Source: Thiomargarita sp.
GTDB taxonomy: Bacteria; Pseudomonadota; Gammaproteobacteria; Beggiatoales; Beggiatoaceae
Direction: 5' to 3'
Length of the DNA: 64,000 bases
NCBI GenBank assembly: GCA_020721045.1
Contig: DYNN01000005.1
Coordinates: 1-64,000 of the forward strand
Below, piece by piece: positions 1 through 64,000 of this stretch. Each line of letters begins with the position of its first letter. The stretch's first letter is position 1. The notes below the pieces were generated by a model, which was given only the letters and a program-made list of their open reading frames with translations, searched no databases and was not told the origin of the DNA. The position numbers and the translations under genes are program-made.

Positions 1-14
1 CAGAAAGCGAATTA

Positions 15-326
15 TCAAATACATACATTTAAATATGTTTTTTGAAGCAGCGTAGAATTTTCTGCCTCCCGTTGCGTTTGATAACCAGGTACTAAATCCA
101 ATAATTCATGGAGATAGTCAAAACCCAGATATTCAATCTGTTGCCGATTAAACACGGTAACGGCTGACGGCACTGTTTGCAAAGATTCGCTAATCAAAGT
201 GGAACCCGTAATCGAAACTTGCATCAGTTCTTCAAGACTCATTTTTAATAATTGATTGATATCATATTCATCCGCCTGCACAGAAAAGATAAGTAGACCA
301 GCTAACCAAAAAATCTTTTGATTCAT
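15..326 (-). pseudogene. Truncated TonB-dependent receptor, signal peptide and start of plug domain only
   Basis: The chosen ATG at 326 has an AAGGAATT-type ribosome site just upstream and begins a signal peptide (MNQKIFWLAGLLIFSVQA). Then come the short acidic segment and the plug-domain opening typical of TonB-dependent outer-membrane receptors (SLEELMQVSITGS, then VPSAVTVFNRQQIEYLGF and LLDLVPGYQTQ). After about 90 residues the homology stops and the frame ends in tandem stops at 10-17, so only about 100 of the usual 650 or more residues are encoded. The other frames in the last 60 bases do not obviously resume the family. It is either a pseudogene cut by an insertion or frameshift, or a decayed remnant continuing off the window. 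Confidence 0.6.
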
Positions 327-355
327 ATAATTCCTTAAAATGAAAAAATAGTACA

Positions 356-401
356 TAGGTTGGGTTGGAAAGAAAACCCAGCATATGAAATCAAGGAATC
401 A
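356..401. repeat. Intergenic repeat, copy 1
   Basis: Bases 377-401 match 6545-6569 at 21 of 25 positions in the same orientation. The adjoining 356-384, read on the minus strand (ATGCTGGGTTTT...CCAACCCAACCTA), resembles 6619-6653. Both copies therefore combine the same two motifs around a gene end. The stretch lies between the broken receptor and the MITE and contains no gene. Confidence 0.5.
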
Positions 402-427
402 ATAATTCTTAATTTAATCATACACAA

Positions 428-557
428 TGAAACCTTTGCACAAGTAAGCACAATTTGTTATATTACAATCAGTTAGCAAAATCAAGCAAAAATATCACAA
501 TCGATTGTTTTTACCAACATTTTGACAGAATTATGGCTGATTCGTGCAAAGGTTTCA
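428..557. mobile_element. MITE-like element, 130 bp, 14-bp perfect terminal inverted repeats
   Basis: TGAAACCTTTGCAC at 428-441 is perfectly repeated in inverted orientation (GTGCAAAGGTTTCA) at 544-557. The 102-bp interior has no credible gene. The minus-strand frame crossing it (482-688) looks like read-through of repeat sequence. Size and ends fit a non-autonomous miniature transposon; the parent family is not identified. No clear target duplication is visible. It occupies much of the 330-786 non-coding stretch upstream of the AGCS symporter. Confidence 0.6.
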
Positions 558-786
558 CAGATATTTTTCCAAAAAGCACAGCAAAACATTTTTGACCACT
601 TGATTAACAAAATCGAATGAAGGTTTGAAAATCTGCCTGATAATCGTAATCGTTTAGGGGGATTAAATTGAGAATTGCTGTGTGCCATCTGATGAAGTTT
701 TGCTTTTCAAAGATAAATGAATCGGTTATTTTAAGCGCGTTACTTTTGACTCTCTTCATTTACTTAATTTTAATTACGGAAAAAAT

Positions 787-2157
787 ATGGAAGAATTACA
801 CGCTTTGCTTGATTATTTGACCGATGTCACCGGAACGCTGGCAGGTTATGCTTGGGGAATTCCTTCAGTTGTATTACTCGTTGGTACCGGTATTTATCTC
901 ACTTTTCGCTTAAGATTCATTCAATTACGTGGATTTACTCATTCTATTGCCATTATTTCAGGTAAATATAACAATCCTAACGATCCCGGCGAAGTTTCAC
1001 ATGCACAAGCCCTTTTTACTGCATTATCAGCGACAATTGGTACAGGTAATATTGCCGGCGTTGCCACTGCAATTGCTTTTGGCGGACCGGGTGCCGTTTT
1101 TTGGATGTGGTTGACTGCATTTGTGGGCATGGCAACTAAATATACGTCTTGTACTTTAGCGGTTAAATACCGCACCATCCATCCCAATGGCGAAGTCTCT
1201 GGTGGACCGATGTACACTTTGCGTGACGGTCTGAATATGCCTATTTTAGGAGGCGTTTTTGCGCTCTTTACTCTCATTGCTTCTTTTGGAATTGGCAACA
1301 TGGTACAAGCGAATTCAATGATTGATGGCTTAACCTATACATTTCCACATATTGGCGAATATAAATTAATGTTGGGTATTGGATTTGCGGCTATTGTTGG
1401 GCTTGTCGTACTTGGCGGAATTCGTCGTATTGCAAACTTTGCAACCGTGATTGTGCCGTTTATGGCAATCGTTTACTGTGGAGCAGCTTTACTGATATTG
1501 TTTTTAAATTACGATAAAATTCCAGCGGCTTTTATTACAATTTTCAATCATGCTTTAAACCCTTGGGCAGCCGGTGGTGGTGCAATTGGTGCAGCGATTC
1601 AATATGGGGTGGCAAGAGGTGTTTTTTCTAACGAAGCAGGTTTAGGATCATCACCAATGGCACACGCCGCAGCTCGGACACATGAACCGGTAAGACAAGG
1701 ATTTGTTGCCATGATGGAACCCTTTGTTGACACCATTATCGTTTGCTCAATGACTGCTTTAGTGATTGTCGTCATGGGTTCTTGGGGGGCTAATCGACCA
1801 GAAGATTTAGTAGGGGCTTCTTTAGCTGCTTATGCGTTTGAACAACAGTTAGGCGTTGCTGGAGCGTGGGTAGTTAGTTTTGGCTTAACATTTTTTAGTT
1901 TTTCAACAATTGTTGCATGGTGTTATTATGGCGATCGCAGTGCTGAATTTTTGTTTGGTGAAAAAGCAATTTTGCCTTATCGCATTATTTACACCATTTT
2001 AGTTGTTGTCGGTGCTTATATTCCTTTGAAATTGGTATGGAACTTTGCTGACATTGCTAATATTCTCATGGCAATTCCAAATTTAATTAGTTTGATTTTA
2101 TTAGCCGGTTTAGTGAAAAAACTCAGTGACGACTATATTGAACGTGGAAAAACGTAA
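787..2157 (+). CDS. AGCS-family sodium:alanine (amino acid) symporter
   Basis: This 456-residue inner-membrane protein has about ten hydrophobic helices and the hallmark stretches of the alanine/glycine:cation symporter family (AlsT/YaaJ/DagA): SATIGTGNIAGVATAI near residue 80, GGPMYTLRDGL near 140, and AIQYGVARGVFSNEAGLGSS followed by PMAHAAARTHEPVRQG near 275-305. The family co-transports alanine or glycine with Na+. Length is normal for the family. The ATG follows a GGAAAAAAT ribosome site. The gene stands alone, with a hairpin after its stop, and faces ychF. The exact substrate cannot be told from sequence. Confidence 0.92.
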   Translation: MEELHALLDYLTDVTGTLAGYAWGIPSVVLLVGTGIYLTFRLRFIQLRGFTHSIAIISGKYNNPNDPGEVSHAQALFTALSATIGTGNIAGVATAIAFGGPGAVFWMWLTAFVGMATKYTSCTLAVKYRTIHPNGEVSGGPMYTLRDGLNMPILGGVFALFTLIASFGIGNMVQANSMIDGLTYTFPHIGEYKLMLGIGFAAIVGLVVLGGIRRIANFATVIVPFMAIVYCGAALLILFLNYDKIPAAFITIFNHALNPWAAGGGAIGAAIQYGVARGVFSNEAGLGSSPMAHAAARTHEPVRQGFVAMMEPFVDTIIVCSMTALVIVVMGSWGANRPEDLVGASLAAYAFEQQLGVAGAWVVSFGLTFFSFSTIVAWCYYGDRSAEFLFGEKAILPYRIIYTILVVVGAYIPLKLVWNFADIANILMAIPNLISLILLAGLVKKLSDDYIERGKT

Positions 2158-2171
2158 TTAAGTTCGATTTA

Positions 2172-2202
2172 ACAACACGGTTAACCTCATTATCCGTGTT
2201 GT
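2172..2202. terminator. Bidirectional hairpin between the AGCS gene and ychF
   Basis: ACAACACGG (2172-2180) pairs with CCGTGTTGT (2194-2202), a 9-bp stem with a 13-nt loop. It lies in the 54-bp gap between two convergent genes. The following T-rich stretch is interrupted, so termination is likely but not strongly canonical. Confidence 0.5.
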
Positions 2203-2211
2203 ATCAATCTC

Positions 2212-3303
2212 TTATACGTTAAACCGAAAATGCATTACATCACCTTCTTGCACTAAATATTCCTTACCTTCTAATCGCCATTTACCGGCTTCTTTTGCAC
2301 CGGCTTCTCCCTTATAAGCCACAAAATCCTCATATCCAATCACTTCAGCACGAATAAAGCCACGTTCAAAATCGGTATGAATAACAGCCGCCGCTTGTGG
2401 TGCAGTTGCGCCGCCGCGTACAGTCCACGCCCTCACTTCTTTCACACCCGCAGTAAAATAAGTTTGTAAACCCAATAAGCGATAACCAGCGTGAATCACC
2501 CGATTTAATCCAGTTTCCGATAAACCCATAGAAGCTAAAAATTCATCTCGTTCTTCACTGGACAAAGCGACTAATTCTGCTTCTGTTGCCGCACAAACCG
2601 GTACAACAACCGCATTTTCACGTTTAGCCAATTCTTGTACCTGTGTCAAATAGGGATTGTTAGTAAATCCGTCTTCTGAAACGTTGGCAATATACAAAGT
2701 AGGTTTAGTCGTTAACAAATGTAATTCGCGCAACCACGCTTGTTCTTGCTCATTACTTGCAAGCGAGCGTGCAGGTTGTCCGCTGTCAAGATGACTATAA
2801 AGTCGTTCAAAAAATTGTTTTTGGATAATCAATTCTTTATTACCACTTTTGGCATTTTTGCCCGCTCTTTGAATTGCCCGTTCTGCAGTGTCTAAATCAG
2901 CCAATCCCAATTCAGTATTGATCACCTCAATATCCGCTAAGGGATTAATTTTGCCAACAACATGAATCACATCATCATTATCAAAACAACGTACAACGTG
3001 TGCAATTGCTTGAGTTTCACGGATATTGGCTAGAAATTTATTGCCTAATCCTTCACCTTTGGAAGCACCCGCTACTAAACCAGCAATATCAACAAATTCC
3101 ATCGTTGTCGGAATGATTTTTTGCGGTTTTACAATCGTCGCCAATACGTCCAGCCGTGCATCAGGCATTGCTACCACACCCACATGCGGATCAATCGTGC
3201 AAAAAGGATAGTTTTCTGCTTGTACTTCAGCATTGGTTAATGCATTGAATAATGTTGATTTACCGACATTTGGCAAACCAACAATGCCACATTTAAAGCC
3301 CAT
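2212..3303 (-). CDS. ychF: YchF/Obg-like ribosome-binding ATPase
   Basis: The 363-residue protein matches YchF length and architecture. An OBG-type G domain opens with [15 protein letters not shown] (Walker A, residues 8-22) and [21 protein letters not shown] (switch/G3, about 70-90). A coiled-coil hairpin follows (about 130-200). A C-terminal TGS domain ends [19 protein letters not shown]. YchF binds ATP in preference to GTP and associates with the 70S ribosome; it is linked to stress and translation control. It is transcribed in the same direction as, and 59 bp after, cysS. No strong Shine-Dalgarno is seen, but the start is fixed by the conserved N terminus. Confidence 0.96.
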
Positions 3304-3362
3304 GAGTAATTTTTAATCAATCAGTTGTAAAGTTAATTATCTTTGGAAAGATAACCGTGAAT

Positions 3363-4742
3363 TTATTCCTTGCGCCAAATTGTACCCTTGGCACTGTCTT
3401 CTAGTATAATGCCTTGGGCTTTCAATACGTCACGAATACGATCAGATTCAGCCCAATTTTTATTTTGACGCGCTGCGTTACGTTCAGCAATAAATTGTTC
3501 AATCATTTCAGTAGATAAGCTATGTTCTGCTGATTGAAAATAACATTCAGGATCAGTTTGCAATAAACCCAAGAGTCCACCGAGCATAGTTAATTCATTA
3601 GCTAATACAATAGCTTGTGCTTGATTATCAACACGCAATCGATTAATTTCACGCGCTAATTCAAATAAAATTGCCAACGCTTCTGGCGTATTAAAATCAT
3701 CTTGCATAACCTCATGAAAACGTTGACGATATTCTTCATTTGGGCACGGTATATGGGTTAAAGTTAAGCCGCGCAATGCAGTATATAAACGATCTAAACT
3801 CTGTTTTGCAGTATCCAATTGTTGATCGGAATAATTTAGCGGGCTGCGATAATGGCTGGCTAAAATAAAATAGCGCACCACTTCAGGACGATAGCGATCA
3901 AGCACTTCACGTACAGTAAAAAAGTTGCCTAAAGATTTCGACATTTTTTCTTCATTAATGCGCACAAAACCGTTATGCATCCATAAATTTACAAAAGGTT
4001 CACCCGTTGCACCTTCAGATTGAGCGATTTCATTTTCATGATGAGGAAATTGTAAATCCATTCCACCGCCATGAATATCAAAATGATTACCTAGATGGCA
4101 AGTTGACATCGCTGAACATTCAATATGCCAACCCGGTCTGCCCGCTCCCCAAGGCGAATCCCAGCTGGGTTCATTGGGTTTAGCCGTTTTCCACAACACA
4201 AAATCCATCGGGTCTTGCTTAGCCGTATCCACTTCAACCCGTTCGCCAGCGCGCAATTCTTCTAACCGTTTGCCTGATAATTTACCATAGTCTTTAAATT
4301 GATTGACTGCATAATAAACATCACTCATCTGCGCCCTTTGATAGGCATAGCCTTTATCGATTAAATGTTGAATCATGTTAATGATTTCTGTGATAAAATA
4401 CGTTGCACGCGGTTCATGATCGGGACGCAACACGCCCAAAGCATCGGCATCTTCATGCATGATTTGAATGAAATATTCTGTTAATGATTGAATTGTTTCA
4501 CCTTTTTCATGTGCTCGTTTAATGATTTTATCGTCTATGTCGGTAATATTTCGTACATAAGTCACTTGATAACCTAAAGCACGAAAATAACGAACAACCA
4601 TGTCAAATACAACCATCACGCGCGCATGACCTAAATGACAATAATCATAAACTGTCATACCGCAAACATAGAGGTTGACAACATTTGGTGTAATTGGGGT
4701 AAATGTTTCTTTTTGCTTAGTTAGTGTGTTATAAATTAGCAT
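3363..4742 (-). CDS. cysS: Cysteine-tRNA ligase
   Basis: This 459-residue class I aminoacyl-tRNA synthetase charges tRNA-Cys. Visible signatures are the [16 protein letters not shown] segment (zinc Cys plus the HIGH-like HLGH motif, residues 28-43), [10 protein letters not shown] with further zinc ligands, [14 protein letters not shown], and the KMSKS loop [14 protein letters not shown]. The C-terminal anticodon region ends near full length (family about 460). The ATG begins [12 protein letters not shown], the usual N terminus. It diverges from the cyclase gene across a 50-bp gap. Confidence 0.97.
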
Positions 4743-4792
4743 ATGATTTTAAAATAGAGAAAAATAATTAATAACTTACAAGAATAATTAAA

Positions 4793-5899
4793 ATGATAAG
4801 ATCGAATTTATTGCAGTTAGTGCTGCGTGAACAAAATTTAGGCTATATTTTGACACAACCAGAGTTAAATGTGTTGGAATACAATGGTCATGATTCAATA
4901 TTTATGGCACATGTTGCGCACGACACGCTTAATTTGTTCGATCTTGTTCCTGAATTGGTAGGTTGTGAAGATATTATTACTGATGTGTTAGCTGGCGATT
5001 TACCTGAATTTGAATTAGATAATTTAAATCGAAGTGCTTCAGAAGAAGAAATTTATTATATTACAGTTAAATTATTGCGTTATCTTGATGAAACGACTCA
5101 AACAGCTTTATTATTAGTATTACTCACAGATACTTCACAATGGACGCGCATTCAACATACGCTCACGCAACAACGTAACGAATTAAGCTTATTAAAACAA
5201 AGTGTTGTCGACACCAATCAACGATTAGAATTTATTTTACAACATTATGTGCCACAAGAAGTCAGTCATGCTTTACTGGAAAAACGGATATTGCCCGAAT
5301 TAGGGGGAGAATTACGTCAAATTTCAATTTTATTTGCTGATTTACGTAATTTTACCAGCACCAGTGAAAAATATGCCCCGAATGAAGTGATGGAATTTTT
5401 ACATGTGTGCATGGATATTGCCACTACAGCGATTGCAGAGGCGGGTGGTGTTGTGGTTAATTTTATGGGAGATGCCGTCATGGCTTTATTTAATGCACCT
5501 AATGAAAGACCCGATCATGCCAAGCGTGCAGTAAGAGCAGGTTTAACTTTACAAGCCATGATGCGAGCTAGCAGAATTCAACAAGAAAAAGAACAGCTTG
5601 ATGTCCCATTTTATTTTGGTGTAGGAATTAATACGGGCAATGCCTTAGTCGGAAATGTTGGTGCACAATGGCATTACCAATACACAGCAATTGGAGATTC
5701 TGTCAATGTTGCTTCACGCATTTGTAGCCACGCCAGAGCTGGAGAATTGTTAATAGGTCCAGAAACCTACGAAGCGGTTAAAGATTTTGTATTTGCCAAC
5801 CCATTGGCGCCCATCAAATTTAAAGGTAAAAGCCAAGAATTAACAATTTATCAGATTTTACAAATGAAAGATGAAGATTTATCAAAACAAATTGGTTAA
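4793..5899 (+). CDS. PAS-like/class III adenylate or guanylate cyclase
   Basis: Residues 1-135 look like a PAS-type sensor ending in a PAC-like TDTSQWTRIQHTL. A coiled linker (about 135-165) follows, then a class III cyclase domain (170-360) with ISILFADLRNFTSTSE (first metal Asp), NFMGDAVMALFNAP (second metal Asp) and YTAIGDSVNVASRI. There is no signal peptide or membrane helix, so it is cytoplasmic. The position that is normally Lys in bacterial adenylate cyclases (DKFMGDAVMA) is Asn here (VNFMGDAVMA), so base specificity is uncertain. It probably converts ATP or GTP to the cyclic nucleotide in response to a signal bound by the N-terminal domain. Confidence 0.85.
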   Translation: MIRSNLLQLVLREQNLGYILTQPELNVLEYNGHDSIFMAHVAHDTLNLFDLVPELVGCEDIITDVLAGDLPEFELDNLNRSASEEEIYYITVKLLRYLDETTQTALLLVLLTDTSQWTRIQHTLTQQRNELSLLKQSVVDTNQRLEFILQHYVPQEVSHALLEKRILPELGGELRQISILFADLRNFTSTSEKYAPNEVMEFLHVCMDIATTAIAEAGGVVVNFMGDAVMALFNAPNERPDHAKRAVRAGLTLQAMMRASRIQQEKEQLDVPFYFGVGINTGNALVGNVGAQWHYQYTAIGDSVNVASRICSHARAGELLIGPETYEAVKDFVFANPLAPIKFKGKSQELTIYQILQMKDEDLSKQIG

Positions 5900-5924
5900 T
5901 CCGGACAGCACGTAGGAGCAGAAC

Positions 5925-6149
5925 ATGTATTTCGCTATAAAAGCCATTTATGAAAACGGGCAGGTGATTCTACAAGAACCCGCACCAACTGTTGAAAGAA
6001 CTCAGGTTGTTGTCATGTTTATTAATGATGCGGTAGTAAAAGCATCTTCGCTTGCCAAAGGGGTAAAAATTGGTAGTTTAGTCGAAAAAGGCTATAAAAT
6101 TTCTGATGATTTCAATCAACCGCTAGCTGATTTAAGCGAGTATATGTAA
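5925..6149 (+). CDS. Small antitoxin-like protein partnered with a PIN toxin
   Basis: The 74-residue protein begins MYFAIKAIYENGQVILQEPAP, a beta-rich opening found in short VapB-like/DUF-type antitoxins. Its basic-to-acidic tail, DDFNQPLADLSEYM, is the kind that wraps a PIN toxin. AGGAG precedes the ATG by 9 bases. Its stop overlaps the start of the following PIN gene by one base (TAATG), a translational coupling typical of type II toxin-antitoxin operons. It likely neutralises the toxin and represses its own promoter. The function is inferred from context more than from homology. Confidence 0.7.
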   Translation: MYFAIKAIYENGQVILQEPAPTVERTQVVVMFINDAVVKASSLAKGVKIGSLVEKGYKISDDFNQPLADLSEYM

Positions 6150-6544
6150 TGCGGTATTTGGTAGATACACAAATCTTTATTTGGACATTAATTAGCCCAG
6201 AGAAGCTCTTAATGTCAACTCGTCAAATTTTGCAAAATAATGAAATTTTTGTCAGCCAAGTCAGTTTGTTTGAAATTGCCATTAAACAAAAAATAGGTAA
6301 ATTACCAGAATTTCCATTAACGATTGCATTATTGGCTGAACGTATTGAACAAGATAATTTTAATTTATTACCTATAACGACAAATCATATCGGCTCATAT
6401 GATTCTATTCCGTTGTTAGAAAATCATCGCGATCCTTTTGACCGCTTATTATTGGCAATTGCATTGAGTGAAAATATGCCAATTATTTCCTCTGATGCAA
6501 ATTTTGCGTATTATAAGTCATACATTCAGTTTGTTGAAAATTAG
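6149..6544 (+). CDS. PIN-domain toxin, VapC type
   Basis: The 131-residue PIN-fold ribonuclease has the acidic residues that bind Mg2+ in place: YLVDTQIFIW (Asp at 6), VSQVSLFEIAIKQKIGKL (Glu near 45), and HRDPFDRLLLAIA (Asp residues near 94-97), ending IISSDANFAYY (last Asp). VapC toxins cleave tRNA or rRNA when freed from their antitoxin. It overlaps the antitoxin stop by one nucleotide. Length and motifs are normal, so the module appears intact. Confidence 0.9.
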   Translation: MRYLVDTQIFIWTLISPEKLLMSTRQILQNNEIFVSQVSLFEIAIKQKIGKLPEFPLTIALLAERIEQDNFNLLPITTNHIGSYDSIPLLENHRDPFDRLLLAIALSENMPIISSDANFAYYKSYIQFVEN

Positions 6545-6653
6545 CCCAACATATGAGATCAAAGAGTCAGAGTAGTGATTTATTCTTAGGTTAGAATAAA
6601 AATTTTAATTATTTAAAAATGCTGGGTTTCCGCAAACTGCAACCTAGTCTACG
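6545..6653. repeat. Intergenic repeat, copy 2
   Basis: Starting one base after the vapC-like stop, 6545-6569 repeats 377-401 (21/25 identical). 6619-6653 (ATGCTGGGTTTCC...AACCTAGTCTACG) matches, in inverted form, the sequence beside copy 1. The 130-bp gap has no gene of its own. Confidence 0.5.
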
Positions 6654-6674
6654 AATTTTATCAAGATACTTAAT

Positions 6675-7385
6675 ATGCAAAAAGAAAGAATTTGTCCGAT
6701 ATGCAATTGGCAAGGTGAAAAATTTTTACCTAATAACCTCAATTTTTCTCATGATGAAAGTAGACGAGTTTCAGGTGAATGTAAATGCCCAATCTGTGAC
6801 AGTCGACCTCGTCATAGAGCCGCTATGTTATTGTTACAACGATTAAATTTACCGCAATCCAATCGTCGTATTTTACATGTTGCACCCGAAAAATTTCTAT
6901 TTAACTATTTTAATACCAAAAATCCGACTGATTACCAGAAAATAGACAAATATATTGAACAATATCCAGCAAATACCGTATCTCAGATGGATTTGATTGA
7001 TATTCAATTCCCTGATAATACGTTTAATTTCGCTTTTTGTTCCCATGTATTAGAGCATATTCCTGATGATAAAAAAGCCATGAGCGAATTGTTCCGTGTG
7101 CTAGCACCCAAAGGCATTGCTGTTTTGATGGTTCCTATTTATCCTATTGAAAAAACAGCGGATTTATATGAAAAAGGACCTGATTCTATGGGACATGTTC
7201 ACCAACCCGGTCTCGATTATTTCCAACGCTATCGAGAAACTGGTTTTGCGGTGGATGTCTACGCGCTTGATAAATTTTATGATCCTGAACAATATGGCTT
7301 ACGTATTGGTTGGGATAAAATCGCGGTTTGTTATAAACCAAAAAATAAAGTCACCGGTTTATTTCGTCGATTACGCCATTATTAA
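6675..7385 (+). CDS. SAM-dependent methyltransferase with N-terminal zinc-ribbon-like Cys pairs
   Basis: The 236-residue protein starts with two Cys pairs (ICPICNWQGEKF and CKCPICDSRPRHR, residues 6-45), likely a small zinc-binding unit. A class I methyltransferase fold follows: RRILHVAPEKFLFNYF, then MDLIDIQFPDNTFNFAFCSHVLEHIPDD, the acidic/post-I motif of ubiE-like enzymes, and LFRVLAPKGIAVLMVPI. This protein type often sits in polysaccharide or surface-glycan regions, but the acceptor is unknown. It may be co-transcribed with the lipoprotein gene 23 bp downstream. No strong ribosome site is visible. Confidence 0.8.
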   Translation: MQKERICPICNWQGEKFLPNNLNFSHDESRRVSGECKCPICDSRPRHRAAMLLLQRLNLPQSNRRILHVAPEKFLFNYFNTKNPTDYQKIDKYIEQYPANTVSQMDLIDIQFPDNTFNFAFCSHVLEHIPDDKKAMSELFRVLAPKGIAVLMVPIYPIEKTADLYEKGPDSMGHVHQPGLDYFQRYRETGFAVDVYALDKFYDPEQYGLRIGWDKIAVCYKPKNKVTGLFRRLRHY

Positions 7386-7408
7386 TTATTCACTACAACT
7401 TTTAAAAC

Positions 7409-8632
7409 ATGTCAACTAAAAATTATCAAATCATCTTTCTACTAATATGGCTATCTGCGTGTAGCAATAATGCTCAACAGACGGGAAAAACTAATTCATC
7501 AGAATCACCGCAACCCACGCCTGATCATCACTTTACAATACAAGCTGTTAACACATTGCCTATCACTTCAGCACATATTGTTGACAGCGGATTTATGACT
7601 TGTTTTCCTAATAATATAGTGACGACTGAAAATTTACCTGTTTATTGTAAAACGTCAGCTGTTGCTTATTATGACAATACTTTAATTTTTGCGAGTGACG
7701 AACCCATTACTGGTGAGCAACGTTCTGCCGTTTTCACCATGCAATATACCGATCATCGATTACATGCTTTAACTTATTTAACCAATTCTATTTTTGTTAA
7801 TACAATGGGTTATAGCGATTTTGCTTTAACGCCAGATGGACACTATTTGATTGCAACCACCAGTTTTGATCGGATTAAAGAAAATTCAGTTGAATGGAAT
7901 AATTACAACTCTGTTTTGATGTGGCGTACTAATGATCCCAATACAGTACAAATAATTTCACCAACAACAATCGAAAATGTGACCAGTTCCATTGGGTTAC
8001 GAGACAAATTAGCTTATAGTTTAGGTAATGATGAATACCCCAACGGCATTCCCTATTTTAAAATCGAAGGGTTAGCTGTTATTCCAGGAAATAAACTACT
8101 TTTTGGTGTGGGAGAAGAGGGCATAAATTATGAAGATTTTGAACCCGTTATTAAAATTATTGCCGTTTCCTACACTATTGAAGAGGATACTTTGCTGTTA
8201 GCCGATGATTTTCAAGTCGTTTATAATCATAATCCCAGCACAATTGCGGCATTAAAATATCCGATGGCATTGTCAGGACTTGAATACGATAAATACCATG
8301 ATCAATTACTTATATTAACTCGCGCGGTTAAAACTATTCCTTCTGACAGTTTAGAAACGCTTTTATGGGCATTACCAATTAGAGATTTAGACGCAGTTAA
8401 GCCAGCGAGTTTACTGATGAATGGTGATGATAAACCGTTGATTTTTAGAAATAAAGCAGAAGATATTACTTTATTAGATGCGTATACTGCATTCGTGATT
8501 CACGATGACGAATTTGTTCTAGATATACCGACAGTTGATAATGGTCATATTGAACGCTATCCTAATCAAGCCGCTTATTCAGTGATTAATTTAATGGCGG
8601 ATACTACTTATACCCCATTGAAAATTAAATAA
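7409..8632 (+). CDS. Lipoprotein of unknown function
   Basis: The 407-residue protein has a lipoprotein signal peptide: a short basic start, a hydrophobic run (IIFLLIWL) and the lipobox LSAC with Cys near 18. It is probably acylated and anchored in the periplasm or outer membrane. A low-complexity linker (SSESPQPTPD) leads to a beta-rich body with repeated FALTPDGHYLIATTSFD-like and PGNKLLFGVGEEGINYED-like stretches suggestive of a beta-propeller. Which family it belongs to is not recognised. It follows the methyltransferase by 23 bp on the same strand. Confidence 0.65.
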   Translation: MSTKNYQIIFLLIWLSACSNNAQQTGKTNSSESPQPTPDHHFTIQAVNTLPITSAHIVDSGFMTCFPNNIVTTENLPVYCKTSAVAYYDNTLIFASDEPITGEQRSAVFTMQYTDHRLHALTYLTNSIFVNTMGYSDFALTPDGHYLIATTSFDRIKENSVEWNNYNSVLMWRTNDPNTVQIISPTTIENVTSSIGLRDKLAYSLGNDEYPNGIPYFKIEGLAVIPGNKLLFGVGEEGINYEDFEPVIKIIAVSYTIEEDTLLLADDFQVVYNHNPSTIAALKYPMALSGLEYDKYHDQLLILTRAVKTIPSDSLETLLWALPIRDLDAVKPASLLMNGDDKPLIFRNKAEDITLLDAYTAFVIHDDEFVLDIPTVDNGHIERYPNQAAYSVINLMADTTYTPLKIK

Positions 8633-8667
8633 TTCGTTGCCCTTAAATTTTATTTTGGAGATTATAA

Positions 8668-9489
8668 ATGACTGAATTAAAAGTTATTATTGAAGAAGCC
8701 TTTGAACGTCGCGCGGAAATAACACCACGCAATGTAACCCCTGAAGTTAAAAATGCAGTTTCTGAAGCAATTGATTTACTTGATAAAGGTACAATGAGAG
8801 TTGCAGAAAAGCAGCAAGATAAATGGATTGTAAACCAATGGCTCAAAAAAGCAGTATTACTCTCATTTCGCATTCAAGATAATGATGTAATTAAAGGCGG
8901 ATTTACCCACTATTACGACAAAGTTGCGCCTAAATATGCAGACATCAGCAGTCGTGAATTTCAACAACAAGGTGTACGCGTGGTGCCGCCGGCTTCTGCA
9001 CGCAAAGGGGCATATATTGCGCCCGGTGTTGTTTTGATGCCATCTTACGTGAATATCGGTGCTTATGTAGACAGTGGTACGATGGTAGACACTTGGGCAA
9101 CCGTGGGTTCATGCGCGCAAATTGGCAAAAATGTGCATTTATCCGGTGGTGTAGGGATTGGCGGCGTATTAGAACCCGTGCAAGCATCTCCAACAATTAT
9201 TGAAGACAATTGCTTTATTGGTGCGCGATCAGAAGTAGTTGAAGGCGTGATTGTCGGTGAAGGTGCTGTTATTTCTATGGGTGTTTACATTGGACAAAGC
9301 ACCAAAATTTACAATCGAGAAACCGGCGAAGTCAGTTATGGTTACATTCCACCCGGTTCAGTGGTTGTATCTGGCAATTTACCGGCTAAAAATGGTCAAT
9401 ACAGTTTATATTGCGCAGTTATCGTCAAACAAGTGGATGAAAAAACACGTAGTAAAGTGGGTATTAACGAATTATTAAGAGATATTTAG
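8668..9489 (+). CDS. dapD: 2,3,4,5-tetrahydropyridine-2,6-dicarboxylate N-succinyltransferase
   Basis: The 273-residue protein matches DapD in length. It has an N-terminal helical domain, then left-handed beta-helix hexapeptide repeats from about residue 105 ([28 protein letters not shown] in part, [45 protein letters not shown]), ending [18 protein letters not shown]. It succinylates tetrahydrodipicolinate in the lysine/diaminopimelate pathway, which lysA (15.2-16.5 kb) completes. TTTGGAG lies upstream of the ATG. Confidence 0.97.
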
Positions 9490-9519
9490 GAAGAGGTAGA
9501 CGTAGGTCGGCAATCCTTT

Positions 9520-9825
9520 ATGGATGACTTGTTAAACGCTGCCAATGTTGTCGATCGAGGTGGATTAACATTGGCAGGACGAGCATTACAAAAACACGGT
9601 GGGCGTACAAATAGTTTGTTTCCAAAAGCAATAGGAAATCCACAAGCCATCAACGAACAAGCTTCCTCTATCGTTAATGATATATTGAATAATCCAGAAC
9701 ATACGCAAATCATACGGCATCATGCCCGTTTTGGTGATGTTGTAGAAATTTATGCTCCTAATGGACAAGGATTACGCTATGATTCAAAAAATAACTTCGT
9801 TGGGTTTATTGAAAAAGGAGATTAA
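9520..9825 (+). CDS. Detached polymorphic-toxin C-terminal-like domain
   Basis: The 101-residue protein reads RGGLTLAGRALQKHGGRTNSLF, then a linker, then RHHARFGDVVEIYAPNGQGLRYD and FVGFIEKGD. From memory this matches a domain normally found at the extreme C terminus of long RHS or filamentous-haemagglutinin-type secreted toxins. Here there is no delivery protein. Homology-like residues (EEVDVGRQSF) continue in frame about 10 codons upstream of the ATG to a stop right at the dapD end, suggesting a fragment cut from a longer gene or an independent intracellular toxin. No Shine-Dalgarno precedes the ATG. A small acidic gene follows 2 bp later, the usual position of an immunity or antitoxin partner. 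Confidence 0.55.
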   Translation: MDDLLNAANVVDRGGLTLAGRALQKHGGRTNSLFPKAIGNPQAINEQASSIVNDILNNPEHTQIIRHHARFGDVVEIYAPNGQGLRYDSKNNFVGFIEKGD

Positions 9826-9827
9826 TC

Positions 9828-10040
9828 ATGATGACAATTACTATTGCCAGCCTTCCTGATCGCGAAAAATTAGTTGCAGAACTCTGGTACAACCAAGAAT
9901 TATGGGGAGAAATTTCTCAAGACACTGGTGAATTAATCCTAGAAATTTACCCAAATTCTTCTCACCATTTCCATCAATTAAAATGCGAAGAATTGATAAT
10001 GGCAGTTCAACAAGCTAAAGATAAACTACTTTACGGGTAA
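9828..10040 (+). CDS. Small acidic immunity/antitoxin-like partner
   Basis: The 70-residue acidic protein begins MMTITIASLPDREKLVAELW and continues with GEISQDTGELILEIYPNS and a final helix (MAVQQAKDKLLYG). AAGGAG sits 7 bases before the ATG, a much stronger ribosome site than the upstream toxin-like gene has. Two bases separate it from that gene's stop. The pairing suggests it blocks the toxin-like domain; the function is inferred from context and general resemblance, with no catalytic motif present. Confidence 0.55.
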   Translation: MMTITIASLPDREKLVAELWYNQELWGEISQDTGELILEIYPNSSHHFHQLKCEELIMAVQQAKDKLLYG

Positions 10041-10057
10041 ACCAAATTTCAAAACCC

Positions 10058-11122
10058 ATGATATCCTTACAATGGTCTGTAGTCATTCCAACTTATCAAC
10101 GAGAAGCGATTCTATTACGTTGTTTATATTGGATTACTCAACAAACTTTATTGCCAAAAGAAATTATTGTAGTGGATGCCAGTCCTCATTGGCGTGATAC
10201 TTACACTCAAGTAATGACGGGATTGGCAAGGCAATTTACTAACATTCAATGGTATTATATTTGTGCAGATCGCGCTTCTTCCGCTGCACAACGTAATCAG
10301 GGCATTGCATTGAATACCGCTGATATTATTTTTCTCATTGATGATGATTCGTTGATGTATCCCAATTGTGCTAAAGAAGTGATGCAGATTTATACCGCTG
10401 ATATTCAACAACAAATTGCCGGTATTATGCCATTTTTAAATCCATTGCCTCCAGAAATCAGCGTTGAACGTTATCAAATTAAAAAACCTTCTCTGGTCAA
10501 ACAATATTTACTCAAATTGAAAACAGGACTGCGACATTTTGCCAAAACCTTGATCAGGGACGATGATATTTTTATTCCTTATGATTTCAGTTACCCTAGT
10601 TACCAAGTTCCTGAATCATTGAAACAATTTGATGTATATTGCGTACCTATGATTCATGGTGCCAGAATGAGTTATCGGCGTGAAATTTTGGCTCAAATCC
10701 AATTTGAAGAAATACTTGCCCGTTATGCTGTTAATGAAGACAATGATGTATGTTATCGCTCTTCTCGTTTAGGCATGTTATTACACGCGATGCGTCCACA
10801 AATTTGTCATTTACAAGTTGGTGGCGGACGTTTATCACGTTTTACGGTCACAGCGTTATGGGGATTTAATCAAGTTGCATTACATCGATTACACAGTGCA
10901 GATTTAACCCGTTTTCAGCATTTATTTGTTAAGCTATTACGGCGACGTTTATTTACACAAGCGATTAAAGATATTTTAGATCAGCGGTGGACATTACCAG
11001 CAATGCGTGGAATTTGGTTTGTTTGGCAACATTATCAAGAAATTATAACGAAAACACCTGAGGAATTGCGTCATTGGTATCCCAAATTTCAACAAGATTT
11101 AATTAACCGTGATAAACATTGA
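10058..11122 (+). CDS. Glycosyltransferase family 2
   Basis: The 354-residue GT-A enzyme opens [18 protein letters not shown], then EIIVVDASP, and has a DxD-type nucleotide-sugar site within [15 protein letters not shown] near residue 95. A central region follows with [12 protein letters not shown] and [17 protein letters not shown] (an acceptor/acid-base region). No membrane anchor is evident. The donor and acceptor are unknown; surface polysaccharide is the likely product. Its TGA overlaps the dtd start as ATGA, so the two are translationally coupled. Confidence 0.85.
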
Positions 11123-11565
11123 TGATTGGATTATTACAACGTGTTACGTCAGCCAGTGTAACGGTTGACAGACAAATAATTGCGCAAATTAACACTGGCT
11201 TATTAGTCTTGATTGGCGTGGAAAAATTAGACACAGAACAACAAGCCGATCGTTTATTGGCACGTTTACTCACCTATCGCGTTTTTAGTGACACTCAAGA
11301 TAAAATGAACATCAGTTTGCGTGATAATCAAGGCGGATTATTGCTAGTACCACAATTTACTTTGCCCGCCGATACCCGCAAAGGAACACGCCCAAGTTTT
11401 ACACCAGCAGCACCGCCTGAATTGGGTAAAAAATTATTTGACCATTTGTGTGCTCAAGCCAAAAAGCTGCATCCAATTGTAGAAACAGGACAATTTGCAG
11501 CAAATATGCAAGTCAGTTTAGTAAATGATGGTCCAGTCACATTTTGGTTACAAGTCTCTCATTAA
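11122..11565 (+). CDS. dtd: D-aminoacyl-tRNA deacylase
   Basis: The 147-residue protein hydrolyses D-amino acids mischarged on tRNA. Family motifs are present: [15 protein letters not shown] at the N terminus, [20 protein letters not shown] (the SQxTL-like active site) near 80-100, and the Gly-cisPro segment NDGPVTFWL at the end. I choose the ATG at 11122, which matches the family N terminus and overlaps the previous stop as ATGA. A TTG one codon earlier is also open. Confidence 0.95.
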
Positions 11566-11591
11566 GATTGACACAAAGGATCGAATTAGAA

Positions 11592-12329
11592 ATGCGTAAA
11601 ATTATCATTATCGGTGCAACCTCAGCGATTGCACAAGAAACAGCAAAACTCTTTGCCCAACAACAGGATAGCTTATTCCTAATTGGACGAGATGCAGCAC
11701 GATTAAAGATTATTGCAGCTGATTTGAAAGTAAGAGGCGCAACTCAAGTCGACTATCTCAGTGCCGATTTACTTGCCTATGAACAACATGAAACAATTAT
11801 CAGACAAGCCTATGAATGTTTAGGATGTGTTGACGTAGTTTTAATTGCTTATGGTACTTTAGATCAACAGCAAGCCTGTGAGCAAGATTTTTCAAAGACA
11901 AAACAAGCACTTGATACTAATTTTTTCAGTGTGGTATCATTGTTGACCGAGTTAGCTAATCGCTTTGAACAGCAACATTATGGCTGTATTGCCGTAATTT
12001 CTTCAGTAGCTGGTGATAGAGGACGACAAAGTAACTATATATATGGCGCAGCAAAAGGTGGTTTAACGATTTTCTTACAAGGTTTACGTAATCGTTTACA
12101 TCACGCTCATGTCTGTGTTTTGACCATTAAACCGGGTTTTGTCGATTCACCAATGACGGCGCAATTTAAAAAAGGAATACTGTGGGCACAGCCAGAAGAT
12201 ATTGCTAAAGGCATTGATAAGGCAATTAAAAAGCGCAAAAATGAAGTTTATTTACCTTGGTTTTGGCAAGGCATCATGGGCATTATTCGCTGTGTGCCTG
12301 AATTTGTTTTTAAACGGATGAAATTGTAA
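11592..12329 (+). CDS. Short-chain dehydrogenase/reductase, DprE2-like
   Basis: The 245-residue SDR has a nucleotide-binding start (MRKIIIIGATSAIAQETAKLF), a mid-strand segment (LIAYGTLDQQ) and the catalytic triad as SSVAGDRGRQSNYIYGAAKGG (Ser, Tyr-x3-Lys) near residue 140. The C terminus VYLPWFWQGIMGIIRCVPEF is a hydrophobic tail shared with SDRs resembling the decaprenylphosphoryl-ribose oxidoreductase subunit. This suggests a lipid-linked or glycan sugar substrate, in keeping with the nearby glycosyltransferase. The ATG at 11592 starts the Rossmann fold. Its TAA overlaps the next ATG. Confidence 0.85.
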   Translation: MRKIIIIGATSAIAQETAKLFAQQQDSLFLIGRDAARLKIIAADLKVRGATQVDYLSADLLAYEQHETIIRQAYECLGCVDVVLIAYGTLDQQQACEQDFSKTKQALDTNFFSVVSLLTELANRFEQQHYGCIAVISSVAGDRGRQSNYIYGAAKGGLTIFLQGLRNRLHHAHVCVLTIKPGFVDSPMTAQFKKGILWAQPEDIAKGIDKAIKKRKNEVYLPWFWQGIMGIIRCVPEFVFKRMKL

Positions 12330-13522
12330 TGATGCGACAAATATTAGTTTTCCTGCTTATCCTCATAAATTTAAATATCACAACATCGGTGAACGCTGAT
12401 CAACAAAATGCACAAGTGGCAGAAGAAGTTAAATTTGTAGTGATGCCAATCACCAAGCGTGGTCATAAATGGCGTATTGGATATATTGAAAGTAATACGC
12501 GTGACACCTATTATGCCTCGTTAGTTGCCACGTTACAAAGTCTCATGAAATTAGGTTGGTTACCTCAAATCACATTACCACACTCTGAAGACCAAAAAAG
12601 TACGACTGAATTATGGTCATGGTTAGCCACTCAAGTTGATAGCCAATACATTGAATTTGTTAAAGATTCCTATTGGACTGATGTGATAGAACCGCCACTT
12701 GCTGCCAAAGCGTCCACTGAATTACTGATACATCAAAAAGAAAAAGCACTGGATTTAATGATTTGTATGGGTACAGATGCGGGTCTGTTAATTCGAGCAA
12801 TGAGTGACAACAAGCAAACGCCTTATACGATTCCCACTATTTTTGGTTCGGTCACCGATGCAGTTGCAGCAGGTATCGTCAATAGTGCAAAACATTCGGG
12901 TTACGATCACTTGTTGGCAAAAGTTGATCCCGATCGTTTTAAAACACAAATTCAAATATTTCATAATATCTTTCATTTCAAAAAGTTAGGTATCGTCTAC
13001 GATCCTGAAAAAAGTAGCATTTCAGGTTTTGAAACTATTGCAGAAGCGGCACTTGAAAGAGGTATTACATTAGTGAGCTGTCACATCCAAGACCGCGGCT
13101 CAAAAGACATTCCACTGTCAGAACAAGAATTGACCACCTGTTATGAAACTTTAGCACCCAAAATTGATGCGATGTATGTAACAAGTATGCCGGGTTTAAC
13201 GACAGAAAATATGCCCGATCTGTTGGCACCACTCTATCAATATCGTATTCCTTCATTTGTACAACTGGGCAGCAAATTTGTTAAAGATGGGATGTTAATG
13301 ACGCTTTCCACCGCTGGATATGGTTATCTAGGTGATTATTATGCAGAAACCATTGCCAAAGTATTCAACGGTGCAAAATTAGGACAATTAGAACAAATTT
13401 TACCATCCCGTCTGACATTTACCATCAATTTAGAAACTGCACGAAAAATAAATGCTAAATTACCGATTGAAGTCGTTGGTGCAGCCGATGAAATCTATGG
13501 TTTATCAGAAAACGATTTTTAA
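12329..13522 (+). CDS. ABC transporter substrate-binding protein, TrpX-like family
   Basis: The 397-residue protein has an N-terminal signal peptide (MMRQILVFLLILINL, cleavage likely after VNA). Two Rossmann-like periplasmic-binding lobes follow: RWRIGYIES-type start, ICMGTDAGLLIRAM, TIPTIFGSVTDAVAAGIVNS and KLGIVYDPEKSSISGF. The layout fits the ABC_sub_bind (TrpX-like) family, but the protein is longer than typical members. No permease or ATPase gene is adjacent, so it may act alone or with an unlinked transporter. The start overlaps the SDR stop (TAATG). Confidence 0.75.
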   Translation: MMRQILVFLLILINLNITTSVNADQQNAQVAEEVKFVVMPITKRGHKWRIGYIESNTRDTYYASLVATLQSLMKLGWLPQITLPHSEDQKSTTELWSWLATQVDSQYIEFVKDSYWTDVIEPPLAAKASTELLIHQKEKALDLMICMGTDAGLLIRAMSDNKQTPYTIPTIFGSVTDAVAAGIVNSAKHSGYDHLLAKVDPDRFKTQIQIFHNIFHFKKLGIVYDPEKSSISGFETIAEAALERGITLVSCHIQDRGSKDIPLSEQELTTCYETLAPKIDAMYVTSMPGLTTENMPDLLAPLYQYRIPSFVQLGSKFVKDGMLMTLSTAGYGYLGDYYAETIAKVFNGAKLGQLEQILPSRLTFTINLETARKINAKLPIEVVGAADEIYGLSENDF

Positions 13523-13523
13523 T

Positions 13524-14384
13524 ATGTCAACAATTTTTACACAACCCGGCAGTCTTTACGTTGTTGCAACGCCTATTGGAAATTTACAAGATTTAACCCA
13601 CCGCGCACAATCAGTCCTTCAACAAGTCACACTAATTGCAGCAGAAGACACCCGTCACAGTCGCTATTTACTGACACACTTTGGAATTCAAACACCCTTA
13701 CAATCTCTGCATGAACACAACGAAATACAAGCCGCGCAACACCTATTACAACGCTTACAACAAGGTGACAGCATAGCTTTGATCAGTGATGCAGGCACGC
13801 CATTAATCAGCGATCCGGGTATGTATCTATTACAATTGGCACATCAACATCGAATCAAAATTGTACCGATTCCCGGTGCCAGTGCTGTCATCACCGCTTT
13901 ATCAGTCGCCGGTTTTCCAGCAAATCAATTCGTGTTTGAAGGTTTTCTACCAGCAAAAAGCCAAGCACGCCAACAACGTTTACAAGCACTACAACATGAA
14001 ACCCGCACCCTCGTTTTTTATGAAACACCACACCGTATTGTAGACTGTATCACTACTATACTATCTTGTTTTGGAGAAACTAGAGAAATGGCATTGGTTA
14101 AAGAACTGACTAAAATTTTTGAAACCATTCATCGCGATACCATTGCAAACGTATTGAATTGGTTAACAGAACAACCCGAACGACAAAAAGGCGAATTTGT
14201 ACTTGTTGTGCAAGGCGCGCAAATGCCTAAAGTTCAACAAGTTACCCCAGAAGTTGAAAAAATTTTCTCAATATTACGTGCAGAACTACCATTAAAACAA
14301 GCTGCCAAATTAACCAGTGAAATTACCGGTGTTAGCAAAAATGCACTATATACCCTTGGATTAAATCAAATATCAACTGATTAA
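13524..14384 (+). CDS. rsmI: 16S rRNA (cytidine1402-2'-O)-methyltransferase
   Basis: This 286-residue tetrapyrrole-methylase-fold enzyme 2'-O-methylates C1402 of 16S rRNA. Motifs: [20 protein letters not shown] at the start, [59 protein letters not shown] and FVFEGFLP. The ATG at 13524 lies one base after the preceding stop and begins the conserved region; the open frame further upstream is a shadow. It heads the run toward radC and lysA. Confidence 0.96.
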
Positions 14385-14386
14385 AA

Positions 14387-15061
14387 ATGAAAATCTTAGA
14401 CATGCCCGTTGATGAACGTCCTCGCGAAAAGTTACTACAACGTGGCGCGCACGCACTGACTGATGTTGAATTATTAGCAATTTTTTTACGCACCGGTGTA
14501 CAAGGAAAAACGGCAATAGATTTAGCACGAGATTTACTTAATGAATTCGGTGATTTACGCAGTTTATTGGGTGCTGATCACAGTCGTTTCTGTCAAGCTA
14601 AGGGATTGGGTGATGCAAAATATGCGCAATTACAAGCCTGTTTAGAACTCAGTAAACGCTATTTAAGTGAATGTTTAAAAAGAGAAAATGTACTGTCTAA
14701 TCCTGCAGAAACACGTAACTATTTACTATCTGAATTAAGCGGACGTGATTATGAAGTATTTGCTTGCTTATTACTGGACAATAAAAATCGCGTTATCAAA
14801 TTTGAAGAACTTTTTTACGGTAGTATTGACGGTGCTGACATTTATCCGCGAGAAGTGGTCAAACGTATTTTGCAATATAATGCAGCAGCAGTCATTTTTG
14901 CGCATAACCACCCTTCAGGCATTGCAGAACCAAGTCAAGCTGATCTCATGATAACTAATAAATTGATAACCTTGTTAAAATTAATTGAAGTACGTGTTTT
15001 AGATCATTTTATTGTCGGTGATGGTTATGGTATTTCTCTTGCAGAACAGGGATTGCTATAA
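14387..15061 (+). CDS. radC: RadC-family JAB-domain protein
   Basis: The 224-residue protein has an N-terminal helix-hairpin-helix-like region ([26 protein letters not shown] in part) and a JAB1/MPN metalloprotease-like domain from about residue 100. The zinc site shows as [18 protein letters not shown] (HxHPSGx..D) near 165-180, with the upstream Glu in FEELF. Despite the name, a direct role in recombination repair is doubtful in the literature. It lies 2 bp after rsmI on the same strand. Length and motifs are normal. Confidence 0.93.
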
Positions 15062-15087
15062 ATAACTACCAACAGAAGGACCTCACG

Positions 15088-15207
15088 TTGAAAAAATATT
15101 TCCTCCTCATACTACTGTTAATCGATATAATAAGCGTAAATGGATGTGGGCAGAAAGGCGATCTTGTCCATCCTACTACTCAACACACAACGATCAATCA
15201 AGAATAA
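15088..15207 (+). CDS. lptM: LptM/YifL-like small lipoprotein
   Basis: This 39-residue frame starts with TTG preceded by AGAAGGA at 7-base spacing. It encodes a basic start, a hydrophobic run and the lipobox GCGQKGDL, the signature of the tiny outer-membrane lipoprotein LptM/LppL that assists LptD assembly. In many gammaproteobacteria this gene sits directly before lysA, as here (one base separates them). It is too short for routine gene calls. The signature residues and context make it convincing despite the TTG start. Confidence 0.8.
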   Translation: MKKYFLLILLLIDIISVNGCGQKGDLVHPTTQHTTINQE

Positions 15208-15208
15208 T

Positions 15209-16468
15209 ATGGATTACTTCAATTATCATCACCATATTTTACATGCAGAATCAGTTAATTTAATTGATTTAGCCAACAAATATGGCACACCTTGCTATGT
15301 TTATTCATATGCAACATTGGAACGGCATTGGTACGCTTTTGAAAATGCCTTGGCAAATAAACCTCATCAAATTTGTTACGCAGTTAAAGCAAATAGTAAT
15401 TTATCGTTATTACAAGTACTTGCACAATTAGGCTCGGGTTTTGATATTGTGTCAGGCGGTGAATTAGAACGGGTATTACAAGCCGGTGGCGACGCCAGTA
15501 AAGTCGTATTTTCAGGCGTAGGCAAAACAGCCAATGAAATGCGTCGCGCTCTACAAGTAGGAATTGCTTGTTTTAATGTCGAATCACAACCGGAATTATT
15601 GCTATTAAATCAAGTCGCAGCCGAACTTAACACGCAAGCCCCCATTGCACTACGCATTAATCCTGACATTGATGCACAAACACATCCTTATATTTCAACT
15701 GGTTTAAAAGAGAATAAATTCGGTATTGAAGTAGATGAAGCACTCGCTATTTACGCCCAAGCCGCTGCATTACCACATATTAAAATAGAGGGTATAGGTT
15801 GTCATATTGGCTCACAATTAACTCAAGTAACGCCCTTTGTCGATGCGCTACAACGAATTGTCAATTTAATAGAATTACTTGAAAAACAAGATATTACCTT
15901 AAAACACATTGATATTGGCGGCGGATTGGGCGTGCGTTATCGTCAAGAAAATCCTCCTGAACCAAAAACTTATGTGGCTGCCTTGTTAAAAGTGTTAGGC
16001 GATAAACCGCATAAAATTTTCTTAGAACCTGGGCGTGCGTTAATTGCCAATGCCGGTATTTTATTAACTAGAATCCAATACTTAAAGCACACGACTTACA
16101 AAAATTTCGCCATTGTCGATGCAGCGATGAATGATTTAATTCGACCGGCTCTATACAGTGCTTGGCATGACATTATTCCGGTTAATCCCCGCGAACTGGG
16201 AAATACTCAGGAATATGACATCGTAGGACCGATTTGTGAAACCGGTGATTTTTTAGGCAAAGAGCGCGCATTGAATGTGATTGCGGGTGATTTGTTAGCG
16301 GTGCGTTCTTGCGGAGCATATGCGTTTACAATGAGTTCCCATTACAATTCACGCCCCCGTGCTGCTGAAATTTTGGTAAAAGGTACACAAGCCACTGTGA
16401 TTCGACGACGTGAAACGATTGATGATTTATTGGCTTTGGAGCAACCATTTTTGAATGACAATGAGTAA
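15209..16468 (+). CDS. lysA: Diaminopimelate decarboxylase
   Basis: This 419-residue PLP enzyme converts meso-diaminopimelate to L-lysine, the last step after dapD. Visible motifs: YGTPCYVYSYATLERHW at the N terminus, CYAVKANSNLSLL (PLP Lys near 57), GIGCHIGSQL, HIDIGGGLGV, EPGRALIANAGIL, CETGDFLGKER and CGAYAFTMSSHYNSRPRAAE. The ATG at 15209 gives the standard N terminus. The gene follows the lptM-like frame. Its last 42 bases overlap the 3' end of the convergent waaA. Confidence 0.96.
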   Translation: MDYFNYHHHILHAESVNLIDLANKYGTPCYVYSYATLERHWYAFENALANKPHQICYAVKANSNLSLLQVLAQLGSGFDIVSGGELERVLQAGGDASKVVFSGVGKTANEMRRALQVGIACFNVESQPELLLLNQVAAELNTQAPIALRINPDIDAQTHPYISTGLKENKFGIEVDEALAIYAQAAALPHIKIEGIGCHIGSQLTQVTPFVDALQRIVNLIELLEKQDITLKHIDIGGGLGVRYRQENPPEPKTYVAALLKVLGDKPHKIFLEPGRALIANAGILLTRIQYLKHTTYKNFAIVDAAMNDLIRPALYSAWHDIIPVNPRELGNTQEYDIVGPICETGDFLGKERALNVIAGDLLAVRSCGAYAFTMSSHYNSRPRAAEILVKGTQATVIRRRETIDDLLALEQPFLNDNE

Positions 16469-17698
16469 ACGCGACAACGCGCCTTGATTTTGCTTGACAT
16501 ACAATTGTCCTCTTTCACCCGCTTGTTTTCGTAAAACGGGTTTTGTGCTATAAAATAATATCGCCTCGTTGAGTTCTGCTAGATGATGGACACGACGAGC
16601 GGCATCAACAGCCAATAATTTTTCGCTAATTTCAGTAAAATCATGCGTATGTATACCGATAATTACAGGCAAGCCCAAAGCTGCTGGTTCGAGTAAATTA
16701 TGTCCACCCACAGGAAACCAACTGCCACCAACATAAGCAAAATCGCTAGCCGCATAGAGTAACAACAAATCTCCCATCGTATCACCCAAATAAATATCCG
16801 TCATACTGCTACAAGATTGTTCATGACTGCGTCTAATGACCTGATAAGAAGCGCGTTGACACAATTGCGCCACCCGATTGAAACGTTCCGGATGTCGTGG
16901 GACAAGAATCAATAAAAGCGTTGGTATTTGTTGCCGAATCGTATTAAAAGCAGACAAAATAATTTCTTCTTCACCTTCATGCGTACTGGCTGCAATCCAA
17001 ACAACACGTTGTTCACCCCATTGTTGCCGTAGAGATTGAGCGTTTATCACTATATCTTTAGGTAATGGAAAATCAAATTTAATATTACCCATTACCGTAA
17101 TATTTTCAACAGGATAACCCAAGGCAACAAAACGATCGGCATCTGCTTGAGTTTGCGCGGCAATAGTATTAATTTTTTGTAACGTAGAACGGATAAAAGG
17201 ATAAATACGCTGATAACCCGCTGCAGAACGTGCAGATAAACGCGCATTTGCCAGTAATACCGGTATTGCGTGCTGTTGACAAACGTGTAATAAATTAGGC
17301 CATATTTCAGTTTCCATTAAAATCAACAATTTAGGTTGAGTACGCCGTAGAAAACGTCCCATGGCATCTGGTAAATCATAAGGTAAATAAAAGTGATTCA
17401 CTTGATGCGCAAATGTTTCTCGCACCCGCTTTGAACCTGTTGGTGTCATGGTTGTTATCAACAGCGGTAATTGTGGAAATTGTTGCTGTAATGTCCGTAT
17501 CAGTGGAATTGCAGCTTGTACTTCACCCATAGAAACTGCATGTATCCAAATACTGTGTGGTGTAGACAAAGGCGTGATGAAACCAAATCGCTCAGACCAT
17601 CGTTGCCAATAAGCAGGCGATTTGATACCGCGCCACAATAAACGTAGCAAAATAATAGGCAAAATAGAATAAAAAAGTAGTGAGTAGATAAATCGCAA
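16427..17698 (-). CDS. waaA: 3-deoxy-D-manno-octulosonic acid (Kdo) transferase
   Basis: The 423-residue WaaA/KdtA has an N-terminal membrane anchor (residues 1-20), then IWIHAVSMGEVQAAIPLI (glycosyl acceptor Glu region), LPLLITTMTPTGSKRV, ETEIWPNLLHVC, a GT-B C-terminal domain with VWIAASTHEGEEEIIL, VPRHPERFNRV and SFAYVGGSW-like DFAYVGGSWFPVGGHNLLEPAA. It adds Kdo to lipid A precursor at the inner face of the inner membrane. Full length. It converges on lysA with a 42-bp coding overlap. Confidence 0.95.
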   Translation of the reverse strand: MRFIYSLLFYSILPIILLRLLWRGIKSPAYWQRWSERFGFITPLSTPHSIWIHAVSMGEVQAAIPLIRTLQQQFPQLPLLITTMTPTGSKRVRETFAHQVNHFYLPYDLPDAMGRFLRRTQPKLLILMETEIWPNLLHVCQQHAIPVLLANARLSARSAAGYQRIYPFIRSTLQKINTIAAQTQADADRFVALGYPVENITVMGNIKFDFPLPKDIVINAQSLRQQWGEQRVVWIAASTHEGEEEIILSAFNTIRQQIPTLLLILVPRHPERFNRVAQLCQRASYQVIRRSHEQSCSSMTDIYLGDTMGDLLLLYAASDFAYVGGSWFPVGGHNLLEPAALGLPVIIGIHTHDFTEISEKLLAVDAARRVHHLAELNEAILFYSTKPVLRKQAGERGQLYVKQNQGALSRLLIVIQKWLLQSQ

Positions 17699-17780
17699 GG
17701 GAAAGTTCTCAGATAGTGACGAGTAAAATATCGTTAAGGCAAGAAAGAAAATGAGTGGATTGAAATTATTAGGATTATAG

Positions 17781-18176
17781 CTATTTCTCTAATAAATCGA
17801 TCATCTTACGCAAATCAGTATTTTGTTGTTTTAGATATTCAATTTCTTTAGTTTGTTGCTCATTTACTAATTGTGCTTTTTCAAGTTCATGCTGTAATTT
17901 TAATAACTGCTCAGATGAAGAGTTATCATACCAATTTTGGCAATGGTGGTTACTTTGAGTGCCACCAAAATTAAAAATATTTCTATCACAGACTAATTCT
18001 GCTAAATCTACTTCAAAAGCCTCTGCAATTTTTTCTAATTTGATCGAATTCGGATGAGTTACTCCCCTTTCAATATGTCCATAAGCGTTTAAAGAAATAT
18101 TTAATTTTTCGGCAACTTCTTGTTGTGTCCAACCTTTAGCCTTACGCATAAGTTTTATTCTTTCATGAAGTTTCAT
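17781..18176 (-). CDS. XRE-family transcriptional regulator
   Basis: The 131-residue protein has a Cro/CI-type helix-turn-helix at residues 4-60 (RIKLMRKAKGWTQQEVAEKL, then SLNAYGHIERGVTHPN) and a C-terminal coiled coil (about 85-131, LLKLQHELEKAQLVNEQQ and on), likely for oligomerisation. The ATG at 18176 starts right at the DNA-binding domain; the open frame further upstream is implausible hydrophobic sequence. It is divergent from the four-gene cassette at 18.3-20.8 kb across a 130-bp AT-rich gap, so it is a candidate regulator of that cassette and of itself. Confidence 0.88.
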   Translation of the reverse strand: MKLHERIKLMRKAKGWTQQEVAEKLNISLNAYGHIERGVTHPNSIKLEKIAEAFEVDLAELVCDRNIFNFGGTQSNHHCQNWYDNSSSEQLLKLQHELEKAQLVNEQQTKEIEYLKQQNTDLRKMIDLLEK

Positions 18177-18306
18177 AGATACACAATAAAATGAGCAAAA
18201 TAACAAGTAAATTATGGTATAAAAATTTATAATTTTTTTAGTATACTCTTTACAGGCAATATCCTTCAATGGGTAGTTTATCAAAATTTAACGAATTGGG
18301 TGATAT
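18177..18306. promoter_or_regulatory. Divergent promoter/operator region between XRE gene and cassette
   Basis: This 130-bp, strongly AT-rich gap separates divergent genes. GGTATAAAAATTTATAAT and, shortly after, TTAGTATAC near 18215-18246 form imperfect inverted GTATA/TATAC elements around TATAAT-like -10 candidates, a plausible XRE operator. The assignment is from position and base pattern only. Confidence 0.35.
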
Positions 18307-18711
18307 ATGTGGGATATCCTGCTGAATGTTTTGATAGGGGCAACTGCCGGTTATGCAGCCTACAAGGTTGTTGAGGCGTTATGGCCAAGATTTGTTAGTT
18401 TGTGGGAAGGACTTGTTGAAACTGTTCAGGAAATTTGGGGGTATATCACAGAAGCCACTAAAGATTTCCTAGCGGGTGTAGCTAAATTTTTACAAGATCA
18501 ATGGTCAGAAGTCAAGTCTTTCATAAGAAAAACTTTTGGTTATATCAGTGAATGTATCGTCTTCTTGTTTGAACAAGATGGAGAAGCGTATCTTGGATTC
18601 ATGAATCCTAATACTCAGGAAACAAGTATAGGTTCAATAGGGCAAGCACCACAAGATGCTCAGTTAGCTACACAACAAGTTATTGCGGGTACGCTTGATT
18701 TAGGAAACTAA
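18307..18711 (+). CDS. Small membrane-associated helical protein, cassette gene 1
   Basis: The 134-residue protein is not recognised. Residues 3-25 form one hydrophobic, Gly/Ala-rich helix (LLNVLIGATAGYAAYKVVEAL). Residues 26-90 are a long amphipathic Trp- and Phe-rich helical stretch (LWEGLVETVQEIWGY, FLQDQWSEVKSFIRK). The tail is polar with a probable strand (EAYLGFMNPNTQETSIGSIG), ending TLDLGN. It looks like a bitopic or membrane-lying protein. It is the first gene of a four-gene same-strand set and diverges from the XRE regulator. The ribosome site is weak. Confidence 0.65.
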   Translation: MWDILLNVLIGATAGYAAYKVVEALWPRFVSLWEGLVETVQEIWGYITEATKDFLAGVAKFLQDQWSEVKSFIRKTFGYISECIVFLFEQDGEAYLGFMNPNTQETSIGSIGQAPQDAQLATQQVIAGTLDLGN

Positions 18712-18729
18712 AAGGGGGAGATAATACTC

Positions 18730-19071
18730 ATGGGATTTTTTTCATGGTTAGGTAGTCTGTTTGATCAACTCATTGGTTGGTTGGGAAGAGTTGTAGCCGC
18801 TTTTTTAGAAGCACTCGTATGGGCCATTCAAAGGATTTGGGAGGCAGTCGTTGCAGTCGCTTTAATAGCCGCCTTTGGCTACGCATCTGTTTTATATGTT
18901 ATTTTTTATGCCGGTTACGCGTTAGGTGAGACCATCATGGAAATTTGGGATCCACGCTACTACGATAGTAAACCATCTCAAGTTTTCAAGGTCAAGCAAG
19001 CACCAAAAAATACTCCCTTACCTACCAGTCGGAGTGCCGCTAAGGTGCTTACTCTGGGAAATTGGTATTAG
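18730..19071 (+). CDS. Small Trp-rich membrane protein, cassette gene 2
   Basis: The 113-residue protein, unrecognised, starts MGFFSWLGSLFDQLIGWLGR, an amphipathic aromatic helix. It runs into two hydrophobic helices (about 18-40 and 42-68, including VAVALIAAFGYASVLYVIFYAGYALG). A short polar basic tail ends KVLTLGNWY, reminiscent of the LDLGN end of gene 1. AAAGGGGGAG precedes the ATG. Size and shape would suit a pore, anchor or holin-like partner, but nothing in the sequence proves it. It is 18 bp after gene 1. Confidence 0.65.
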   Translation: MGFFSWLGSLFDQLIGWLGRVVAAFLEALVWAIQRIWEAVVAVALIAAFGYASVLYVIFYAGYALGETIMEIWDPRYYDSKPSQVFKVKQAPKNTPLPTSRSAAKVLTLGNWY

Positions 19072-19088
19072 AAATTGAGGAAATTAAT

Positions 19089-19688
19089 ATGCCACGAAGT
19101 TCTGAAGGCGAAAAAGTATTCCTTCAAATCAGTTTTAATGCTTCTGATCGTGAAGGAAGTTTGAGAACCATAGAGATCATCGGTATTCCCGGTGAAAAAC
19201 TAGCAAATGGTGAATGTGTCGTTAGTCAAAAAGCGCAACACTTTTTTGATGATCTGATTGTGAAACCGCTTTTTGAGGAGAGTCGTCGTTCACGAAACTG
19301 TAATTTTCGTTATCTCAAGGTATGGGCATGTCACCCGGATATTAAGGACAGTGAACGAGGTTATAGCGTCCCCAAAGTTGATAAACACGATTTGAAAATA
19401 GGTTCTGACATTCCATCTTCTGGGTTAAAAAACATCTACGTTTTAGATAATGGGCTGAAAGAAGAAGAGTATAGGCAATGGAAGCAAGTCGCGGAAGATT
19501 TGTTTTCTCCGTTATTTAGAAAGTTTATTGTGTCACCAAGACCTCCTGAAATTCATGGAGGCAATCCCTTTTCGAGACTCATCGAAACCGTTTTGGATGG
19601 TGTGGATTCTGCCATAAACTCAGTAGATAAATATGGTGAGATGAAACGGAGTCTATTTTTCGATACGTTGATTATTCAGATAGATTAA
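19089..19688 (+). CDS. Unknown soluble protein, cassette gene 3
   Basis: The 199-residue protein has no recognised motif. The start at 19089 follows GAGGAAATT and lies 17 bp after gene 2. The N-terminal half is beta-rich (KVFLQISFNASDREGSLRTI); the middle contains RYLKVWACHPDIKDSE. A helical C terminus follows (FSRLIETVLDGVDSAINSVD). No signal peptide or membrane span is seen, so it is predicted cytoplasmic. Its place between the membrane proteins and the AAA+ ATPase suggests an adaptor or effector; that is inference only. Confidence 0.6.
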   Translation: MPRSSEGEKVFLQISFNASDREGSLRTIEIIGIPGEKLANGECVVSQKAQHFFDDLIVKPLFEESRRSRNCNFRYLKVWACHPDIKDSERGYSVPKVDKHDLKIGSDIPSSGLKNIYVLDNGLKEEEYRQWKQVAEDLFSPLFRKFIVSPRPPEIHGGNPFSRLIETVLDGVDSAINSVDKYGEMKRSLFFDTLIIQID

Positions 19689-19704
19689 GAGGAAAATCGC
19701 TATA

Positions 19705-20751
19705 ATGCCAAGATACGATCCACCTTTACGTGAAAAGGTAGATAATTTTAGGAAACATGCCGGAGAAGAGATTGCTTCTTCATCAAGCAAGCAAAATGAT
19801 TCTACTCAAGAAAATAACAGCGGCGATGCGCCCGAATCAGATCAATCTGCCACAATTCCTGCTACTTCTTCAATAGATTTTTCTCTCTATTTGAGAGAAC
19901 CTAAGTACACCTTAGACGATGTTATTCTACCAGTGAATACAAGAGAACAAGTAGACTCTGTTCTAGCTGAAATTGAATATCAGGACTTGATTTACAACGA
20001 GTGGGGAATGGGAGAAAAGCACAAGTTAGATAAAGCACTCTCAATTAATTTTTCGGGACCGCCCGGTACTGAAAAAACACTCGCTGCTGAAGCAGTCGCT
20101 CATGCTTTGAAACTAAAAATCCTAGTCGTTCCTTATGATCAGCTTGAATCCAAGTATGTTGGTGAGACTCCTAAAAATATCGTCAGAGCTTTTGGCTTTG
20201 CAACCGAACAGAAAGCATTGCTCTTTTTCGATGAAGCGGATTCATTTCTCGGTAAGCGATTGGAAAACGTTACTCAAGCAACTGATACTGCAGTTAATCT
20301 GACACGCAGTGTGATGATAACTCAACTATCCAACTATGAAGGCATTGTAATTTTTGCCACGAACTTAATTTGCAACTATGCTCCTGCTTTTATTAGTAGA
20401 ATTCGCAGGAAGGTTCAATTTGATTTGCCTGATGAGAAGGCGCGAGAAGCAATTTGGAAGGTGCAACTTCCTAATAAATTGCCCTTGGACGAAGTGGATT
20501 TTGCTCAATTGGCTTCTGTATTTGATGGAATTTCAGGAAGAGATATCAAAAATGCTGTTTTTAAAGCAGTAGTATCCGCTGCTAAAGAGAATAAGCCTAA
20601 GTCAGAAAAGAAAGTTACTCATACCCATCTTAGTCAAGCCATAAAAGAAATTATTGAATCTAATAAAACTACTTCACGACAAGAATTAAAATTAGTTCCC
20701 GTTGAAGGGAATATCCAATTACCTCCTTTAGCAGCATCTACCGATATTTAA
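19705..20751 (+). CDS. AAA+ ATPase with altered Walker A, cassette gene 4
   Basis: The 348-residue protein has a disordered, Ser/acidic N-terminal 60 residues, then YLREPKYTLDDVILPVNTRE and a classic AAA domain (about 110-320). It has Walker A as GPPGTEKT (normally GPPGTGKT), pore-loop-like YVGETPKNI, Walker B LLFFDEADSF, sensor-1 VIFATNL and an Arg-finger region FISRIRRKVQF. A C-terminal helical lid follows. The Gly-to-Glu change before the Walker Lys (GAA for GGA) could weaken nucleotide binding. From memory, cyanobacterial AAA proteins share the YLREPKY...NTREQ opening; their role is not established to my knowledge. It is 16 bp after gene 3. Confidence 0.85.
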   Translation: MPRYDPPLREKVDNFRKHAGEEIASSSSKQNDSTQENNSGDAPESDQSATIPATSSIDFSLYLREPKYTLDDVILPVNTREQVDSVLAEIEYQDLIYNEWGMGEKHKLDKALSINFSGPPGTEKTLAAEAVAHALKLKILVVPYDQLESKYVGETPKNIVRAFGFATEQKALLFFDEADSFLGKRLENVTQATDTAVNLTRSVMITQLSNYEGIVIFATNLICNYAPAFISRIRRKVQFDLPDEKAREAIWKVQLPNKLPLDEVDFAQLASVFDGISGRDIKNAVFKAVVSAAKENKPKSEKKVTHTHLSQAIKEIIESNKTTSRQELKLVPVEGNIQLPPLAASTDI

Positions 20752-20797
20752 TAGTTCGCGATATGACGTGTTTCCTCATGCAGTCATACTATAGCAA

Positions 20798-20870
20798 GTA
20801 GGGTGTATAAGCGAAGCGTCATACACCTTTTGGCTAAGGTGCATGGCGGCTTACGCCTTATGCACCCTAC
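20798..20870. repeat. REP-like palindromic unit
   Basis: GTAGGGTGTATAAGCG at 20798-20813 and its near-inverted partner ending CTTATGCACCCTAC at 20870 enclose a 73-bp hairpin-forming unit. Close relatives are at 31575-31759 and 46788-46872, and a decayed one is at 39656-39681. It is the only recognisable feature, apart from the cspA leader, in the 348-bp gap 20752-21099. Confidence 0.75.
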
Positions 20871-21099
20871 GAGCTTGTGTTTGGTCTGTAATTTTAATGC
20901 GTTTGCCCTAGTTATGGCTTGTCTTATTAAAAAAAATAGATTATTATAACCAACGCTGTGTTTGAGTATATTGTAGTTTTATCACCACCGCAGTTGAGGT
21001 GTTGAAATGGTTGCTTTAAATGAGGCTTGCATTTCGGCTGTTTTTGATTTTCTATCCAAATTTTGAGATAGACATATAGTTTTTAAGAGGTTTATAGGT

Positions 21100-21315
21100 A
21101 TGCCAACAGGTACCGTCAAATGGTTTAATGAGACCAGAGGCTTTGGCTTTATTGCACCTACAGAAGGTGGTAAAGACATTTTTATTCACTATTCATGCAT
21201 TAAAGTTGATGGATTTAAAACTCTTAAAGAGGGACAACTTGTCGAATTTTCGGTAGAGAATGGTCCTAAGGGTTTACACGCAATAAATTGCGAGCCACGA
21301 GAAGAAAAGGGTTAA
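21100..21315 (+). CDS. Cold-shock domain protein
   Basis: The 71-residue single-OB-fold protein has the cold-shock signature: [20 protein letters not shown] (RNP1, residues 4-23), DIFIHYSCI (RNP2-like) and [16 protein letters not shown]. These proteins bind single-stranded RNA or DNA and act as RNA chaperones. RNP2 is slightly divergent (IFIHYS rather than VFVHFS). AAGAGG lies before the ATG. The gene is isolated, with about 230 bp between the upstream repeat and its start, room for the long structured leader typical of csp genes. Confidence 0.93.
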
Positions 21316-21484
21316 TTTATAGTAAAGATATATGAATTATCAAAACTAATAGTGATTGATAAGACGCTAAAAGATCATATATTTCAAAGATTTTTATGGA
21401 TTTTTAGGAGTAGTACGTTACAGAAAAATTAAAATAATAAATAAATTATCTGTGAATCGGATTTTGCGGGTTTTTATAATGAAA

Positions 21485-21534
21485 TGCCTTTTTATTATCA
21501 ATCGAATAGGTACTTTTCTATTGATAGTAAGGCA
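21485..21534. other. Long hairpin downstream of the cold-shock gene
   Basis: TGCCTTTTTATTATCAAT (21485-21502) pairs with ATTGATAGTAAGGCA (up to 21534) with minor mismatches, a strong stem about 170 bp after the cold-shock stop. The gap 21316-21732 has no gene; this and the following hairpin are its only clear structures. The role could be 3' UTR structure, a small RNA or repeat debris. Confidence 0.45.
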
Positions 21535-21552
21535 TATCAGCTTTGCACGATT

Positions 21553-21581
21553 ACGGAAACTTAATAAACAATAGTTTCCGT
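21553..21581 (+). terminator. Candidate rho-independent terminator
   Basis: ACGGAAAC (21553-21560) pairs with GTTTCCGT (21574-21581), followed by GTCTTTATTTG, a moderately T-rich run. It may end transcripts from the cold-shock gene or a small RNA in the gap. Confidence 0.4.
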
Positions 21582-21732
21582 GTCTTTATTTGCAAGATAC
21601 AGTGTCAACTGTTGCATTTCAGCTAATCATGATTGACAAAGAAAGATTGCCAATCGTGATCAACTAGGAAAATCTCAAGCGTATCGTTTGAATTTTGATC
21701 TACATATCTCATTACCAATGTAACTACCTCAT

Positions 21733-22110
21733 TTAATTTGATAAAGTTTGTCTGTCCGTGCCATCAGAGGGTTGTGTAGTTTGAGGCGTTGCATCAATCT
21801 TTTTAGCCACTTTCGGTCGACAAGACAAGAAAAATTCTTCATTTTCCAGAAAACATTCACGATTGGGATTAATTAGCACCAAAATTGTCAAAATAAACAA
21901 CAAGATACCAAAAATAATGATTAAACGTTTAGATAATTGTTTGGCAACTTTGACAAAATAAGTTAATAAATGCGCAAAGAAATACAACAACACGCTGGCT
22001 AAAAAAATAGCGGCGATTATTTTTAATGTGATTACTAAAGTCTCAGGAAAATCAGAATGATATAAATCGTTCCAAAATCGAGATAATCCCTCAAGTAATT
22101 TTTCTAGCAT
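21733..22110 (-). CDS. Small two-helix membrane protein of unknown function
   Basis: The 125-residue protein has two clear hydrophobic helices (about 24-50, LVITLKIIAAIFLASVLLYF, and 62-82, RLIIIFGILLFILTILVLI). A C-terminal soluble tail has two Cys (ECFLENEEFFLSC) and a Thr/Gln-rich end. No family is recognised. It follows the membrane-anchored tail-collar-like gene by 10 bp on the same strand, so the two are likely co-expressed. Confidence 0.6.
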   Translation of the reverse strand: MLEKLLEGLSRFWNDLYHSDFPETLVITLKIIAAIFLASVLLYFFAHLLTYFVKVAKQLSKRLIIIFGILLFILTILVLINPNRECFLENEEFFLSCRPKVAKKIDATPQTTQPSDGTDRQTLSN

Positions 22111-22120
22111 ATTGATTAAA

Positions 22121-23239
22121 CTAAAACCGAATTAGGTAAGTCACAGGATAATTTTTAGGACGCGATTCATCCCCTCCACTGCTTTCAATACTCAATTCAT
22201 GGTTGTGTTGACCACTGGATTCAATACTAAAAGTATGATTATGTATACCATTTTCCGTCGTCCAATACTGTTGATTATCATCCACTTCGCCAGTAATTGC
22301 CCGTCTTTCATTTAAGTTTTTCGCAGTAAACCAATAACCATTTGCTTGCAGACGATGCTGATGTGCACCCCCTTTATCTGTATTACCTTTATGAGTATGT
22401 AAACCCCCTTCTTTTGCCTGTCCATAATGTATATGTGCTTGATTTTGGTCGATTTGATAACTACCTAATATTCGATTGGGGTCTAATTGTTTTCCTGCAT
22501 CCAAGCCACGTAAAAAAACACCTCTAAAATCAGGAACATTAAATGTTTCAGTTGTAGTAGTATGACCATAACTGTCAGTAATCGCCGTATATAAATCTGG
22601 ATATTTTTTCTTAGACAAAGTGCTACCATCACAAATCAACCAGCGTGCCTGATAGAGCTGCTGCCGGGTCTTCTCATTAATCATGCCTGCATAGGCAATG
22701 ACTGTCCCGGGCAAAACTAATTTATCCATTTCTTCTTGTTTCAATTTGATTGTATTGAGTAAAGCTGCCACCATTTTTCGCATATCATTGATTTGAATAT
22801 CTAATTTATCATCATATTCACGATGAGTTTGCAATGTAGTGGTAATAATTTCACTTAATTCATTATTTAATTCAACGACTTTCTCAATACTAGCTGGATG
22901 AGCAGGAAGGGGAATCTTTTGTAATTCCTGTAATTGTATAGTTAATTTTTCTAATGTAGTATGCGTTTGGCTAATACGCGTATCTAATGTAGTTAAATGA
23001 GTCGTGTTTTCATCTCGCAATTGATTGACATATAATAATGTAGCCGGTTGTTCTGGGAAGGAAATTTCTTTAAGCACTCGTAATTGTTCAGCCAAATGAT
23101 GCAATGTTGTTGGCAATGTTGTTACCAATAACATCTGCCCTTCTAATGAGGCAATACGTTCGCTTAACCAATAATAAGTGCCACTGACAACTGTAATTAC
23201 GCTAATAATAATCGTAACAATCATGCGTTTCCACAACAC
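22121..23239 (-). CDS. Membrane-anchored phage tail-collar-like protein
   Basis: The 372-residue protein has an N-terminal membrane anchor (MIVTIIISVITVVSGTYYWL, residues 6-25) and a coiled-coil region (about 30-180). A Phage Tail Collar-type domain follows (about 180-260: LPGTVIAYAG, WLICDGSTLSKKKYPDLYTA, FNVPDFRGVFLRGLD). The C terminus is His-rich like phage tail fibres (AHIHYGQAKEGGLHTH, GIHNHTFSIESSGQHNHE, SRPKNYPVTYLIRF). No phage genes are nearby. Anchoring of such a trimeric-fibre tip domain to the membrane suggests a surface or periplasmic fibre derived from a phage module; binding target unknown. Confidence 0.75.
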   Translation of the reverse strand: MLWKRMIVTIIISVITVVSGTYYWLSERIASLEGQMLLVTTLPTTLHHLAEQLRVLKEISFPEQPATLLYVNQLRDENTTHLTTLDTRISQTHTTLEKLTIQLQELQKIPLPAHPASIEKVVELNNELSEIITTTLQTHREYDDKLDIQINDMRKMVAALLNTIKLKQEEMDKLVLPGTVIAYAGMINEKTRQQLYQARWLICDGSTLSKKKYPDLYTAITDSYGHTTTTETFNVPDFRGVFLRGLDAGKQLDPNRILGSYQIDQNQAHIHYGQAKEGGLHTHKGNTDKGGAHQHRLQANGYWFTAKNLNERRAITGEVDDNQQYWTTENGIHNHTFSIESSGQHNHELSIESSGGDESRPKNYPVTYLIRF

Positions 23240-23341
23240 GATATTTTCTCCCCGTTTACCTAAGTTTACTTTATCATAACCATGATATTTCTGTTATCAA
23301 TTTAGTATTATATTTTTCAATCGATTGATTTTATAATCAAA

Positions 23342-24052
23342 TTATTTATTATCAGTTAATTCTGTTAACAAAGTGCGAATAAAAGGAATAGTGATTTTTC
23401 GCTGTGCAGCTAGTGAAGCGTAATCTATACGCTCTAACCATTTCATTAAGTTATGCATATCACGTGTGCAGTGACGAATTAAATATAACGCAACTTCATC
23501 TGACAAAATAAGTCCACGCCTCGCTGCATGTATTTGTAAAGCTTGTATTTTACTATCATCATCTAAAGATTGTAACGCAAAAATTCCCCCCCATGCTAAT
23601 CGAGAAATTAAATCTGGTAGTTGTAATCCCAATTCTTGTGGTGATACATTGCCGCTGATAATTTGCAAAGTTTGATTATCTTTTAACCGATTGAATAAGT
23701 GGAATAACGCCTCTTCCCATTGTGGCAAACCTACAATAGCTTGGATGTCATCAATACAAACGCAGTCTCGAGTTTCAACACCTTCTAAGATACTCACATC
23801 TACTTGACAAAAGTAGCGTAATGGTAGATAAATCGGTGTTTTTCCTTGTTGTCCAATCTGTTGACAAACTGCCTGTAATAAATGAGTTTTGCCTGTACCT
23901 TCTGTACCACAAAGATATAAATAATTTTGTTCTTGTGATACAATGAGTTGCTGTAATGTTTGGTAAATCACTTGATTGATACCGGGAACATAATTGGCAA
24001 AAGTAGCAGAATCATGTAAGGTAACACCAAGTGGTAATTGCGTCGTAGTCAT
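23342..24052 (-). CDS. hda: DnaA-homolog Hda, regulatory inactivation of DnaA
   Basis: The 236-residue AAA+ protein resembles the central DnaA domain without its DNA-binding part. It begins MTTTQLPLGVTLHDSATFANYVPG with a clamp-binding QLPLGV motif at residues 5-10, has Walker A CGTEGTGKTHLLQAVCQ near 48-62, Walker B VCIDDIQAI, and sensor-type ISRLAWGGIFAL. Hda with the DNA-loaded sliding clamp stimulates DnaA-ATP hydrolysis after initiation. Length is typical. It is divergent from the S24-like gene across 91 bp. Confidence 0.94.
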   Translation of the reverse strand: MTTTQLPLGVTLHDSATFANYVPGINQVIYQTLQQLIVSQEQNYLYLCGTEGTGKTHLLQAVCQQIGQQGKTPIYLPLRYFCQVDVSILEGVETRDCVCIDDIQAIVGLPQWEEALFHLFNRLKDNQTLQIISGNVSPQELGLQLPDLISRLAWGGIFALQSLDDDSKIQALQIHAARRGLILSDEVALYLIRHCTRDMHNLMKWLERIDYASLAAQRKITIPFIRTLLTELTDNK

Positions 24053-24143
24053 ATAAATAACAATTTGAAATATAACTTATTTTAGATAAAAATTAACTGT
24101 AAATCAATAGAATAACAAACCGGATATTAATAGGAATTTGGAT

Positions 24144-24449
24144 ATGTCTCAATGTGGCAGAGAAGCGTTTGCACTACAAGTGTTGGGTGATAGTATGCAA
24201 CCAGAATTTCAAGAAGGTCATATTATTATTATTGATCCTGATGCGGTGGTAGAAAGTGGTAATTATGTATTAGCAAAATATGAAGAAGAATATATATTTC
24301 GTCAGTTAATAATTGAAGATAATCAATATTTTCTCAAACCGTTGAATGAAAATTATCCCACCTTATCAATTCCAAATTTAGAAGCCGTACAAGGGGTTAT
24401 TGTGCAACGAGCGGGCAAACGACGTAAAGAACATAAACATTATGCCTAA
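24144..24449 (+). CDS. Stand-alone S24/LexA-like peptidase-fold protein
   Basis: The 101-residue protein consists only of the LexA/UmuD-type fold: VLGDSMQPEFQEGHIIIIDP (Ser nucleophile at 17) and YVLAKYEEEYIFRQL. Aligned to LexA, the catalytic Lys falls on Arg53 of FRQL, so the Ser-Lys dyad may be absent, although I believe FRQL is common in this subgroup. There is no DNA-binding domain. The ATG at 24144 has AGGAA upstream; a TTG two codons earlier is less likely. It overlaps the lpxL-like start by 8 bases. Confidence 0.8.
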   Translation: MSQCGREAFALQVLGDSMQPEFQEGHIIIIDPDAVVESGNYVLAKYEEEYIFRQLIIEDNQYFLKPLNENYPTLSIPNLEAVQGVIVQRAGKRRKEHKHYA

Positions 24450-25368
24450 ACCGCAAACGATTACTTTACTTTCTCTGCTCAAGCCGCGCTATTGGTTATT
24501 ATGGATGGGTATTGGTATTTTGTGGAGTTTGACCCGTTTACCGCTCGCTTGGCAACTGGTTTTGGGTAAAAAATTAGGGCGAATATTTGGTTATTTTGCA
24601 CATCGTCGCCGCCATATCGCTCTGATTAATATACAGTTGTGTTTTCCAGAACTGAATATATCGCAGCAAGAAAAACTATTACAACAACATTTTGAATCTT
24701 TAGGTATGGGTTTTTTTGAACTACTCAGTGCATGGTGGATAAAGGATAGTGCATTGAAATCATTAGGAAAAATTCATGGATTAGAGTATTTACAAGCCGG
24801 ATTACAGCGCGGTAAAGGCGTGATTTTACTCAGTGCGCATATGACTTCACTAGAAATAGGTAGCCGATTTTTAGTTCAACAAACCGTTATTCATGGCGTT
24901 TATCGCACTCATGAAAATCCATTGATTGAATATTTAGTGCAAAAAATTCGAGAGCGTCATGCTGAAAAAGCAATTCCACGCGAAGCGGTTAGAGAAATAA
25001 TACGCAGTTTAAAACAAAATAAGGTATTGTGGTTTGCTATGGATCAGAATTTTGGTCATAAAAACAGTGTGTTCGCGCCTTTTTTCAATGTACCTGCAGC
25101 AACAAATACTATCACTACTCGTTTAGTCGAATTAAGTGGTGCCGCGGTTATTCCTTTTTTTACCCAACGATTACCTAATGGACAAGGCTATTTGATGACG
25201 TTACAACCGCCACTGACGGACTTTCCTAGCGAAAATGTGTTACAAGATGCCACTCGTATTAATCAACTCATTGAACAACATGTGCGCCAAGTGCCTGAAC
25301 AATATCTATGGGTACATCGACGCTTTAAAGATCGACCATTGGGAGAATCTGATGTATATCAACAATAA
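24442..25368 (+). CDS. Lipid A acyltransferase, LpxL/HtrB family
   Basis: The 308-residue protein has an N-terminal membrane-anchor helix (LWMGIGILWSLTRLPLAWQL) and the family motifs GKGVILLSAHMTSLEIG (HX4E catalytic pair), GVYRTHENPLIEYLVQKIRE, VLWFAMDQNFG and PEQYLWVHRRFKDRP. It transfers a laurate or similar acyl chain to Kdo-lipid A at the inner membrane, consistent with waaA in the window. The ATG at 24442 lies inside the S24 gene end, indicating coupling; its TAA overlaps the next ATG. Confidence 0.92.
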   Translation: MPKPQTITLLSLLKPRYWLLWMGIGILWSLTRLPLAWQLVLGKKLGRIFGYFAHRRRHIALINIQLCFPELNISQQEKLLQQHFESLGMGFFELLSAWWIKDSALKSLGKIHGLEYLQAGLQRGKGVILLSAHMTSLEIGSRFLVQQTVIHGVYRTHENPLIEYLVQKIRERHAEKAIPREAVREIIRSLKQNKVLWFAMDQNFGHKNSVFAPFFNVPAATNTITTRLVELSGAAVIPFFTQRLPNGQGYLMTLQPPLTDFPSENVLQDATRINQLIEQHVRQVPEQYLWVHRRFKDRPLGESDVYQQ

Positions 25369-25934
25369 TGGAATTTATTGATAACATGCAAAAATTCGTG
25401 AAAAATTCTTTTGGTATTTCTTTAATTTTATTAAGCCTAAGTTGGTTGTTTATCTTACCTTTTATTCCATTAAACAGTGATAAATCGCTTAGTGAGAACT
25501 TTTTTACGCAAAATAGAGGGCAATATATGCTTTTATTTTTCGGTTTTCCGGGCTGCCATACGATTTGTCCACCTACATTGAAAAAAATGGGAGAGCTTTA
25601 TCAAGTTTATCAACAAAATACAACTGATAATTTATTGGACATTACTTTTATCAATTTGCTGCTTACTGTTGACAAGCAAACCGCAATCGATTACGCCAAG
25701 CAGTTTGAACAACATTTTATTACTTATCAACCTACTGAAGCACAACTCGCCGAATTAACCAGACAATTAGGCGTATATTCTTATCAAACGCAAGCGCAAA
25801 CGTTAGAACATAGTGGTTATATTTATTTGCTAGAAAATGTAGAAAATCAATGGATTATCAGACATATCTATCCAAACAATCAACGTTTAAACGCACGATT
25901 TTTTGATGACCTAGGACGTATCATCAAAAAGTAA
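25368..25934 (+). CDS. SCO1/SenC-like copper/thioredoxin-fold protein
   Basis: The 188-residue protein has one N-terminal membrane helix (ISLILLSLSWLFILPFIPL) and a periplasmic thioredoxin fold with the CxxxC copper/redox motif in FFGFPGCHTICPPTLKKM. The conserved downstream His is in LEHSGYIYLL. SCO proteins deliver copper to the CuA site of cytochrome oxidase or handle thiol redox. No oxidase genes are adjacent. The ATG at 25368 overlaps the previous stop; an internal ATG at 25386 is an alternative. Confidence 0.85.
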   Translation: MEFIDNMQKFVKNSFGISLILLSLSWLFILPFIPLNSDKSLSENFFTQNRGQYMLLFFGFPGCHTICPPTLKKMGELYQVYQQNTTDNLLDITFINLLLTVDKQTAIDYAKQFEQHFITYQPTEAQLAELTRQLGVYSYQTQAQTLEHSGYIYLLENVENQWIIRHIYPNNQRLNARFFDDLGRIIKK

Positions 25935-25994
25935 AAAAGGGATATAATATAATTTGATAAAGTGCTTTTGAAATCTAACTCGGGAATAATTAAC

Positions 25995-28900
25995 ATGCAG
26001 AACATACTCAATTATCGTATTTCCCAACAGATACACTACAGTACCAAGTCTATTGTCTATCGCGCAATTCGTGAGTATGATCAACAGCCTGTTATTATTA
26101 AACGACTCAAGTCAGATTTTCCCACAGCAACTGAATTAGCCCGCTATCGTCATGAATTTGAAATTCTTAACCAGTTAACAATACCGAGCGTAATCCAAAT
26201 TTATGAATGGCAACCCTATCAAAAGAGTTTAGTATTAATAATTGAAGACTTCGGTGGCGAATCTCTAAGCTTAATATTAAGACAACAATCTTTATCCCTA
26301 CCAATATTGTTATCATTATTGATTCAAATGGCGGATTGTTTAGGGCAAATTCATGCCAATAATTTGATTCATAAAGATATTAATCCGAATAATATTATCT
26401 GTAATTTAGCAACAGGGCAAATGAAGTTAATTGATTTTGGCTTAGCCAGTCGTTTACCGCGTGAAAATCCGACCTTACAAAGTCCAAATCAGTTGGAAGG
26501 GACATTGGCTTATCTCTCGCCGGAACAAACGGGACGAATGAATCGAACGCTGGATTATCGCACTGATTTATACTCGTTGGGAGTGACTTTTTATGAATTA
26601 TTGACAGGACAATTACCATTTATTTCTCAAGACCCTTTGGAAATGGTACATAGTCATATCGCTAAGCTTCCAGTGCCAATTGCCAAAATCAATCCACAAA
26701 TTCCAACTATTTTGTCTGATGTAGTGATGAAATTAATGGCTAAAAATGCAGAAGATCGTTATCAATCTGCATTTGGATTAAAGTATGATTTAGAACATAT
26801 TTTAGCCAATTTGCAACAATTTGAACAGTTATCAAGCTTCAAACTTGCTCAACAGGATATTTCCAGCAAATTTCATCTACCGCAAAAACTTTATGGACGT
26901 GAGACTGAAATAGAAACTTTGCTTGCTGCGTTTAATGGGATAACCGAAGGCAATGCCAAAATGGTGTTAGTAGCAGGTTATTCAGGTATTGGTAAGTCTG
27001 TATTAGTTAAGGAAATTTACAAATCTTTGAGTCGCAGCAAGGGCTTTTTTGTAACTGGTAAATTTGACCAATTTCAACGTAATGTGCCTTATACTGCAAT
27101 TGTCAGTGCATTTAGTGAATTAATCCAACAGCTACTCTCTGAAGATAATGAATCTTTATCTGCTTGGCGCAATGAGTTATCTCAAGCACTATATCCTAAT
27201 GGACAAGTAATTATTGATGTTATTCCTGAAGTTGGATTAATTATTGGACCGCAACCGCCAGTGCCAACTTTGGGGTCGATGGAGTCTCAAAATCGTTTTA
27301 ATCTAGTGTTTCAAAACTTTGTCCGTGTATTTAGCCAACCTAAACATCCTTTAGTCATTTTCTTTGACGATTTACAATGGGTTGATTCGGCAACTCTTAA
27401 ATTATTAGAAGTGATGATGCTGGATAATTTTCAAAAAGCCTTATTGTTAATCGGTGCTTATCGGGATAACGAAGTTTCTTCCAGCCATCCACTCATGATT
27501 ACGTTGGATACGCTCCATCAAGAAAAGATTTTTCTAACACAAATAATATTAAAGCCATTAGCTTATGAACAGATTAATCAACTCATTGCTGATAGTTTGC
27601 AACAAACACTACAATCAGTTGAATTATTAACAGATTTAGTGATGCGTAAAACTGGCGGTAATCCATTTTTCGTCAATCAGTTTTTACATACTTTATACGA
27701 AGAAAATTTACTCAACTTTATACCACCGACTTCTACCGATAGGGGTGGTTGGCAATGGGATGTTACTCAAATTGAAGCCCTTAATATTACTGATAATGTC
27801 GTTGATTTAATGGTGAATAAATTGCGAAAATTGCCGATGGCTTCACAAAAAGTACTCCGTTTAGCTGCTTGTGTGGGAAACCATTTTGATTTAGTAACAC
27901 TGTCAATTATTTATGAAAAGCCGACGATAGAAACTTTTCAAGAAGTCATGCCAAGTATTACGGAAGGCTTTATTTTACCCACTACAGGATTAGAAATCAG
28001 TGGTGAAACAACACACCATTCTCAATTTCGCTTTTTACATGATCGCGTGCAACAAGCGGCTTATTCACTGATTAGTGATGCTCAAAAACAAGCAGTTCAT
28101 TTGAAAATTGGACGGTTATTGTTAGCAAATACAACGGCTTTAGATGAGCAATTGTTTAGTATTGTTGATCAACTTAATGAAGGGATCAGTTTAATTTCAG
28201 AGGAAACAGAACGATTGCGCTTGGCTGAATTGAATTTGAAAGCTGGGAAAAAAGCTAAAGAATCAATTGCCTATAATTCTTCTGTTCAATATTTAAAAAC
28301 GGCTATTCAACTCCTACCAATCAATTTTTGGAAAACTCACTATGAGTTAGCTTTTACGCTACATTGGGAATGGACAGACAGTGAATTTCGTTTATCCAAT
28401 TTTGCAATCGCTGAACAATTAACCGACGAACTTTCGACACAAGCAGAATCAATTGCAGATAAACTTAAGCTTTACCATCTACAAATTGAGCTATACGGCA
28501 TTCAGGCAAAATACCAGCGTTGTGTGGAAATCTGTTTAGATGCTTTACACCTCCTTAACGTTGATTTACCTCCATTAAGTAAAATCACAGCCGATAGCTT
28601 TTTGCCAGAGCTAGAAAAATTTAAACAATTGTTAGAAAATCGTGCTCTTGATAGCCTATTTGAACTACCAGAAATGCAAGATTACCAAGCTAAAGAAATA
28701 CTGTTGTTAGTGTCGAAATTAGCAGGGATAGCTGTCATCGGTCATCCTAATTTTTATCTGCTTTTGACGCTTATTGGGATTAACTATTCATTGCAATATG
28801 GTAATTCTAGTGATTCAGCCTTCGCGTATGTTCTCTTAGGGGGTATTTTTATTACTCATTTTCGCGACCACATCACTGGACACCGTTTAGCGCGCATGGG

Positions 28901-31205
28901 GATTCGTCTGATTGAAGAAAAATATCCAAATCCACAACTGATCACTAGAGAATCCGCTTTTTTTGCTTGGCATATTAACCATTGGATGGCAAATCCACTC
29001 ACTAATTTGGACGTAAGTAAACGCGGATTTTTAAAAGCAATCGAATGTGGTGATTTGACTTTTGCTACTTACAATTATGGCGTATCGCCACCACCACTAT
29101 TTTTCACCGGCGCCCCATTAAATGAATTAATTGTAGAAGTAGATAAAATCATCGAATTTTGTGGTGCGAATAAACTAATCTTTACTATTGCCATTTCCTT
29201 AACGCTCATTATGAAGATGGTTGCTTTAAATTTACAAGGTAAAACTAAAGATTATCTAAGTTTTTCCTATCAAGACTCGCTTGAAACCATTGATGAATCA
29301 CAATTTATTATAGATTGGGAATTTGTACCAATGGTTGTGGGTACTTTCTACATTCGTAAATTTCAAAGTCTTTATTTATTCGGAGAATATGAAAAGGCAT
29401 TATCACACATGCCCGTGATTGATAAGAATTTTGATGGCTGTGGTGGACATCTCGTTACCTTTGAATATCATTTTTACCGTGCTTTAACGATTTTAGCATT
29501 ATATTCAAATTATTATAAAATAAAGCCAGATCATTTAACCCCATTTGAAGCAAGTCGCGACTTCATTAAAAAATGTGCAGATCAATGCCCGAGTAATTTC
29601 CTATTCTTTCAACGTCTATTAGAAGCAGAAACAGCGCGTTATCAAGGTCAAGATTTAGAAGCTATGGATTTATACGACCAAGCAATCGCAGTGGCTAAAG
29701 AAAATCGCTTTATTCATAACGAAGGATTAGCAAATGAATTAGCAGCCAAATTTTATCTCTCAAAAGGTAAAGCACAATTTGCAGCTATTTACCTTTATGA
29801 AGCCCATTACGACTATCAATCATGGGGAGCAACAGCAAAAGTACATCAATTACAAACTCAACACTTATCACTGCTTACCAGACAATCCACTGGGTCAGCG
29901 AATTTTCTTCGTTCCCAAATAACCACTACATTCGAAGCCTTAGGCAGTACACAAGAACTCGACTTAAACAGCATTATCAAAGCTTCTCAAACCCTATCTG
30001 GAGAAATCGTCCTTCATCAACTACTAAAACAAATGATTCACATCGTGATCGAAAATGCGGGTGCAGAGCTAGGTTATCTACTATTTTTCAAGAAACAACA
30101 ATGGGTTATAGAAGCACAAGGCGGACAACAAACTGCAGCTATCTTACAATCCATACCTATTGACGATAACTGCCTAGTTTCCACCGCAGTGATTCACTAC
30201 GTCGCACGTACTCAACAATGGATCACGCTAGATGACGCGACCAAAATAGGCAACTTTACCCAAGACCCGCACATTATCCAATCACAAGTCAAATCATTGT
30301 TGTGCTTACCATTAAAACACCAAGGACAACTCACTGCCATCTTATACCTAGAAAACAACCTAGCCATTGGCGCGTTTACCTCAAAACAACTAGAAACCCT
30401 TAATTTACTCTCCTCACAACTGGCAATCTCGATTGAAAACGCCCAACTTTATGCCAATTTAGAACAAAAAGTTGTAGAACGTACCCATGAACTTGCAGAA
30501 AAAAATGTACGCTTAATTCAACTCGATCAAGAAAAAAATGAATTCTTAGGTATCGCTGCTCATGACTTGAAAAACCCATTATCAACGATTCTAGGCTTAT
30601 CAGAGATGCTCGTCGAAGATATCAATGACTTATCCCCAGAAACAGTCATTGAGTTCGCCACTAACATTAGTATTAGTGCCAAACAAATGTTTGATTTAAT
30701 TGTAAATTTATTAGATGTTAATCAGATTGAATCGGGTAAATTCAAGATATTATGGCAAGCAGTTGACTTACATCCATTAATTCAACAAATCCTAAACAGC
30801 TATCAAACACGTGCAATTGCCAAACAAATTCACCTGAATTATCAAGCACAACCCTGTGTAATCCAGCTAGATTTCAATATTGCGCGCCAAATTTTAGACA
30901 ATATTATTTCCAATGCAATCAAATATTCGCCACTGGCAAAAAACGTTTATGTACGCTTAATTGAAACCGAAACGTCAGTACGCTGTGAAATTCAAGACGA
31001 AGGACCTGGCTTAAGCGAAATTGATAGACAAAAGCTATTTGGTAAATTTGCCCGCCTAACGGCTCAACCAACAAAAGGCGAACATTCCACTGGTTTAGGT
31101 TTGTTCATTGTTAAGAAATTAGTGACTGCCATGCACGGACAAGTCTGGTGCGAAAGCGAACTGGGAAAGGGTGCGACATTTACTGTTGAATTTAATAAAA
31201 TTTAA
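25995..31205 (+). CDS. Giant hybrid Ser/Thr kinase-AAA-GAF-histidine kinase
   Basis: The 1736-residue cytoplasmic signalling protein has this domain order. A Ser/Thr kinase spans about 1-275 (VIIKRLK Lys36, LIHKDINPNNII catalytic Asp128, LIDFGLAS Asp147). An AAA/ORC-like ATPase spans about 295-560 (VAGYSGIGKSVLVKEI near 328, FFDDLQW). A long helical repeat region spans about 600-1300. GAF is about 1333-1485. The histidine kinase has HDLKNPLSTILG (His near 1522) and a HATPase (NIISNAIKYSP, DEGPGLSE, TGLGLFIVKKL) to the end. This matches the multi-domain kinases of cyanobacteria and large sulfur bacteria. The ATG at 25995 opens the kinase fold. The ligand is unknown. Confidence 0.9.
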   Translation: MQNILNYRISQQIHYSTKSIVYRAIREYDQQPVIIKRLKSDFPTATELARYRHEFEILNQLTIPSVIQIYEWQPYQKSLVLIIEDFGGESLSLILRQQSLSLPILLSLLIQMADCLGQIHANNLIHKDINPNNIICNLATGQMKLIDFGLASRLPRENPTLQSPNQLEGTLAYLSPEQTGRMNRTLDYRTDLYSLGVTFYELLTGQLPFISQDPLEMVHSHIAKLPVPIAKINPQIPTILSDVVMKLMAKNAEDRYQSAFGLKYDLEHILANLQQFEQLSSFKLAQQDISSKFHLPQKLYGRETEIETLLAAFNGITEGNAKMVLVAGYSGIGKSVLVKEIYKSLSRSKGFFVTGKFDQFQRNVPYTAIVSAFSELIQQLLSEDNESLSAWRNELSQALYPNGQVIIDVIPEVGLIIGPQPPVPTLGSMESQNRFNLVFQNFVRVFSQPKHPLVIFFDDLQWVDSATLKLLEVMMLDNFQKALLLIGAYRDNEVSSSHPLMITLDTLHQEKIFLTQIILKPLAYEQINQLIADSLQQTLQSVELLTDLVMRKTGGNPFFVNQFLHTLYEENLLNFIPPTSTDRGGWQWDVTQIEALNITDNVVDLMVNKLRKLPMASQKVLRLAACVGNHFDLVTLSIIYEKPTIETFQEVMPSITEGFILPTTGLEISGETTHHSQFRFLHDRVQQAAYSLISDAQKQAVHLKIGRLLLANTTALDEQLFSIVDQLNEGISLISEETERLRLAELNLKAGKKAKESIAYNSSVQYLKTAIQLLPINFWKTHYELAFTLHWEWTDSEFRLSNFAIAEQLTDELSTQAESIADKLKLYHLQIELYGIQAKYQRCVEICLDALHLLNVDLPPLSKITADSFLPELEKFKQLLENRALDSLFELPEMQDYQAKEILLLVSKLAGIAVIGHPNFYLLLTLIGINYSLQYGNSSDSAFAYVLLGGIFITHFRDHITGHRLARMGIRLIEEKYPNPQLITRESAFFAWHINHWMANPLTNLDVSKRGFLKAIECGDLTFATYNYGVSPPPLFFTGAPLNELIVEVDKIIEFCGANKLIFTIAISLTLIMKMVALNLQGKTKDYLSFSYQDSLETIDESQFIIDWEFVPMVVGTFYIRKFQSLYLFGEYEKALSHMPVIDKNFDGCGGHLVTFEYHFYRALTILALYSNYYKIKPDHLTPFEASRDFIKKCADQCPSNFLFFQRLLEAETARYQGQDLEAMDLYDQAIAVAKENRFIHNEGLANELAAKFYLSKGKAQFAAIYLYEAHYDYQSWGATAKVHQLQTQHLSLLTRQSTGSANFLRSQITTTFEALGSTQELDLNSIIKASQTLSGEIVLHQLLKQMIHIVIENAGAELGYLLFFKKQQWVIEAQGGQQTAAILQSIPIDDNCLVSTAVIHYVARTQQWITLDDATKIGNFTQDPHIIQSQVKSLLCLPLKHQGQLTAILYLENNLAIGAFTSKQLETLNLLSSQLAISIENAQLYANLEQKVVERTHELAEKNVRLIQLDQEKNEFLGIAAHDLKNPLSTILGLSEMLVEDINDLSPETVIEFATNISISAKQMFDLIVNLLDVNQIESGKFKILWQAVDLHPLIQQILNSYQTRAIAKQIHLNYQAQPCVIQLDFNIARQILDNIISNAIKYSPLAKNVYVRLIETETSVRCEIQDEGPGLSEIDRQKLFGKFARLTAQPTKGEHSTGLGLFIVKKLVTAMHGQVWCESELGKGATFTVEFNKI

Positions 31206-31313
31206 AATGTTAGAAGTTGCGCATTGATAAAAATAATTGTCGCTAGTCAGGTTGCCATGCAATAAACTAACTCCATTACGCCATAGGTTATAACCTTATG
31301 CGTTCAATTTCTC

Positions 31314-31343
31314 GCCCTGCATGGTATGATGTGGGGCTTTTTT
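31314..31343 (+). terminator. Rho-independent terminator after the giant kinase
   Basis: GCCCTGCAT (31314-31322) pairs with ATGTGGGGC (31329-31337, two G-U pairs), loop GGTATG, followed by TTTTTT (31338-31343). It lies 109 bp after the kinase stop and would end its transcript. Confidence 0.7.
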
Positions 31344-31377
31344 ACGTGTGCTATACTTTGAATTGAAAGAGCTATAG

Positions 31378-31410
31378 CTATAGGGCGCAATAGCGTTAGC
31401 GTATTGCGCC
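31378..31410. repeat. Palindromic repeat, copy A
   Basis: This 33-bp palindromic unit (CTATAGGGCGCAATAGCG...ATTGCGCC) is repeated in inverted orientation at 31525-31557 with 31 of 33 bases identical. Each copy is itself a hairpin around GCGTTAGC/GCTAACGC. Confidence 0.7.
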
Positions 31411-31524
31411 GCATGGAAACACCGACATTAGCCTAAAAGAATTGGTCATGACAAACTACTATCATCACTAGGTTGAATAGGGCGTTTATTCTATAGGTTG
31501 GGCAATATTGTGTCGTAAACATAC

Positions 31525-31557
31525 GGTGCAATACGCTAACGCTATTGCACCCTATAG
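31525..31557. repeat. Palindromic repeat, copy B, inverted
   Basis: Inverted copy of 31378-31410 (31/33). A further CTATAGG at 31491-31497 pairs with the final CCTATAG, so 31491-31557 can fold as one larger hairpin. Confidence 0.7.
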
Positions 31558-31574
31558 ATTACTACAAAGCAAAT

Positions 31575-31759
31575 GTAGGGTGCATAAGGCGTAAGCAGCA
31601 ATGCCATTAAGTTAAGCGTTTCCCCCCTTTTTTAAAGGGGGGCAGGGGGGATTTAAGTAATTGAAATATAAAAAATCCCCCTCAATCCCCCTTTGGTAAA
31701 GGGGGAAGCAAAACTTCCTTAACTTAATGCTATTGGGCGTAAGCAGCCATACGCCCTAC
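31575..31759. repeat. REP-like unit split by a MITE
   Basis: GTAGGGTGCATAAGGCGTAAGCAGC up to 31599 and CATACGCCCTAC ending 31759 are the halves of one palindromic unit related to 20798-20870. They are separated by the element at 31600-31734 and rejoin perfectly if that element and one copy of the 12-bp GGCGTAAGCAGC direct repeat are removed. Confidence 0.75.
31600..31734. mobile_element. MITE with AATGCCATTAAGTTAAG ends, flanked by 12-bp direct repeat
   Basis: The terminal repeat AATGCCATTAAGTTAAG at 31600-31616 is inverted at 31718-31734 with one mismatch. GGCGTAAGCAGC flanks it directly at 31588-31599 and 31736-31747, as expected for a target duplication. The 100-bp interior carries opposing C/G tracts (CCCCCCTTTTTTAAAGGGGGG and a similar one) forming hairpins, no gene. 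The same ends occur on the unrelated-interior element in rnfG. Confidence 0.8.
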
Positions 31760-31764
31760 TCGCC

Positions 31765-31781
31765 AATGCCATTAAGTTAAG
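31765..31781 (+). repeat. Solo terminal repeat of the same MITE family
   Basis: AATGCCATTAAGTTAAG occurs again, exact, 31 bp after the complete element ends, without an inverted partner before the next gene. It is probably the remaining end of a deleted or partial copy. The rest of the gap to 31948 shows only a 25-codon frame from 31790 that I do not support as a gene. Confidence 0.7.
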
Positions 31782-31948
31782 GATTTAGAATGAATATTTA
31801 CGTTGAGTTCGATAATAAAGCCTATGACAAAGATTTTTACTACTTTCGGCAATACTTTAGATTTTAAATTAGACTTGATTGAAATGTAAATATTACACTG
31901 ACATAATTGGCAGACATATATTTGGATATTTATGTCAAACTCACGTTT

Positions 31949-34186
31949 ATGATTCATTTTCTTAAAAAAATCCGCTTTAAAAACAAATTACGCATCATCA
32001 TTTTGGTGACCAGTGGCACTGTTTTGCTATTGGCTTCAATTGCTTTTGCCATTAATGAATCTTTGAATTTTCGCAACAATATGGTCAGTGAACTCTTTGT
32101 ATTAGCTGATCAAATTGGTATCAATAGTACTGCTGGACTGCTATTTGATGATAACAAAACTGCCAACGAAAATATTGCTGCTCTCAAAGCAAATACCCAT
32201 ATTATTGTTGCACATATTTTTTCTAAAACCGGTGCACCCTTTGCCAGTTATTATCGAGAAGAATCACCTAACACATTTATTGCAGAATTTACTGTTGATA
32301 AATATTATTTTGACAATAAGGAAGCCAAAAAAATCGTTGATGATGGATATTTTTTTCATGATGACTTTGTAGAAATTTTCAAAACCATCACTCATAAACG
32401 TGGACGCAAGATAGGTACTGTTTATATTCGTTCAGATTTGGAAGCTTTCGATCAGCATTTATTACGCGCTGCGACTATTGTTGTAGTGATTTTAGTAGTT
32501 TCACTGATTCTAGCATTTTTTCTTGCCTCCAAATTACAACACACTATTACAGCACCGATTAATAATTTATTGAATGTGATGCAACATATATCGCAATATC
32601 AAGATTATACCTTACGTGTCACTAAAATTTCTGAAGATGAATTGGGCAATTTAGCAGATGAATTTAACAACATGCTTAATCAAATTGAAAATCGTGATAG
32701 CGAATTATCTATATATCGCAAATATTTACAAGATGTTGTCAATGAACGCACTGAGCAGTTGACTAAACGTAATGCTGAATTAGCTATTGCCAGTGAACAA
32801 GCCATGGCGGCGAATAAAGCAAAAAGTGCGTTTTTAGCCAACATGAGTCACGAACTACGCACACCGCTAAACGGTATTTTAGGCTATACCCAAATTTTTA
32901 ACCGCGATAAAAATCTCACTCCCAAGCAGCGTGAAGGCATCCAAATCATTCAACGCAGTGGTGAATATTTATTGACTTTAATCAGCGATATTTTGGATTT
33001 GTCTAAAATTGAAGCAGGGAAAATTGAATTGTATCCGGCTGATTTTCAACTAAAACAATTTCTAGCTGGCATTGCTGATTTATTTACTATGCGAGCAATG
33101 CAGAAAAATGTTGAATTTGTCTATAAGTTTTCAGAACGTTTGCCTGAGGGTATTCACGCTGATGAAAAGCGATTGCGACAGGTATTGATCAATTTATTAA
33201 GCAATGCGATCAAATTCACCGAAAAAGGGCGAGTACAATTTAAAGTTGATTACTATCATGATAAAACCTATTTCAAAATAGAAGACACTGGATTGGGTAT
33301 TGCAGAAGGTGATTTAGAAAGAATTTTTCTACCTTTTCAACAAACTGGCAGCAGCAATTATCGTTCAGAAGGGACTGGTTTAGGTTTATCGATTACTAAA
33401 ACTTTAGTTGAAATGATGGGCGGAAAACTGCATGTTGAAAGTACTTTAGGACAAGGTAGCACTTTTTGGATGGAACTTGATTTTCCCATTGCAACGACTG
33501 CTTTTGATCAAGTTAACGAAGCGTTGACTGTGATTGGTTATCGCATTCCCGCGAACGTGGGTAAAACGCGCTATCAAATTTTAGTCATTGATGATAAAGC
33601 AGAAAATCGCACAATGCTTATTAATTCACTGACACCCTTAGGTTTTGATGTGATTGAAGCAGAGGGTGGACAAACGGGCATTGACATCGCGCTGGTGCAA
33701 CATCCCGATATGATTATCACTGATTTAATGATGCCGGATATGGATGGTTTTGAGACGACGCGCCGTTTTAGAACACTACCCGAATTTAAAAATACGCCCA
33801 TCATTGCGGCTTCTGCCAGTGTTTTTGAGCATCATCATCAAGAAAGTAGCAACGCCGGTTGCAATGATTTTTTAGCCAAACCAATTCGTGAAGATGTTTT
33901 ACTTGAGAAATTAGAACACTATCTTAAATTGGAGTGGATTTATGAACAACCAACAGCGGATGAAGAAGTTGTTGTTGCTGAAATGATCAGTCCATCGCCC
34001 GCTCAAGCCACTACTTTGCATGAATATGCATTATTAGGAGATATTGATGGTATTTTAACTTATCTTGAACAATTGGAACAATCTGAGCCTCAGTTAAAAG
34101 TGTTTATTCATCAAGCCCGTGAATTAGCAGAAAATTTTGACGTTGAACAATTACGTACTTTAACCAAAGAATATATGGTTTCATGA
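31949..34186 (+). CDS. Membrane hybrid histidine kinase with receiver domain
   Basis: The 745-residue sensor has TM1 near 15-37, a periplasmic sensor (about 40-175, CHASE8-like in position), TM2 near 178-200 and HAMP (200-255). HisKA has MSHELRTPLNGILGYTQIF (phospho-His near 301). A HATPase follows (NLLSNAIKFTEKG, DTGLGIAEGD, GTGLGLSITKTL). A receiver domain (about 545-655) has VIDDKAENRTM, phospho-Asp in MIITDLMMPDMDGFE and the Lys in FLAKPIRED. A 90-residue helical tail could be a partial Hpt but lacks an obvious HxxKG. The start at 31949 precedes a basic segment and TM1. The stop overlaps the convergent receiver-kinase by 6 bp. Confidence 0.9.
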   Translation: MIHFLKKIRFKNKLRIIILVTSGTVLLLASIAFAINESLNFRNNMVSELFVLADQIGINSTAGLLFDDNKTANENIAALKANTHIIVAHIFSKTGAPFASYYREESPNTFIAEFTVDKYYFDNKEAKKIVDDGYFFHDDFVEIFKTITHKRGRKIGTVYIRSDLEAFDQHLLRAATIVVVILVVSLILAFFLASKLQHTITAPINNLLNVMQHISQYQDYTLRVTKISEDELGNLADEFNNMLNQIENRDSELSIYRKYLQDVVNERTEQLTKRNAELAIASEQAMAANKAKSAFLANMSHELRTPLNGILGYTQIFNRDKNLTPKQREGIQIIQRSGEYLLTLISDILDLSKIEAGKIELYPADFQLKQFLAGIADLFTMRAMQKNVEFVYKFSERLPEGIHADEKRLRQVLINLLSNAIKFTEKGRVQFKVDYYHDKTYFKIEDTGLGIAEGDLERIFLPFQQTGSSNYRSEGTGLGLSITKTLVEMMGGKLHVESTLGQGSTFWMELDFPIATTAFDQVNEALTVIGYRIPANVGKTRYQILVIDDKAENRTMLINSLTPLGFDVIEAEGGQTGIDIALVQHPDMIITDLMMPDMDGFETTRRFRTLPEFKNTPIIAASASVFEHHHQESSNAGCNDFLAKPIREDVLLEKLEHYLKLEWIYEQPTADEEVVVAEMISPSPAQATTLHEYALLGDIDGILTYLEQLEQSEPQLKVFIHQARELAENFDVEQLRTLTKEYMVS

Positions 34187-35278
34187 TACGGATGGTAAAG
34201 TAAAATAAAATCGACTTCCTTGTCCTTGCGTACTTTCCACGCCGACTTGACCACCGCAGCGTTCAACAATACGTTGCACAATAGACAAACCTAAACCATG
34301 TCCTTCAATGCGTGCTTGACCAATGCGTGTGAAGGGAATAAATAAACGCTGCTGTTCTTCAAGTGTTAATCCTTCACCATTATCATCTATCCAAAATTGA
34401 ATCATGCCGTTGTCATTTTCGGTAAAACCCAATGTCATTTGAGGGGGTTTACCGCCATATTTAATCGCGTTACTGATGTAATTTGCCCACACTTCTTCAA
34501 TCCAAGGTGCGTAACCTCGTGCTACTAACCAATTGTCCGGCATAGTGATTACCGCTTGTGATTCGGTAATTAGCAAAGCTAAACGCTGTTGTACTTGAGT
34601 TACAATCTTTGCCATTTCAAGTGATTGCATTTCAACATCACCTTTGCGAGAACTGGCTAATAACAGCAACGCATTAATAATATTAACCATTTTCCATGCA
34701 GCTTGTTCTGCGTTAGCGATAAATTTTAATGCGTTTTGACTAACTTGTTCGCCCAATTCTTCTTGAGATAAAGCCAAGTAATTGACAATGGCATTAATCG
34801 GATTTTTTAAATCGTGCGCAACCGTGTGTGCAAAGGCTTCTAATTCTACATTTTGTTGTTCAAGTGCTTGCTGCAATTTTCTCACCGTCAAATGTGCGTT
34901 AATGCGCGCTAGGACTTCTTCTTGTTGAATCGGTTTAGTAATGTAATCAACAGCCCCAATTTCAAAGCCTTTGACTTTATCCACTACATCAGTCAGCGCG
35001 GTCATGAAAATCACGGGGATGTCAGCAGTTTCTGGATTTTCTTTAAGATGACGACAGGTTTCAAAACCATCCATTTTAGGCATCATCACATCTAATAAAA
35101 TTAAATCTGGTTTAGCTAAAGTAACCTGCATCAACGCATCGTGACCATCACGCGCAATTCGTATTTTAAAGCCTAATTCCTTTAGATAAGAAAACAAAAC
35201 CTTCAAATTGGTCGGCACGTCATCTACTAACAATAATGTACTGGTTTTAAATAACAAGGCATCCATTTTATTTTTCAT
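34181..35278 (-). CDS. Receiver domain fused to histidine kinase
   Basis: The 365-residue soluble protein has an N-terminal REC domain (LLLVDDVPTNLKVLFSYL, phospho-Asp in LILLDVMMPKMDGFE, Lys in DYITKPIQQEE). A short coiled linker leads to HisKA (FAHTVAHDLKNPINAIVNYL) and HATPase_c (NYISNAIKYGG, DDNGEGLTLEE, GHGLGLSIVQRI). This REC-HK order is found where one kinase feeds another, and the membrane hybrid kinase lies convergent next door. ATG at 35278 is within the nagZ 3' end (11-base overlap); a second ATG at 35266 is possible. Confidence 0.9.
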   Translation of the reverse strand: MKNKMDALLFKTSTLLLVDDVPTNLKVLFSYLKELGFKIRIARDGHDALMQVTLAKPDLILLDVMMPKMDGFETCRHLKENPETADIPVIFMTALTDVVDKVKGFEIGAVDYITKPIQQEEVLARINAHLTVRKLQQALEQQNVELEAFAHTVAHDLKNPINAIVNYLALSQEELGEQVSQNALKFIANAEQAAWKMVNIINALLLLASSRKGDVEMQSLEMAKIVTQVQQRLALLITESQAVITMPDNWLVARGYAPWIEEVWANYISNAIKYGGKPPQMTLGFTENDNGMIQFWIDDNGEGLTLEEQQRLFIPFTRIGQARIEGHGLGLSIVQRIVERCGGQVGVESTQGQGSRFYFTLPSVS

Positions 35279-36305
35279 CAATTCCCGAATTTAACCAAAG
35301 GCAAGTTTGTTGTGCTTCGAGCCAACGTTGATCGGTGTGCAAGCTTTGCCAATCCCATACCATTTGCCCATGTAAACGCATCAATCGTACTTGTGAAGCC
35401 GGTGAACAGTAACTTGCTAATTCATCAATGATTTTAATAACAGCAGCCCGATCATTGCACACTAAAATCATATCGCAACCGGCGTGTAATGCTTGTTTTG
35501 TTCGAGCCACTACATCACCAATGACATGCGCACCTGCCATGGTAATATCATCACTCAATAATGCACCTTGAAATTTTAATTCAGTCCGTAATATTTGCTG
35601 TAACCAAAACGGCGAAAAACCCGCTGGCAATGGATCAACTTGTGAATAAATGACATGAGCGGGCATAATCGCCGTCAAACCTAAGTGAATTAATTGTTCA
35701 AATGGAATCAAATCAGCAAATTGAATATCTACCAACGAACGATTATCTTCAGGTATTGCATAATGAGAATCAGCGGCTACTGAACCATGACCCGGAAAAT
35801 GTTTGCCCACTGCTGCTATGCCTGCTTTACGCATACCGCTAATCAATCGTTGCGCTAATTTTGTCACTACTTCTGGATTTGAATGCAAAGCTCGATCGTC
35901 AACTACCGTACTAATACCGCGCTTTAAATCTAACACTGGTGCAAAATTAATATCAATGCCAACTGCTCGCAATTCCGCCGCTAATAACCAACCCACAAGT
36001 TCTGCTGACAATAAGGCTTGCGCTTGATTTTGTTGGTATAATTCACCTAATCGAGTGCTGGCAGGTAAGGGTGTGAACTGTTTGCGAAAACGTTGAACCC
36101 GTCCGCCTTCATGATCAACTGCAATGAGTAAAGTCGGTTGTCGTAATTGATGAATTTCACTCGTTAAATTAATTAATTGCGTTGGATTGTCATAATTGCG
36201 GCTGAATAAAATAACGCCACCCACTAATGGATGTCGCAATAAATCACGTTCTTCTTGAGTTAAAACCTGACCTTCAAGGTCAATCATCAATGGACCCAGT
36301 GGCAT
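35268..36305 (-). CDS. nagZ: Beta-N-acetylhexosaminidase
   Basis: The 345-residue GH3 enzyme starts at MPLGPLMIDLEG. It has GGVILFSRNYDNPTQL, LLIAVDHEGGRVQRFR, the signature KHFPGHGSVAADSHYAIPED (catalytic His) and ALLSDDITMAGA (nucleophile Asp). NagZ removes GlcNAc from anhydro-muropeptides in cytoplasmic cell-wall recycling. Length is normal. It sits 24 bp after the last gsp-type gene on the same strand and runs into the receiver-kinase gene. Confidence 0.95.
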   Translation of the reverse strand: MPLGPLMIDLEGQVLTQEERDLLRHPLVGGVILFSRNYDNPTQLINLTSEIHQLRQPTLLIAVDHEGGRVQRFRKQFTPLPASTRLGELYQQNQAQALLSAELVGWLLAAELRAVGIDINFAPVLDLKRGISTVVDDRALHSNPEVVTKLAQRLISGMRKAGIAAVGKHFPGHGSVAADSHYAIPEDNRSLVDIQFADLIPFEQLIHLGLTAIMPAHVIYSQVDPLPAGFSPFWLQQILRTELKFQGALLSDDITMAGAHVIGDVVARTKQALHAGCDMILVCNDRAAVIKIIDELASYCSPASQVRLMRLHGQMVWDWQSLHTDQRWLEAQQTCLWLNSGIDEK

Positions 36306-36329
36306 CTTTAATGTATTCCAAAAATTGAA

Positions 36330-36800
36330 TTAATATAAAGGAATCGTCTGTGCGTCTTCATCTTCTTTTTGAATCGTGATCGCATCTTCTTGAATATTCA
36401 CTAATAATACACCATTTGGCAATTGTGTTTGTGCATAATAAGGTTTAGCTTGCTTTTCATCATTAAGTAATAAAATATAACGTTCATTTCCTTTCTTAAT
36501 CACGCCCACAAACTGTGCTGCCAGTTGTTCATTCAAATCATCATCTGCTTTCTTCTTGTCCTTTTTCTTTTTCTCAGCTTTTTTATCTTCTTTCTTTTCT
36601 ATTTCACTACCCCACAATTGCCATTGACGCAAATCAGCGTAGAGCTTATTTTTATCAATCGCAACCGGTATCACTGGTAAAAGCCACGCTTCAGTTGTTT
36701 CCATTTGCGATTGCTCAATTTGTGGTTGTACATAGAAAAACGCGAGGCTACCAGTAAAACCGCTGGTCAATAACAATAATAAAATCCGTTTAAACATCAT
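36330..36800 (-). CDS. GspC/PilP-like type II secretion accessory protein
   Basis: The 156-residue protein has an N-terminal membrane helix (ILLLLLTSGFTGSLAFFYV) and a periplasmic region with LRQWQLWGS. A very Lys-rich linker spans about 70-90 (KKEDKKAEKKKKDKKKADDD). A small beta-rich domain ends the protein (LAAQFVGVIKKGNERYILLL, LPNGVLLVNIQEDAITI). The anchor, linker and homology-region layout resembles GspC/PilP, but it is much shorter and the link is by shape and by its position after gspK-L-M. Start overlaps the gspM stop by 4 bases. Confidence 0.6.
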   Translation of the reverse strand: MMFKRILLLLLTSGFTGSLAFFYVQPQIEQSQMETTEAWLLPVIPVAIDKNKLYADLRQWQLWGSEIEKKEDKKAEKKKKDKKKADDDLNEQLAAQFVGVIKKGNERYILLLNDEKQAKPYYAQTQLPNGVLLVNIQEDAITIQKEDEDAQTIPLY

Positions 36801-37369
36801 AAAGTAACCGGTAATTGAAAATAAGCATGAATCAGTAAAGAAAATTTAGGTTTATGCGCTTTACCACGAATTTCGAGATTTTCGATGACCATTAACTGTG
36901 GATTTGAAGCAATAGATAATAACAAACTATCCAATTGTTTAGCAAAAAAATCGCCTTCTAATCTTGCCGTTACTCGCCACAATTGCACGGAAAAAGTCAT
37001 TTGTAATGCCGGTTCCATTTGCAAGTTGGTATTTTCGATTTTAGTGATGTTAATTATATCATTTAGCCACTTTTGAAAATTAGCTTGAGCCAATCCTTGT
37101 GTTTCTGCTTTCCATAATTGCGCTTCCAATTGATCTGCAATTGCTTTAGCTTGAACCGTGCGTTCATCCCATTGTGTTTGTTGCGATAACTGTTGCAATT
37201 GAAGTAAACGGGTTGCCACTGACTGGTATTCTTGCTGCCATTTTTGTTGCTCATCGTGAAGTAATAACACAGTATAAACTATTAAAATACTTAGAATTAA
37301 CCAAACTCCCATACGTAAACGGGTATTTTTGCGTAATTCATCAATCAATTGTAACAATATTTGCGGCAT
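36797..37369 (-). CDS. gspM: Type II secretion GspM-like protein
   Basis: The 190-residue protein has one membrane helix (MGVWLILSILIVYTVLLL, about 21-38), a helical coiled stretch and a ferredoxin-like periplasmic domain (FSVQLWRVTARLEGDF, VIENLEIRGKAHKP). This is the GspM/PilO-type layout, and gspL (upstream, TAATG overlap) and gspK confirm the context. It stabilises GspL in the inner-membrane platform. Sequence identity to known GspM cannot be judged by eye; the call rests on topology and gene order. Confidence 0.7.
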   Translation of the reverse strand: MPQILLQLIDELRKNTRLRMGVWLILSILIVYTVLLLHDEQQKWQQEYQSVATRLLQLQQLSQQTQWDERTVQAKAIADQLEAQLWKAETQGLAQANFQKWLNDIINITKIENTNLQMEPALQMTFSVQLWRVTARLEGDFFAKQLDSLLLSIASNPQLMVIENLEIRGKAHKPKFSLLIHAYFQLPVTL

Positions 37370-38421
37370 TATAACGTTGTAACTAATTGCATGTTAATAA
37401 AAATTTGCTTAGCATCGCGTCCAGAACCTAATTCAGCACTGACATTGGTAAATAAGTCTGAGTCTTGAAAAGTTTTAACGTAAAAAGTAGGGTCTAATTT
37501 ATCAGTTTCCACCGTAATACGCAATTCACCCCATTGATACAACCATTCCAACAGCTTAGTGTTTTCATTATGAGGCAGTTTTTCTAACACGTGATGCAAA
37601 ATTTCAAGTTGTGACGGATACACATTTAACTGCAACAATTCCTCTGCCTGTTGCTTATAATTTAATGCCTGCGTACGGGCTTGCACCAATGGTTCAATTT
37701 GGGTAGTTGCTTGTTCTATTTGCGTATTTATCTGTTGAGTTGCTCGATACCACTGCCACAAATTAACGCCTTGCCAAGTAAATAAACTGATTAATAATGC
37801 AACGATAATTGTCACCAAAGTTGCTTCTTGTGCTACACCGAAATGGACCATATTAGTTCTAGGTCGTCCCCATGGACGTGGCAACAGCGGTAAATCAATG
37901 GGATCAGGTAACTCTGTTTGAATTGGTAAACTATGTGATCGTTGGAATTGTATCCATTCAGGCAATGTAGGCATTTGTGCCCACCAACGACTGGCAATTA
38001 ACGCATTACGTTGCCACACTTGCGCTTCAATGCCTTCCAAACAATGAACTAAGCGCAGTATATCAATAGGTGGACGCAAACGCAGCAAAGTTTCTGGTAT
38101 TGCCACAACTTTCTTAAAATTTAACTGCTTAACTTGTTCATCTTGCAATTGTTTATCCCATATCCACACTTGAACTTGCCCATTTGAATGCCACACGGGA
38201 TAACTGTAATATTCTTTGAATGGACTCCATTGTCTCATTTTTAACCGCAATACATTTTCACGTCGTGCGAGCGGGACATCTTCTAAAGAAATCAACTGAT
38301 AGTGACATAAACGTCGCGACACAATCCATTCACGCCGCCCTTTGCTACGTTGTGTTGGATGCGTGACTTCATTGTGGCGTTGTAGGTAGCGTTGGGGTAA
38401 AAAAAGTGGTTTTTGCATCAT
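37369..38421 (-). CDS. gspL: Type II secretion GspL-like protein
   Basis: The protein has about 350 residues from the ATG pair at 38421/38418. The N-terminal half is a reduced actin-like cytoplasmic region (VSRRLCHYQLISLEDVPLA, MRQWSPFKEY). A single membrane helix (LVTIIVALLISLFTWQGVNLW) follows, then a coiled coil and a PilN/GspL-like periplasmic ferredoxin fold (ILHHVLEKLPHNENT, GELRITVETDKLDP). It would bridge the secretion ATPase GspE and GspM. The frame is open further upstream but that part lies inside gspK and is a shadow; about 50 bases still overlap gspK. Confidence 0.72.
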   Translation of the reverse strand: MMQKPLFLPQRYLQRHNEVTHPTQRSKGRREWIVSRRLCHYQLISLEDVPLARRENVLRLKMRQWSPFKEYYSYPVWHSNGQVQVWIWDKQLQDEQVKQLNFKKVVAIPETLLRLRPPIDILRLVHCLEGIEAQVWQRNALIASRWWAQMPTLPEWIQFQRSHSLPIQTELPDPIDLPLLPRPWGRPRTNMVHFGVAQEATLVTIIVALLISLFTWQGVNLWQWYRATQQINTQIEQATTQIEPLVQARTQALNYKQQAEELLQLNVYPSQLEILHHVLEKLPHNENTKLLEWLYQWGELRITVETDKLDPTFYVKTFQDSDLFTNVSAELGSGRDAKQIFINMQLVTTL

Positions 38422-39487
38422 GGGGAATTTTTTCTTTATAAATCGGTAACAAAGTGGTTTCTGTGGTATAAAGCACTCGCCATGGTTTAAATTCATCGGC
38501 ATCATGAGTGAGTTGCAAATGTACTTGGCGCATTTTTTTACCATTTGCAACCCACAAAGTCAAACGTAAATGACGGATAGGAAAGAAATTTACGTAAAGT
38601 TGATCAATTTCAAAGGCACCGGTTATTTGCCACACAGAATTCAGTTGATAAAAAGGATTGCTTTCACGTAAACGTACCAATTGTTCGGCAGCATCAGCAG
38701 TAATCCCATAAGCCGCTTGTAAAATCAACGCAGGCGCAGTGTTAAAATTAGGTATGGTGGATAGATTTTTGTTTGTCAATTGTAACAACTTCTGATCTGT
38801 CCAGATTTCCGGTTGATCCGTCCAATCCATCACTAATTTGCTTTGCATAGGATGGAGTAGAAAGTGGTTGCTAGGTAAAAGTAAATTAAGATTTTTGTAG
38901 TGATTTTTTTCCGCACCATTTAAACGATGTAAATCATCAGTATCCATATAATCTTGCAGTTTAGCAACCAAAGCCGGACGCATTTTTTCATCAACACTCA
39001 ACAATCCTAAAAATCGATTGACCACTTTTTCTTCAGCCATATTTAAACTGAGTAAACCGCCTTCATCTTGTAGTGCGAAAAATGCCTTGCCTTGTCCAAA
39101 ATAAGGACGATCATCTAAACGTAATTCGCCACCGACGGGTAAAATGCTATAAGTCGGTTCATTATCAAGATTAGCTAAATTTTTGTTTTTCTTCGCATTT
39201 TCAATCATTTCATCCATGAGTTCATCAAGCGTTTTAGTTTTATCCTGCATTTGAAAACTAGGCATGGTCATACCAGCGATTGTAAACGGTTGTGTTGCGA
39301 GTAAAAACAGTAAATTAGCTTCGGTTGCTTGCATGTCAATTTCACCTTGCAAATCTTCTTGCATAGACAAAGCAATTTCTAAAGTACGTTCAGTCCACAA
39401 TGCAAAGAAACTGACGCCGACAGTGATAATCGCCATCATCCAGAGTGTCATGATCAGCACAAATGCTTTTTGAGAAGAAGGAAACAT
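38369..39487 (-). CDS. gspK: Type II secretion minor pseudopilin GspK
   Basis: The 372-residue protein begins with a prepilin-like N terminus (SSQKAFVLIMTLWMMAIITV, with the hydrophobic helix to about residue 32). A large periplasmic domain follows with LDDRPYFGQGKAFFALQDEG, LQDYMDTDDLHRLNGAEKN, and helix-hairpin-like FNTAPALILQAAYGITADAAEQL typical of GspK. GspK caps the pseudopilus tip. It is the first gene of the minus-strand gspK-L-M series. Other T2SS genes (gspD, E, F, G) are not in the window. Confidence 0.85.
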   Translation of the reverse strand: MFPSSQKAFVLIMTLWMMAIITVGVSFFALWTERTLEIALSMQEDLQGEIDMQATEANLLFLLATQPFTIAGMTMPSFQMQDKTKTLDELMDEMIENAKKNKNLANLDNEPTYSILPVGGELRLDDRPYFGQGKAFFALQDEGGLLSLNMAEEKVVNRFLGLLSVDEKMRPALVAKLQDYMDTDDLHRLNGAEKNHYKNLNLLLPSNHFLLHPMQSKLVMDWTDQPEIWTDQKLLQLTNKNLSTIPNFNTAPALILQAAYGITADAAEQLVRLRESNPFYQLNSVWQITGAFEIDQLYVNFFPIRHLRLTLWVANGKKMRQVHLQLTHDADEFKPWRVLYTTETTLLPIYKEKIPHDAKTTFFTPTLPTTPQ

Positions 39488-39655
39488 AATTGAATTGGAT
39501 AAAATAGTGTTTGGATAAATATATCATACGCTCCATGCCCATTACAGACACTTCATCACTACTACGACCGATTGCTTTTAACAGTAGCCGCGCAGGGTGG
39601 TTTGATTCTTTTAATACAGCATAGAAGGCTTGTGTCTTCTTTCAGGACAGACTAA

Positions 39656-39681
39656 GGTGTATACACGCAGTGTCATGCACC
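39656..39681. repeat. Decayed REP-like fragment
   Basis: GGTGTATACACGCAGTGTCATGCACC resembles the GGTGTATGACGCTGCG.../GCATGCACC arms of the REP-like units at 20798 and 46788 but is partly scrambled. It lies in the 207-bp gap between the NACHT gene end and gspK, which otherwise shows nothing. Confidence 0.45.
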
Positions 39682-39694
39682 AAAAGCACTGAGT

Positions 39695-41692
39695 TTAATT
39701 TCGTGGATATTTCGCGGCGAAATGTTCTAATAATAAGCGGTGGATAAATTGAAAACTTCCGCCAACTTTTCTTAATAAAATCAAACGACTAGCGTAATTG
39801 AGAAATCTCACTATATTTAATGGCGTAAAACCTTCTAAATATAACATCAACCTTAAAACATAATGCTGAACAACTGCTATAGCACCAAACTGTAAGAAAC
39901 CAAATAAAATACCGCCAAATAAAATACCACTAAATAAATCAGTTAATAAAGTCACTTTTGCAAAGCTAGCAGCAATTATTAAAACCACCCATGCAACAAA
40001 CCCGAACGTTAAGCCAAAGGGAATGCCAAAACGCAGCATATTTTGTACTGAAGATAAAATCCCTTGATTAACGCGATTTTTATGTTCTGGAATGGTCTGT
40101 TCTAATCCCGCTTCTAATAATCCTAGAAATATCCCTCCAACCATTCCAATTAATGCCCCAAACCATGCACCTTGTAACGAACTTGCACCTTTTACACTAT
40201 CTAAAATGATAAATAATAACATAGTCAAAGGCACAGCGATTTTTAAATCATCCAAAACCCTTTGAAACCAACGTTGACGAAAGGCAATCCACGACCAACC
40301 CACTTGCTCGGTTGTTTCAATATTTAAATATCCCGAAAGAAATCCAAAAATTCCCGCTATCACACCAAACGTTAAAACATAAGAAAGCGAAACTTCTTGA
40401 AAATAACCAACAGAACCCCAGAAAACACCCAAGAATAAACCCAATAACAAACGATAGACTAAGGTTGAAGATAACCAAGTGGGTTGAAGATTTTCCACTA
40501 AAAAAGTGCTTTGCGTGTGTTGCTGCATTTGAAACGCGAACCAACTCAAGATTTTTATAACTTTTTGATCTGAATAGATTTTTTCTTCCGTTTTTCGACG
40601 CGATAACATTTTCGCAATGTAACGATCAAATAATTGACTTTTTTTATCGTTGAAATGTTGAGTTTCTTCAAGTTCTTCACGCGCAACATTTTGATATGCT
40701 GCACTCATAATGCTCAACATTAATGGCGAAGTTGCTAAGTCGCGGAGTTCTTGATCTTGCTTTAAAAGTTGATCTAAGGTTGCTAAAGAATCTCCCGCCG
40801 TTTGAAGATAGTGATCAATTTGCGCGTTGTTCAAGGGTTGCAAATGAATCGCCGCCGTTAAGCATAATTGCGTCGACAAATCCCCATATTCCTCTGCACG
40901 ACAACACACCGCCAAACCCGTTATATTCACGTTTCTAATAAAAACATTAATCGCGTTCAAACACTTCAAACGCGCTTCTGCTTTCACTTCATCTAATCCA
41001 TCTAATAACGGCAAAATATGATGTTGTTTAAACCAAGTTGTTCCCATTTCTTTAGGAATTTTGTATTGTTCATTCAACTCATCAATTAACCATTCTTCAA
41101 TCGGTTTTTGATGTTTTGACCAACTCGACAAATCAAACACTACTGGAATCGGTAAATCCTTATTTAAACGCGCTTCTTCAATGAGTTCTTTAGCGAGTTG
41201 CAATAACGTGGTGGTTTTTCCAGACCCCGGGTTTCCTAAAATCAATAATTGCTTTACAGCTTGATTTTCAAAAACTTGCAAAATAGTTGTTTCAGCCGAC
41301 AGCAGCGTTCTTTGTTTATCAATTTCAATAATCCGATCCAAATGACATTGCACTTGATCGGGCTGAATTTCTTTCCCCAATTCCAATAAAACCGTATGTT
41401 TTTTTAAAACCCCTTCAACCCAATCATGCTCAACTTGCCGCAACAAATTCTCTAATTGCAATCGCGTTCTTTGTTGTTCTGTTTGAATAAGATTTGAAAG
41501 CGATTTTTCTTTAAAAATACTCACTAATATCGTTATAATAAAACCCGCAATCGATGTTATTGTCGTAATAAAAACAACATGATAGCTTTGATTAAAGGTT
41601 TTTACGCTATCCTCATCAAGAAAGAAAAACAACGCTCCAAAAAATATCATCAATAAAACAATCAACACGCCGATTTTTGTTTGACGTTCCAT
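39695..41692 (-). CDS. Membrane NACHT-family STAND NTPase
   Basis: The 665-residue protein starts at MERQTK, where AAGGAAAG lies 9-10 bases upstream. Two N-terminal membrane helices (about 8-24 and 38-60) come first. The NACHT domain has Walker A LGNPGSGKTTTL (153-162), Walker B LPLLDGLDE (228-236), and the sensor-type VCCRAEEY; ATSPLMLSIM and a helical region follow. The C-terminal third (about 430-640) has five or six more membrane helices. Bacterial NACHT proteins include antiphage effectors; others have regulatory roles. It faces away from an NB-ARC gene 212 bp away, making a divergent STAND pair. Confidence 0.85.
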   Translation of the reverse strand: MERQTKIGVLIVLLMIFFGALFFFLDEDSVKTFNQSYHVVFITTITSIAGFIITILVSIFKEKSLSNLIQTEQQRTRLQLENLLRQVEHDWVEGVLKKHTVLLELGKEIQPDQVQCHLDRIIEIDKQRTLLSAETTILQVFENQAVKQLLILGNPGSGKTTTLLQLAKELIEEARLNKDLPIPVVFDLSSWSKHQKPIEEWLIDELNEQYKIPKEMGTTWFKQHHILPLLDGLDEVKAEARLKCLNAINVFIRNVNITGLAVCCRAEEYGDLSTQLCLTAAIHLQPLNNAQIDHYLQTAGDSLATLDQLLKQDQELRDLATSPLMLSIMSAAYQNVAREELEETQHFNDKKSQLFDRYIAKMLSRRKTEEKIYSDQKVIKILSWFAFQMQQHTQSTFLVENLQPTWLSSTLVYRLLLGLFLGVFWGSVGYFQEVSLSYVLTFGVIAGIFGFLSGYLNIETTEQVGWSWIAFRQRWFQRVLDDLKIAVPLTMLLFIILDSVKGASSLQGAWFGALIGMVGGIFLGLLEAGLEQTIPEHKNRVNQGILSSVQNMLRFGIPFGLTFGFVAWVVLIIAASFAKVTLLTDLFSGILFGGILFGFLQFGAIAVVQHYVLRLMLYLEGFTPLNIVRFLNYASRLILLRKVGGSFQFIHRLLLEHFAAKYPRN

Positions 41693-41904
41693 ACAAATCT
41701 TTCCTTTTTGTTTCGATTTTTGCCATTGTAAAAGAAAACTCTTTAATATTCTATTAGAGACTCTCATTATTGTAACTATTTGATTAATAAATAAATTATT
41801 CTTTGGCATAAAATATGATTACTCTAATATATCATTCTTTTTGTTCAATTAATTCATGACACATACTGACCAAAAGAATCCGACCTTTACAAAGAGTTCA
41901 TATC

Positions 41905-43569
41905 ATGTCTGATGAATACACTTTAGAACAGGAAATTATCTTGCTACAACAAGATTATGCACTGTTGAATGAGACATTGGCAGATTTGCATCACGCTTTG
42001 CAATCGGGTGCTAATCTGGGTGTGCAACAACAAGTAACGCATATTGAAGCCGAATTAGTTGATGTTAAACGGCAATTAGAGCAATTAAAGAAAAATACGT
42101 TATCAGTCGCCTTGGAAATGCAGTCAACTACTTTGGCAACTTTGTATCATGTGCCTGAATTACCGCCACATGTTATTGTACAAGCTCGCATTTTCAATGA
42201 ATTAAAAGCAAAATTGGTGACCAAACCCAGTTTAGCCGAAATAACCGAAGGACAGAAAAAACCGCTGTTATTACAAGCATCTACAGGTATGGGTAAATCA
42301 GTGATGGCTTCCATTTTAGCGCATGATTTGGCTATTCGCCGTACATTTATTCATGGTATTTTTTGGATTAAAGCCGGACGCAAACCCAATTTGTTGGCTT
42401 ATCAAACTGAGCTGGCGCAACGATTAACTGGAAAAATCTTTTATTTTGCTAATACTCAAATGGGTAATCAGCAGTTGCGACAGATTTGCCAAGATAAGGC
42501 ATGTTTGATTATTTTAGATGATGTTTGGGATGTGCGTGATGTGCTTGCATTCAATAATTTGGGCACCTATTGTCAATTATTTGTCACCACGTGTGATAAT
42601 ACATTGCTGGGTTTTATCAAAAATTTTACCCAAAATGTGCAAGGGCATGTGTTAGAAGTGTTAAGTAAAGAACAAGCGCATGAATTTTGGTGTCATCAAT
42701 TAGATCACACGCAACCTATTAATCCGAAAGATATGCAAGATATATTTTATGCATGTCATCATGTACCTTTAGCATTAAAAATGGTCGCTAATTTATTCAA
42801 TTCGTCGCAATCAATCGATCATAATCAATTGATACGTAAATTAAAAAATCCAAATAACAAATTCCCGGGTACGCATCCACAGTCGTTGATGCAGGCTTTA
42901 CATTTAATCTTGGCATCTTTGGGTGAGCGAGAAGAATATTACTTAGCTTTGGCAGTATTTACTAATTATACTCATATTCCACAAAAAACTATCGTCTTAT
43001 TATGGCATTATTTATATGCAATCACTGAAGAAGAAGCGGTTAGTTTTATCAAAGAATTAGCACAAAAAGATTTGCTGCATTGGCACCGTGATAATGAACA
43101 AGGTGATCATGTTAGTTTACATGCTTTTCAACATGATTATTTGTGTGTTGAAGCGGATTTAGAAAAATTACATAGCCATTTACTCACGGCATATCGTCGT
43201 TATTGCTATCATGGTTGGGCGCATGGACCTAACGATGGCTATTTTTTTCAAAATTTATGTCATCATTTGCTGCAAGCCGGTTGGGAAAAAGAGTTAAAAT
43301 CTCTATTACTAGATTTCGATTGGTTACAGCAAAAACTGTCTGTCACTACTATTTTTGATCTCATTGCAGATTATGACTTGTTAAATGATATTGATTTAAC
43401 TTTGGTAAAACAGGGATTACAAAAAGCGTTACCTGTTTTAATCCGAGATAAAACGCAATTGGCTATGCAATTATTAGAATATTTGTGGCAAGAAAATTCT
43501 CCTGACATACAAATGTTACTTAATCAGGCGCAAGAAGAAGTGCCAGATTGGGTTGCACCCATTTCATGA
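41905..43569 (+). CDS. NB-ARC STAND ATPase
   Basis: The 554-residue protein has a coiled-coil N terminus (about 1-75) instead of a recognisable effector domain. The NB-ARC domain then has a LPPHVIVQARIFNELKAKL entry, Walker A LQASTGMGKSVMA (123-135), Walker B CLIILDDVWD (200-209), a sensor FVTTCDN, and a GxP-like CHHVPLALKMVANLF. A winged-helix and APAF-1-type helical region (HAFQHDYLCVEADLEKLHSH) lead to a C-terminal 150-residue helical domain without WD or TPR repeats. STAND ATPases switch on by oligomerising when they sense a ligand. Spacing suggests shared control with the NACHT gene; a terminator follows. Confidence 0.87.
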   Translation: MSDEYTLEQEIILLQQDYALLNETLADLHHALQSGANLGVQQQVTHIEAELVDVKRQLEQLKKNTLSVALEMQSTTLATLYHVPELPPHVIVQARIFNELKAKLVTKPSLAEITEGQKKPLLLQASTGMGKSVMASILAHDLAIRRTFIHGIFWIKAGRKPNLLAYQTELAQRLTGKIFYFANTQMGNQQLRQICQDKACLIILDDVWDVRDVLAFNNLGTYCQLFVTTCDNTLLGFIKNFTQNVQGHVLEVLSKEQAHEFWCHQLDHTQPINPKDMQDIFYACHHVPLALKMVANLFNSSQSIDHNQLIRKLKNPNNKFPGTHPQSLMQALHLILASLGEREEYYLALAVFTNYTHIPQKTIVLLWHYLYAITEEEAVSFIKELAQKDLLHWHRDNEQGDHVSLHAFQHDYLCVEADLEKLHSHLLTAYRRYCYHGWAHGPNDGYFFQNLCHHLLQAGWEKELKSLLLDFDWLQQKLSVTTIFDLIADYDLLNDIDLTLVKQGLQKALPVLIRDKTQLAMQLLEYLWQENSPDIQMLLNQAQEEVPDWVAPIS

Positions 43570-43588
43570 TAAACTACAATACCGGTAG

Positions 43589-43625
43589 CTAACGAAAAGA
43601 TCGCGCATCGTTAGTCTATTTTTTG
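43589..43625 (+). terminator. Rho-independent terminator after NB-ARC gene
   Basis: CTAACGA (43589-43595) pairs with TCGTTAG (43608-43614), followed by TCTATTTTTTG. It sits 20 bp after the stop, between the NB-ARC gene and the helical-protein gene, so the latter probably has its own promoter. Confidence 0.7.
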
Positions 43626-43666
43626 TAAAATGGCTAAGGTGTTCTGATTGTCTACAAATATATTTT

Positions 43667-44779
43667 ATGGCAAAAGATGCAAAGAAACCAACTAAACCCA
43701 TTGCGCGTAATAATGCAGCTCGTAAATCGATGCAAACTTATTTCAAGCGGGTTGCAGACAGTTTACAAGATAAAATGTTTGAATATCAACAGATGAAAAA
43801 GTGTGCCCGCGTTTATGATGAAGCACAAGAATTACTACAAATTCAAACAATTATAGATTTAGCGGCTGCGAGTATTTTTGAAATTAATCTTAGCAAAAAA
43901 TTAGATTGTCCCGTCATAGAGCAATTTGCTCAATTATTAAATACTAAAAATTTGTCGATTAGAGATTTTATTCGCGGTAAACCCGTTACATTGCAAATTA
44001 AATTATTAAACGAACTTTCTAAAAATATTCACAAAATTGCCTCTAGCCTTCAACAAATCACTAAAAATATCAATCGAATTAACGATGTAATTCCTGTAAT
44101 TAAAGCGTTGTTAAAAAGGCAAGAAGTTGAGGGGAACGAACGTGCTCATGATCCACTACTGATTGAAATCGGTAATGCACTAAAAATGAGTTTAGATGAG
44201 CCAAATTTAAACGAAATTAGAGCAATATTACAGCAAGAAAAAGTTGATTTAACGCGTTACGATAGCAAATTTAATTTTGAACATTTTAATGATGTGAGCG
44301 ATAAAATAATCGGGGTTTTGAATGATAAATTGTTAGTGGCGGTAGAAGTTTCAGAAACGCTAGTTGCCGGCATGGAAAATGAGGGCGCACATGATATTAA
44401 GTCTGATCAACGGTTGCCAGATGAACTGACCGTATTATTTTTAGCAGAAAATTCCCTAAATATTTTAAATAGAATCAAAGAGATAAGAGAAAATATTAAA
44501 CTATTATTTACCAGTATTAAACTCTATTCGCAATTTATTGAAAGTGACAAGTTAGAAACCAAATTCAAAGCCACTTTCAAAAATGGTGATAATAATATTC
44601 ACAGTCTTATTTCATTGTCACTCAAACATATTCAAAAATTAGAACCTAGTATCAGTGAAATTGCGGTAAAAATTGAACTGCTCAAACTAGACGAATCCAT
44701 TCGCTTAACCCATGCCTTGATTTATGAAAAAGTCAATCGTATTTGGGAAAATCCTTATCGAACATTAGAAACTCACTGA
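43667..44779 (+). CDS. Helical protein of unknown function
   Basis: The 370-residue protein is not recognised. It has a basic Lys/Ala-rich N terminus (MAKDAKKPTKPIARNNAARK). Almost continuous amphipathic helices follow (for example LLNELSKNIHKIASSLQQIT, KIIGVLNDKLLVAVEVSETL, LIKEIRENIKLLFTS-like NRIKEIRENIKLLFTSIKLY). There are no membrane spans or catalytic motifs. It could be a coiled-coil scaffold or partner of the upstream NB-ARC protein, but a terminator separates them. The last 15 bases overlap the convergent phosphopantetheinyl transferase. Confidence 0.6.
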   Translation: MAKDAKKPTKPIARNNAARKSMQTYFKRVADSLQDKMFEYQQMKKCARVYDEAQELLQIQTIIDLAAASIFEINLSKKLDCPVIEQFAQLLNTKNLSIRDFIRGKPVTLQIKLLNELSKNIHKIASSLQQITKNINRINDVIPVIKALLKRQEVEGNERAHDPLLIEIGNALKMSLDEPNLNEIRAILQQEKVDLTRYDSKFNFEHFNDVSDKIIGVLNDKLLVAVEVSETLVAGMENEGAHDIKSDQRLPDELTVLFLAENSLNILNRIKEIRENIKLLFTSIKLYSQFIESDKLETKFKATFKNGDNNIHSLISLSLKHIQKLEPSISEIAVKIELLKLDESIRLTHALIYEKVNRIWENPYRTLETH

Positions 44780-45406
44780 ATTAATTGTAATTTGGTATTG
44801 CGCTTGATCTGTTGCCAAATGACAAGCATAAGTTGTGGCTATCGGTATTGATTTGAGAAACCAAGTCTTTTCATACACAATCGCTTGATCGCCTTGTGTA
44901 TGAATATCTACCAAAGGAATGAGCAAACCACGTCCATCGGCTTTCATCACACTTTCCTTAATCGTCCAATAATCAAAAAATTTTGCATAAGAAATTGCCG
45001 GTTGACTGATGTCAAGCCATTGTGCTTGCGTCATATAATTTTTAAAATCAGTCACTTCTATCATTCTAATCTCTTCAATATCAATCCCTAATCGAATCCC
45101 CGCACCAATTGCGCACACTACATATTGACTAGAATGCGAAATATTAAAATCAATCGAGCGATCGATAAAAGGACGACCGTGCGTTTCTTTTTGCAGTTGA
45201 GTTAAACAATCTTCGGTATAACCTTGATTAATCAATACTTTTTTTAACAACAAATAGCTTAATAAACCTGTATGTTGATCTTGCCAACGGTGGTAACGAA
45301 TGATTTTTTGTTGTAGTAATTCAGGGAGTTGACGCCAATAAAATTGCCACTTTGCAGCAGTAAAAGCTTGGGTAAATTGCGCATAAAAAATATTAACCGT
45401 TAGCAT
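44765..45406 (-). CDS. Sfp-type 4'-phosphopantetheinyl transferase
   Basis: The 213-residue protein has the Sfp/AcpT layout: LSYLLLKKVLINQGY, GRPFIDRSIDFNISHSSQYV, GIRLGIDIEEIRMIE (Mg2+ acidic GIDIE) and FFDYWTIKESVMKADGRGL (WxxKES). It moves the phosphopantetheine arm from CoA to carrier-protein Ser residues. It is the most likely activator of the two ACP domains of the PKS 11 kb away. No other carrier gene is adjacent. Confidence 0.93.
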   Translation of the reverse strand: MLTVNIFYAQFTQAFTAAKWQFYWRQLPELLQQKIIRYHRWQDQHTGLLSYLLLKKVLINQGYTEDCLTQLQKETHGRPFIDRSIDFNISHSSQYVVCAIGAGIRLGIDIEEIRMIEVTDFKNYMTQAQWLDISQPAISYAKFFDYWTIKESVMKADGRGLLIPLVDIHTQGDQAIVYEKTWFLKSIPIATTYACHLATDQAQYQITINSVSF

Positions 45407-45430
45407 TATATTGAAGGTAAATCAGTGATT

Positions 45431-46105
45431 TTAAGTGGATACTGCATTGATTGGTATAGCCATTTTTGATTTGCTGCGATTATCAATTAACCGTTTGCCA
45501 GCCATTAAAAATCCTAAAACCAAGAAGCCACCTGGTGGTAAGATCATGATTAAATAACCTTTATAATTAGGAATCACCGTTAATTCTAAGAAAGCAAATG
45601 CATTTCCTAAAAACAAAGAAGCATTGGCGAATAATGTGCCGCTCCCTAAAATTTCTCGACATGCACCAAGTAGTACTAAAGCAAAAGTAAATCCTAATCC
45701 CATCATCACACCATCAACAATAGACGGTAATATTGGATGTCGAGAGGCATATGATTCAGCGCGCCCTAAAATGACACAGTTAGTAACAATTAAGGGAATA
45801 AATAACCCTAATACTTTATATAAATCATGTAAAAAAGCGTTCATTACCATATCGATAACAGTAACAGCAGTGGCAATAAGCAGAACAAATACGGGGATAC
45901 GAACTTCTTGAGTCACTACACCGCGAAACATTGAAATTAATACATTAGTGATAATTAAGACGATAGTCGTTGCTAATCCCATTCCTAAGCCATTTGTTGC
46001 TGTTGTGGTAACGGCGAGTGCAGGACATAAAGCAAGTTGTTGTGCAAAAACGGTGTTGTTACTCCACAGCCCTTCTTTAGTAATTAATTTGTAATCAATT
46101 GCCAT
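45431..46105 (-). CDS. rnfE: Rnf complex subunit E
   Basis: The 224-residue inner-membrane protein has six hydrophobic helices: LATTIVLIITNVLISMFR, VIDMVMNAFLHDLYKVLGLFIP-type core and TNCVILGRAESYASR, matching RnfE/NqrD-like subunits. The ATG at 46105 has AGGAG 8 bases upstream; a GTG three codons earlier is less likely. It is the last gene of rnfABCDGE. The Rnf complex couples ferredoxin:NAD+ electron transfer to ion movement across the inner membrane. Confidence 0.94.
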   Translation of the reverse strand: MAIDYKLITKEGLWSNNTVFAQQLALCPALAVTTTATNGLGMGLATTIVLIITNVLISMFRGVVTQEVRIPVFVLLIATAVTVIDMVMNAFLHDLYKVLGLFIPLIVTNCVILGRAESYASRHPILPSIVDGVMMGLGFTFALVLLGACREILGSGTLFANASLFLGNAFAFLELTVIPNYKGYLIMILPPGGFLVLGFLMAGKRLIDNRSKSKMAIPINAVST

Positions 46106-46116
46106 AGTGAACACTC

Positions 46117-46770
46117 CTATTGTGCTTTGGTTTCTGGTTCAGGTGGAAGTGGTGCTTTGACGATATCAGCTTGATGAACTGCAAAGAAATCCAATCCTTG
46201 TTTAACTGCTTTTACGACAGCACGTGGGGTAATTGTTGCGCCGGTGAATTGGTCAAATTGTCCACCATCTTTTTTAACATGCCAACCTGTTTCATTCGGA
46301 TTGTTTAGAGATAAGCCGTTAAATTTTAGAATCCAATCAGCTTTTGCTACTTCAATTTTATCGCCTAAGCCCGGTGTTTCAGCGTGAGATAAAACTCTAA
46401 CGCCTAGAATTTCACCTTGACGATTTACGCCCATGATTAAATTGATTTTACCCGCATAACCTTCACTACTTGTTTCATAGGCTACTGCAACAATTTGTTG
46501 TTCTTTGCGTGCTATATACATAGTGATTGCTTCTTTTTCATTCCCGTCAAGTGAAATGGTAAGAGTATCTTGTAATAGCTCGTTGTCATATAAATTGCTA
46601 GGAACTACTTGTTCTAAAAACACTTTTTTATCTGCTGCCATCGCCATTTCGATTGCTTGGTGAGTTTCGATATTGCTGATTGTTAACGCCATGCTGGCAA
46701 GAAATGCTATTCCACCTAATAAACCACTGTGATATCCCAACCGACTACGGTAGCTGGGGGTCAATGCCAT
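46117..46770 (-). CDS. rnfG: Rnf complex subunit G, start rebuilt by an inserted MITE
   Basis: The 217-residue subunit (from ATG 46770) has one N-terminal membrane helix (GLLGGIAFLASMALTISNI) and a periplasmic FMN-binding domain with DQFTGATITPRAVV, the S/TGAT motif whose last Thr carries covalent FMN. The native start was at 46946 (behind AGGAGGCA, overlapping the rnfD stop as ATGA), but a 152-bp element at 46764-46915 interrupts codons 10-11. The element's end supplies ATG GCA TTG in frame with ACCCCCAGCTAC, restoring MALTPSY. Another in-element ATG at 46812 would add 14 residues. No good ribosome site precedes either. Confidence 0.88.
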   Translation of the reverse strand: MALTPSYRSRLGYHSGLLGGIAFLASMALTISNIETHQAIEMAMAADKKVFLEQVVPSNLYDNELLQDTLTISLDGNEKEAITMYIARKEQQIVAVAYETSSEGYAGKINLIMGVNRQGEILGVRVLSHAETPGLGDKIEVAKADWILKFNGLSLNNPNETGWHVKKDGGQFDQFTGATITPRAVVKAVKQGLDFFAVHQADIVKAPLPPEPETKAQ

Positions 46771-46915
46771 TAAGTTAAGGAAAAATTGTAGGGTGCATAA
46801 GCGAAGCGTCATGCACCAAGAAGCGTGAGAGTTCCAAAAATCGGTGTATGACGCTGCGCTTATACACCCTACGAAAATCAGGTTAAGATAACTTCAGAGC
46901 TTAACTTAATGGCAT
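46764..46915. mobile_element. MITE inserted in the 5' end of rnfG
   Basis: ATGCCATTAAGTTAAG at 46764-46779 and its exact inverse at 46900-46915 bound the element; one more base on each side (46763/46916) also pairs. GTAGCTGGGGGTCA flanks it directly at 46750-46763 and 46917-46930, consistent with a 14-bp target duplication. Removing the element and one repeat restores an uninterrupted rnfG starting MSKGVMTPSYRSR. The ends match the element at 31600-31734, but the interior is a REP-like palindrome. Confidence 0.85.
46788..46872. repeat. REP-like palindrome inside the rnfG element
   Basis: GTAGGGTGCATAAGCG at 46788 onward and its inverse ending CTTATACACCCTAC at 46872 form an 85-bp hairpin. 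It is nearly identical on the left arm to 20798-20827. In rnf mRNA it would fold between the broken native start and the new start of rnfG. Confidence 0.8.
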
Positions 46916-46946
46916 TGTAGCTGGGGGTCATAACGCCTTTGCTCAT
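46878..46946 (-). other. Remnant leader frame of the native rnfG start
   Basis: From the native ATG (46946) the frame reads ten original rnfG codons (MSKGVMTPSY), then twelve element codons, and stops at 46878-46880. The strong AGGAGGCA site at 46951-46958 (plus-strand coordinates) still serves it. It is a 22-codon peptide that ends 107 bases before the rebuilt rnfG start, so rnfG translation may depend on re-initiation. Confidence 0.7.
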
Positions 46947-48031
46947 GATTTGCCTCCTTGTTCCAACGGTTTGCCTGAACGATTACGTCCATAAATACGT
47001 GGGCGAAAATAATGATCAATCAAGGGCGTAAGGGCATTCATGAGTAATATCGCAAATCCAATACCTTCTGGAAATGCACCCCAAGTCCGAATGACATATT
47101 CAATGCTGCTACAACCAACGCCAAAGAGAATTTTACCAAATGCCGTTGAAGGTGAAGTGACGGGATCGGTGGCAATGAAAAAAATGGCTAACATAGCACC
47201 ACCGTTCAACAAATGAAATAACGCATCTAAGTAGCGATCTGGATTGTAATAATGAAAACCACTGGCTAACGCAATCGTTGTGACAATCATAGCGACGGGA
47301 ATATGCCAAGTGATAATTTTTCTAAATAACAAATATAACCCACCGATTAATAGCAATAAACTGGACGATTCTCCCAAACTACCGTTAGTAAAGCCAACAA
47401 ATGAGTTGAGTAAACTGAAATTTTCCTGTTGTTGTAAAATCTCTGGAATACTGTGTCCTAAGGTCAATTCAGTTTTAATATGTCCCAATAACGACGCACT
47501 ACTAATAGCATCAATATCAGAAATACCAATAAAAGTAATTTGCAAACTTTCTAAGAATCCTGGTGAACCGGTAAATAATAATGGGTGCGGACTGATCCAA
47601 GTGGTCATTTCTAAAGGAAAAGCGATTAACAACATCACACGCGCTAACATCGCTGGATTAAAAACGTTTTGTCCTAATCCACCAAATAACTGTTTACCAA
47701 TGACAATCGCAAAAGTGCTACCAACAATGGCTATCCACCAAGGTGCCCAAGGCGGCATTGCTAATGCGACGAGTAAACCGGTTAATAAAGCAGAACCATC
47801 AGTTAAAAATGGACGTATTGGTTTATTCATTAACCATAAACAACCATATTCTGCCACTAATGCAGATAACAGACTGATAATAATCAAATATAATGTGGGT
47901 AATCCAAACAGGTAAATAGCAAATAATGTCACTGGCAATAGTGCGATAATGACATTACCCATAATATATTGAACAGAATTATCTGCATGGGTGTGAGGAC
48001 CGCTAATTAAAATTGTCTGATTGGTACTCAT
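46943..48031 (-). CDS. rnfD: Rnf complex subunit D
   Basis: The 362-residue polytopic protein has about ten helices: ISGPHTHADNSVQYIMGNVI start, GSALLTGLLVALAMPPWAPW, GLGQNVFNPAMLARVMLLIA and IFFIATDPVTSPSTAFGKI, matching RnfD/NqrB-type subunits, which carry covalent FMN. Length is typical. Its TGA overlaps the original rnfG ATG, showing that the two were translationally coupled before the element inserted. Confidence 0.95.
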   Translation of the reverse strand: MSTNQTILISGPHTHADNSVQYIMGNVIIALLPVTLFAIYLFGLPTLYLIIISLLSALVAEYGCLWLMNKPIRPFLTDGSALLTGLLVALAMPPWAPWWIAIVGSTFAIVIGKQLFGGLGQNVFNPAMLARVMLLIAFPLEMTTWISPHPLLFTGSPGFLESLQITFIGISDIDAISSASLLGHIKTELTLGHSIPEILQQQENFSLLNSFVGFTNGSLGESSSLLLLIGGLYLLFRKIITWHIPVAMIVTTIALASGFHYYNPDRYLDALFHLLNGGAMLAIFFIATDPVTSPSTAFGKILFGVGCSSIEYVIRTWGAFPEGIGFAILLMNALTPLIDHYFRPRIYGRNRSGKPLEQGGKS

Positions 48032-48070
48032 GTTAATATCCTGTGCAATGCTGTTAGAAAGTAAAAAACT

Positions 48071-49537
48071 TTAATCATCATCATGTTGTGTTGCTGTCTC
48101 ACGTTTTGCCTTTTCAGTACGCCGTTTTTCAGCCGCTAAACGTTTGGCTTCTTTTTCTTTAGCAATACGTTGTTGTCGTAATTCAGCAAGCTTGCGTGTT
48201 TCTTCTGTTTTATGTTTACGCTGTTGACGTGCGGCTAATTCCCCTTTAGCGTAGTTAAAATACTGTACTAACGGAATATGAGCCGGACACACATAAGAGC
48301 AACAACCGCACGCCACACAATCGATTAAACCAAAATCAACCGCACCTTCTAATTTATTCGACCGAATATGTGCAGCCATGGTTAAAGGTAATAAACCACA
48401 AGGACACGCATCTACACAACTACCGCAACGAATACAAGGTGTTGCAGCTTGATGAGATACTTCTTGTTCACTTAAAGCAATAATGCCGCTAGTGCCTTTA
48501 ACCACCGGGACTTGCATAGAAGGCATCACTTGACCCATCATAGGACCGCCCATTAACAACCGCGCTGGAGTTTCTTTCAAACCACCACAAAATTCGATCA
48601 CATCTCGTAGAGACGCACCAATGGGTACTTCCACATTTTGCGGTTCTTGAATTGCCCCACCGCCTACGGTAACCACACGCGAAACTAAAGGACGACCGTG
48701 ACGAATTGCTTGATGTATCGCATAAGCAGTACCCACATTATGCACTAAAACACCAATATCCGCGCCTAAACCACCCGCTGGCACTTCTAAACCGGTTACT
48801 GTTTGAATTAAATGCTTTTCAGAACCCATAGGATAACGTGCTGGCACAGATACAACCGTAATATCCGCATAATGCCCGCAAGATTTTTGCATTGCAGCAA
48901 TAGCTTCTGGTTTATTATTTTCAATTGCAATCAAAGCTTTCTCAGCCTGAACTGCACGCAAAATAATACGCACGCCATCAACAACTTGATCTGATCGTTC
49001 TTGCATCAATCGATCGTCACAAGTTAAATAAGGTTCACATTCGCCGCCATTGATAATCAGTTGCTTAATTTTATGGCGTAAACTGAGTTTTAATTTCACT
49101 GCTGAAGGAAAAGTTGCCCCACCCATGCCCACAATACCCGCAGCACCGACGTGAGCAGCGACTTCTTCAGCAGTCAATCGCAAGGGATCAGTACTGGTAA
49201 TTGAATTAAGCCATTGATCTTCACTATTGGTTTCCAAAGTAATCATACGTACTGACAAACCCGACGGATGGGGTGCCGTCATTTCACTAATATTATTCAC
49301 AATTCCAGAAGTCGGAGCGTGTACAGGAGCTGATACCATGCCTTGACTATGTGCTAATAATTGTCCTTTTGCGACCTGATCACCAATTTTTACCTCAGAC
49401 TCAGCGGGTGCGCCAATATGTTGTTGCAAAGGCACATAAAGGTATTTTGGCATCGGCATCACTGCAATAGGTTTTGCGGTTGTTGCTAGCTTATGACCCT
49501 CTGGATGTATACCACCACGGAAACGAAACAGTTTCAT
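48071..49537 (-). CDS. rnfC: Rnf complex subunit C
   Basis: The 488-residue peripheral subunit has an N-terminal FRGGIHPEGHKLAT, a Rossmann/SLBB region with GIVGMGGATFPSAVKL (NADH/FMN binding) and INGGECEPYLTCDDRLM. Two [4Fe-4S] ferredoxin motifs follow: PCIRCGSCVDACPCGLLP and DCVACGCCSYVCPAHIPL. A short Lys/Arg/Glu-rich coiled tail (about 430-488) replaces the long Ala/Lys repeat tail of some gammaproteobacterial RnfC. It is 33 bp after rnfB. Confidence 0.95.
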   Translation of the reverse strand: MKLFRFRGGIHPEGHKLATTAKPIAVMPMPKYLYVPLQQHIGAPAESEVKIGDQVAKGQLLAHSQGMVSAPVHAPTSGIVNNISEMTAPHPSGLSVRMITLETNSEDQWLNSITSTDPLRLTAEEVAAHVGAAGIVGMGGATFPSAVKLKLSLRHKIKQLIINGGECEPYLTCDDRLMQERSDQVVDGVRIILRAVQAEKALIAIENNKPEAIAAMQKSCGHYADITVVSVPARYPMGSEKHLIQTVTGLEVPAGGLGADIGVLVHNVGTAYAIHQAIRHGRPLVSRVVTVGGGAIQEPQNVEVPIGASLRDVIEFCGGLKETPARLLMGGPMMGQVMPSMQVPVVKGTSGIIALSEQEVSHQAATPCIRCGSCVDACPCGLLPLTMAAHIRSNKLEGAVDFGLIDCVACGCCSYVCPAHIPLVQYFNYAKGELAARQQRKHKTEETRKLAELRQQRIAKEKEAKRLAAEKRRTEKAKRETATQHDDD

Positions 49538-49576
49538 TGAATAATGCTCTTTATGATGAATTGCATGAGAAATCGG

Positions 49577-50119
49577 TTAGGAAAGTGCTAAAATGAGTTC
49601 AGGCTTTTGCCATTTCCAAGTTTTCAATGTGACTTCAATAGGATGCATTTGTAAACATTCAGTTGGGCACACTTGAACACATGATTTACACCCAGTACAC
49701 GCATCACGAATAACCACATGAATTTGTTTAGGACCACCGACAATGGCGTAAGTTGGACAGACTTTAAAACATCGAGTGCAGCCCGTGCAATGAGCTTCAA
49801 AGACCTTAGCAACCATTGGGGGTCCATCCTCCATATCAGATAAATCAACGGAAACGCCTAATTTCGCTGCTAATTCTTCAGCTAAAATTTTCCCACCCGG
49901 AGGACAAACAGTGACAGGCGCTTCTCCATTAGCTAATGCAGTCGCTGCTGGCGTACAACCCGGATAACCACATTGACCACATTGAGAACCGGGTAACATC
50001 ACTTCAATTTCAGAAACTAATGCACTGGTTTCTACTTTAAAAACGCGCGCAGCATAACCTAAGATATATCCTAAACTTAAGCCAAGCACGGTCAAACAAA
50101 AAATAGCAGCTAACATCAT
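49577..50119 (-). CDS. rnfB: Rnf complex subunit B
   Basis: The 180-residue iron-sulfur subunit has an N-terminal anchor helix (AAIFCLTVLGLSLGYILGYA), then a Fe-S cluster motif MLPGSQCGQCGYPGCTPAA...CPPGG and two ferredoxin motifs (HCTGCTRCFKVCPTYAI; ACTGCKSCVQVCPTECL). It passes electrons from ferredoxin into the complex. AAGGATATTT lies before tandem ATGs. It follows rnfA by 11 bp. Confidence 0.95.
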   Translation of the reverse strand: MMLAAIFCLTVLGLSLGYILGYAARVFKVETSALVSEIEVMLPGSQCGQCGYPGCTPAATALANGEAPVTVCPPGGKILAEELAAKLGVSVDLSDMEDGPPMVAKVFEAHCTGCTRCFKVCPTYAIVGGPKQIHVVIRDACTGCKSCVQVCPTECLQMHPIEVTLKTWKWQKPELILALS

Positions 50120-50130
50120 GATAAATATCC

Positions 50131-50712
50131 TTATTTAAAAGATAAACCGGTAAAGCCCATGAATGCCATTGATAATAAGCCGGCTGTAACGAATGCAATG
50201 GGAGAACCTACGAAAGCTGCGGGTACAGTAGAAATAGCTAATCTTTCACGTAATCCTGCAAAAATGACCATCACTAGGGTAAAACCTACTGAAGAGCCAA
50301 AACCATATACCGTGCTTTGTAATAAACCCAATTTTTCTTGTACAGTTAACAATGCTACGCCCAATACTGCGCAATTAGTTGTAATTAAAGGTAAAAAAAT
50401 CCCTAATACTTGATATAATACAGGACTGGTTTTGTGAATCACCATTTCAGTGAACTGTACAACGGCGGCAATGACTAAGATGAAAGAAAGTATACGTAAG
50501 AAACCAACATCTAAAGGAATTAAAATATAGTGTTCAATCAACCAACTAGAAACAGCAGCGAGTGTAAGCACAAAAGTTGTCGCTAATCCCATACTCAAAG
50601 CGGTACCTAATTTGTTTGATACGCCCATAAAAGGACATAAACCAAGAAATTTGCTTAACACAACATTGTTGACTAACACCGTGGTTAATAGCAAAATTAA
50701 ATACTCACTCAC
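50131..50712 (-). CDS. rnfA: Rnf complex subunit A
   Basis: The 193-residue six-helix inner-membrane protein has [24 protein letters not shown] with the conserved Cys, and [17 protein letters not shown] (a second Cys motif that, with RnfE, holds a [2Fe-2S] at the membrane). I choose the GTG at 50712 because GGAGGG is 7 bases upstream and SEYLILLL is the family N terminus; the longer frame starting 50760 lacks this support. First gene of the operon. Confidence 0.94.
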
Positions 50713-51058
50713 CGTCGCACCCTCCACAAAAAGTAAACTTAGAAGCCAGTTTAGCATCAAGTATGCCAGTGAATTTTTAAGATTTATTAATAATTAAATG
50801 AAGAAGTTACAGAATAATTTTGCGGTGCAATATTGTCATATGTTTGATTTAAACCAATTGTAATCACACCGATTTTGTAGCAAACATGACAAATTTTTGC
50901 GATGGCAGTTAATAGAGAGGGAAATATAGTTTATAAGAAAAACTCGAAAATTTAGGATAGAATACAAAGAATTATGCTTAAAGTAGTAATCTATTTCTCT
51001 TACGATTATACTATGCTCGCCTGATAGTATTGATGATTATAAATAAAAGCGATTAGTA

Positions 51059-51075
51059 TGCACTATTTCGGTGCA
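51059..51075. promoter_or_regulatory. NtrC-type binding site upstream of glnA
   Basis: TGCACTATTTCGGTGCA is a 17-bp dyad matching the enterobacterial NtrC consensus (TGCAC-N7-GTGCA). It lies 97 bp before the first base of the sigma-54-like promoter element, the usual upstream-activator distance. It is in the 541-bp gap between rnfA and glnA, which has no gene. Confidence 0.75.
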
Positions 51076-51155
51076 TATCATTAACGTTTGAACTTCATTT
51101 GTGCATATTTTAAATGAAAGATAACTAATCGATTGTATTTAAACAAAATAATCAA

Positions 51156-51170
51156 TGGCATATTTCGTGC
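51156..51170 (+). promoter_or_regulatory. Sigma-54-type promoter for glnA
   Basis: TGGCATATTTCGTGC has the invariant GG and GC 10 bases apart as in -24/-12 promoters (consensus TGGCAC-N5-TTGC; two departures). The implied start of transcription is near 51182, leaving a leader of about 70 bases to the glnA ATG. Confidence 0.65.
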
Positions 51171-51253
51171 TAAAATAGGCTGCATGTTTTTAATAGTTCT
51201 CATTCGGTAAACAAATAACAAACTCAAATATCCCTTTATTTGGAGAATAGAAT

Positions 51254-52663
51254 ATGGCTGGTGATAGTGTTTTAAATTTAATTAAGGAAAGAGAAGTCAA
51301 ATTTGTAGATTTTCGTTTTACAGATACCAAAGGCAAGGAACAGCACGTAACAGTACCTGCCAGCACAGTTGATGAAGACATTTTTGTTGATGGTAAAATG
51401 TTCGATGGTTCATCAATTGCCGGTTGGAAAGGGATTAATGAGTCTGATATGATTTTAATGCCGGACCCTGACACTGCAGTGATTGATCCATTTTTTGATG
51501 AAATTACCCTAAATTTGCGTTGTGATGTAGTAGAACCTTCAACGATGCAAGGTTATGAGCGCGATCCACGTTCTTTGGCTAGACGTGCAGAAAGTTATTT
51601 AAAATCTACTGGAATCGCAGATACTGCCTACTTTGGTCCTGAAAACGAATTCTTTATTTTTGATGATGTTCGTTGGGGTGCAACGATGCAAGGCTCATTT
51701 TGTAAAATTGACTCTGATGAAGCCGGTTGGAATTCTGAAAAAGTGTTTCAAGACGGTAATATCGGTCATCGTCCTGGCACCAAAGGCGGTTATTTCCCTG
51801 TTCCTCCTGTTGATTCCCTCCAAGATTTACGTTCAGCCATGTGCTTAACTTTAGAAGAAATGGGCTTAAAAGTTGAAGTGCATCATCACGAAGTTGCCAC
51901 AGCCGGTCAATGCGAAATTGGCGTTGGATTTGATACTTTGCTGAAAAAAGCAGATGAAGTGCAAATTCTTAAATATGTCATTATGAACGTTGCTCATACT
52001 TATGGTAAAACCGCGACTTTTATGCCAAAACCGATGGTGGGTGACAATGGTAGTGGTATGCATGTACATCAATCTCTAGCCAAAAATGGAGTGAATTTAT
52101 TCTCCGGTGATAAGTACGGCGGTTTATCCGAAACGGCTTTATATTACATTGGTGGCATTATCAAACATGCGCGCGCTTTAAATGCTTTTACTAATGCAGC
52201 AACCAATAGTTACAAACGCTTGGTCCCTGGTTTTGAAGCACCGGTATTACTCGCTTATTCAGCACGTAACCGTTCTGCCTCCATTCGGATTCCTTACGTT
52301 TCTAATCCAAAAGCACGTCGTATTGAAGTACGTTTCCCAGATTCTACTGCCAACCCTTATTTTGCGTTTGCTGCAATGTTGATGGCAGGATTAGACGGTA
52401 TTCAAAATAAAATTCATCCGGGCGAAGCGATGGATAAAAATTTATATGATTTACCGCCTGAAGAAGAAAAACAAATTCCTACAGTATGTCATGCATTAGA
52501 TATGGCGTTGACTGCATTAGAACAAGATCATGATTTCTTATTGAAAGGTGATGTCTTTACCAAAGATATGATCAACGCTTACATCGAATTAAAAATGCAA
52601 GAAGTCACGCGTTTACGTATGACCACGCATCCAATTGAATTTGATATGTATTATAGCTTGTAA
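51254..52663 (+). CDS. glnA: Glutamine synthetase, type I
   Basis: The 469-residue GSI-beta enzyme forms glutamine from glutamate, ammonia and ATP. Signatures: [17 protein letters not shown] near 50, [46 protein letters not shown] (ATP-binding), [10 protein letters not shown], and the adenylylation site [11 protein letters not shown] with Tyr near 397. It is therefore probably controlled by adenylylation as well as by the NtrC/sigma-54 site upstream. TTTGGAGAA precedes the ATG. Confidence 0.97.
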
Positions 52664-52672
52664 TTTCAAATA

Positions 52673-52701
52673 GATGCGGTAAGCTAATTGCAAACCGCAT
52701 C
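52673..52701. terminator. Terminator between glnA and the hydroxyacyl-CoA dehydrogenase gene
   Basis: GATGCGGT (52673-52680) pairs with ACCGCATC (52694-52701), followed by GACCACTTTTTC. It serves glnA and may also act for the convergent gene ending at 52712. Confidence 0.6.
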
Positions 52702-52711
52702 GACCACTTTT

Positions 52712-53569
52712 TCACACCGGATATTTGTAAAACCCCTCACCGTTCTTACGTCCATACAAACCCGCATCAACCATTTTCTTTAATAAAGGACAAGGACGAT
52801 ATTTGCTGTCATTAAAACTTTCATATAGCACGTCTAAAGAAAATAAAATCGTATCTAAACCAATTAAATCGGCAGTTTCCAAAGGACCCATTTTATGTCC
52901 AAAACAAGATTTAAAAATTTTATCCACATCCGCCGCCGTTGCCACTTGATCTTGAACTAAAAAAATCGCTTCATTAACGGTTAGCATCAAGACACGGTTA
53001 GAAACAAAACCGGGCGAATCATTGACCAACACGCTGCTTTTACCCATTTGTGCGAGAAAAGCATTTGCCGTTGCGATTGTTGCTTCAGAAGTATGATAAC
53101 CTTTAATCACTTCAACAACCGTTTTCATCGGCACTGGATTCATGAAATGCATACCAATCACTTGAGCCGGACGTTGCGTCGCTGAACCAATCCGCGTAAT
53201 TGAAATGGCAGAAGTATTTGCAGCAAAAACACAATGTGTCGGACAAATACTATCTAGCTGAGCATAAACGGCTTTTTTAATTTCCCATTTTTCAACCACA
53301 TTTTCAACCACAAAATCAACACTACTTAATTGTTGATAATCAGTGGTGAAGTTAATTTTTTGAATGGTTTCGTCAGGATTAGCCGATGTTGCCGCTTTAT
53401 TAAATAAACTTTGTAATCGTACTGTTTGGTAAATTTCCTGTTTCGCATTTGCTAATACAGCATCATTCAAATCAACTAATACAACCTGATGATCGGTTTG
53501 GGCTAAATTTTGTGCAACTCCCCGCCCCATCACACCCGCTCCAATTACGCCAATTGTTTTAAGTTTCAT
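52712..53569 (-). CDS. 3-hydroxyacyl-CoA (3-hydroxybutyryl-CoA) dehydrogenase
   Basis: The 285-residue protein has an NAD-binding Rossmann start (KTIGVIGAGVMGRGVAQNLA), FAANTSAISITRIG, the family stretch VIGMHFMNPVPMKTVVEVIKG (catalytic His/Asn region) and SPGFVSNRVLMLTVNEAI. It oxidises 3-hydroxyacyl-CoA or reduces the ketone. The same family includes enzymes that make hydroxymalonyl-type PKS extender units, and it lies at the end of a minus-strand series that begins with a PKS, so a role there is possible but unproven. I prefer ATG 53569 to a GTG at 53578. Confidence 0.88.
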   Translation of the reverse strand: MKLKTIGVIGAGVMGRGVAQNLAQTDHQVVLVDLNDAVLANAKQEIYQTVRLQSLFNKAATSANPDETIQKINFTTDYQQLSSVDFVVENVVEKWEIKKAVYAQLDSICPTHCVFAANTSAISITRIGSATQRPAQVIGMHFMNPVPMKTVVEVIKGYHTSEATIATANAFLAQMGKSSVLVNDSPGFVSNRVLMLTVNEAIFLVQDQVATAADVDKIFKSCFGHKMGPLETADLIGLDTILFSLDVLYESFNDSKYRPCPLLKKMVDAGLYGRKNGEGFYKYPV

Positions 53570-53759
53570 TTGATTCACTTTTAGTTTTCACAAATTGATC
53601 AGTTTTTTTATCTGAAGCCAATACTAATAATAAACCAATCAGCGGTGTAAGTAGAATAGAACCGAAAAAATATCCCCAAAATCCCATTTTTCTATTTCTA
53701 CCCAAAATGCCCAGTAAAAAACTTATAAATACAACTGCAATCACAATTTTTATATGCAT
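53559..53759 (-). CDS. Small two-helix membrane protein
   Basis: The 66-residue protein has two hydrophobic helices (IVIAVVFISFLLGILG and GFWGYFFGSILLTPLIGLLL) and a polar C-terminal tail (DKKTDQFVKTKSESNET). The ATG at 53759 follows AGAGG at proper spacing. The longer frame upstream lies in the substrate-binding-protein gene. It overlaps the dehydrogenase start by 11 bases. Function unknown. Confidence 0.6.
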   Translation of the reverse strand: MHIKIVIAVVFISFLLGILGRNRKMGFWGYFFGSILLTPLIGLLLVLASDKKTDQFVKTKSESNET

Positions 53760-53772
53760 AATTACCTCTACT

Positions 53773-55095
53773 CTAATGAGTCTTTTTAGTTTGCGCCAAA
53801 TTTTTAATTTGTTCAATTAAATAAGCAACATGCGCACCTTCTAACAATTCAAATTTACCATTATGAAATTGCTGAAAATAATATTTTTTCCCCTTGATTT
53901 CACCTTGATCAGTAAATTGGTGCACACCACTCACCCCCATCCAAAAGGAAGTTGGCATATAATGCAATGTAGTTGCTACTTCAATGGGCACTGTCGAATT
54001 AGATTTTTTGATAGCATAAGCTAATAATTTTAAAGAATCATAACCCTGCACAGCCCTACTATCAGGAGATATGTGATAAGCTGCCTCAAAGTTTTTAATA
54101 AAATCACGGGTAATATTTGTTTTAGAAGCTGCATTATAAGTTGCTGGCGTGATAACACCTTCTGCATAACCTTTAGCAATTTTTTCATCATCTTCAGTGA
54201 GTTTATCACTAGGCTTACCTGCAATCGCTTTCCAAAGAGCATCACCAGAATTAAGTCCATCATTACCGATAAAAGTTGTGTAAATAAGCATTTGGTGCAT
54301 TTGTTTAATTAATCGACCAATGGATGAATAACCGCCAGAAACGAATACAGCATCAAATTTTTTATCTTTCAACTGTGAAACAATTTCGCGAAAATCCTGC
54401 CTAGTTGGAAAAAAAGAACTACGATAAACGATATTAATACCAAAGTTTGTTGCATTTTTATAAAAGGAATTTGCTAATTCTTCACTGTAATCCGTACGTT
54501 CATGTAAAATAACCATTTTCTTGTATTTTTGAAAATAATAACAAAAACCAGCAATTTGTTCACCCATCGCATCATTATCTGGTATACCACGAAATGTCAT
54601 CTTAAAATTATGTCGTGTCAACATCAAATTGGTTGCCGTCGATGCAATATAAATCAGACCATATTTGTCATAAATAATTGAAGCTGGAATGGCAACGCTT
54701 GACGTTCTATGACCAATAACCCCAATAATATCTTTATTTTGAACAAAATAATGAGCAACACGATAGGCAAGCAACTGAAAATTATCGCGCGTAGCAATAT
54801 TGGGGTTAAACGATTGTTCGTCCACTTCCACCAACTCAATTTGTTTGCCTAACAACCCACCGGCTGCATTGATTTCATCACGCGCTAAATAAACGCCCTC
54901 CAAAAAATGATCACCATAACTCTTTGACCAAGCAATACCAATTAAAATATTTTTATCTTTCTGTTTATCATTTAATGCTGCAATTGATGCTCTTGCTTCA
55001 ATTTCTGTTTGTGAAGACGGCGAAGACATTTGATCGCAACTGATTAACATCAATCCAAATAGTAAATAAGTGAAAAATAAGTAAAATTTAGTCAT
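53773..55095 (-). CDS. Branched-chain amino acid-type substrate-binding lipoprotein
   Basis: The 440-residue protein has a lipoprotein signal (lipobox LISC, Cys near 20) and two periplasmic-binding lobes of the Peripla_BP_6/LivJ type: ILIGIAWSKSYGDHFLEGVY, AGGLLGKQIELVEVDEQSFN, VIGHRTSSVAIPASIIYDKY and AVFVSGGYSSIGRLIKQM. No transporter genes accompany it, so it may serve as a sensor or binding subunit. It is 13 bp after the SPFH gene. Confidence 0.85.
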   Translation of the reverse strand: MTKFYLFFTYLLFGLMLISCDQMSSPSSQTEIEARASIAALNDKQKDKNILIGIAWSKSYGDHFLEGVYLARDEINAAGGLLGKQIELVEVDEQSFNPNIATRDNFQLLAYRVAHYFVQNKDIIGVIGHRTSSVAIPASIIYDKYGLIYIASTATNLMLTRHNFKMTFRGIPDNDAMGEQIAGFCYYFQKYKKMVILHERTDYSEELANSFYKNATNFGINIVYRSSFFPTRQDFREIVSQLKDKKFDAVFVSGGYSSIGRLIKQMHQMLIYTTFIGNDGLNSGDALWKAIAGKPSDKLTEDDEKIAKGYAEGVITPATYNAASKTNITRDFIKNFEAAYHISPDSRAVQGYDSLKLLAYAIKKSNSTVPIEVATTLHYMPTSFWMGVSGVHQFTDQGEIKGKKYYFQQFHNGKFELLEGAHVAYLIEQIKNLAQTKKTH

Positions 55096-55108
55096 TAGTC
55101 ATTGTCAC

Positions 55109-55966
55109 CTATTGATTTCCGCCTAAAATAATTGGCAATCCATGTTCACCAGAACCGATCACTACAACTTTTGCATTTTGAGATTGCGATAACTCTAAAG
55201 TCGCTTGCACACCTTGCCATTTAATCAACTGTTCAGTCAACGTTTGCGAAATGATTTGTTGATAATCCTTAATACCGCCCGCTTCAATAAGCTTACGTTC
55301 AGCCTCCTGTTTCTCACGCATCAAACGAAACTCATATGCCTTATATTGTTGTTCATAAACTAATTTCTCTTCAATCGCTTTTTGAATAGAATCTGGCAAT
55401 ACCAACGTTCTAATAATAATATCGTCAACCCGCACATATTTTTGTCCAATTTCTTCCAACGCTGAAACAATAATTGTCGTCAAAATACCTTCTTTATTGG
55501 TATAAATAATTTCAGGATCATAACGACCAATATTTCTCCGTAACACCGACTCCACTTGAGGAATCACGATTTTATTAACATAATCAGGTCCCACGCGCTG
55601 ATGCAATACCCCCAACATTTCATATTCAGGGTAAAAACGAATCGCCAACTTTAAAGTAATGGGTAACCCTTTATTAGTCAATACCGAAAATTCGTGCCTT
55701 ACCGTCTGATGACGAGTTTCATAAATAAACATCTCATTTAATGGAGAAATAATATGCAACCCTTCTGGATAAACATAATCAATCACCGTCCCGCCATCAA
55801 ACCGCTTATATAAAACGCCTGCTTGTCCTGCTTTAATTGAAATGAAAATAAATTGCCATAGAAAAGCGATAGTTAGCAACGTTATCAAAGTAAATACGAT
55901 TATAAACGGTAACCTATCTCTTAGCCAAAAACGAAAATTTTCATTCGCTGTTGAAAGTCGATTCAT
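55109..55966 (-). CDS. SPFH/band 7 (prohibitin-like) membrane protein
   Basis: The 285-residue protein has one N-terminal membrane helix (FIIVFTLITLLTIAFLWQF) and an SPFH domain (about 35-220: VLYKRFDGGTVIDYVYPEGL, PITLKLAIRFYPEYEML, RRNIGRYDPEIIYTNKEGIL). A coiled coil follows (YEFRLMREKQEAERKLIEAG). Such proteins form membrane microdomain oligomers and often pair with proteases or large complexes. It begins 11 bp after the PKS stop and is probably co-transcribed with it. Confidence 0.88.
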   Translation of the reverse strand: MNRLSTANENFRFWLRDRLPFIIVFTLITLLTIAFLWQFIFISIKAGQAGVLYKRFDGGTVIDYVYPEGLHIISPLNEMFIYETRHQTVRHEFSVLTNKGLPITLKLAIRFYPEYEMLGVLHQRVGPDYVNKIVIPQVESVLRRNIGRYDPEIIYTNKEGILTTIIVSALEEIGQKYVRVDDIIIRTLVLPDSIQKAIEEKLVYEQQYKAYEFRLMREKQEAERKLIEAGGIKDYQQIISQTLTEQLIKWQGVQATLELSQSQNAKVVVIGSGEHGLPIILGGNQ

Positions 55967-55977
55967 AATTTATATTT

Positions 55978-58900
55978 TTAAATATGACCTTTCTCAAGGT
56001 CTTGTTTGATTAATTGTTCTAATTCATCTGCACTTAACTCATCTAAATAGTCAAGTGTATTTTGTGTTTCTATCGAAGTTTGAGCGATATTATCCTCAGA
56101 AATTACAATTTTTAACACATCAGTAGCTAAATAATCAACAATTTCAACGATACTTGGGTAATTAAATAACAAACCAACTGGTAAAGGCATTGCAATTTCC
56201 TTACTCAAACGATTACGCATTTCTACTGCCAATAGAGAATCAACCCCCTGTTCCATCAATGGTTTATCGATATCTAGCACTGTAGTTGACATCCCTAACA
56301 AGCGTTGTGCAGTTTGGTAAACAAAATCAGTTAATAGAGATTTTTGCCCACTTATCACTGTTTTTTGCAATTGTACCAAAAAATCAGAATTGACTGATTG
56401 TGCTACCGGTGTAATTAATTGATTTAATAATTGTTGTTGTTGTGAAAATTGAGTTAAATAAACCGACCAATTGCATTGTATCATACTGATTTGAGTCACG
56501 TCATTTGCCAAAATACGCTGTAATATTGCCCAACCTTGTTCAGGAATAATCGGTTTAAACCCTTGTTTAACAAAATTATTTTCCACATCACGCGCCATAC
56601 CCGTCTGCTGCCATAAACTCCAATTAATACTAGTTGCAACCAATCCACGACCACGACGATAATGGGCTAAACCATCTAAAAACGCGTTAGCAGCCGCATA
56701 GCTACCTTGCCCTTGGTTTCCCAACAAAGAAGCGGCAGATGAAAACAACACGAAGAAATCCAACGGCGTTTTTTCAAATAAACGATGCAAATGCCAAGCA
56801 CCTAAGGTTTTAGCAGCTAAACCTTCAGCAAAATCAGACCATTGCTGTTGAATTAACAAACTATCACGTAACACACCCGCCGCATGAACAACACCACGTA
56901 TCGGCGGTAAAGTCGGCAACACCGCAGCTAATGCCTGATTTAAAGCAATTTGATCTGTCACATCAGCTGTCACTAAAGTGATATGTGCACCTCTATCAAT
57001 CAACTGGGCGACAGCAATTTGCGCATCCGTTGTCACATGACGACTGATTAAAATCAAATACTTAGCCCCTTGTTTAACTAACCAATTTGCTAATTGTAAT
57101 CCTAATGCACCCAAGCCACCCGTAATTAAATAATTACCCGTTTGATGAATAACTGATTGATTTTGCGGTAAAATATGCGGTGTTAAACGCGCAACATAAC
57201 GTTGTCCCTCACGCCAACTAATTTGAGTTTCAACTTCATCAGCCATTATTTCTGATAATAAAGCCGTAATAAACGCTTTTTTATCACTAAAATCATAATC
57301 TAAACAAGTACATTGCAATTCAGGATGTTCTAACTGAATTACTCGACTTAATCCCCAAACTAATGCTTGTTGTGGCTGAAAATCTGATTTATTTTCAATT
57401 GAATACACATTATCAGTCAGCAACCAAAGACGTGGATACTGTGCAATCGTTTCTTGCATTAAAGCTTGAATTAAATGCAATATACCTGCATTAGCTAATA
57501 ATTGCGCATTTACTAAATCATCAATCAGTGCGTCTTGACCCCACAAGTAGACAATTCCACGATAATTTGTGCTTATCGATAAACAAGCTTGCCATAATCG
57601 TTTAAAATCATCTGATTGCGAAGGATTCACTTGATAATGCCGATCGTCTACCAACTGAGCGAAATGATCACCCGCTATCACTACAACACATTGTCCACCT
57701 TGCTGTTCAAGTGTATGAATTAATTGTTCACCAAATTCTTGTTTATCAACGAAAATTAACCAATATCCTTGAGCGTCATTATTTGAAGCAATTAACTTTT
57801 GAGTTTGCCAAGAGATTTGATACAACCAATCACGTAATTCCACTTGAGACAGTTGCACCATCGCAGCCTGATTGGCTTTACGCCCTTCCAACCCAATAAT
57901 TTCTAAAATTAATTGCCCTTCTTCATCAAATAGACGCATATCACCTAAAATTCTATCAGGTGTAGAGGATTTGCGCAATTGACCATAAAGCCAACAATTG
58001 AAATTATTAGGCTTATGATAAAAAACAATTTTTTCGATGCTAAAGGGAACAAAAGTCTCTTCTACAGCAATATCGACAGAAGCGACTAATAAACCAAAAC
58101 AAGCGTCAATTAAACCCGGATGCAATTGATAAGCGTGTGCATCAGCGATTGCAGTCGGTAATCGCACTTGTGCTACCGATTCGTTTTCACCGCGTCGAAT
58201 TTCTTTAAACCATTGATAAGTTTCACCTAATTCAATATGTCGATCACGTTGTAACTGATAAAATTGTGTAGCACTGATAGATTGTGTGCAGGAATGCCAT
58301 AATTCATTGAAATAGAAAGATTTTTTAGGTAAATCTACTACCGCACTGACGTAACCTGTGGCGTGCACTGTCCAATGTTCAGTTTCTTCTAAGCTAATGA
58401 GTTGAAAAGCAATATTTTGTTGCTCTGGTGTTAATGACAATTGAACTGTACAACCGACAGCCGGCACACGTAAGGCATGCGGAAACAACACATCTGTCAA
58501 CACACAACCCGTTTGTTTTAAAGTTAATTCAGCCGCACCCAACAATAAAGAAATATGACAAGCACCCGAGGCAACGACTTGATTATAAATCAAATGATCA
58601 CGTAAAAATGGCATCTGTTCAGTATGGAAAAAAGTTTCAAATAGCGTCGTTTTTAATGCCGGCGAATATATTTTACTCTCTAACAACGGATGCAATTTTG
58701 GCTTATTCGATTGAATTTGCACTGATTTTGGTCGATCTATCCAATAACGTTGTCGTTGGAACGGATAAGTTGGCAACGGCAAGCGACGACGTTGATAATC
58801 TTGATCAAAATGTTGCCAATTAAAGGCGGCACCTTGCATATACAAAGTAGAAACACTTTCAAGTAATTGTTGCCAATCTGTTTTATCACGATGCAAACTG

Positions 58901-61900
58901 GGCAAATAAGTCATATTATCGCTGGTTACAGTTTGACGTACCAAACCCAATAAAGTGGGTTTTGCACCAATTTCTATCCATGTATCACAACCTTGCTGCT
59001 CTAAAGTCGCTACACTTTTAACCCACTGAACGGATTGCAAAATATGATGACACCAATAAGTCGGCGTGGTGATTTCCTCATCAACCAATAAACCCGTAAG
59101 ATTTGAAATTAATGGAATTTGCGGCAGTGCAAAATTAATTGTTTTTACCACTTGTTCAAAAGCAGGCAACATCTTTGTCATCAGCGGAGAATGGAAAGCA
59201 TGAGAAACCTGTAAAGTACTGGTTTTAACACCTTGCGCAGTAAAATTAGCGACAATCGCTTGAATTGCTTCTTTTTCACCAGAAATTACAATATTTTCAG
59301 GGCTGTTGATAGCTGCAATGGACACTTTTTCAGTATAAGGTTGAATCGCAGTCGCAACACGTTTTTCATGAACAAAAATAGCCACCATACTGCCATTCTG
59401 TGGTAACGCTTGCATCAAACGCGCTCTTTCAGCCACTAGCTTTAATCCATCTTCTAAGCTAAATACGCCAGCAATACAAGCGGCTACGTATTCTCCCAGA
59501 CTGTGACCCATCACATAATTAGGTTTTATTCCCCAAGATAGCCATAATTGCGCTAAAGCGTACTCAATGGCAAATAATGCGGGTTGGGTATAAGCTGTTT
59601 CGTTTAGCGGTGAATCTGTGATTACACATTGTTTGCCTTCACAATTTGCTAAAGTTTCTGGATAAAGTACTTGTAATAATGATTGCTCTAAATCATCACG
59701 TAAAATGGCTTCACAGTGTTCTAAGGTTGCGCGAAAAGTAGGTTGAGTTTCAAAGAGTTGCTTTGCCATACCCACATATTGAGAACCTTGTCCGGTAAAC
59801 AAAAAAGCAATATTTAAGCGTTCTTTTGCTTTTTGTGAAAATTGCGCCGGATTTTTCTGTAATTGATTGAGCAAATCGACTGTATCACTACATATAATGG
59901 CTAAACGATGTTCAAAATGAGCGCGTCCGACATTGGCAGTAAAACAAATATCAGCCAAGTTACCTGATTGTTTTTTAAGCCAATTTAAGTAATTTTGGGT
60001 TAATTGTTGCAATGCCGCTTCATTTTTTGCAGACAAGGTGAGTAAGTGTAATGGACGTTCTATTTCATTGATTGAATTAGTAAAAGTGGGAGCTTCCTCC
60101 AAAATCACATGCGCATTTGTTCCACCAATGCCTAAAGAGTTTACACCCGCTCGACGTGGCTGCTCATTAATTGTTTGCCAATCAAGTAATTGCGTATTGA
60201 CATAAAATGGACTGTTAGCAAAATCAATATTAGGATTGGCTTGTTCAAAGTGTAAAGTGGGTGGAATTTGCTTGTGATACAACGCGAGTACGGCTTTAAT
60301 AAAACCCACCACACCTGAGGCAATTTGTAAATGTCCCACATTCGTTTTAACCGCACCAATTGGACAGAAGGCTTTTTTATCTGTGGTCATGCGAAATGCT
60401 TGCGTTAAGCCTGCCACTTCAATCGGATCACCCATTTCAGTGCCTGTGCCGTGTGCTTCCACAAAACCAATTGTATCGGCTGTAACCCCTGCAATTGTCA
60501 TTGCTTCAGCAGCCACTGCAGCTTGTCCATCACTACTTGGTGCCATATAGCCGACTTTCATTAAACCGTCATTATTGACTGCTGAGCCTTTAACAATGGC
60601 ATAAATATGATCGCCATCGCTGATCGCATCTTCTAAACGTTTTAACGCGACCACACCAATTCCGCTGCCAAACACTGTGCCTTGGGCTTTAACATCAAAA
60701 GTACGACAATGTCCATCTGGTGAAACAATCATGCCTTCTTGAAATAAATGACCGGCTTTTTGAGGTGCTTTAACTGAAGCACCACCGGCTAATGCAATAT
60801 CACATTCACCGCTTAATAAACTTTGACAAGCCAAATGCACGGTAACTAAGGTGGTAGAACAAGCAGTTTGCACGTTAATACTGGGTCCGCGCAGATTTAA
60901 TTTATATGAAGTGCGAGTGGGTAAGTAATCTTTATCATTCGCCACCATCAATTGAAATCCACCATAAGAATCAAAAGTCGTTACATCTAAATTATCTTGT
61001 GGATCAAGCAGATGACGGTTGGGATAAATATTGTTCAAAATGTAGCTGTTCATGCTGGCACCGGCATATAATCCGATAGCACCTTGATAATCCAAAGAAT
61101 TATAACCGGCATCTTCTAATACTTCCCAACAACATTCCAAAAATATCCGTTGTTGTGGATCGAGTAATTCGACTTCTCTTGCAGTGTAACCGAAAAATTG
61201 TGCATCAAATGATTCGATATCTGACAAAATTGGGTTACCTTTCACATAGTTAGGATGATGTACACTGACAGGGTCTATGCCGGCTGCAATAATTTCTTCT
61301 TCTGTGAAAAAGGTAACAGATTCAATCCCATGAGATAAATTATGCCAGAATTCGGCAATGTTATTCGCACCTGGAAAACGACATGATAAACCAATCACTG
61401 CAATATCGTTATTTTTGACATCACCTTGTTTTTGATGACGAAGTTGCGCGCGCGTTTGTCCTTGTTGCGAACCTGTGACTTCTTGTGAATCTGTGGTTAA
61501 ATAAGCCGCTAATGCGCTAATTGTCGGATATTTAAACATTTCTACTAAAGACAATTGTTGTCCAAATAAAGCTTGCAATTTACTTTGTGTTTGCACTAAT
61601 AGTAAGGAATGCCCGCCTAATTCAAAAAAATTGTCATAAACACCGACTTTTGATAAACCAAGCACAGCTTGCCAAATATCAGCAATTTGTTTTTCCACTG
61701 CATTTTGAGGCACGGTTTGCTTAGTTTGATGAGATTTTTTACTTAACTGGGCTAATTTTTCTCGATCAATTTCATTGGTCAAGGTTAATGGCATTTCAGC
61801 TAAATGTTGCGTCGCAATATCTAAACGACTCATTAGGTTATAACCAAAGGCATCTTCTGCAAACAGTTTTTGATAAAACGGAGTATTTTTGTATAAATTG

Positions 61901-64000
61901 GCATGTTGATGCGAATAATGCTCAAATTCGATTATTTTTCCATTTTGTTGTTGTAATTGCCCGATTAAACGGAAGTCAGGATTAATTCCATTATCACATA
62001 ATGTTCTGATACAAGTAGCGTGTACAACATCGCCAGCACTCACTTGAATGCCGGGATAAAAAACGGGTAAATAAACCGGTAACCAACAATATTCATGTTT
62101 TAAAATATCAATGACTTCACCGGGCATAGTGTGCAAATTCAACCACACCAAGAAGCCATCAAAACGCCCTTCTTTTTGAATAATAAAGTGAATTTCGTGA
62201 CTGTCTTCCAATGCCACTTGTTGACTGAAATCTAAATCTTCAAAAATATCTGCGTTAGATAACAAATGATCCAGTGGATATTTTTTAATACACAGTCTCA
62301 AATCAAACGGATGTCTTTTTTGTGCAAAGATTTTTTCTGTATAAGAGCCAGGTATTTTGGGAAAACCTAAATCGTTTAATAGCACATCAGGTAATTGAGT
62401 TACCGCGATTTTTGTGGTGCTGCGACAAGGTAACATCACGCCATCGGATTTCATAAATCGCCAAGCGTCGTTAATTAAAACCGCAGCACCTTCGCAACCG
62501 CCAATAGGACCGACAATTTCTGACACACAGACATCGGCTAATTCTGGTAATTCATTGATTTGACGAGAATCTCCATGTATCAAAATAATTTTGTCGCTCA
62601 ATCCCAAATTAGCAACGCATTCAATCGCCTCTTGATAAGCTTCATCACCAATTTCAATGGCATACACTTTTTTCGCGCCCGCTTCAATACAAAAACGGGC
62701 TAAAATGGCTTCTTTACCAGTACCAATTTCAAGTACAATTTTATCTTTAACTAGATGATTCATCGCAATTTTATAACTTTGATTGCGCAATTCATCATGA
62801 GTTAGGATGTAATATAGTAAATCATCATAAACGAAATATTCAGCCACTGAGGGCCACAGTTCTATTTGATTTTCTTTAGGTTTTTCAATTTCACGAAGTT
62901 GGGTAAAATGGCAATAAGTGGGTGTGCCAAATTGATCAGTTAACGTTAATTCATTGAATTTATTGCTTTTTAACAGTTGATTAGCAGAAAAGTAGGCTGT
63001 TAATTTTTGAATGTTATAAGCCGGCATTTCAATCGCTTCACGAATATGCTGATTGCCACCATCCAACCCAATTAGTAACTGCGTTTGTTGATGCTGCAAT
63101 GCAGTTAAAAAAGCGTACAATCCCTGTTTAGCGGTCACCGGATAAAAACCACGTGCGCGCGACATTTCTTTCATCTCGGCAGTGACTCCAGCACTATCCC
63201 ATAAACTCCAATTTAAACAATAACTTTTCAATGGTGTGTGCTGATTTAAATAGTGACTAAAATGGGTGTGAAAATTAGCTGCTGCCGCTATCGCACCAAC
63301 GGTTGCACCGCCAAAAAAGCCATTGATGGAAGAGAAGTTGATAAAAATACCCGCTGCTTGCTCAATTAATAATTGCGCTAATTTCCATACTCTATTGATT
63401 TCAATATCAAAAATTATCGATAAACTGTCTATTGTTTCATCAAGTAACATGCATTCTCGTGGCAATTGGGTAATATGAATTACGCCTGCTAAAGTAACAT
63501 TTTCTTGTATTTTAAATTGATTAAGTACTTGATCTAATTCAGTAAAATTACAAATTGTCACATGATCAAATTGGGACAATTCTTGTCGTAACGCCGCATT
63601 GTCAGTAGATTGTTCGGTGGTTAATAAAATTAACTGTGTTTGATAGTGTAATTGCAAAAATTTAGCAATTTCAATCGCAACATTAAGAATACCCACTGTT
63701 ATAATATATAAACCACCAATTTTAAATGGTAAATCAATTGGTTGTGGTGAATCAAAAACCACTTTTTCTAATCTTGGCAACCAGCGTTGTCCTTGGCGAT
63801 AGGCAACTTCAGTTTCACGAGAGAAAACTTGTAATTCTTGTAATATACATTGCGCATTAACTTCATTAGAATCAATAGATAAATCAAGATGGTGACAAGA
63901 TAACCAAGGAATTTCTTGTGATATTGTCTTAATTAAACCCAATAAAGGTGCTTTTTGATAAAAAACAACGTCACTGGGCAATATCGTTTGTGTACCACTG
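55978..64000 (-). CDS. Type I modular polyketide synthase, C-terminal part
   Basis: At least 2,670 residues; the frame is open to the window edge, so the N terminus is missing. Domains, numbered from 63981: KR-like about 1-310 (catalytic Tyr replaced, VGAIAAAANF), PRMT-like methyltransferase about 380-720 (VLEIGTGKE, SEIVGPIGGCEG double-Glu loop), ACP about 765-840 (LGGHSLL), KS about 855-1290 (ACSTTLV, EAHGTGTEMGDP, NVGHLQ), AT about 1385-1700 (GHSLGE; HAFHSP, malonyl-type), DH about 1750-2040 (DHLIYNQ, HPGLIDACF), KR about 2215-2480 (GGLGALG; Ser/Tyr/Asn present, so active), ACP about 2545-2620 (GVDSLLA). It ends in an acidic helix (ADELEQLIKQDLEKG), probably a docking tail. No thioesterase. 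Confidence 0.93.
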   Translation of the reverse strand, partial: SGTQTILPSDVVFYQKAPLLGLIKTISQEIPWLSCHHLDLSIDSNEVNAQCILQELQVFSRETEVAYRQGQRWLPRLEKVVFDSPQPIDLPFKIGGLYIITVGILNVAIEIAKFLQLHYQTQLILLTTEQSTDNAALRQELSQFDHVTICNFTELDQVLNQFKIQENVTLAGVIHITQLPRECMLLDETIDSLSIIFDIEINRVWKLAQLLIEQAAGIFINFSSINGFFGGATVGAIAAAANFHTHFSHYLNQHTPLKSYCLNWSLWDSAGVTAEMKEMSRARGFYPVTAKQGLYAFLTALQHQQTQLLIGLDGGNQHIREAIEMPAYNIQKLTAYFSANQLLKSNKFNELTLTDQFGTPTYCHFTQLREIEKPKENQIELWPSVAEYFVYDDLLYYILTHDELRNQSYKIAMNHLVKDKIVLEIGTGKEAILARFCIEAGAKKVYAIEIGDEAYQEAIECVANLGLSDKIILIHGDSRQINELPELADVCVSEIVGPIGGCEGAAVLINDAWRFMKSDGVMLPCRSTTKIAVTQLPDVLLNDLGFPKIPGSYTEKIFAQKRHPFDLRLCIKKYPLDHLLSNADIFEDLDFSQQVALEDSHEIHFIIQKEGRFDGFLVWLNLHTMPGEVIDILKHEYCWLPVYLPVFYPGIQVSAGDVVHATCIRTLCDNGINPDFRLIGQLQQQNGKIIEFEHYSHQHANLYKNTPFYQKLFAEDAFGYNLMSRLDIATQHLAEMPLTLTNEIDREKLAQLSKKSHQTKQTVPQNAVEKQIADIWQAVLGLSKVGVYDNFFELGGHSLLLVQTQSKLQALFGQQLSLVEMFKYPTISALAAYLTTDSQEVTGSQQGQTRAQLRHQKQGDVKNNDIAVIGLSCRFPGANNIAEFWHNLSHGIESVTFFTEEEIIAAGIDPVSVHHPNYVKGNPILSDIESFDAQFFGYTAREVELLDPQQRIFLECCWEVLEDAGYNSLDYQGAIGLYAGASMNSYILNNIYPNRHLLDPQDNLDVTTFDSYGGFQLMVANDKDYLPTRTSYKLNLRGPSINVQTACSTTLVTVHLACQSLLSGECDIALAGGASVKAPQKAGHLFQEGMIVSPDGHCRTFDVKAQGTVFGSGIGVVALKRLEDAISDGDHIYAIVKGSAVNNDGLMKVGYMAPSSDGQAAVAAEAMTIAGVTADTIGFVEAHGTGTEMGDPIEVAGLTQAFRMTTDKKAFCPIGAVKTNVGHLQIASGVVGFIKAVLALYHKQIPPTLHFEQANPNIDFANSPFYVNTQLLDWQTINEQPRRAGVNSLGIGGTNAHVILEEAPTFTNSINEIERPLHLLTLSAKNEAALQQLTQNYLNWLKKQSGNLADICFTANVGRAHFEHRLAIICSDTVDLLNQLQKNPAQFSQKAKERLNIAFLFTGQGSQYVGMAKQLFETQPTFRATLEHCEAILRDDLEQSLLQVLYPETLANCEGKQCVITDSPLNETAYTQPALFAIEYALAQLWLSWGIKPNYVMGHSLGEYVAACIAGVFSLEDGLKLVAERARLMQALPQNGSMVAIFVHEKRVATAIQPYTEKVSIAAINSPENIVISGEKEAIQAIVANFTAQGVKTSTLQVSHAFHSPLMTKMLPAFEQVVKTINFALPQIPLISNLTGLLVDEEITTPTYWCHHILQSVQWVKSVATLEQQGCDTWIEIGAKPTLLGLVRQTVTSDNMTYLPSLHRDKTDWQQLLESVSTLYMQGAAFNWQHFDQDYQRRRLPLPTYPFQRQRYWIDRPKSVQIQSNKPKLHPLLESKIYSPALKTTLFETFFHTEQMPFLRDHLIYNQVVASGACHISLLLGAAELTLKQTGCVLTDVLFPHALRVPAVGCTVQLSLTPEQQNIAFQLISLEETEHWTVHATGYVSAVVDLPKKSFYFNELWHSCTQSISATQFYQLQRDRHIELGETYQWFKEIRRGENESVAQVRLPTAIADAHAYQLHPGLIDACFGLLVASVDIAVEETFVPFSIEKIVFYHKPNNFNCWLYGQLRKSSTPDRILGDMRLFDEEGQLILEIIGLEGRKANQAAMVQLSQVELRDWLYQISWQTQKLIASNNDAQGYWLIFVDKQEFGEQLIHTLEQQGGQCVVVIAGDHFAQLVDDRHYQVNPSQSDDFKRLWQACLSISTNYRGIVYLWGQDALIDDLVNAQLLANAGILHLIQALMQETIAQYPRLWLLTDNVYSIENKSDFQPQQALVWGLSRVIQLEHPELQCTCLDYDFSDKKAFITALLSEIMADEVETQISWREGQRYVARLTPHILPQNQSVIHQTGNYLITGGLGALGLQLANWLVKQGAKYLILISRHVTTDAQIAVAQLIDRGAHITLVTADVTDQIALNQALAAVLPTLPPIRGVVHAAGVLRDSLLIQQQWSDFAEGLAAKTLGAWHLHRLFEKTPLDFFVLFSSAASLLGNQGQGSYAAANAFLDGLAHYRRGRGLVATSINWSLWQQTGMARDVENNFVKQGFKPIIPEQGWAILQRILANDVTQISMIQCNWSVYLTQFSQQQQLLNQLITPVAQSVNSDFLVQLQKTVISGQKSLLTDFVYQTAQRLLGMSTTVLDIDKPLMEQGVDSLLAVEMRNRLSKEIAMPLPVGLLFNYPSIVEIVDYLATDVLKIVISEDNIAQTSIETQNTLDYLDELSADELEQLIKQDLEKGHI

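Follow-up and report, generated by a model that had tools for sequence, protein, structure and literature searches.

Near the middle of a 64,000-nucleotide stretch of Thiomargarita sp. DNA (contig DYNN01000005.1, positions 1 to 64,000; hereafter the window), a short gene-less segment with inverted repeats at its ends separates the two halves of a palindrome. What kind of element is it, and which transposase could have moved it? A preliminary description based on the letters alone had proposed a mobile family that inserts with an unusually long target duplication. Our analysis indicates that the segment is almost certainly a MITE with 18-bp ends of the IS4 subgroup, presumably moved in trans by the transposase of a YREK-type DDE parent and inserted with an 11-bp stagger. 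What the sequences show directly are the ends, the register of the duplication, the copy number, a preference for certain targets and full-length IS4 elements that share these ends.

Boundaries and parts of the element

Searching the window for the 17-mer end (≤3 mismatches) returned five matches against 0.56 expected, a number reached in 0 of 100 shuffles. Two of these, at 31600-31616 on the forward and 31718-31734 on the reverse strand, fall exactly where the ends had been placed in the preliminary description; comparison of the right end with the left revealed two mismatches rather than one (AATAGCATT... versus AATGCCATT...). Alignment of 70 copies put the true ends one base farther outward (CAATGCC.../...ATTG), so that the element spans 31599-31735 and its duplication is an 11-mer (Table 1). 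The direct repeat seen earlier on both sides is therefore present but ends at 11 bp: the twelfth repeated base is a C that, on the left, already belongs to the end as its first base and, on the right, matches by coincidence. Folded as DNA, both the interior (z -4.0) and the entire 137-bp element (z -6.1) were far more stable than shuffled sequences. No Rfam family was found in the window.

Table 1. Positions of the MITEs, their target sites and the parent remnant in the window
Feature	Positions	Strand	Basis
Left half of interrupted REP-like palindrome, GTAGGGTGCATAA	31575-31587	.	
Left target-site duplication, GGCGTAAGCAG, 11 bp	31588-31598	.	Register set by 70 aligned copies
Type-A IS4-group MITE, 137 bp, gene-less	31599-31735	+	Aligned copies, consensus comparison
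Left terminal inverted repeat, 18 bp, CAATGCCATTAAGTTAAG	31599-31616	+	End matching, copy alignment
Interior, three C/G-rich hairpins	31617-31717	+	DNA fold versus shuffles
Right terminal inverted repeat, CAATAGCATTAAGTTAAG, two mismatches to left end	31718-31735	-	End matching
Right target-site duplication, GGCGTAAGCAG, exact	31736-31746	.	Register from 70 copies
Right half of interrupted REP-like palindrome, CATACGCCCTAC	31748-31759	.	
3' stub of autonomous IS4-group parent: right terminal inverted repeat (31764-31781) and transposase coding end ...IELNVNIHSKSLT*	31764-31821	-	Similarity, translation
Left target duplication of second copy, TAGCTGGGGGT	46751-46761	.	
Type-B MITE, 156 bp, same ends, REP-like palindrome interior; within 5' end of rnfG	46762-46917	+	
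Right target duplication of second copy, TAGCTGGGGGT	46918-46928	.	

A family of MITEs with common ends and unrelated interiors

The second copy, which had been claimed to have the same ends and a different interior, was confirmed as the type-B MITE with its own 11-bp duplication (Table 1). When its flanks are joined minus one duplication, rnfG regains a ribosome site followed by MSKGVMTPSYRSRLGYHSGLL...; the open reading frame currently given has its start within the MITE, at 46812.

Across the Thiomargarita sp. genome, a 3.39-Mb draft in 253 contigs, the ends occurred 114 times in forward and 107 times in reverse orientation (221 in total, ≤2 mismatches), while a reversed control pattern gave 1 + 0 matches. 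This corresponds to roughly a hundred gene-less short transposons. We extracted 73 paired copies from genome stretches and used the 70 with both flanks for duplication counts. An 11-bp duplication was perfect in 30/70 and present with ≤1 mismatch in 44/70, against a mean of 1.15 and a maximum of 5 for randomly re-paired flanks; at the same ≤1 mismatch, the neighboring registers of 10 and 12 bp yielded 0/70 and 5/70. With two mismatches allowed at 10-12 bp, 50 of the 70 copies had a duplication and 20 had none. Several of the latter are array edges or have locus-swapped flanks, as expected from recombination between copies. Type A comprises 61 copies with a 136-bp consensus and a median of five differences from it (four in the window copy), the best being 98-99% identical to the window copy; further types have unrelated interiors behind one common set of ends. 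The preliminary description had staked its family on additional pairs and on duplications elsewhere, and the family passed that test.

Some copies occur in tandem arrays composed of the MITE plus its 11-bp duplication (L029 1488-1938 on G000:C75, L072, L022, L014 and L036), with a period of ~146-148, units repeated two or three times and 99% identity in L029. An extra array, G000:C35:13977-14474, consists of ~120-bp units that lack the right end. An undescribed tandem amplification of these IS4-group MITEs by the transposase, in place of slippage or unequal crossing-over following insertion, is in our view an unlikely source of the arrays. At two other loci, L013 125-251 and L082 1035-1105, the flanks look exchanged, with the left flank of one matching the right flank of the other, which suggests rearrangement through recombination between MITE copies.

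Full-length IS4 elements bearing these ends in related genomes

IS4-family elements are DDE cut-and-paste transposons with ~10-bp duplications, and the IS4 subgroup is defined by ends of the pattern -AATR--------WTW and repeats of 10-13 bp (De Palmenaer 2008, PMC2266710). The left end CAATGCCATTAAGTTAAG fits this pattern (-AATR--------WTW----), and the duplications, 11 bp in the own genome and 10-12 bp in relatives, lie within the range. A target duplication of this length is thus normal for the subgroup, contrary to the earlier view; what remains of the proposed mobile family is its shared ends, different interiors and individual duplications, and an unusual duplication length does not define it. 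In E. coli MG1655, IS4 has ends (TAATGCCGATCAGTTAAG) identical to those of the MITE at 14/18 positions and a 12-bp flanking repeat. Likeness to E. coli IS4 and its subgroup extends over end sequence, end pattern, duplication length and, in full-length relatives, the YREK signature, whereas the window element lacks a transposase and the parent transposases are only ~23% identical to InsG.

A search for a full-length insertion sequence with the same ends, as the preliminary description had recommended, was successful. We searched IS4-family transposase genes (NF033592) across the bacterial family and checked their surroundings for the ends, covering 30 loci. Full-length elements with the same ends were recovered at L193, L192, L195, L220, L229 and L243. 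The complete element L193 measures 1360 bp and has 18-bp ends (CACTGCCATTAAGTTAAG), a single open frame of 430 aa and a 10-11-bp target duplication, cacggtaggc[c/t]. In L192 (1807 bp), the CAATGCC ends are exact, the open frame encodes 445 aa and there is no duplication. A search with aligned transposases showed that T. nelsonii has several full-length but decayed copies (1871-1895 bp) in which the ends are exact and duplications are present, among them L220 (1871 bp, target-site duplication ACCCTACGGCT) and L229/L243 (1895 bp), all with the same ends. Intact or decayed, the copies in sister genomes combine these ends with a YREK transposase and 10-12-bp duplications.

The L193 and L192 proteins exceed the curated cut-off of the NF033592 IS4 family, and the parent transposases are DDE enzymes with the YREK signature arranged as Y-2-R-3-E-6-K, homologous to E. 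coli InsG (E 2e-15). No solved structure matching the parent transposase by sequence was found. As a specificity control, the 30 loci were split by similarity to L193/L192: the ends lay near 9/9 transposase loci of this clade and near 0/21 other IS4-family loci (Fisher p 7e-8).

Beyond ~20 bp of the ends, the MITE interiors have no detectable likeness to the parent. The 18-bp ends would accordingly be the only conserved functional parts of the MITE; a full-length parent's transposase would bind them in trans, excise the MITE and insert it elsewhere through cuts staggered by 11 bp (10-12 bp in relatives), and gap repair would then produce the 11-bp duplications. Recognition in trans, cut-and-paste chemistry and present activity of the MITE are steps that we infer. 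If the MITEs need the ends alone, unrelated interiors behind one end set are explained. In being short and gene-less, with parental ends and duplication, a foldback interior and tens to hundreds of copies, the family resembles IS-derived MITEs generally; it differs in its unrelated interiors behind a single end set and in the several copies in tandem arrays.

Parent remnants in the own genome and present mobility

A third end in the window, 31764-31781, is absent from the preliminary description. It belongs to a 58-bp piece that is 88% identical to L040, 84% to an own-genome relic on contig C179 (L223) and 82% to L193. The minus strand reads ...FIIELNVNIHSKSLT*, matching the C terminus ...ITIKLNVNMYSKTLTQWH of the C179 relic, which itself continues into a right end, CTTAACTCAATGGCATTG. 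Since the 31764 end is the same kind of piece as this relic, the window holds a MITE and a parent stub 28 bp apart. The earlier statement that the transposase is not in the window is correct for an intact gene and has to be amended for this 3' stub.

The own assembly contains only two C-terminal relics of the parent transposase clade (C179 and C80), and no intact parent-clade transposase was found in its 253 contigs, where many MITE copies lie at contig ends; in such a draft, a collapsed multi-copy parent may be missing. The only DDE_Tnp_1 match of a first search, G000:C99:6109-6333, reads like what we take to be an ISAs1-type transposase and was rejected as the parent, being an unrelated fragment with a MITE inserted. 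This MITE-interrupted DDE transposase fragment corresponds to L031 1500-1810 (G000:C99), and the same flank recurs at L076. Among relatives, G007 (5.8 Mb, 490 ends) and G035 (202 ends) are rich in ends and gave no match to a parent-clade transposase, and G015 and G023 have hundreds of ends, likewise with no detectable parent-clade transposase. In these genomes, either the parent was lost or remained unassembled, or another transposase serves the ends.

These remnants bear on whether the family is an immobile fossil here, having spread under an IS4 parent and now changing only through recombination and tandem duplication. This reading is about whether the family still moves today and fits with the IS4-MITE identity; we regard it as a real possibility, somewhat short of even. 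The occurrence of transposase relics only in the own assembly speaks for it, as do the exchanged-flank copies (L013/L082) and the arrays of element plus duplication. On the other side, the type-A copies are young, as judged from their small divergence from the consensus and from the window copy, and the draft assembly is compatible with an intact parent.

Parentage of the hupL MITE

The IS4 assignment also touches a published element. In Ca. Thiomargarita nelsonii Bud S10, hupL is interrupted by a MITE reported to have 10-bp direct and 19-bp inverted repeats with one base in common; it is abundant, with matches on 260/439 contigs, and no parent was found, a PD-(D/E)XK element being suggested (Flood 2016, PMC4853749). 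We located a primer from that study at its published coordinate in the T. nelsonii genome. The coordinates given in that study, 1357-1561, read ACTGTTTGGAT-CAATGCCATTAAGTTAAG...CTTAACTTAATGGCATTG-ACTGTTTGGAT; the 18-bp ends of the hupL MITE are thus identical and its duplication is 11 bp long, making it a member of the present family. High abundance is a further likeness; its length (205 bp including duplications) and interior are different. Judged from sequence, its parent would thus be an IS4-subgroup element that is present as decayed copies in the T. nelsonii genome.

By the published suggestion, the MITEs would instead derive from a PD-(D/E)XK (YhgA-type) endonuclease element and merely resemble IS4 in their ends, as might be read from a hupL-MITE homologue inside one putative YhgA gene of T. 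nelsonii (PMC4853749). Insertion explains that single case. The ends of the hupL MITE are exactly those of the present family, its duplication, ACTGTTTGGAT, is 11 bp long, and the T. nelsonii genome contains full-length IS4 transposase genes bounded by such ends, with duplications; the ends accompany all nine loci of the IS4 clade and none of the 21 other IS4-family loci. We therefore consider an endonuclease origin very improbable. The window MITE is a further IS4-group example, useful mainly for resolving the parentage of the hupL MITE.

Target choice and the REP-like palindrome

Rejoining the window flanks restores the palindrome that had been claimed for the empty site, GTAGGGTGCAT...ATACGCCCTAC (31575-31585 and 31749-31759), as a weak one: 9/11 positions pair and the perfect core is 6 bp. 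Strong palindromes were enriched among reconstructed empty sites (6/41 versus 4/200 random window stretches) but are a minority, and the window MITE's own target falls below the threshold. Insertion into REP units as a defining habit of the family was rejected on these grounds. The duplicated 11-mers instead have a symmetric preference, with A at position 1 and T at position 11 (0.59), C at position 4 and G at position 8 (0.75), T/G at position 5 and A/C at position 7. The favored target approximates a short palindromic motif, ANSCKWMGSNT, that is also present in the arms of the genome's REP-like palindromes. Because the motif also occurs there, the window MITE splits such a palindrome, and its insertion into a REP-like unit at 31588-31747 is incidental.

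Four copies (L002, L033, L044 and L083) are flanked by REP-like inverted arms, CGTAGGTC...GACCTACG, in place of a direct duplication, possibly because the palindrome lost its loop after the insertion. Judged by eye, L040 ~330-400 also has a REP-like palindrome with a RAYT-like gene start (MPDYRR...) behind it, and 31378-31470 of the window has a palindrome matching that of L040 with an apparent decayed start (MTNYYHH*) near 31444.

REP units are palindromes that adjoin a tetranucleotide of the GTAG type and depend on an HUH transposase for movement; to our knowledge, HUH elements create no target duplication. That the repeats are REP/BIME palindromes dispersed by a transposase of the RAYT (HUH) kind, with direct repeats arising by chance or as part of the REP, is a reading to which we give practically no credence: the genome does contain a RAYT-like gene start (L040) as well as REP-like palindromes, and the type-B interior is itself a REP-like palindrome, but the register-exact 11-bp duplication in 44/70 copies already refutes it, many targets are non-palindromic and IS4 transposases carry the MITE ends.

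Distribution and significance

Across 42 genomes from this bacterial family, most type-A matches outside the own genome came from a single complete genome, G002 (77-85% identity). Among the matches listed, Thiomargarita, Parabeggiatoa, Thioploca and other Thiotrichaceae had ends paired at MITE spacing, and a few such pairs came from bins or genomes labeled Thiosymbion, Methylobacter, Sulfurimonas, Desulfobacteraceae and Flavobacterium; some of these MAG assignments may be contamination. Most outside copies among the matches listed have 10-12-bp duplications; the type-A interior is absent from all of them. In the 7.6-Mb genome of T. nelsonii Hydrate Ridge, we counted 873 ends.

MITEs with these ends are among the commonest repeats of large sulfur bacteria, where they break both genes and assemblies. 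With a named parent, there is a transposase that can be tested, the published suggestion for the hupL MITE can be corrected and annotators are able to recognize the insertions.
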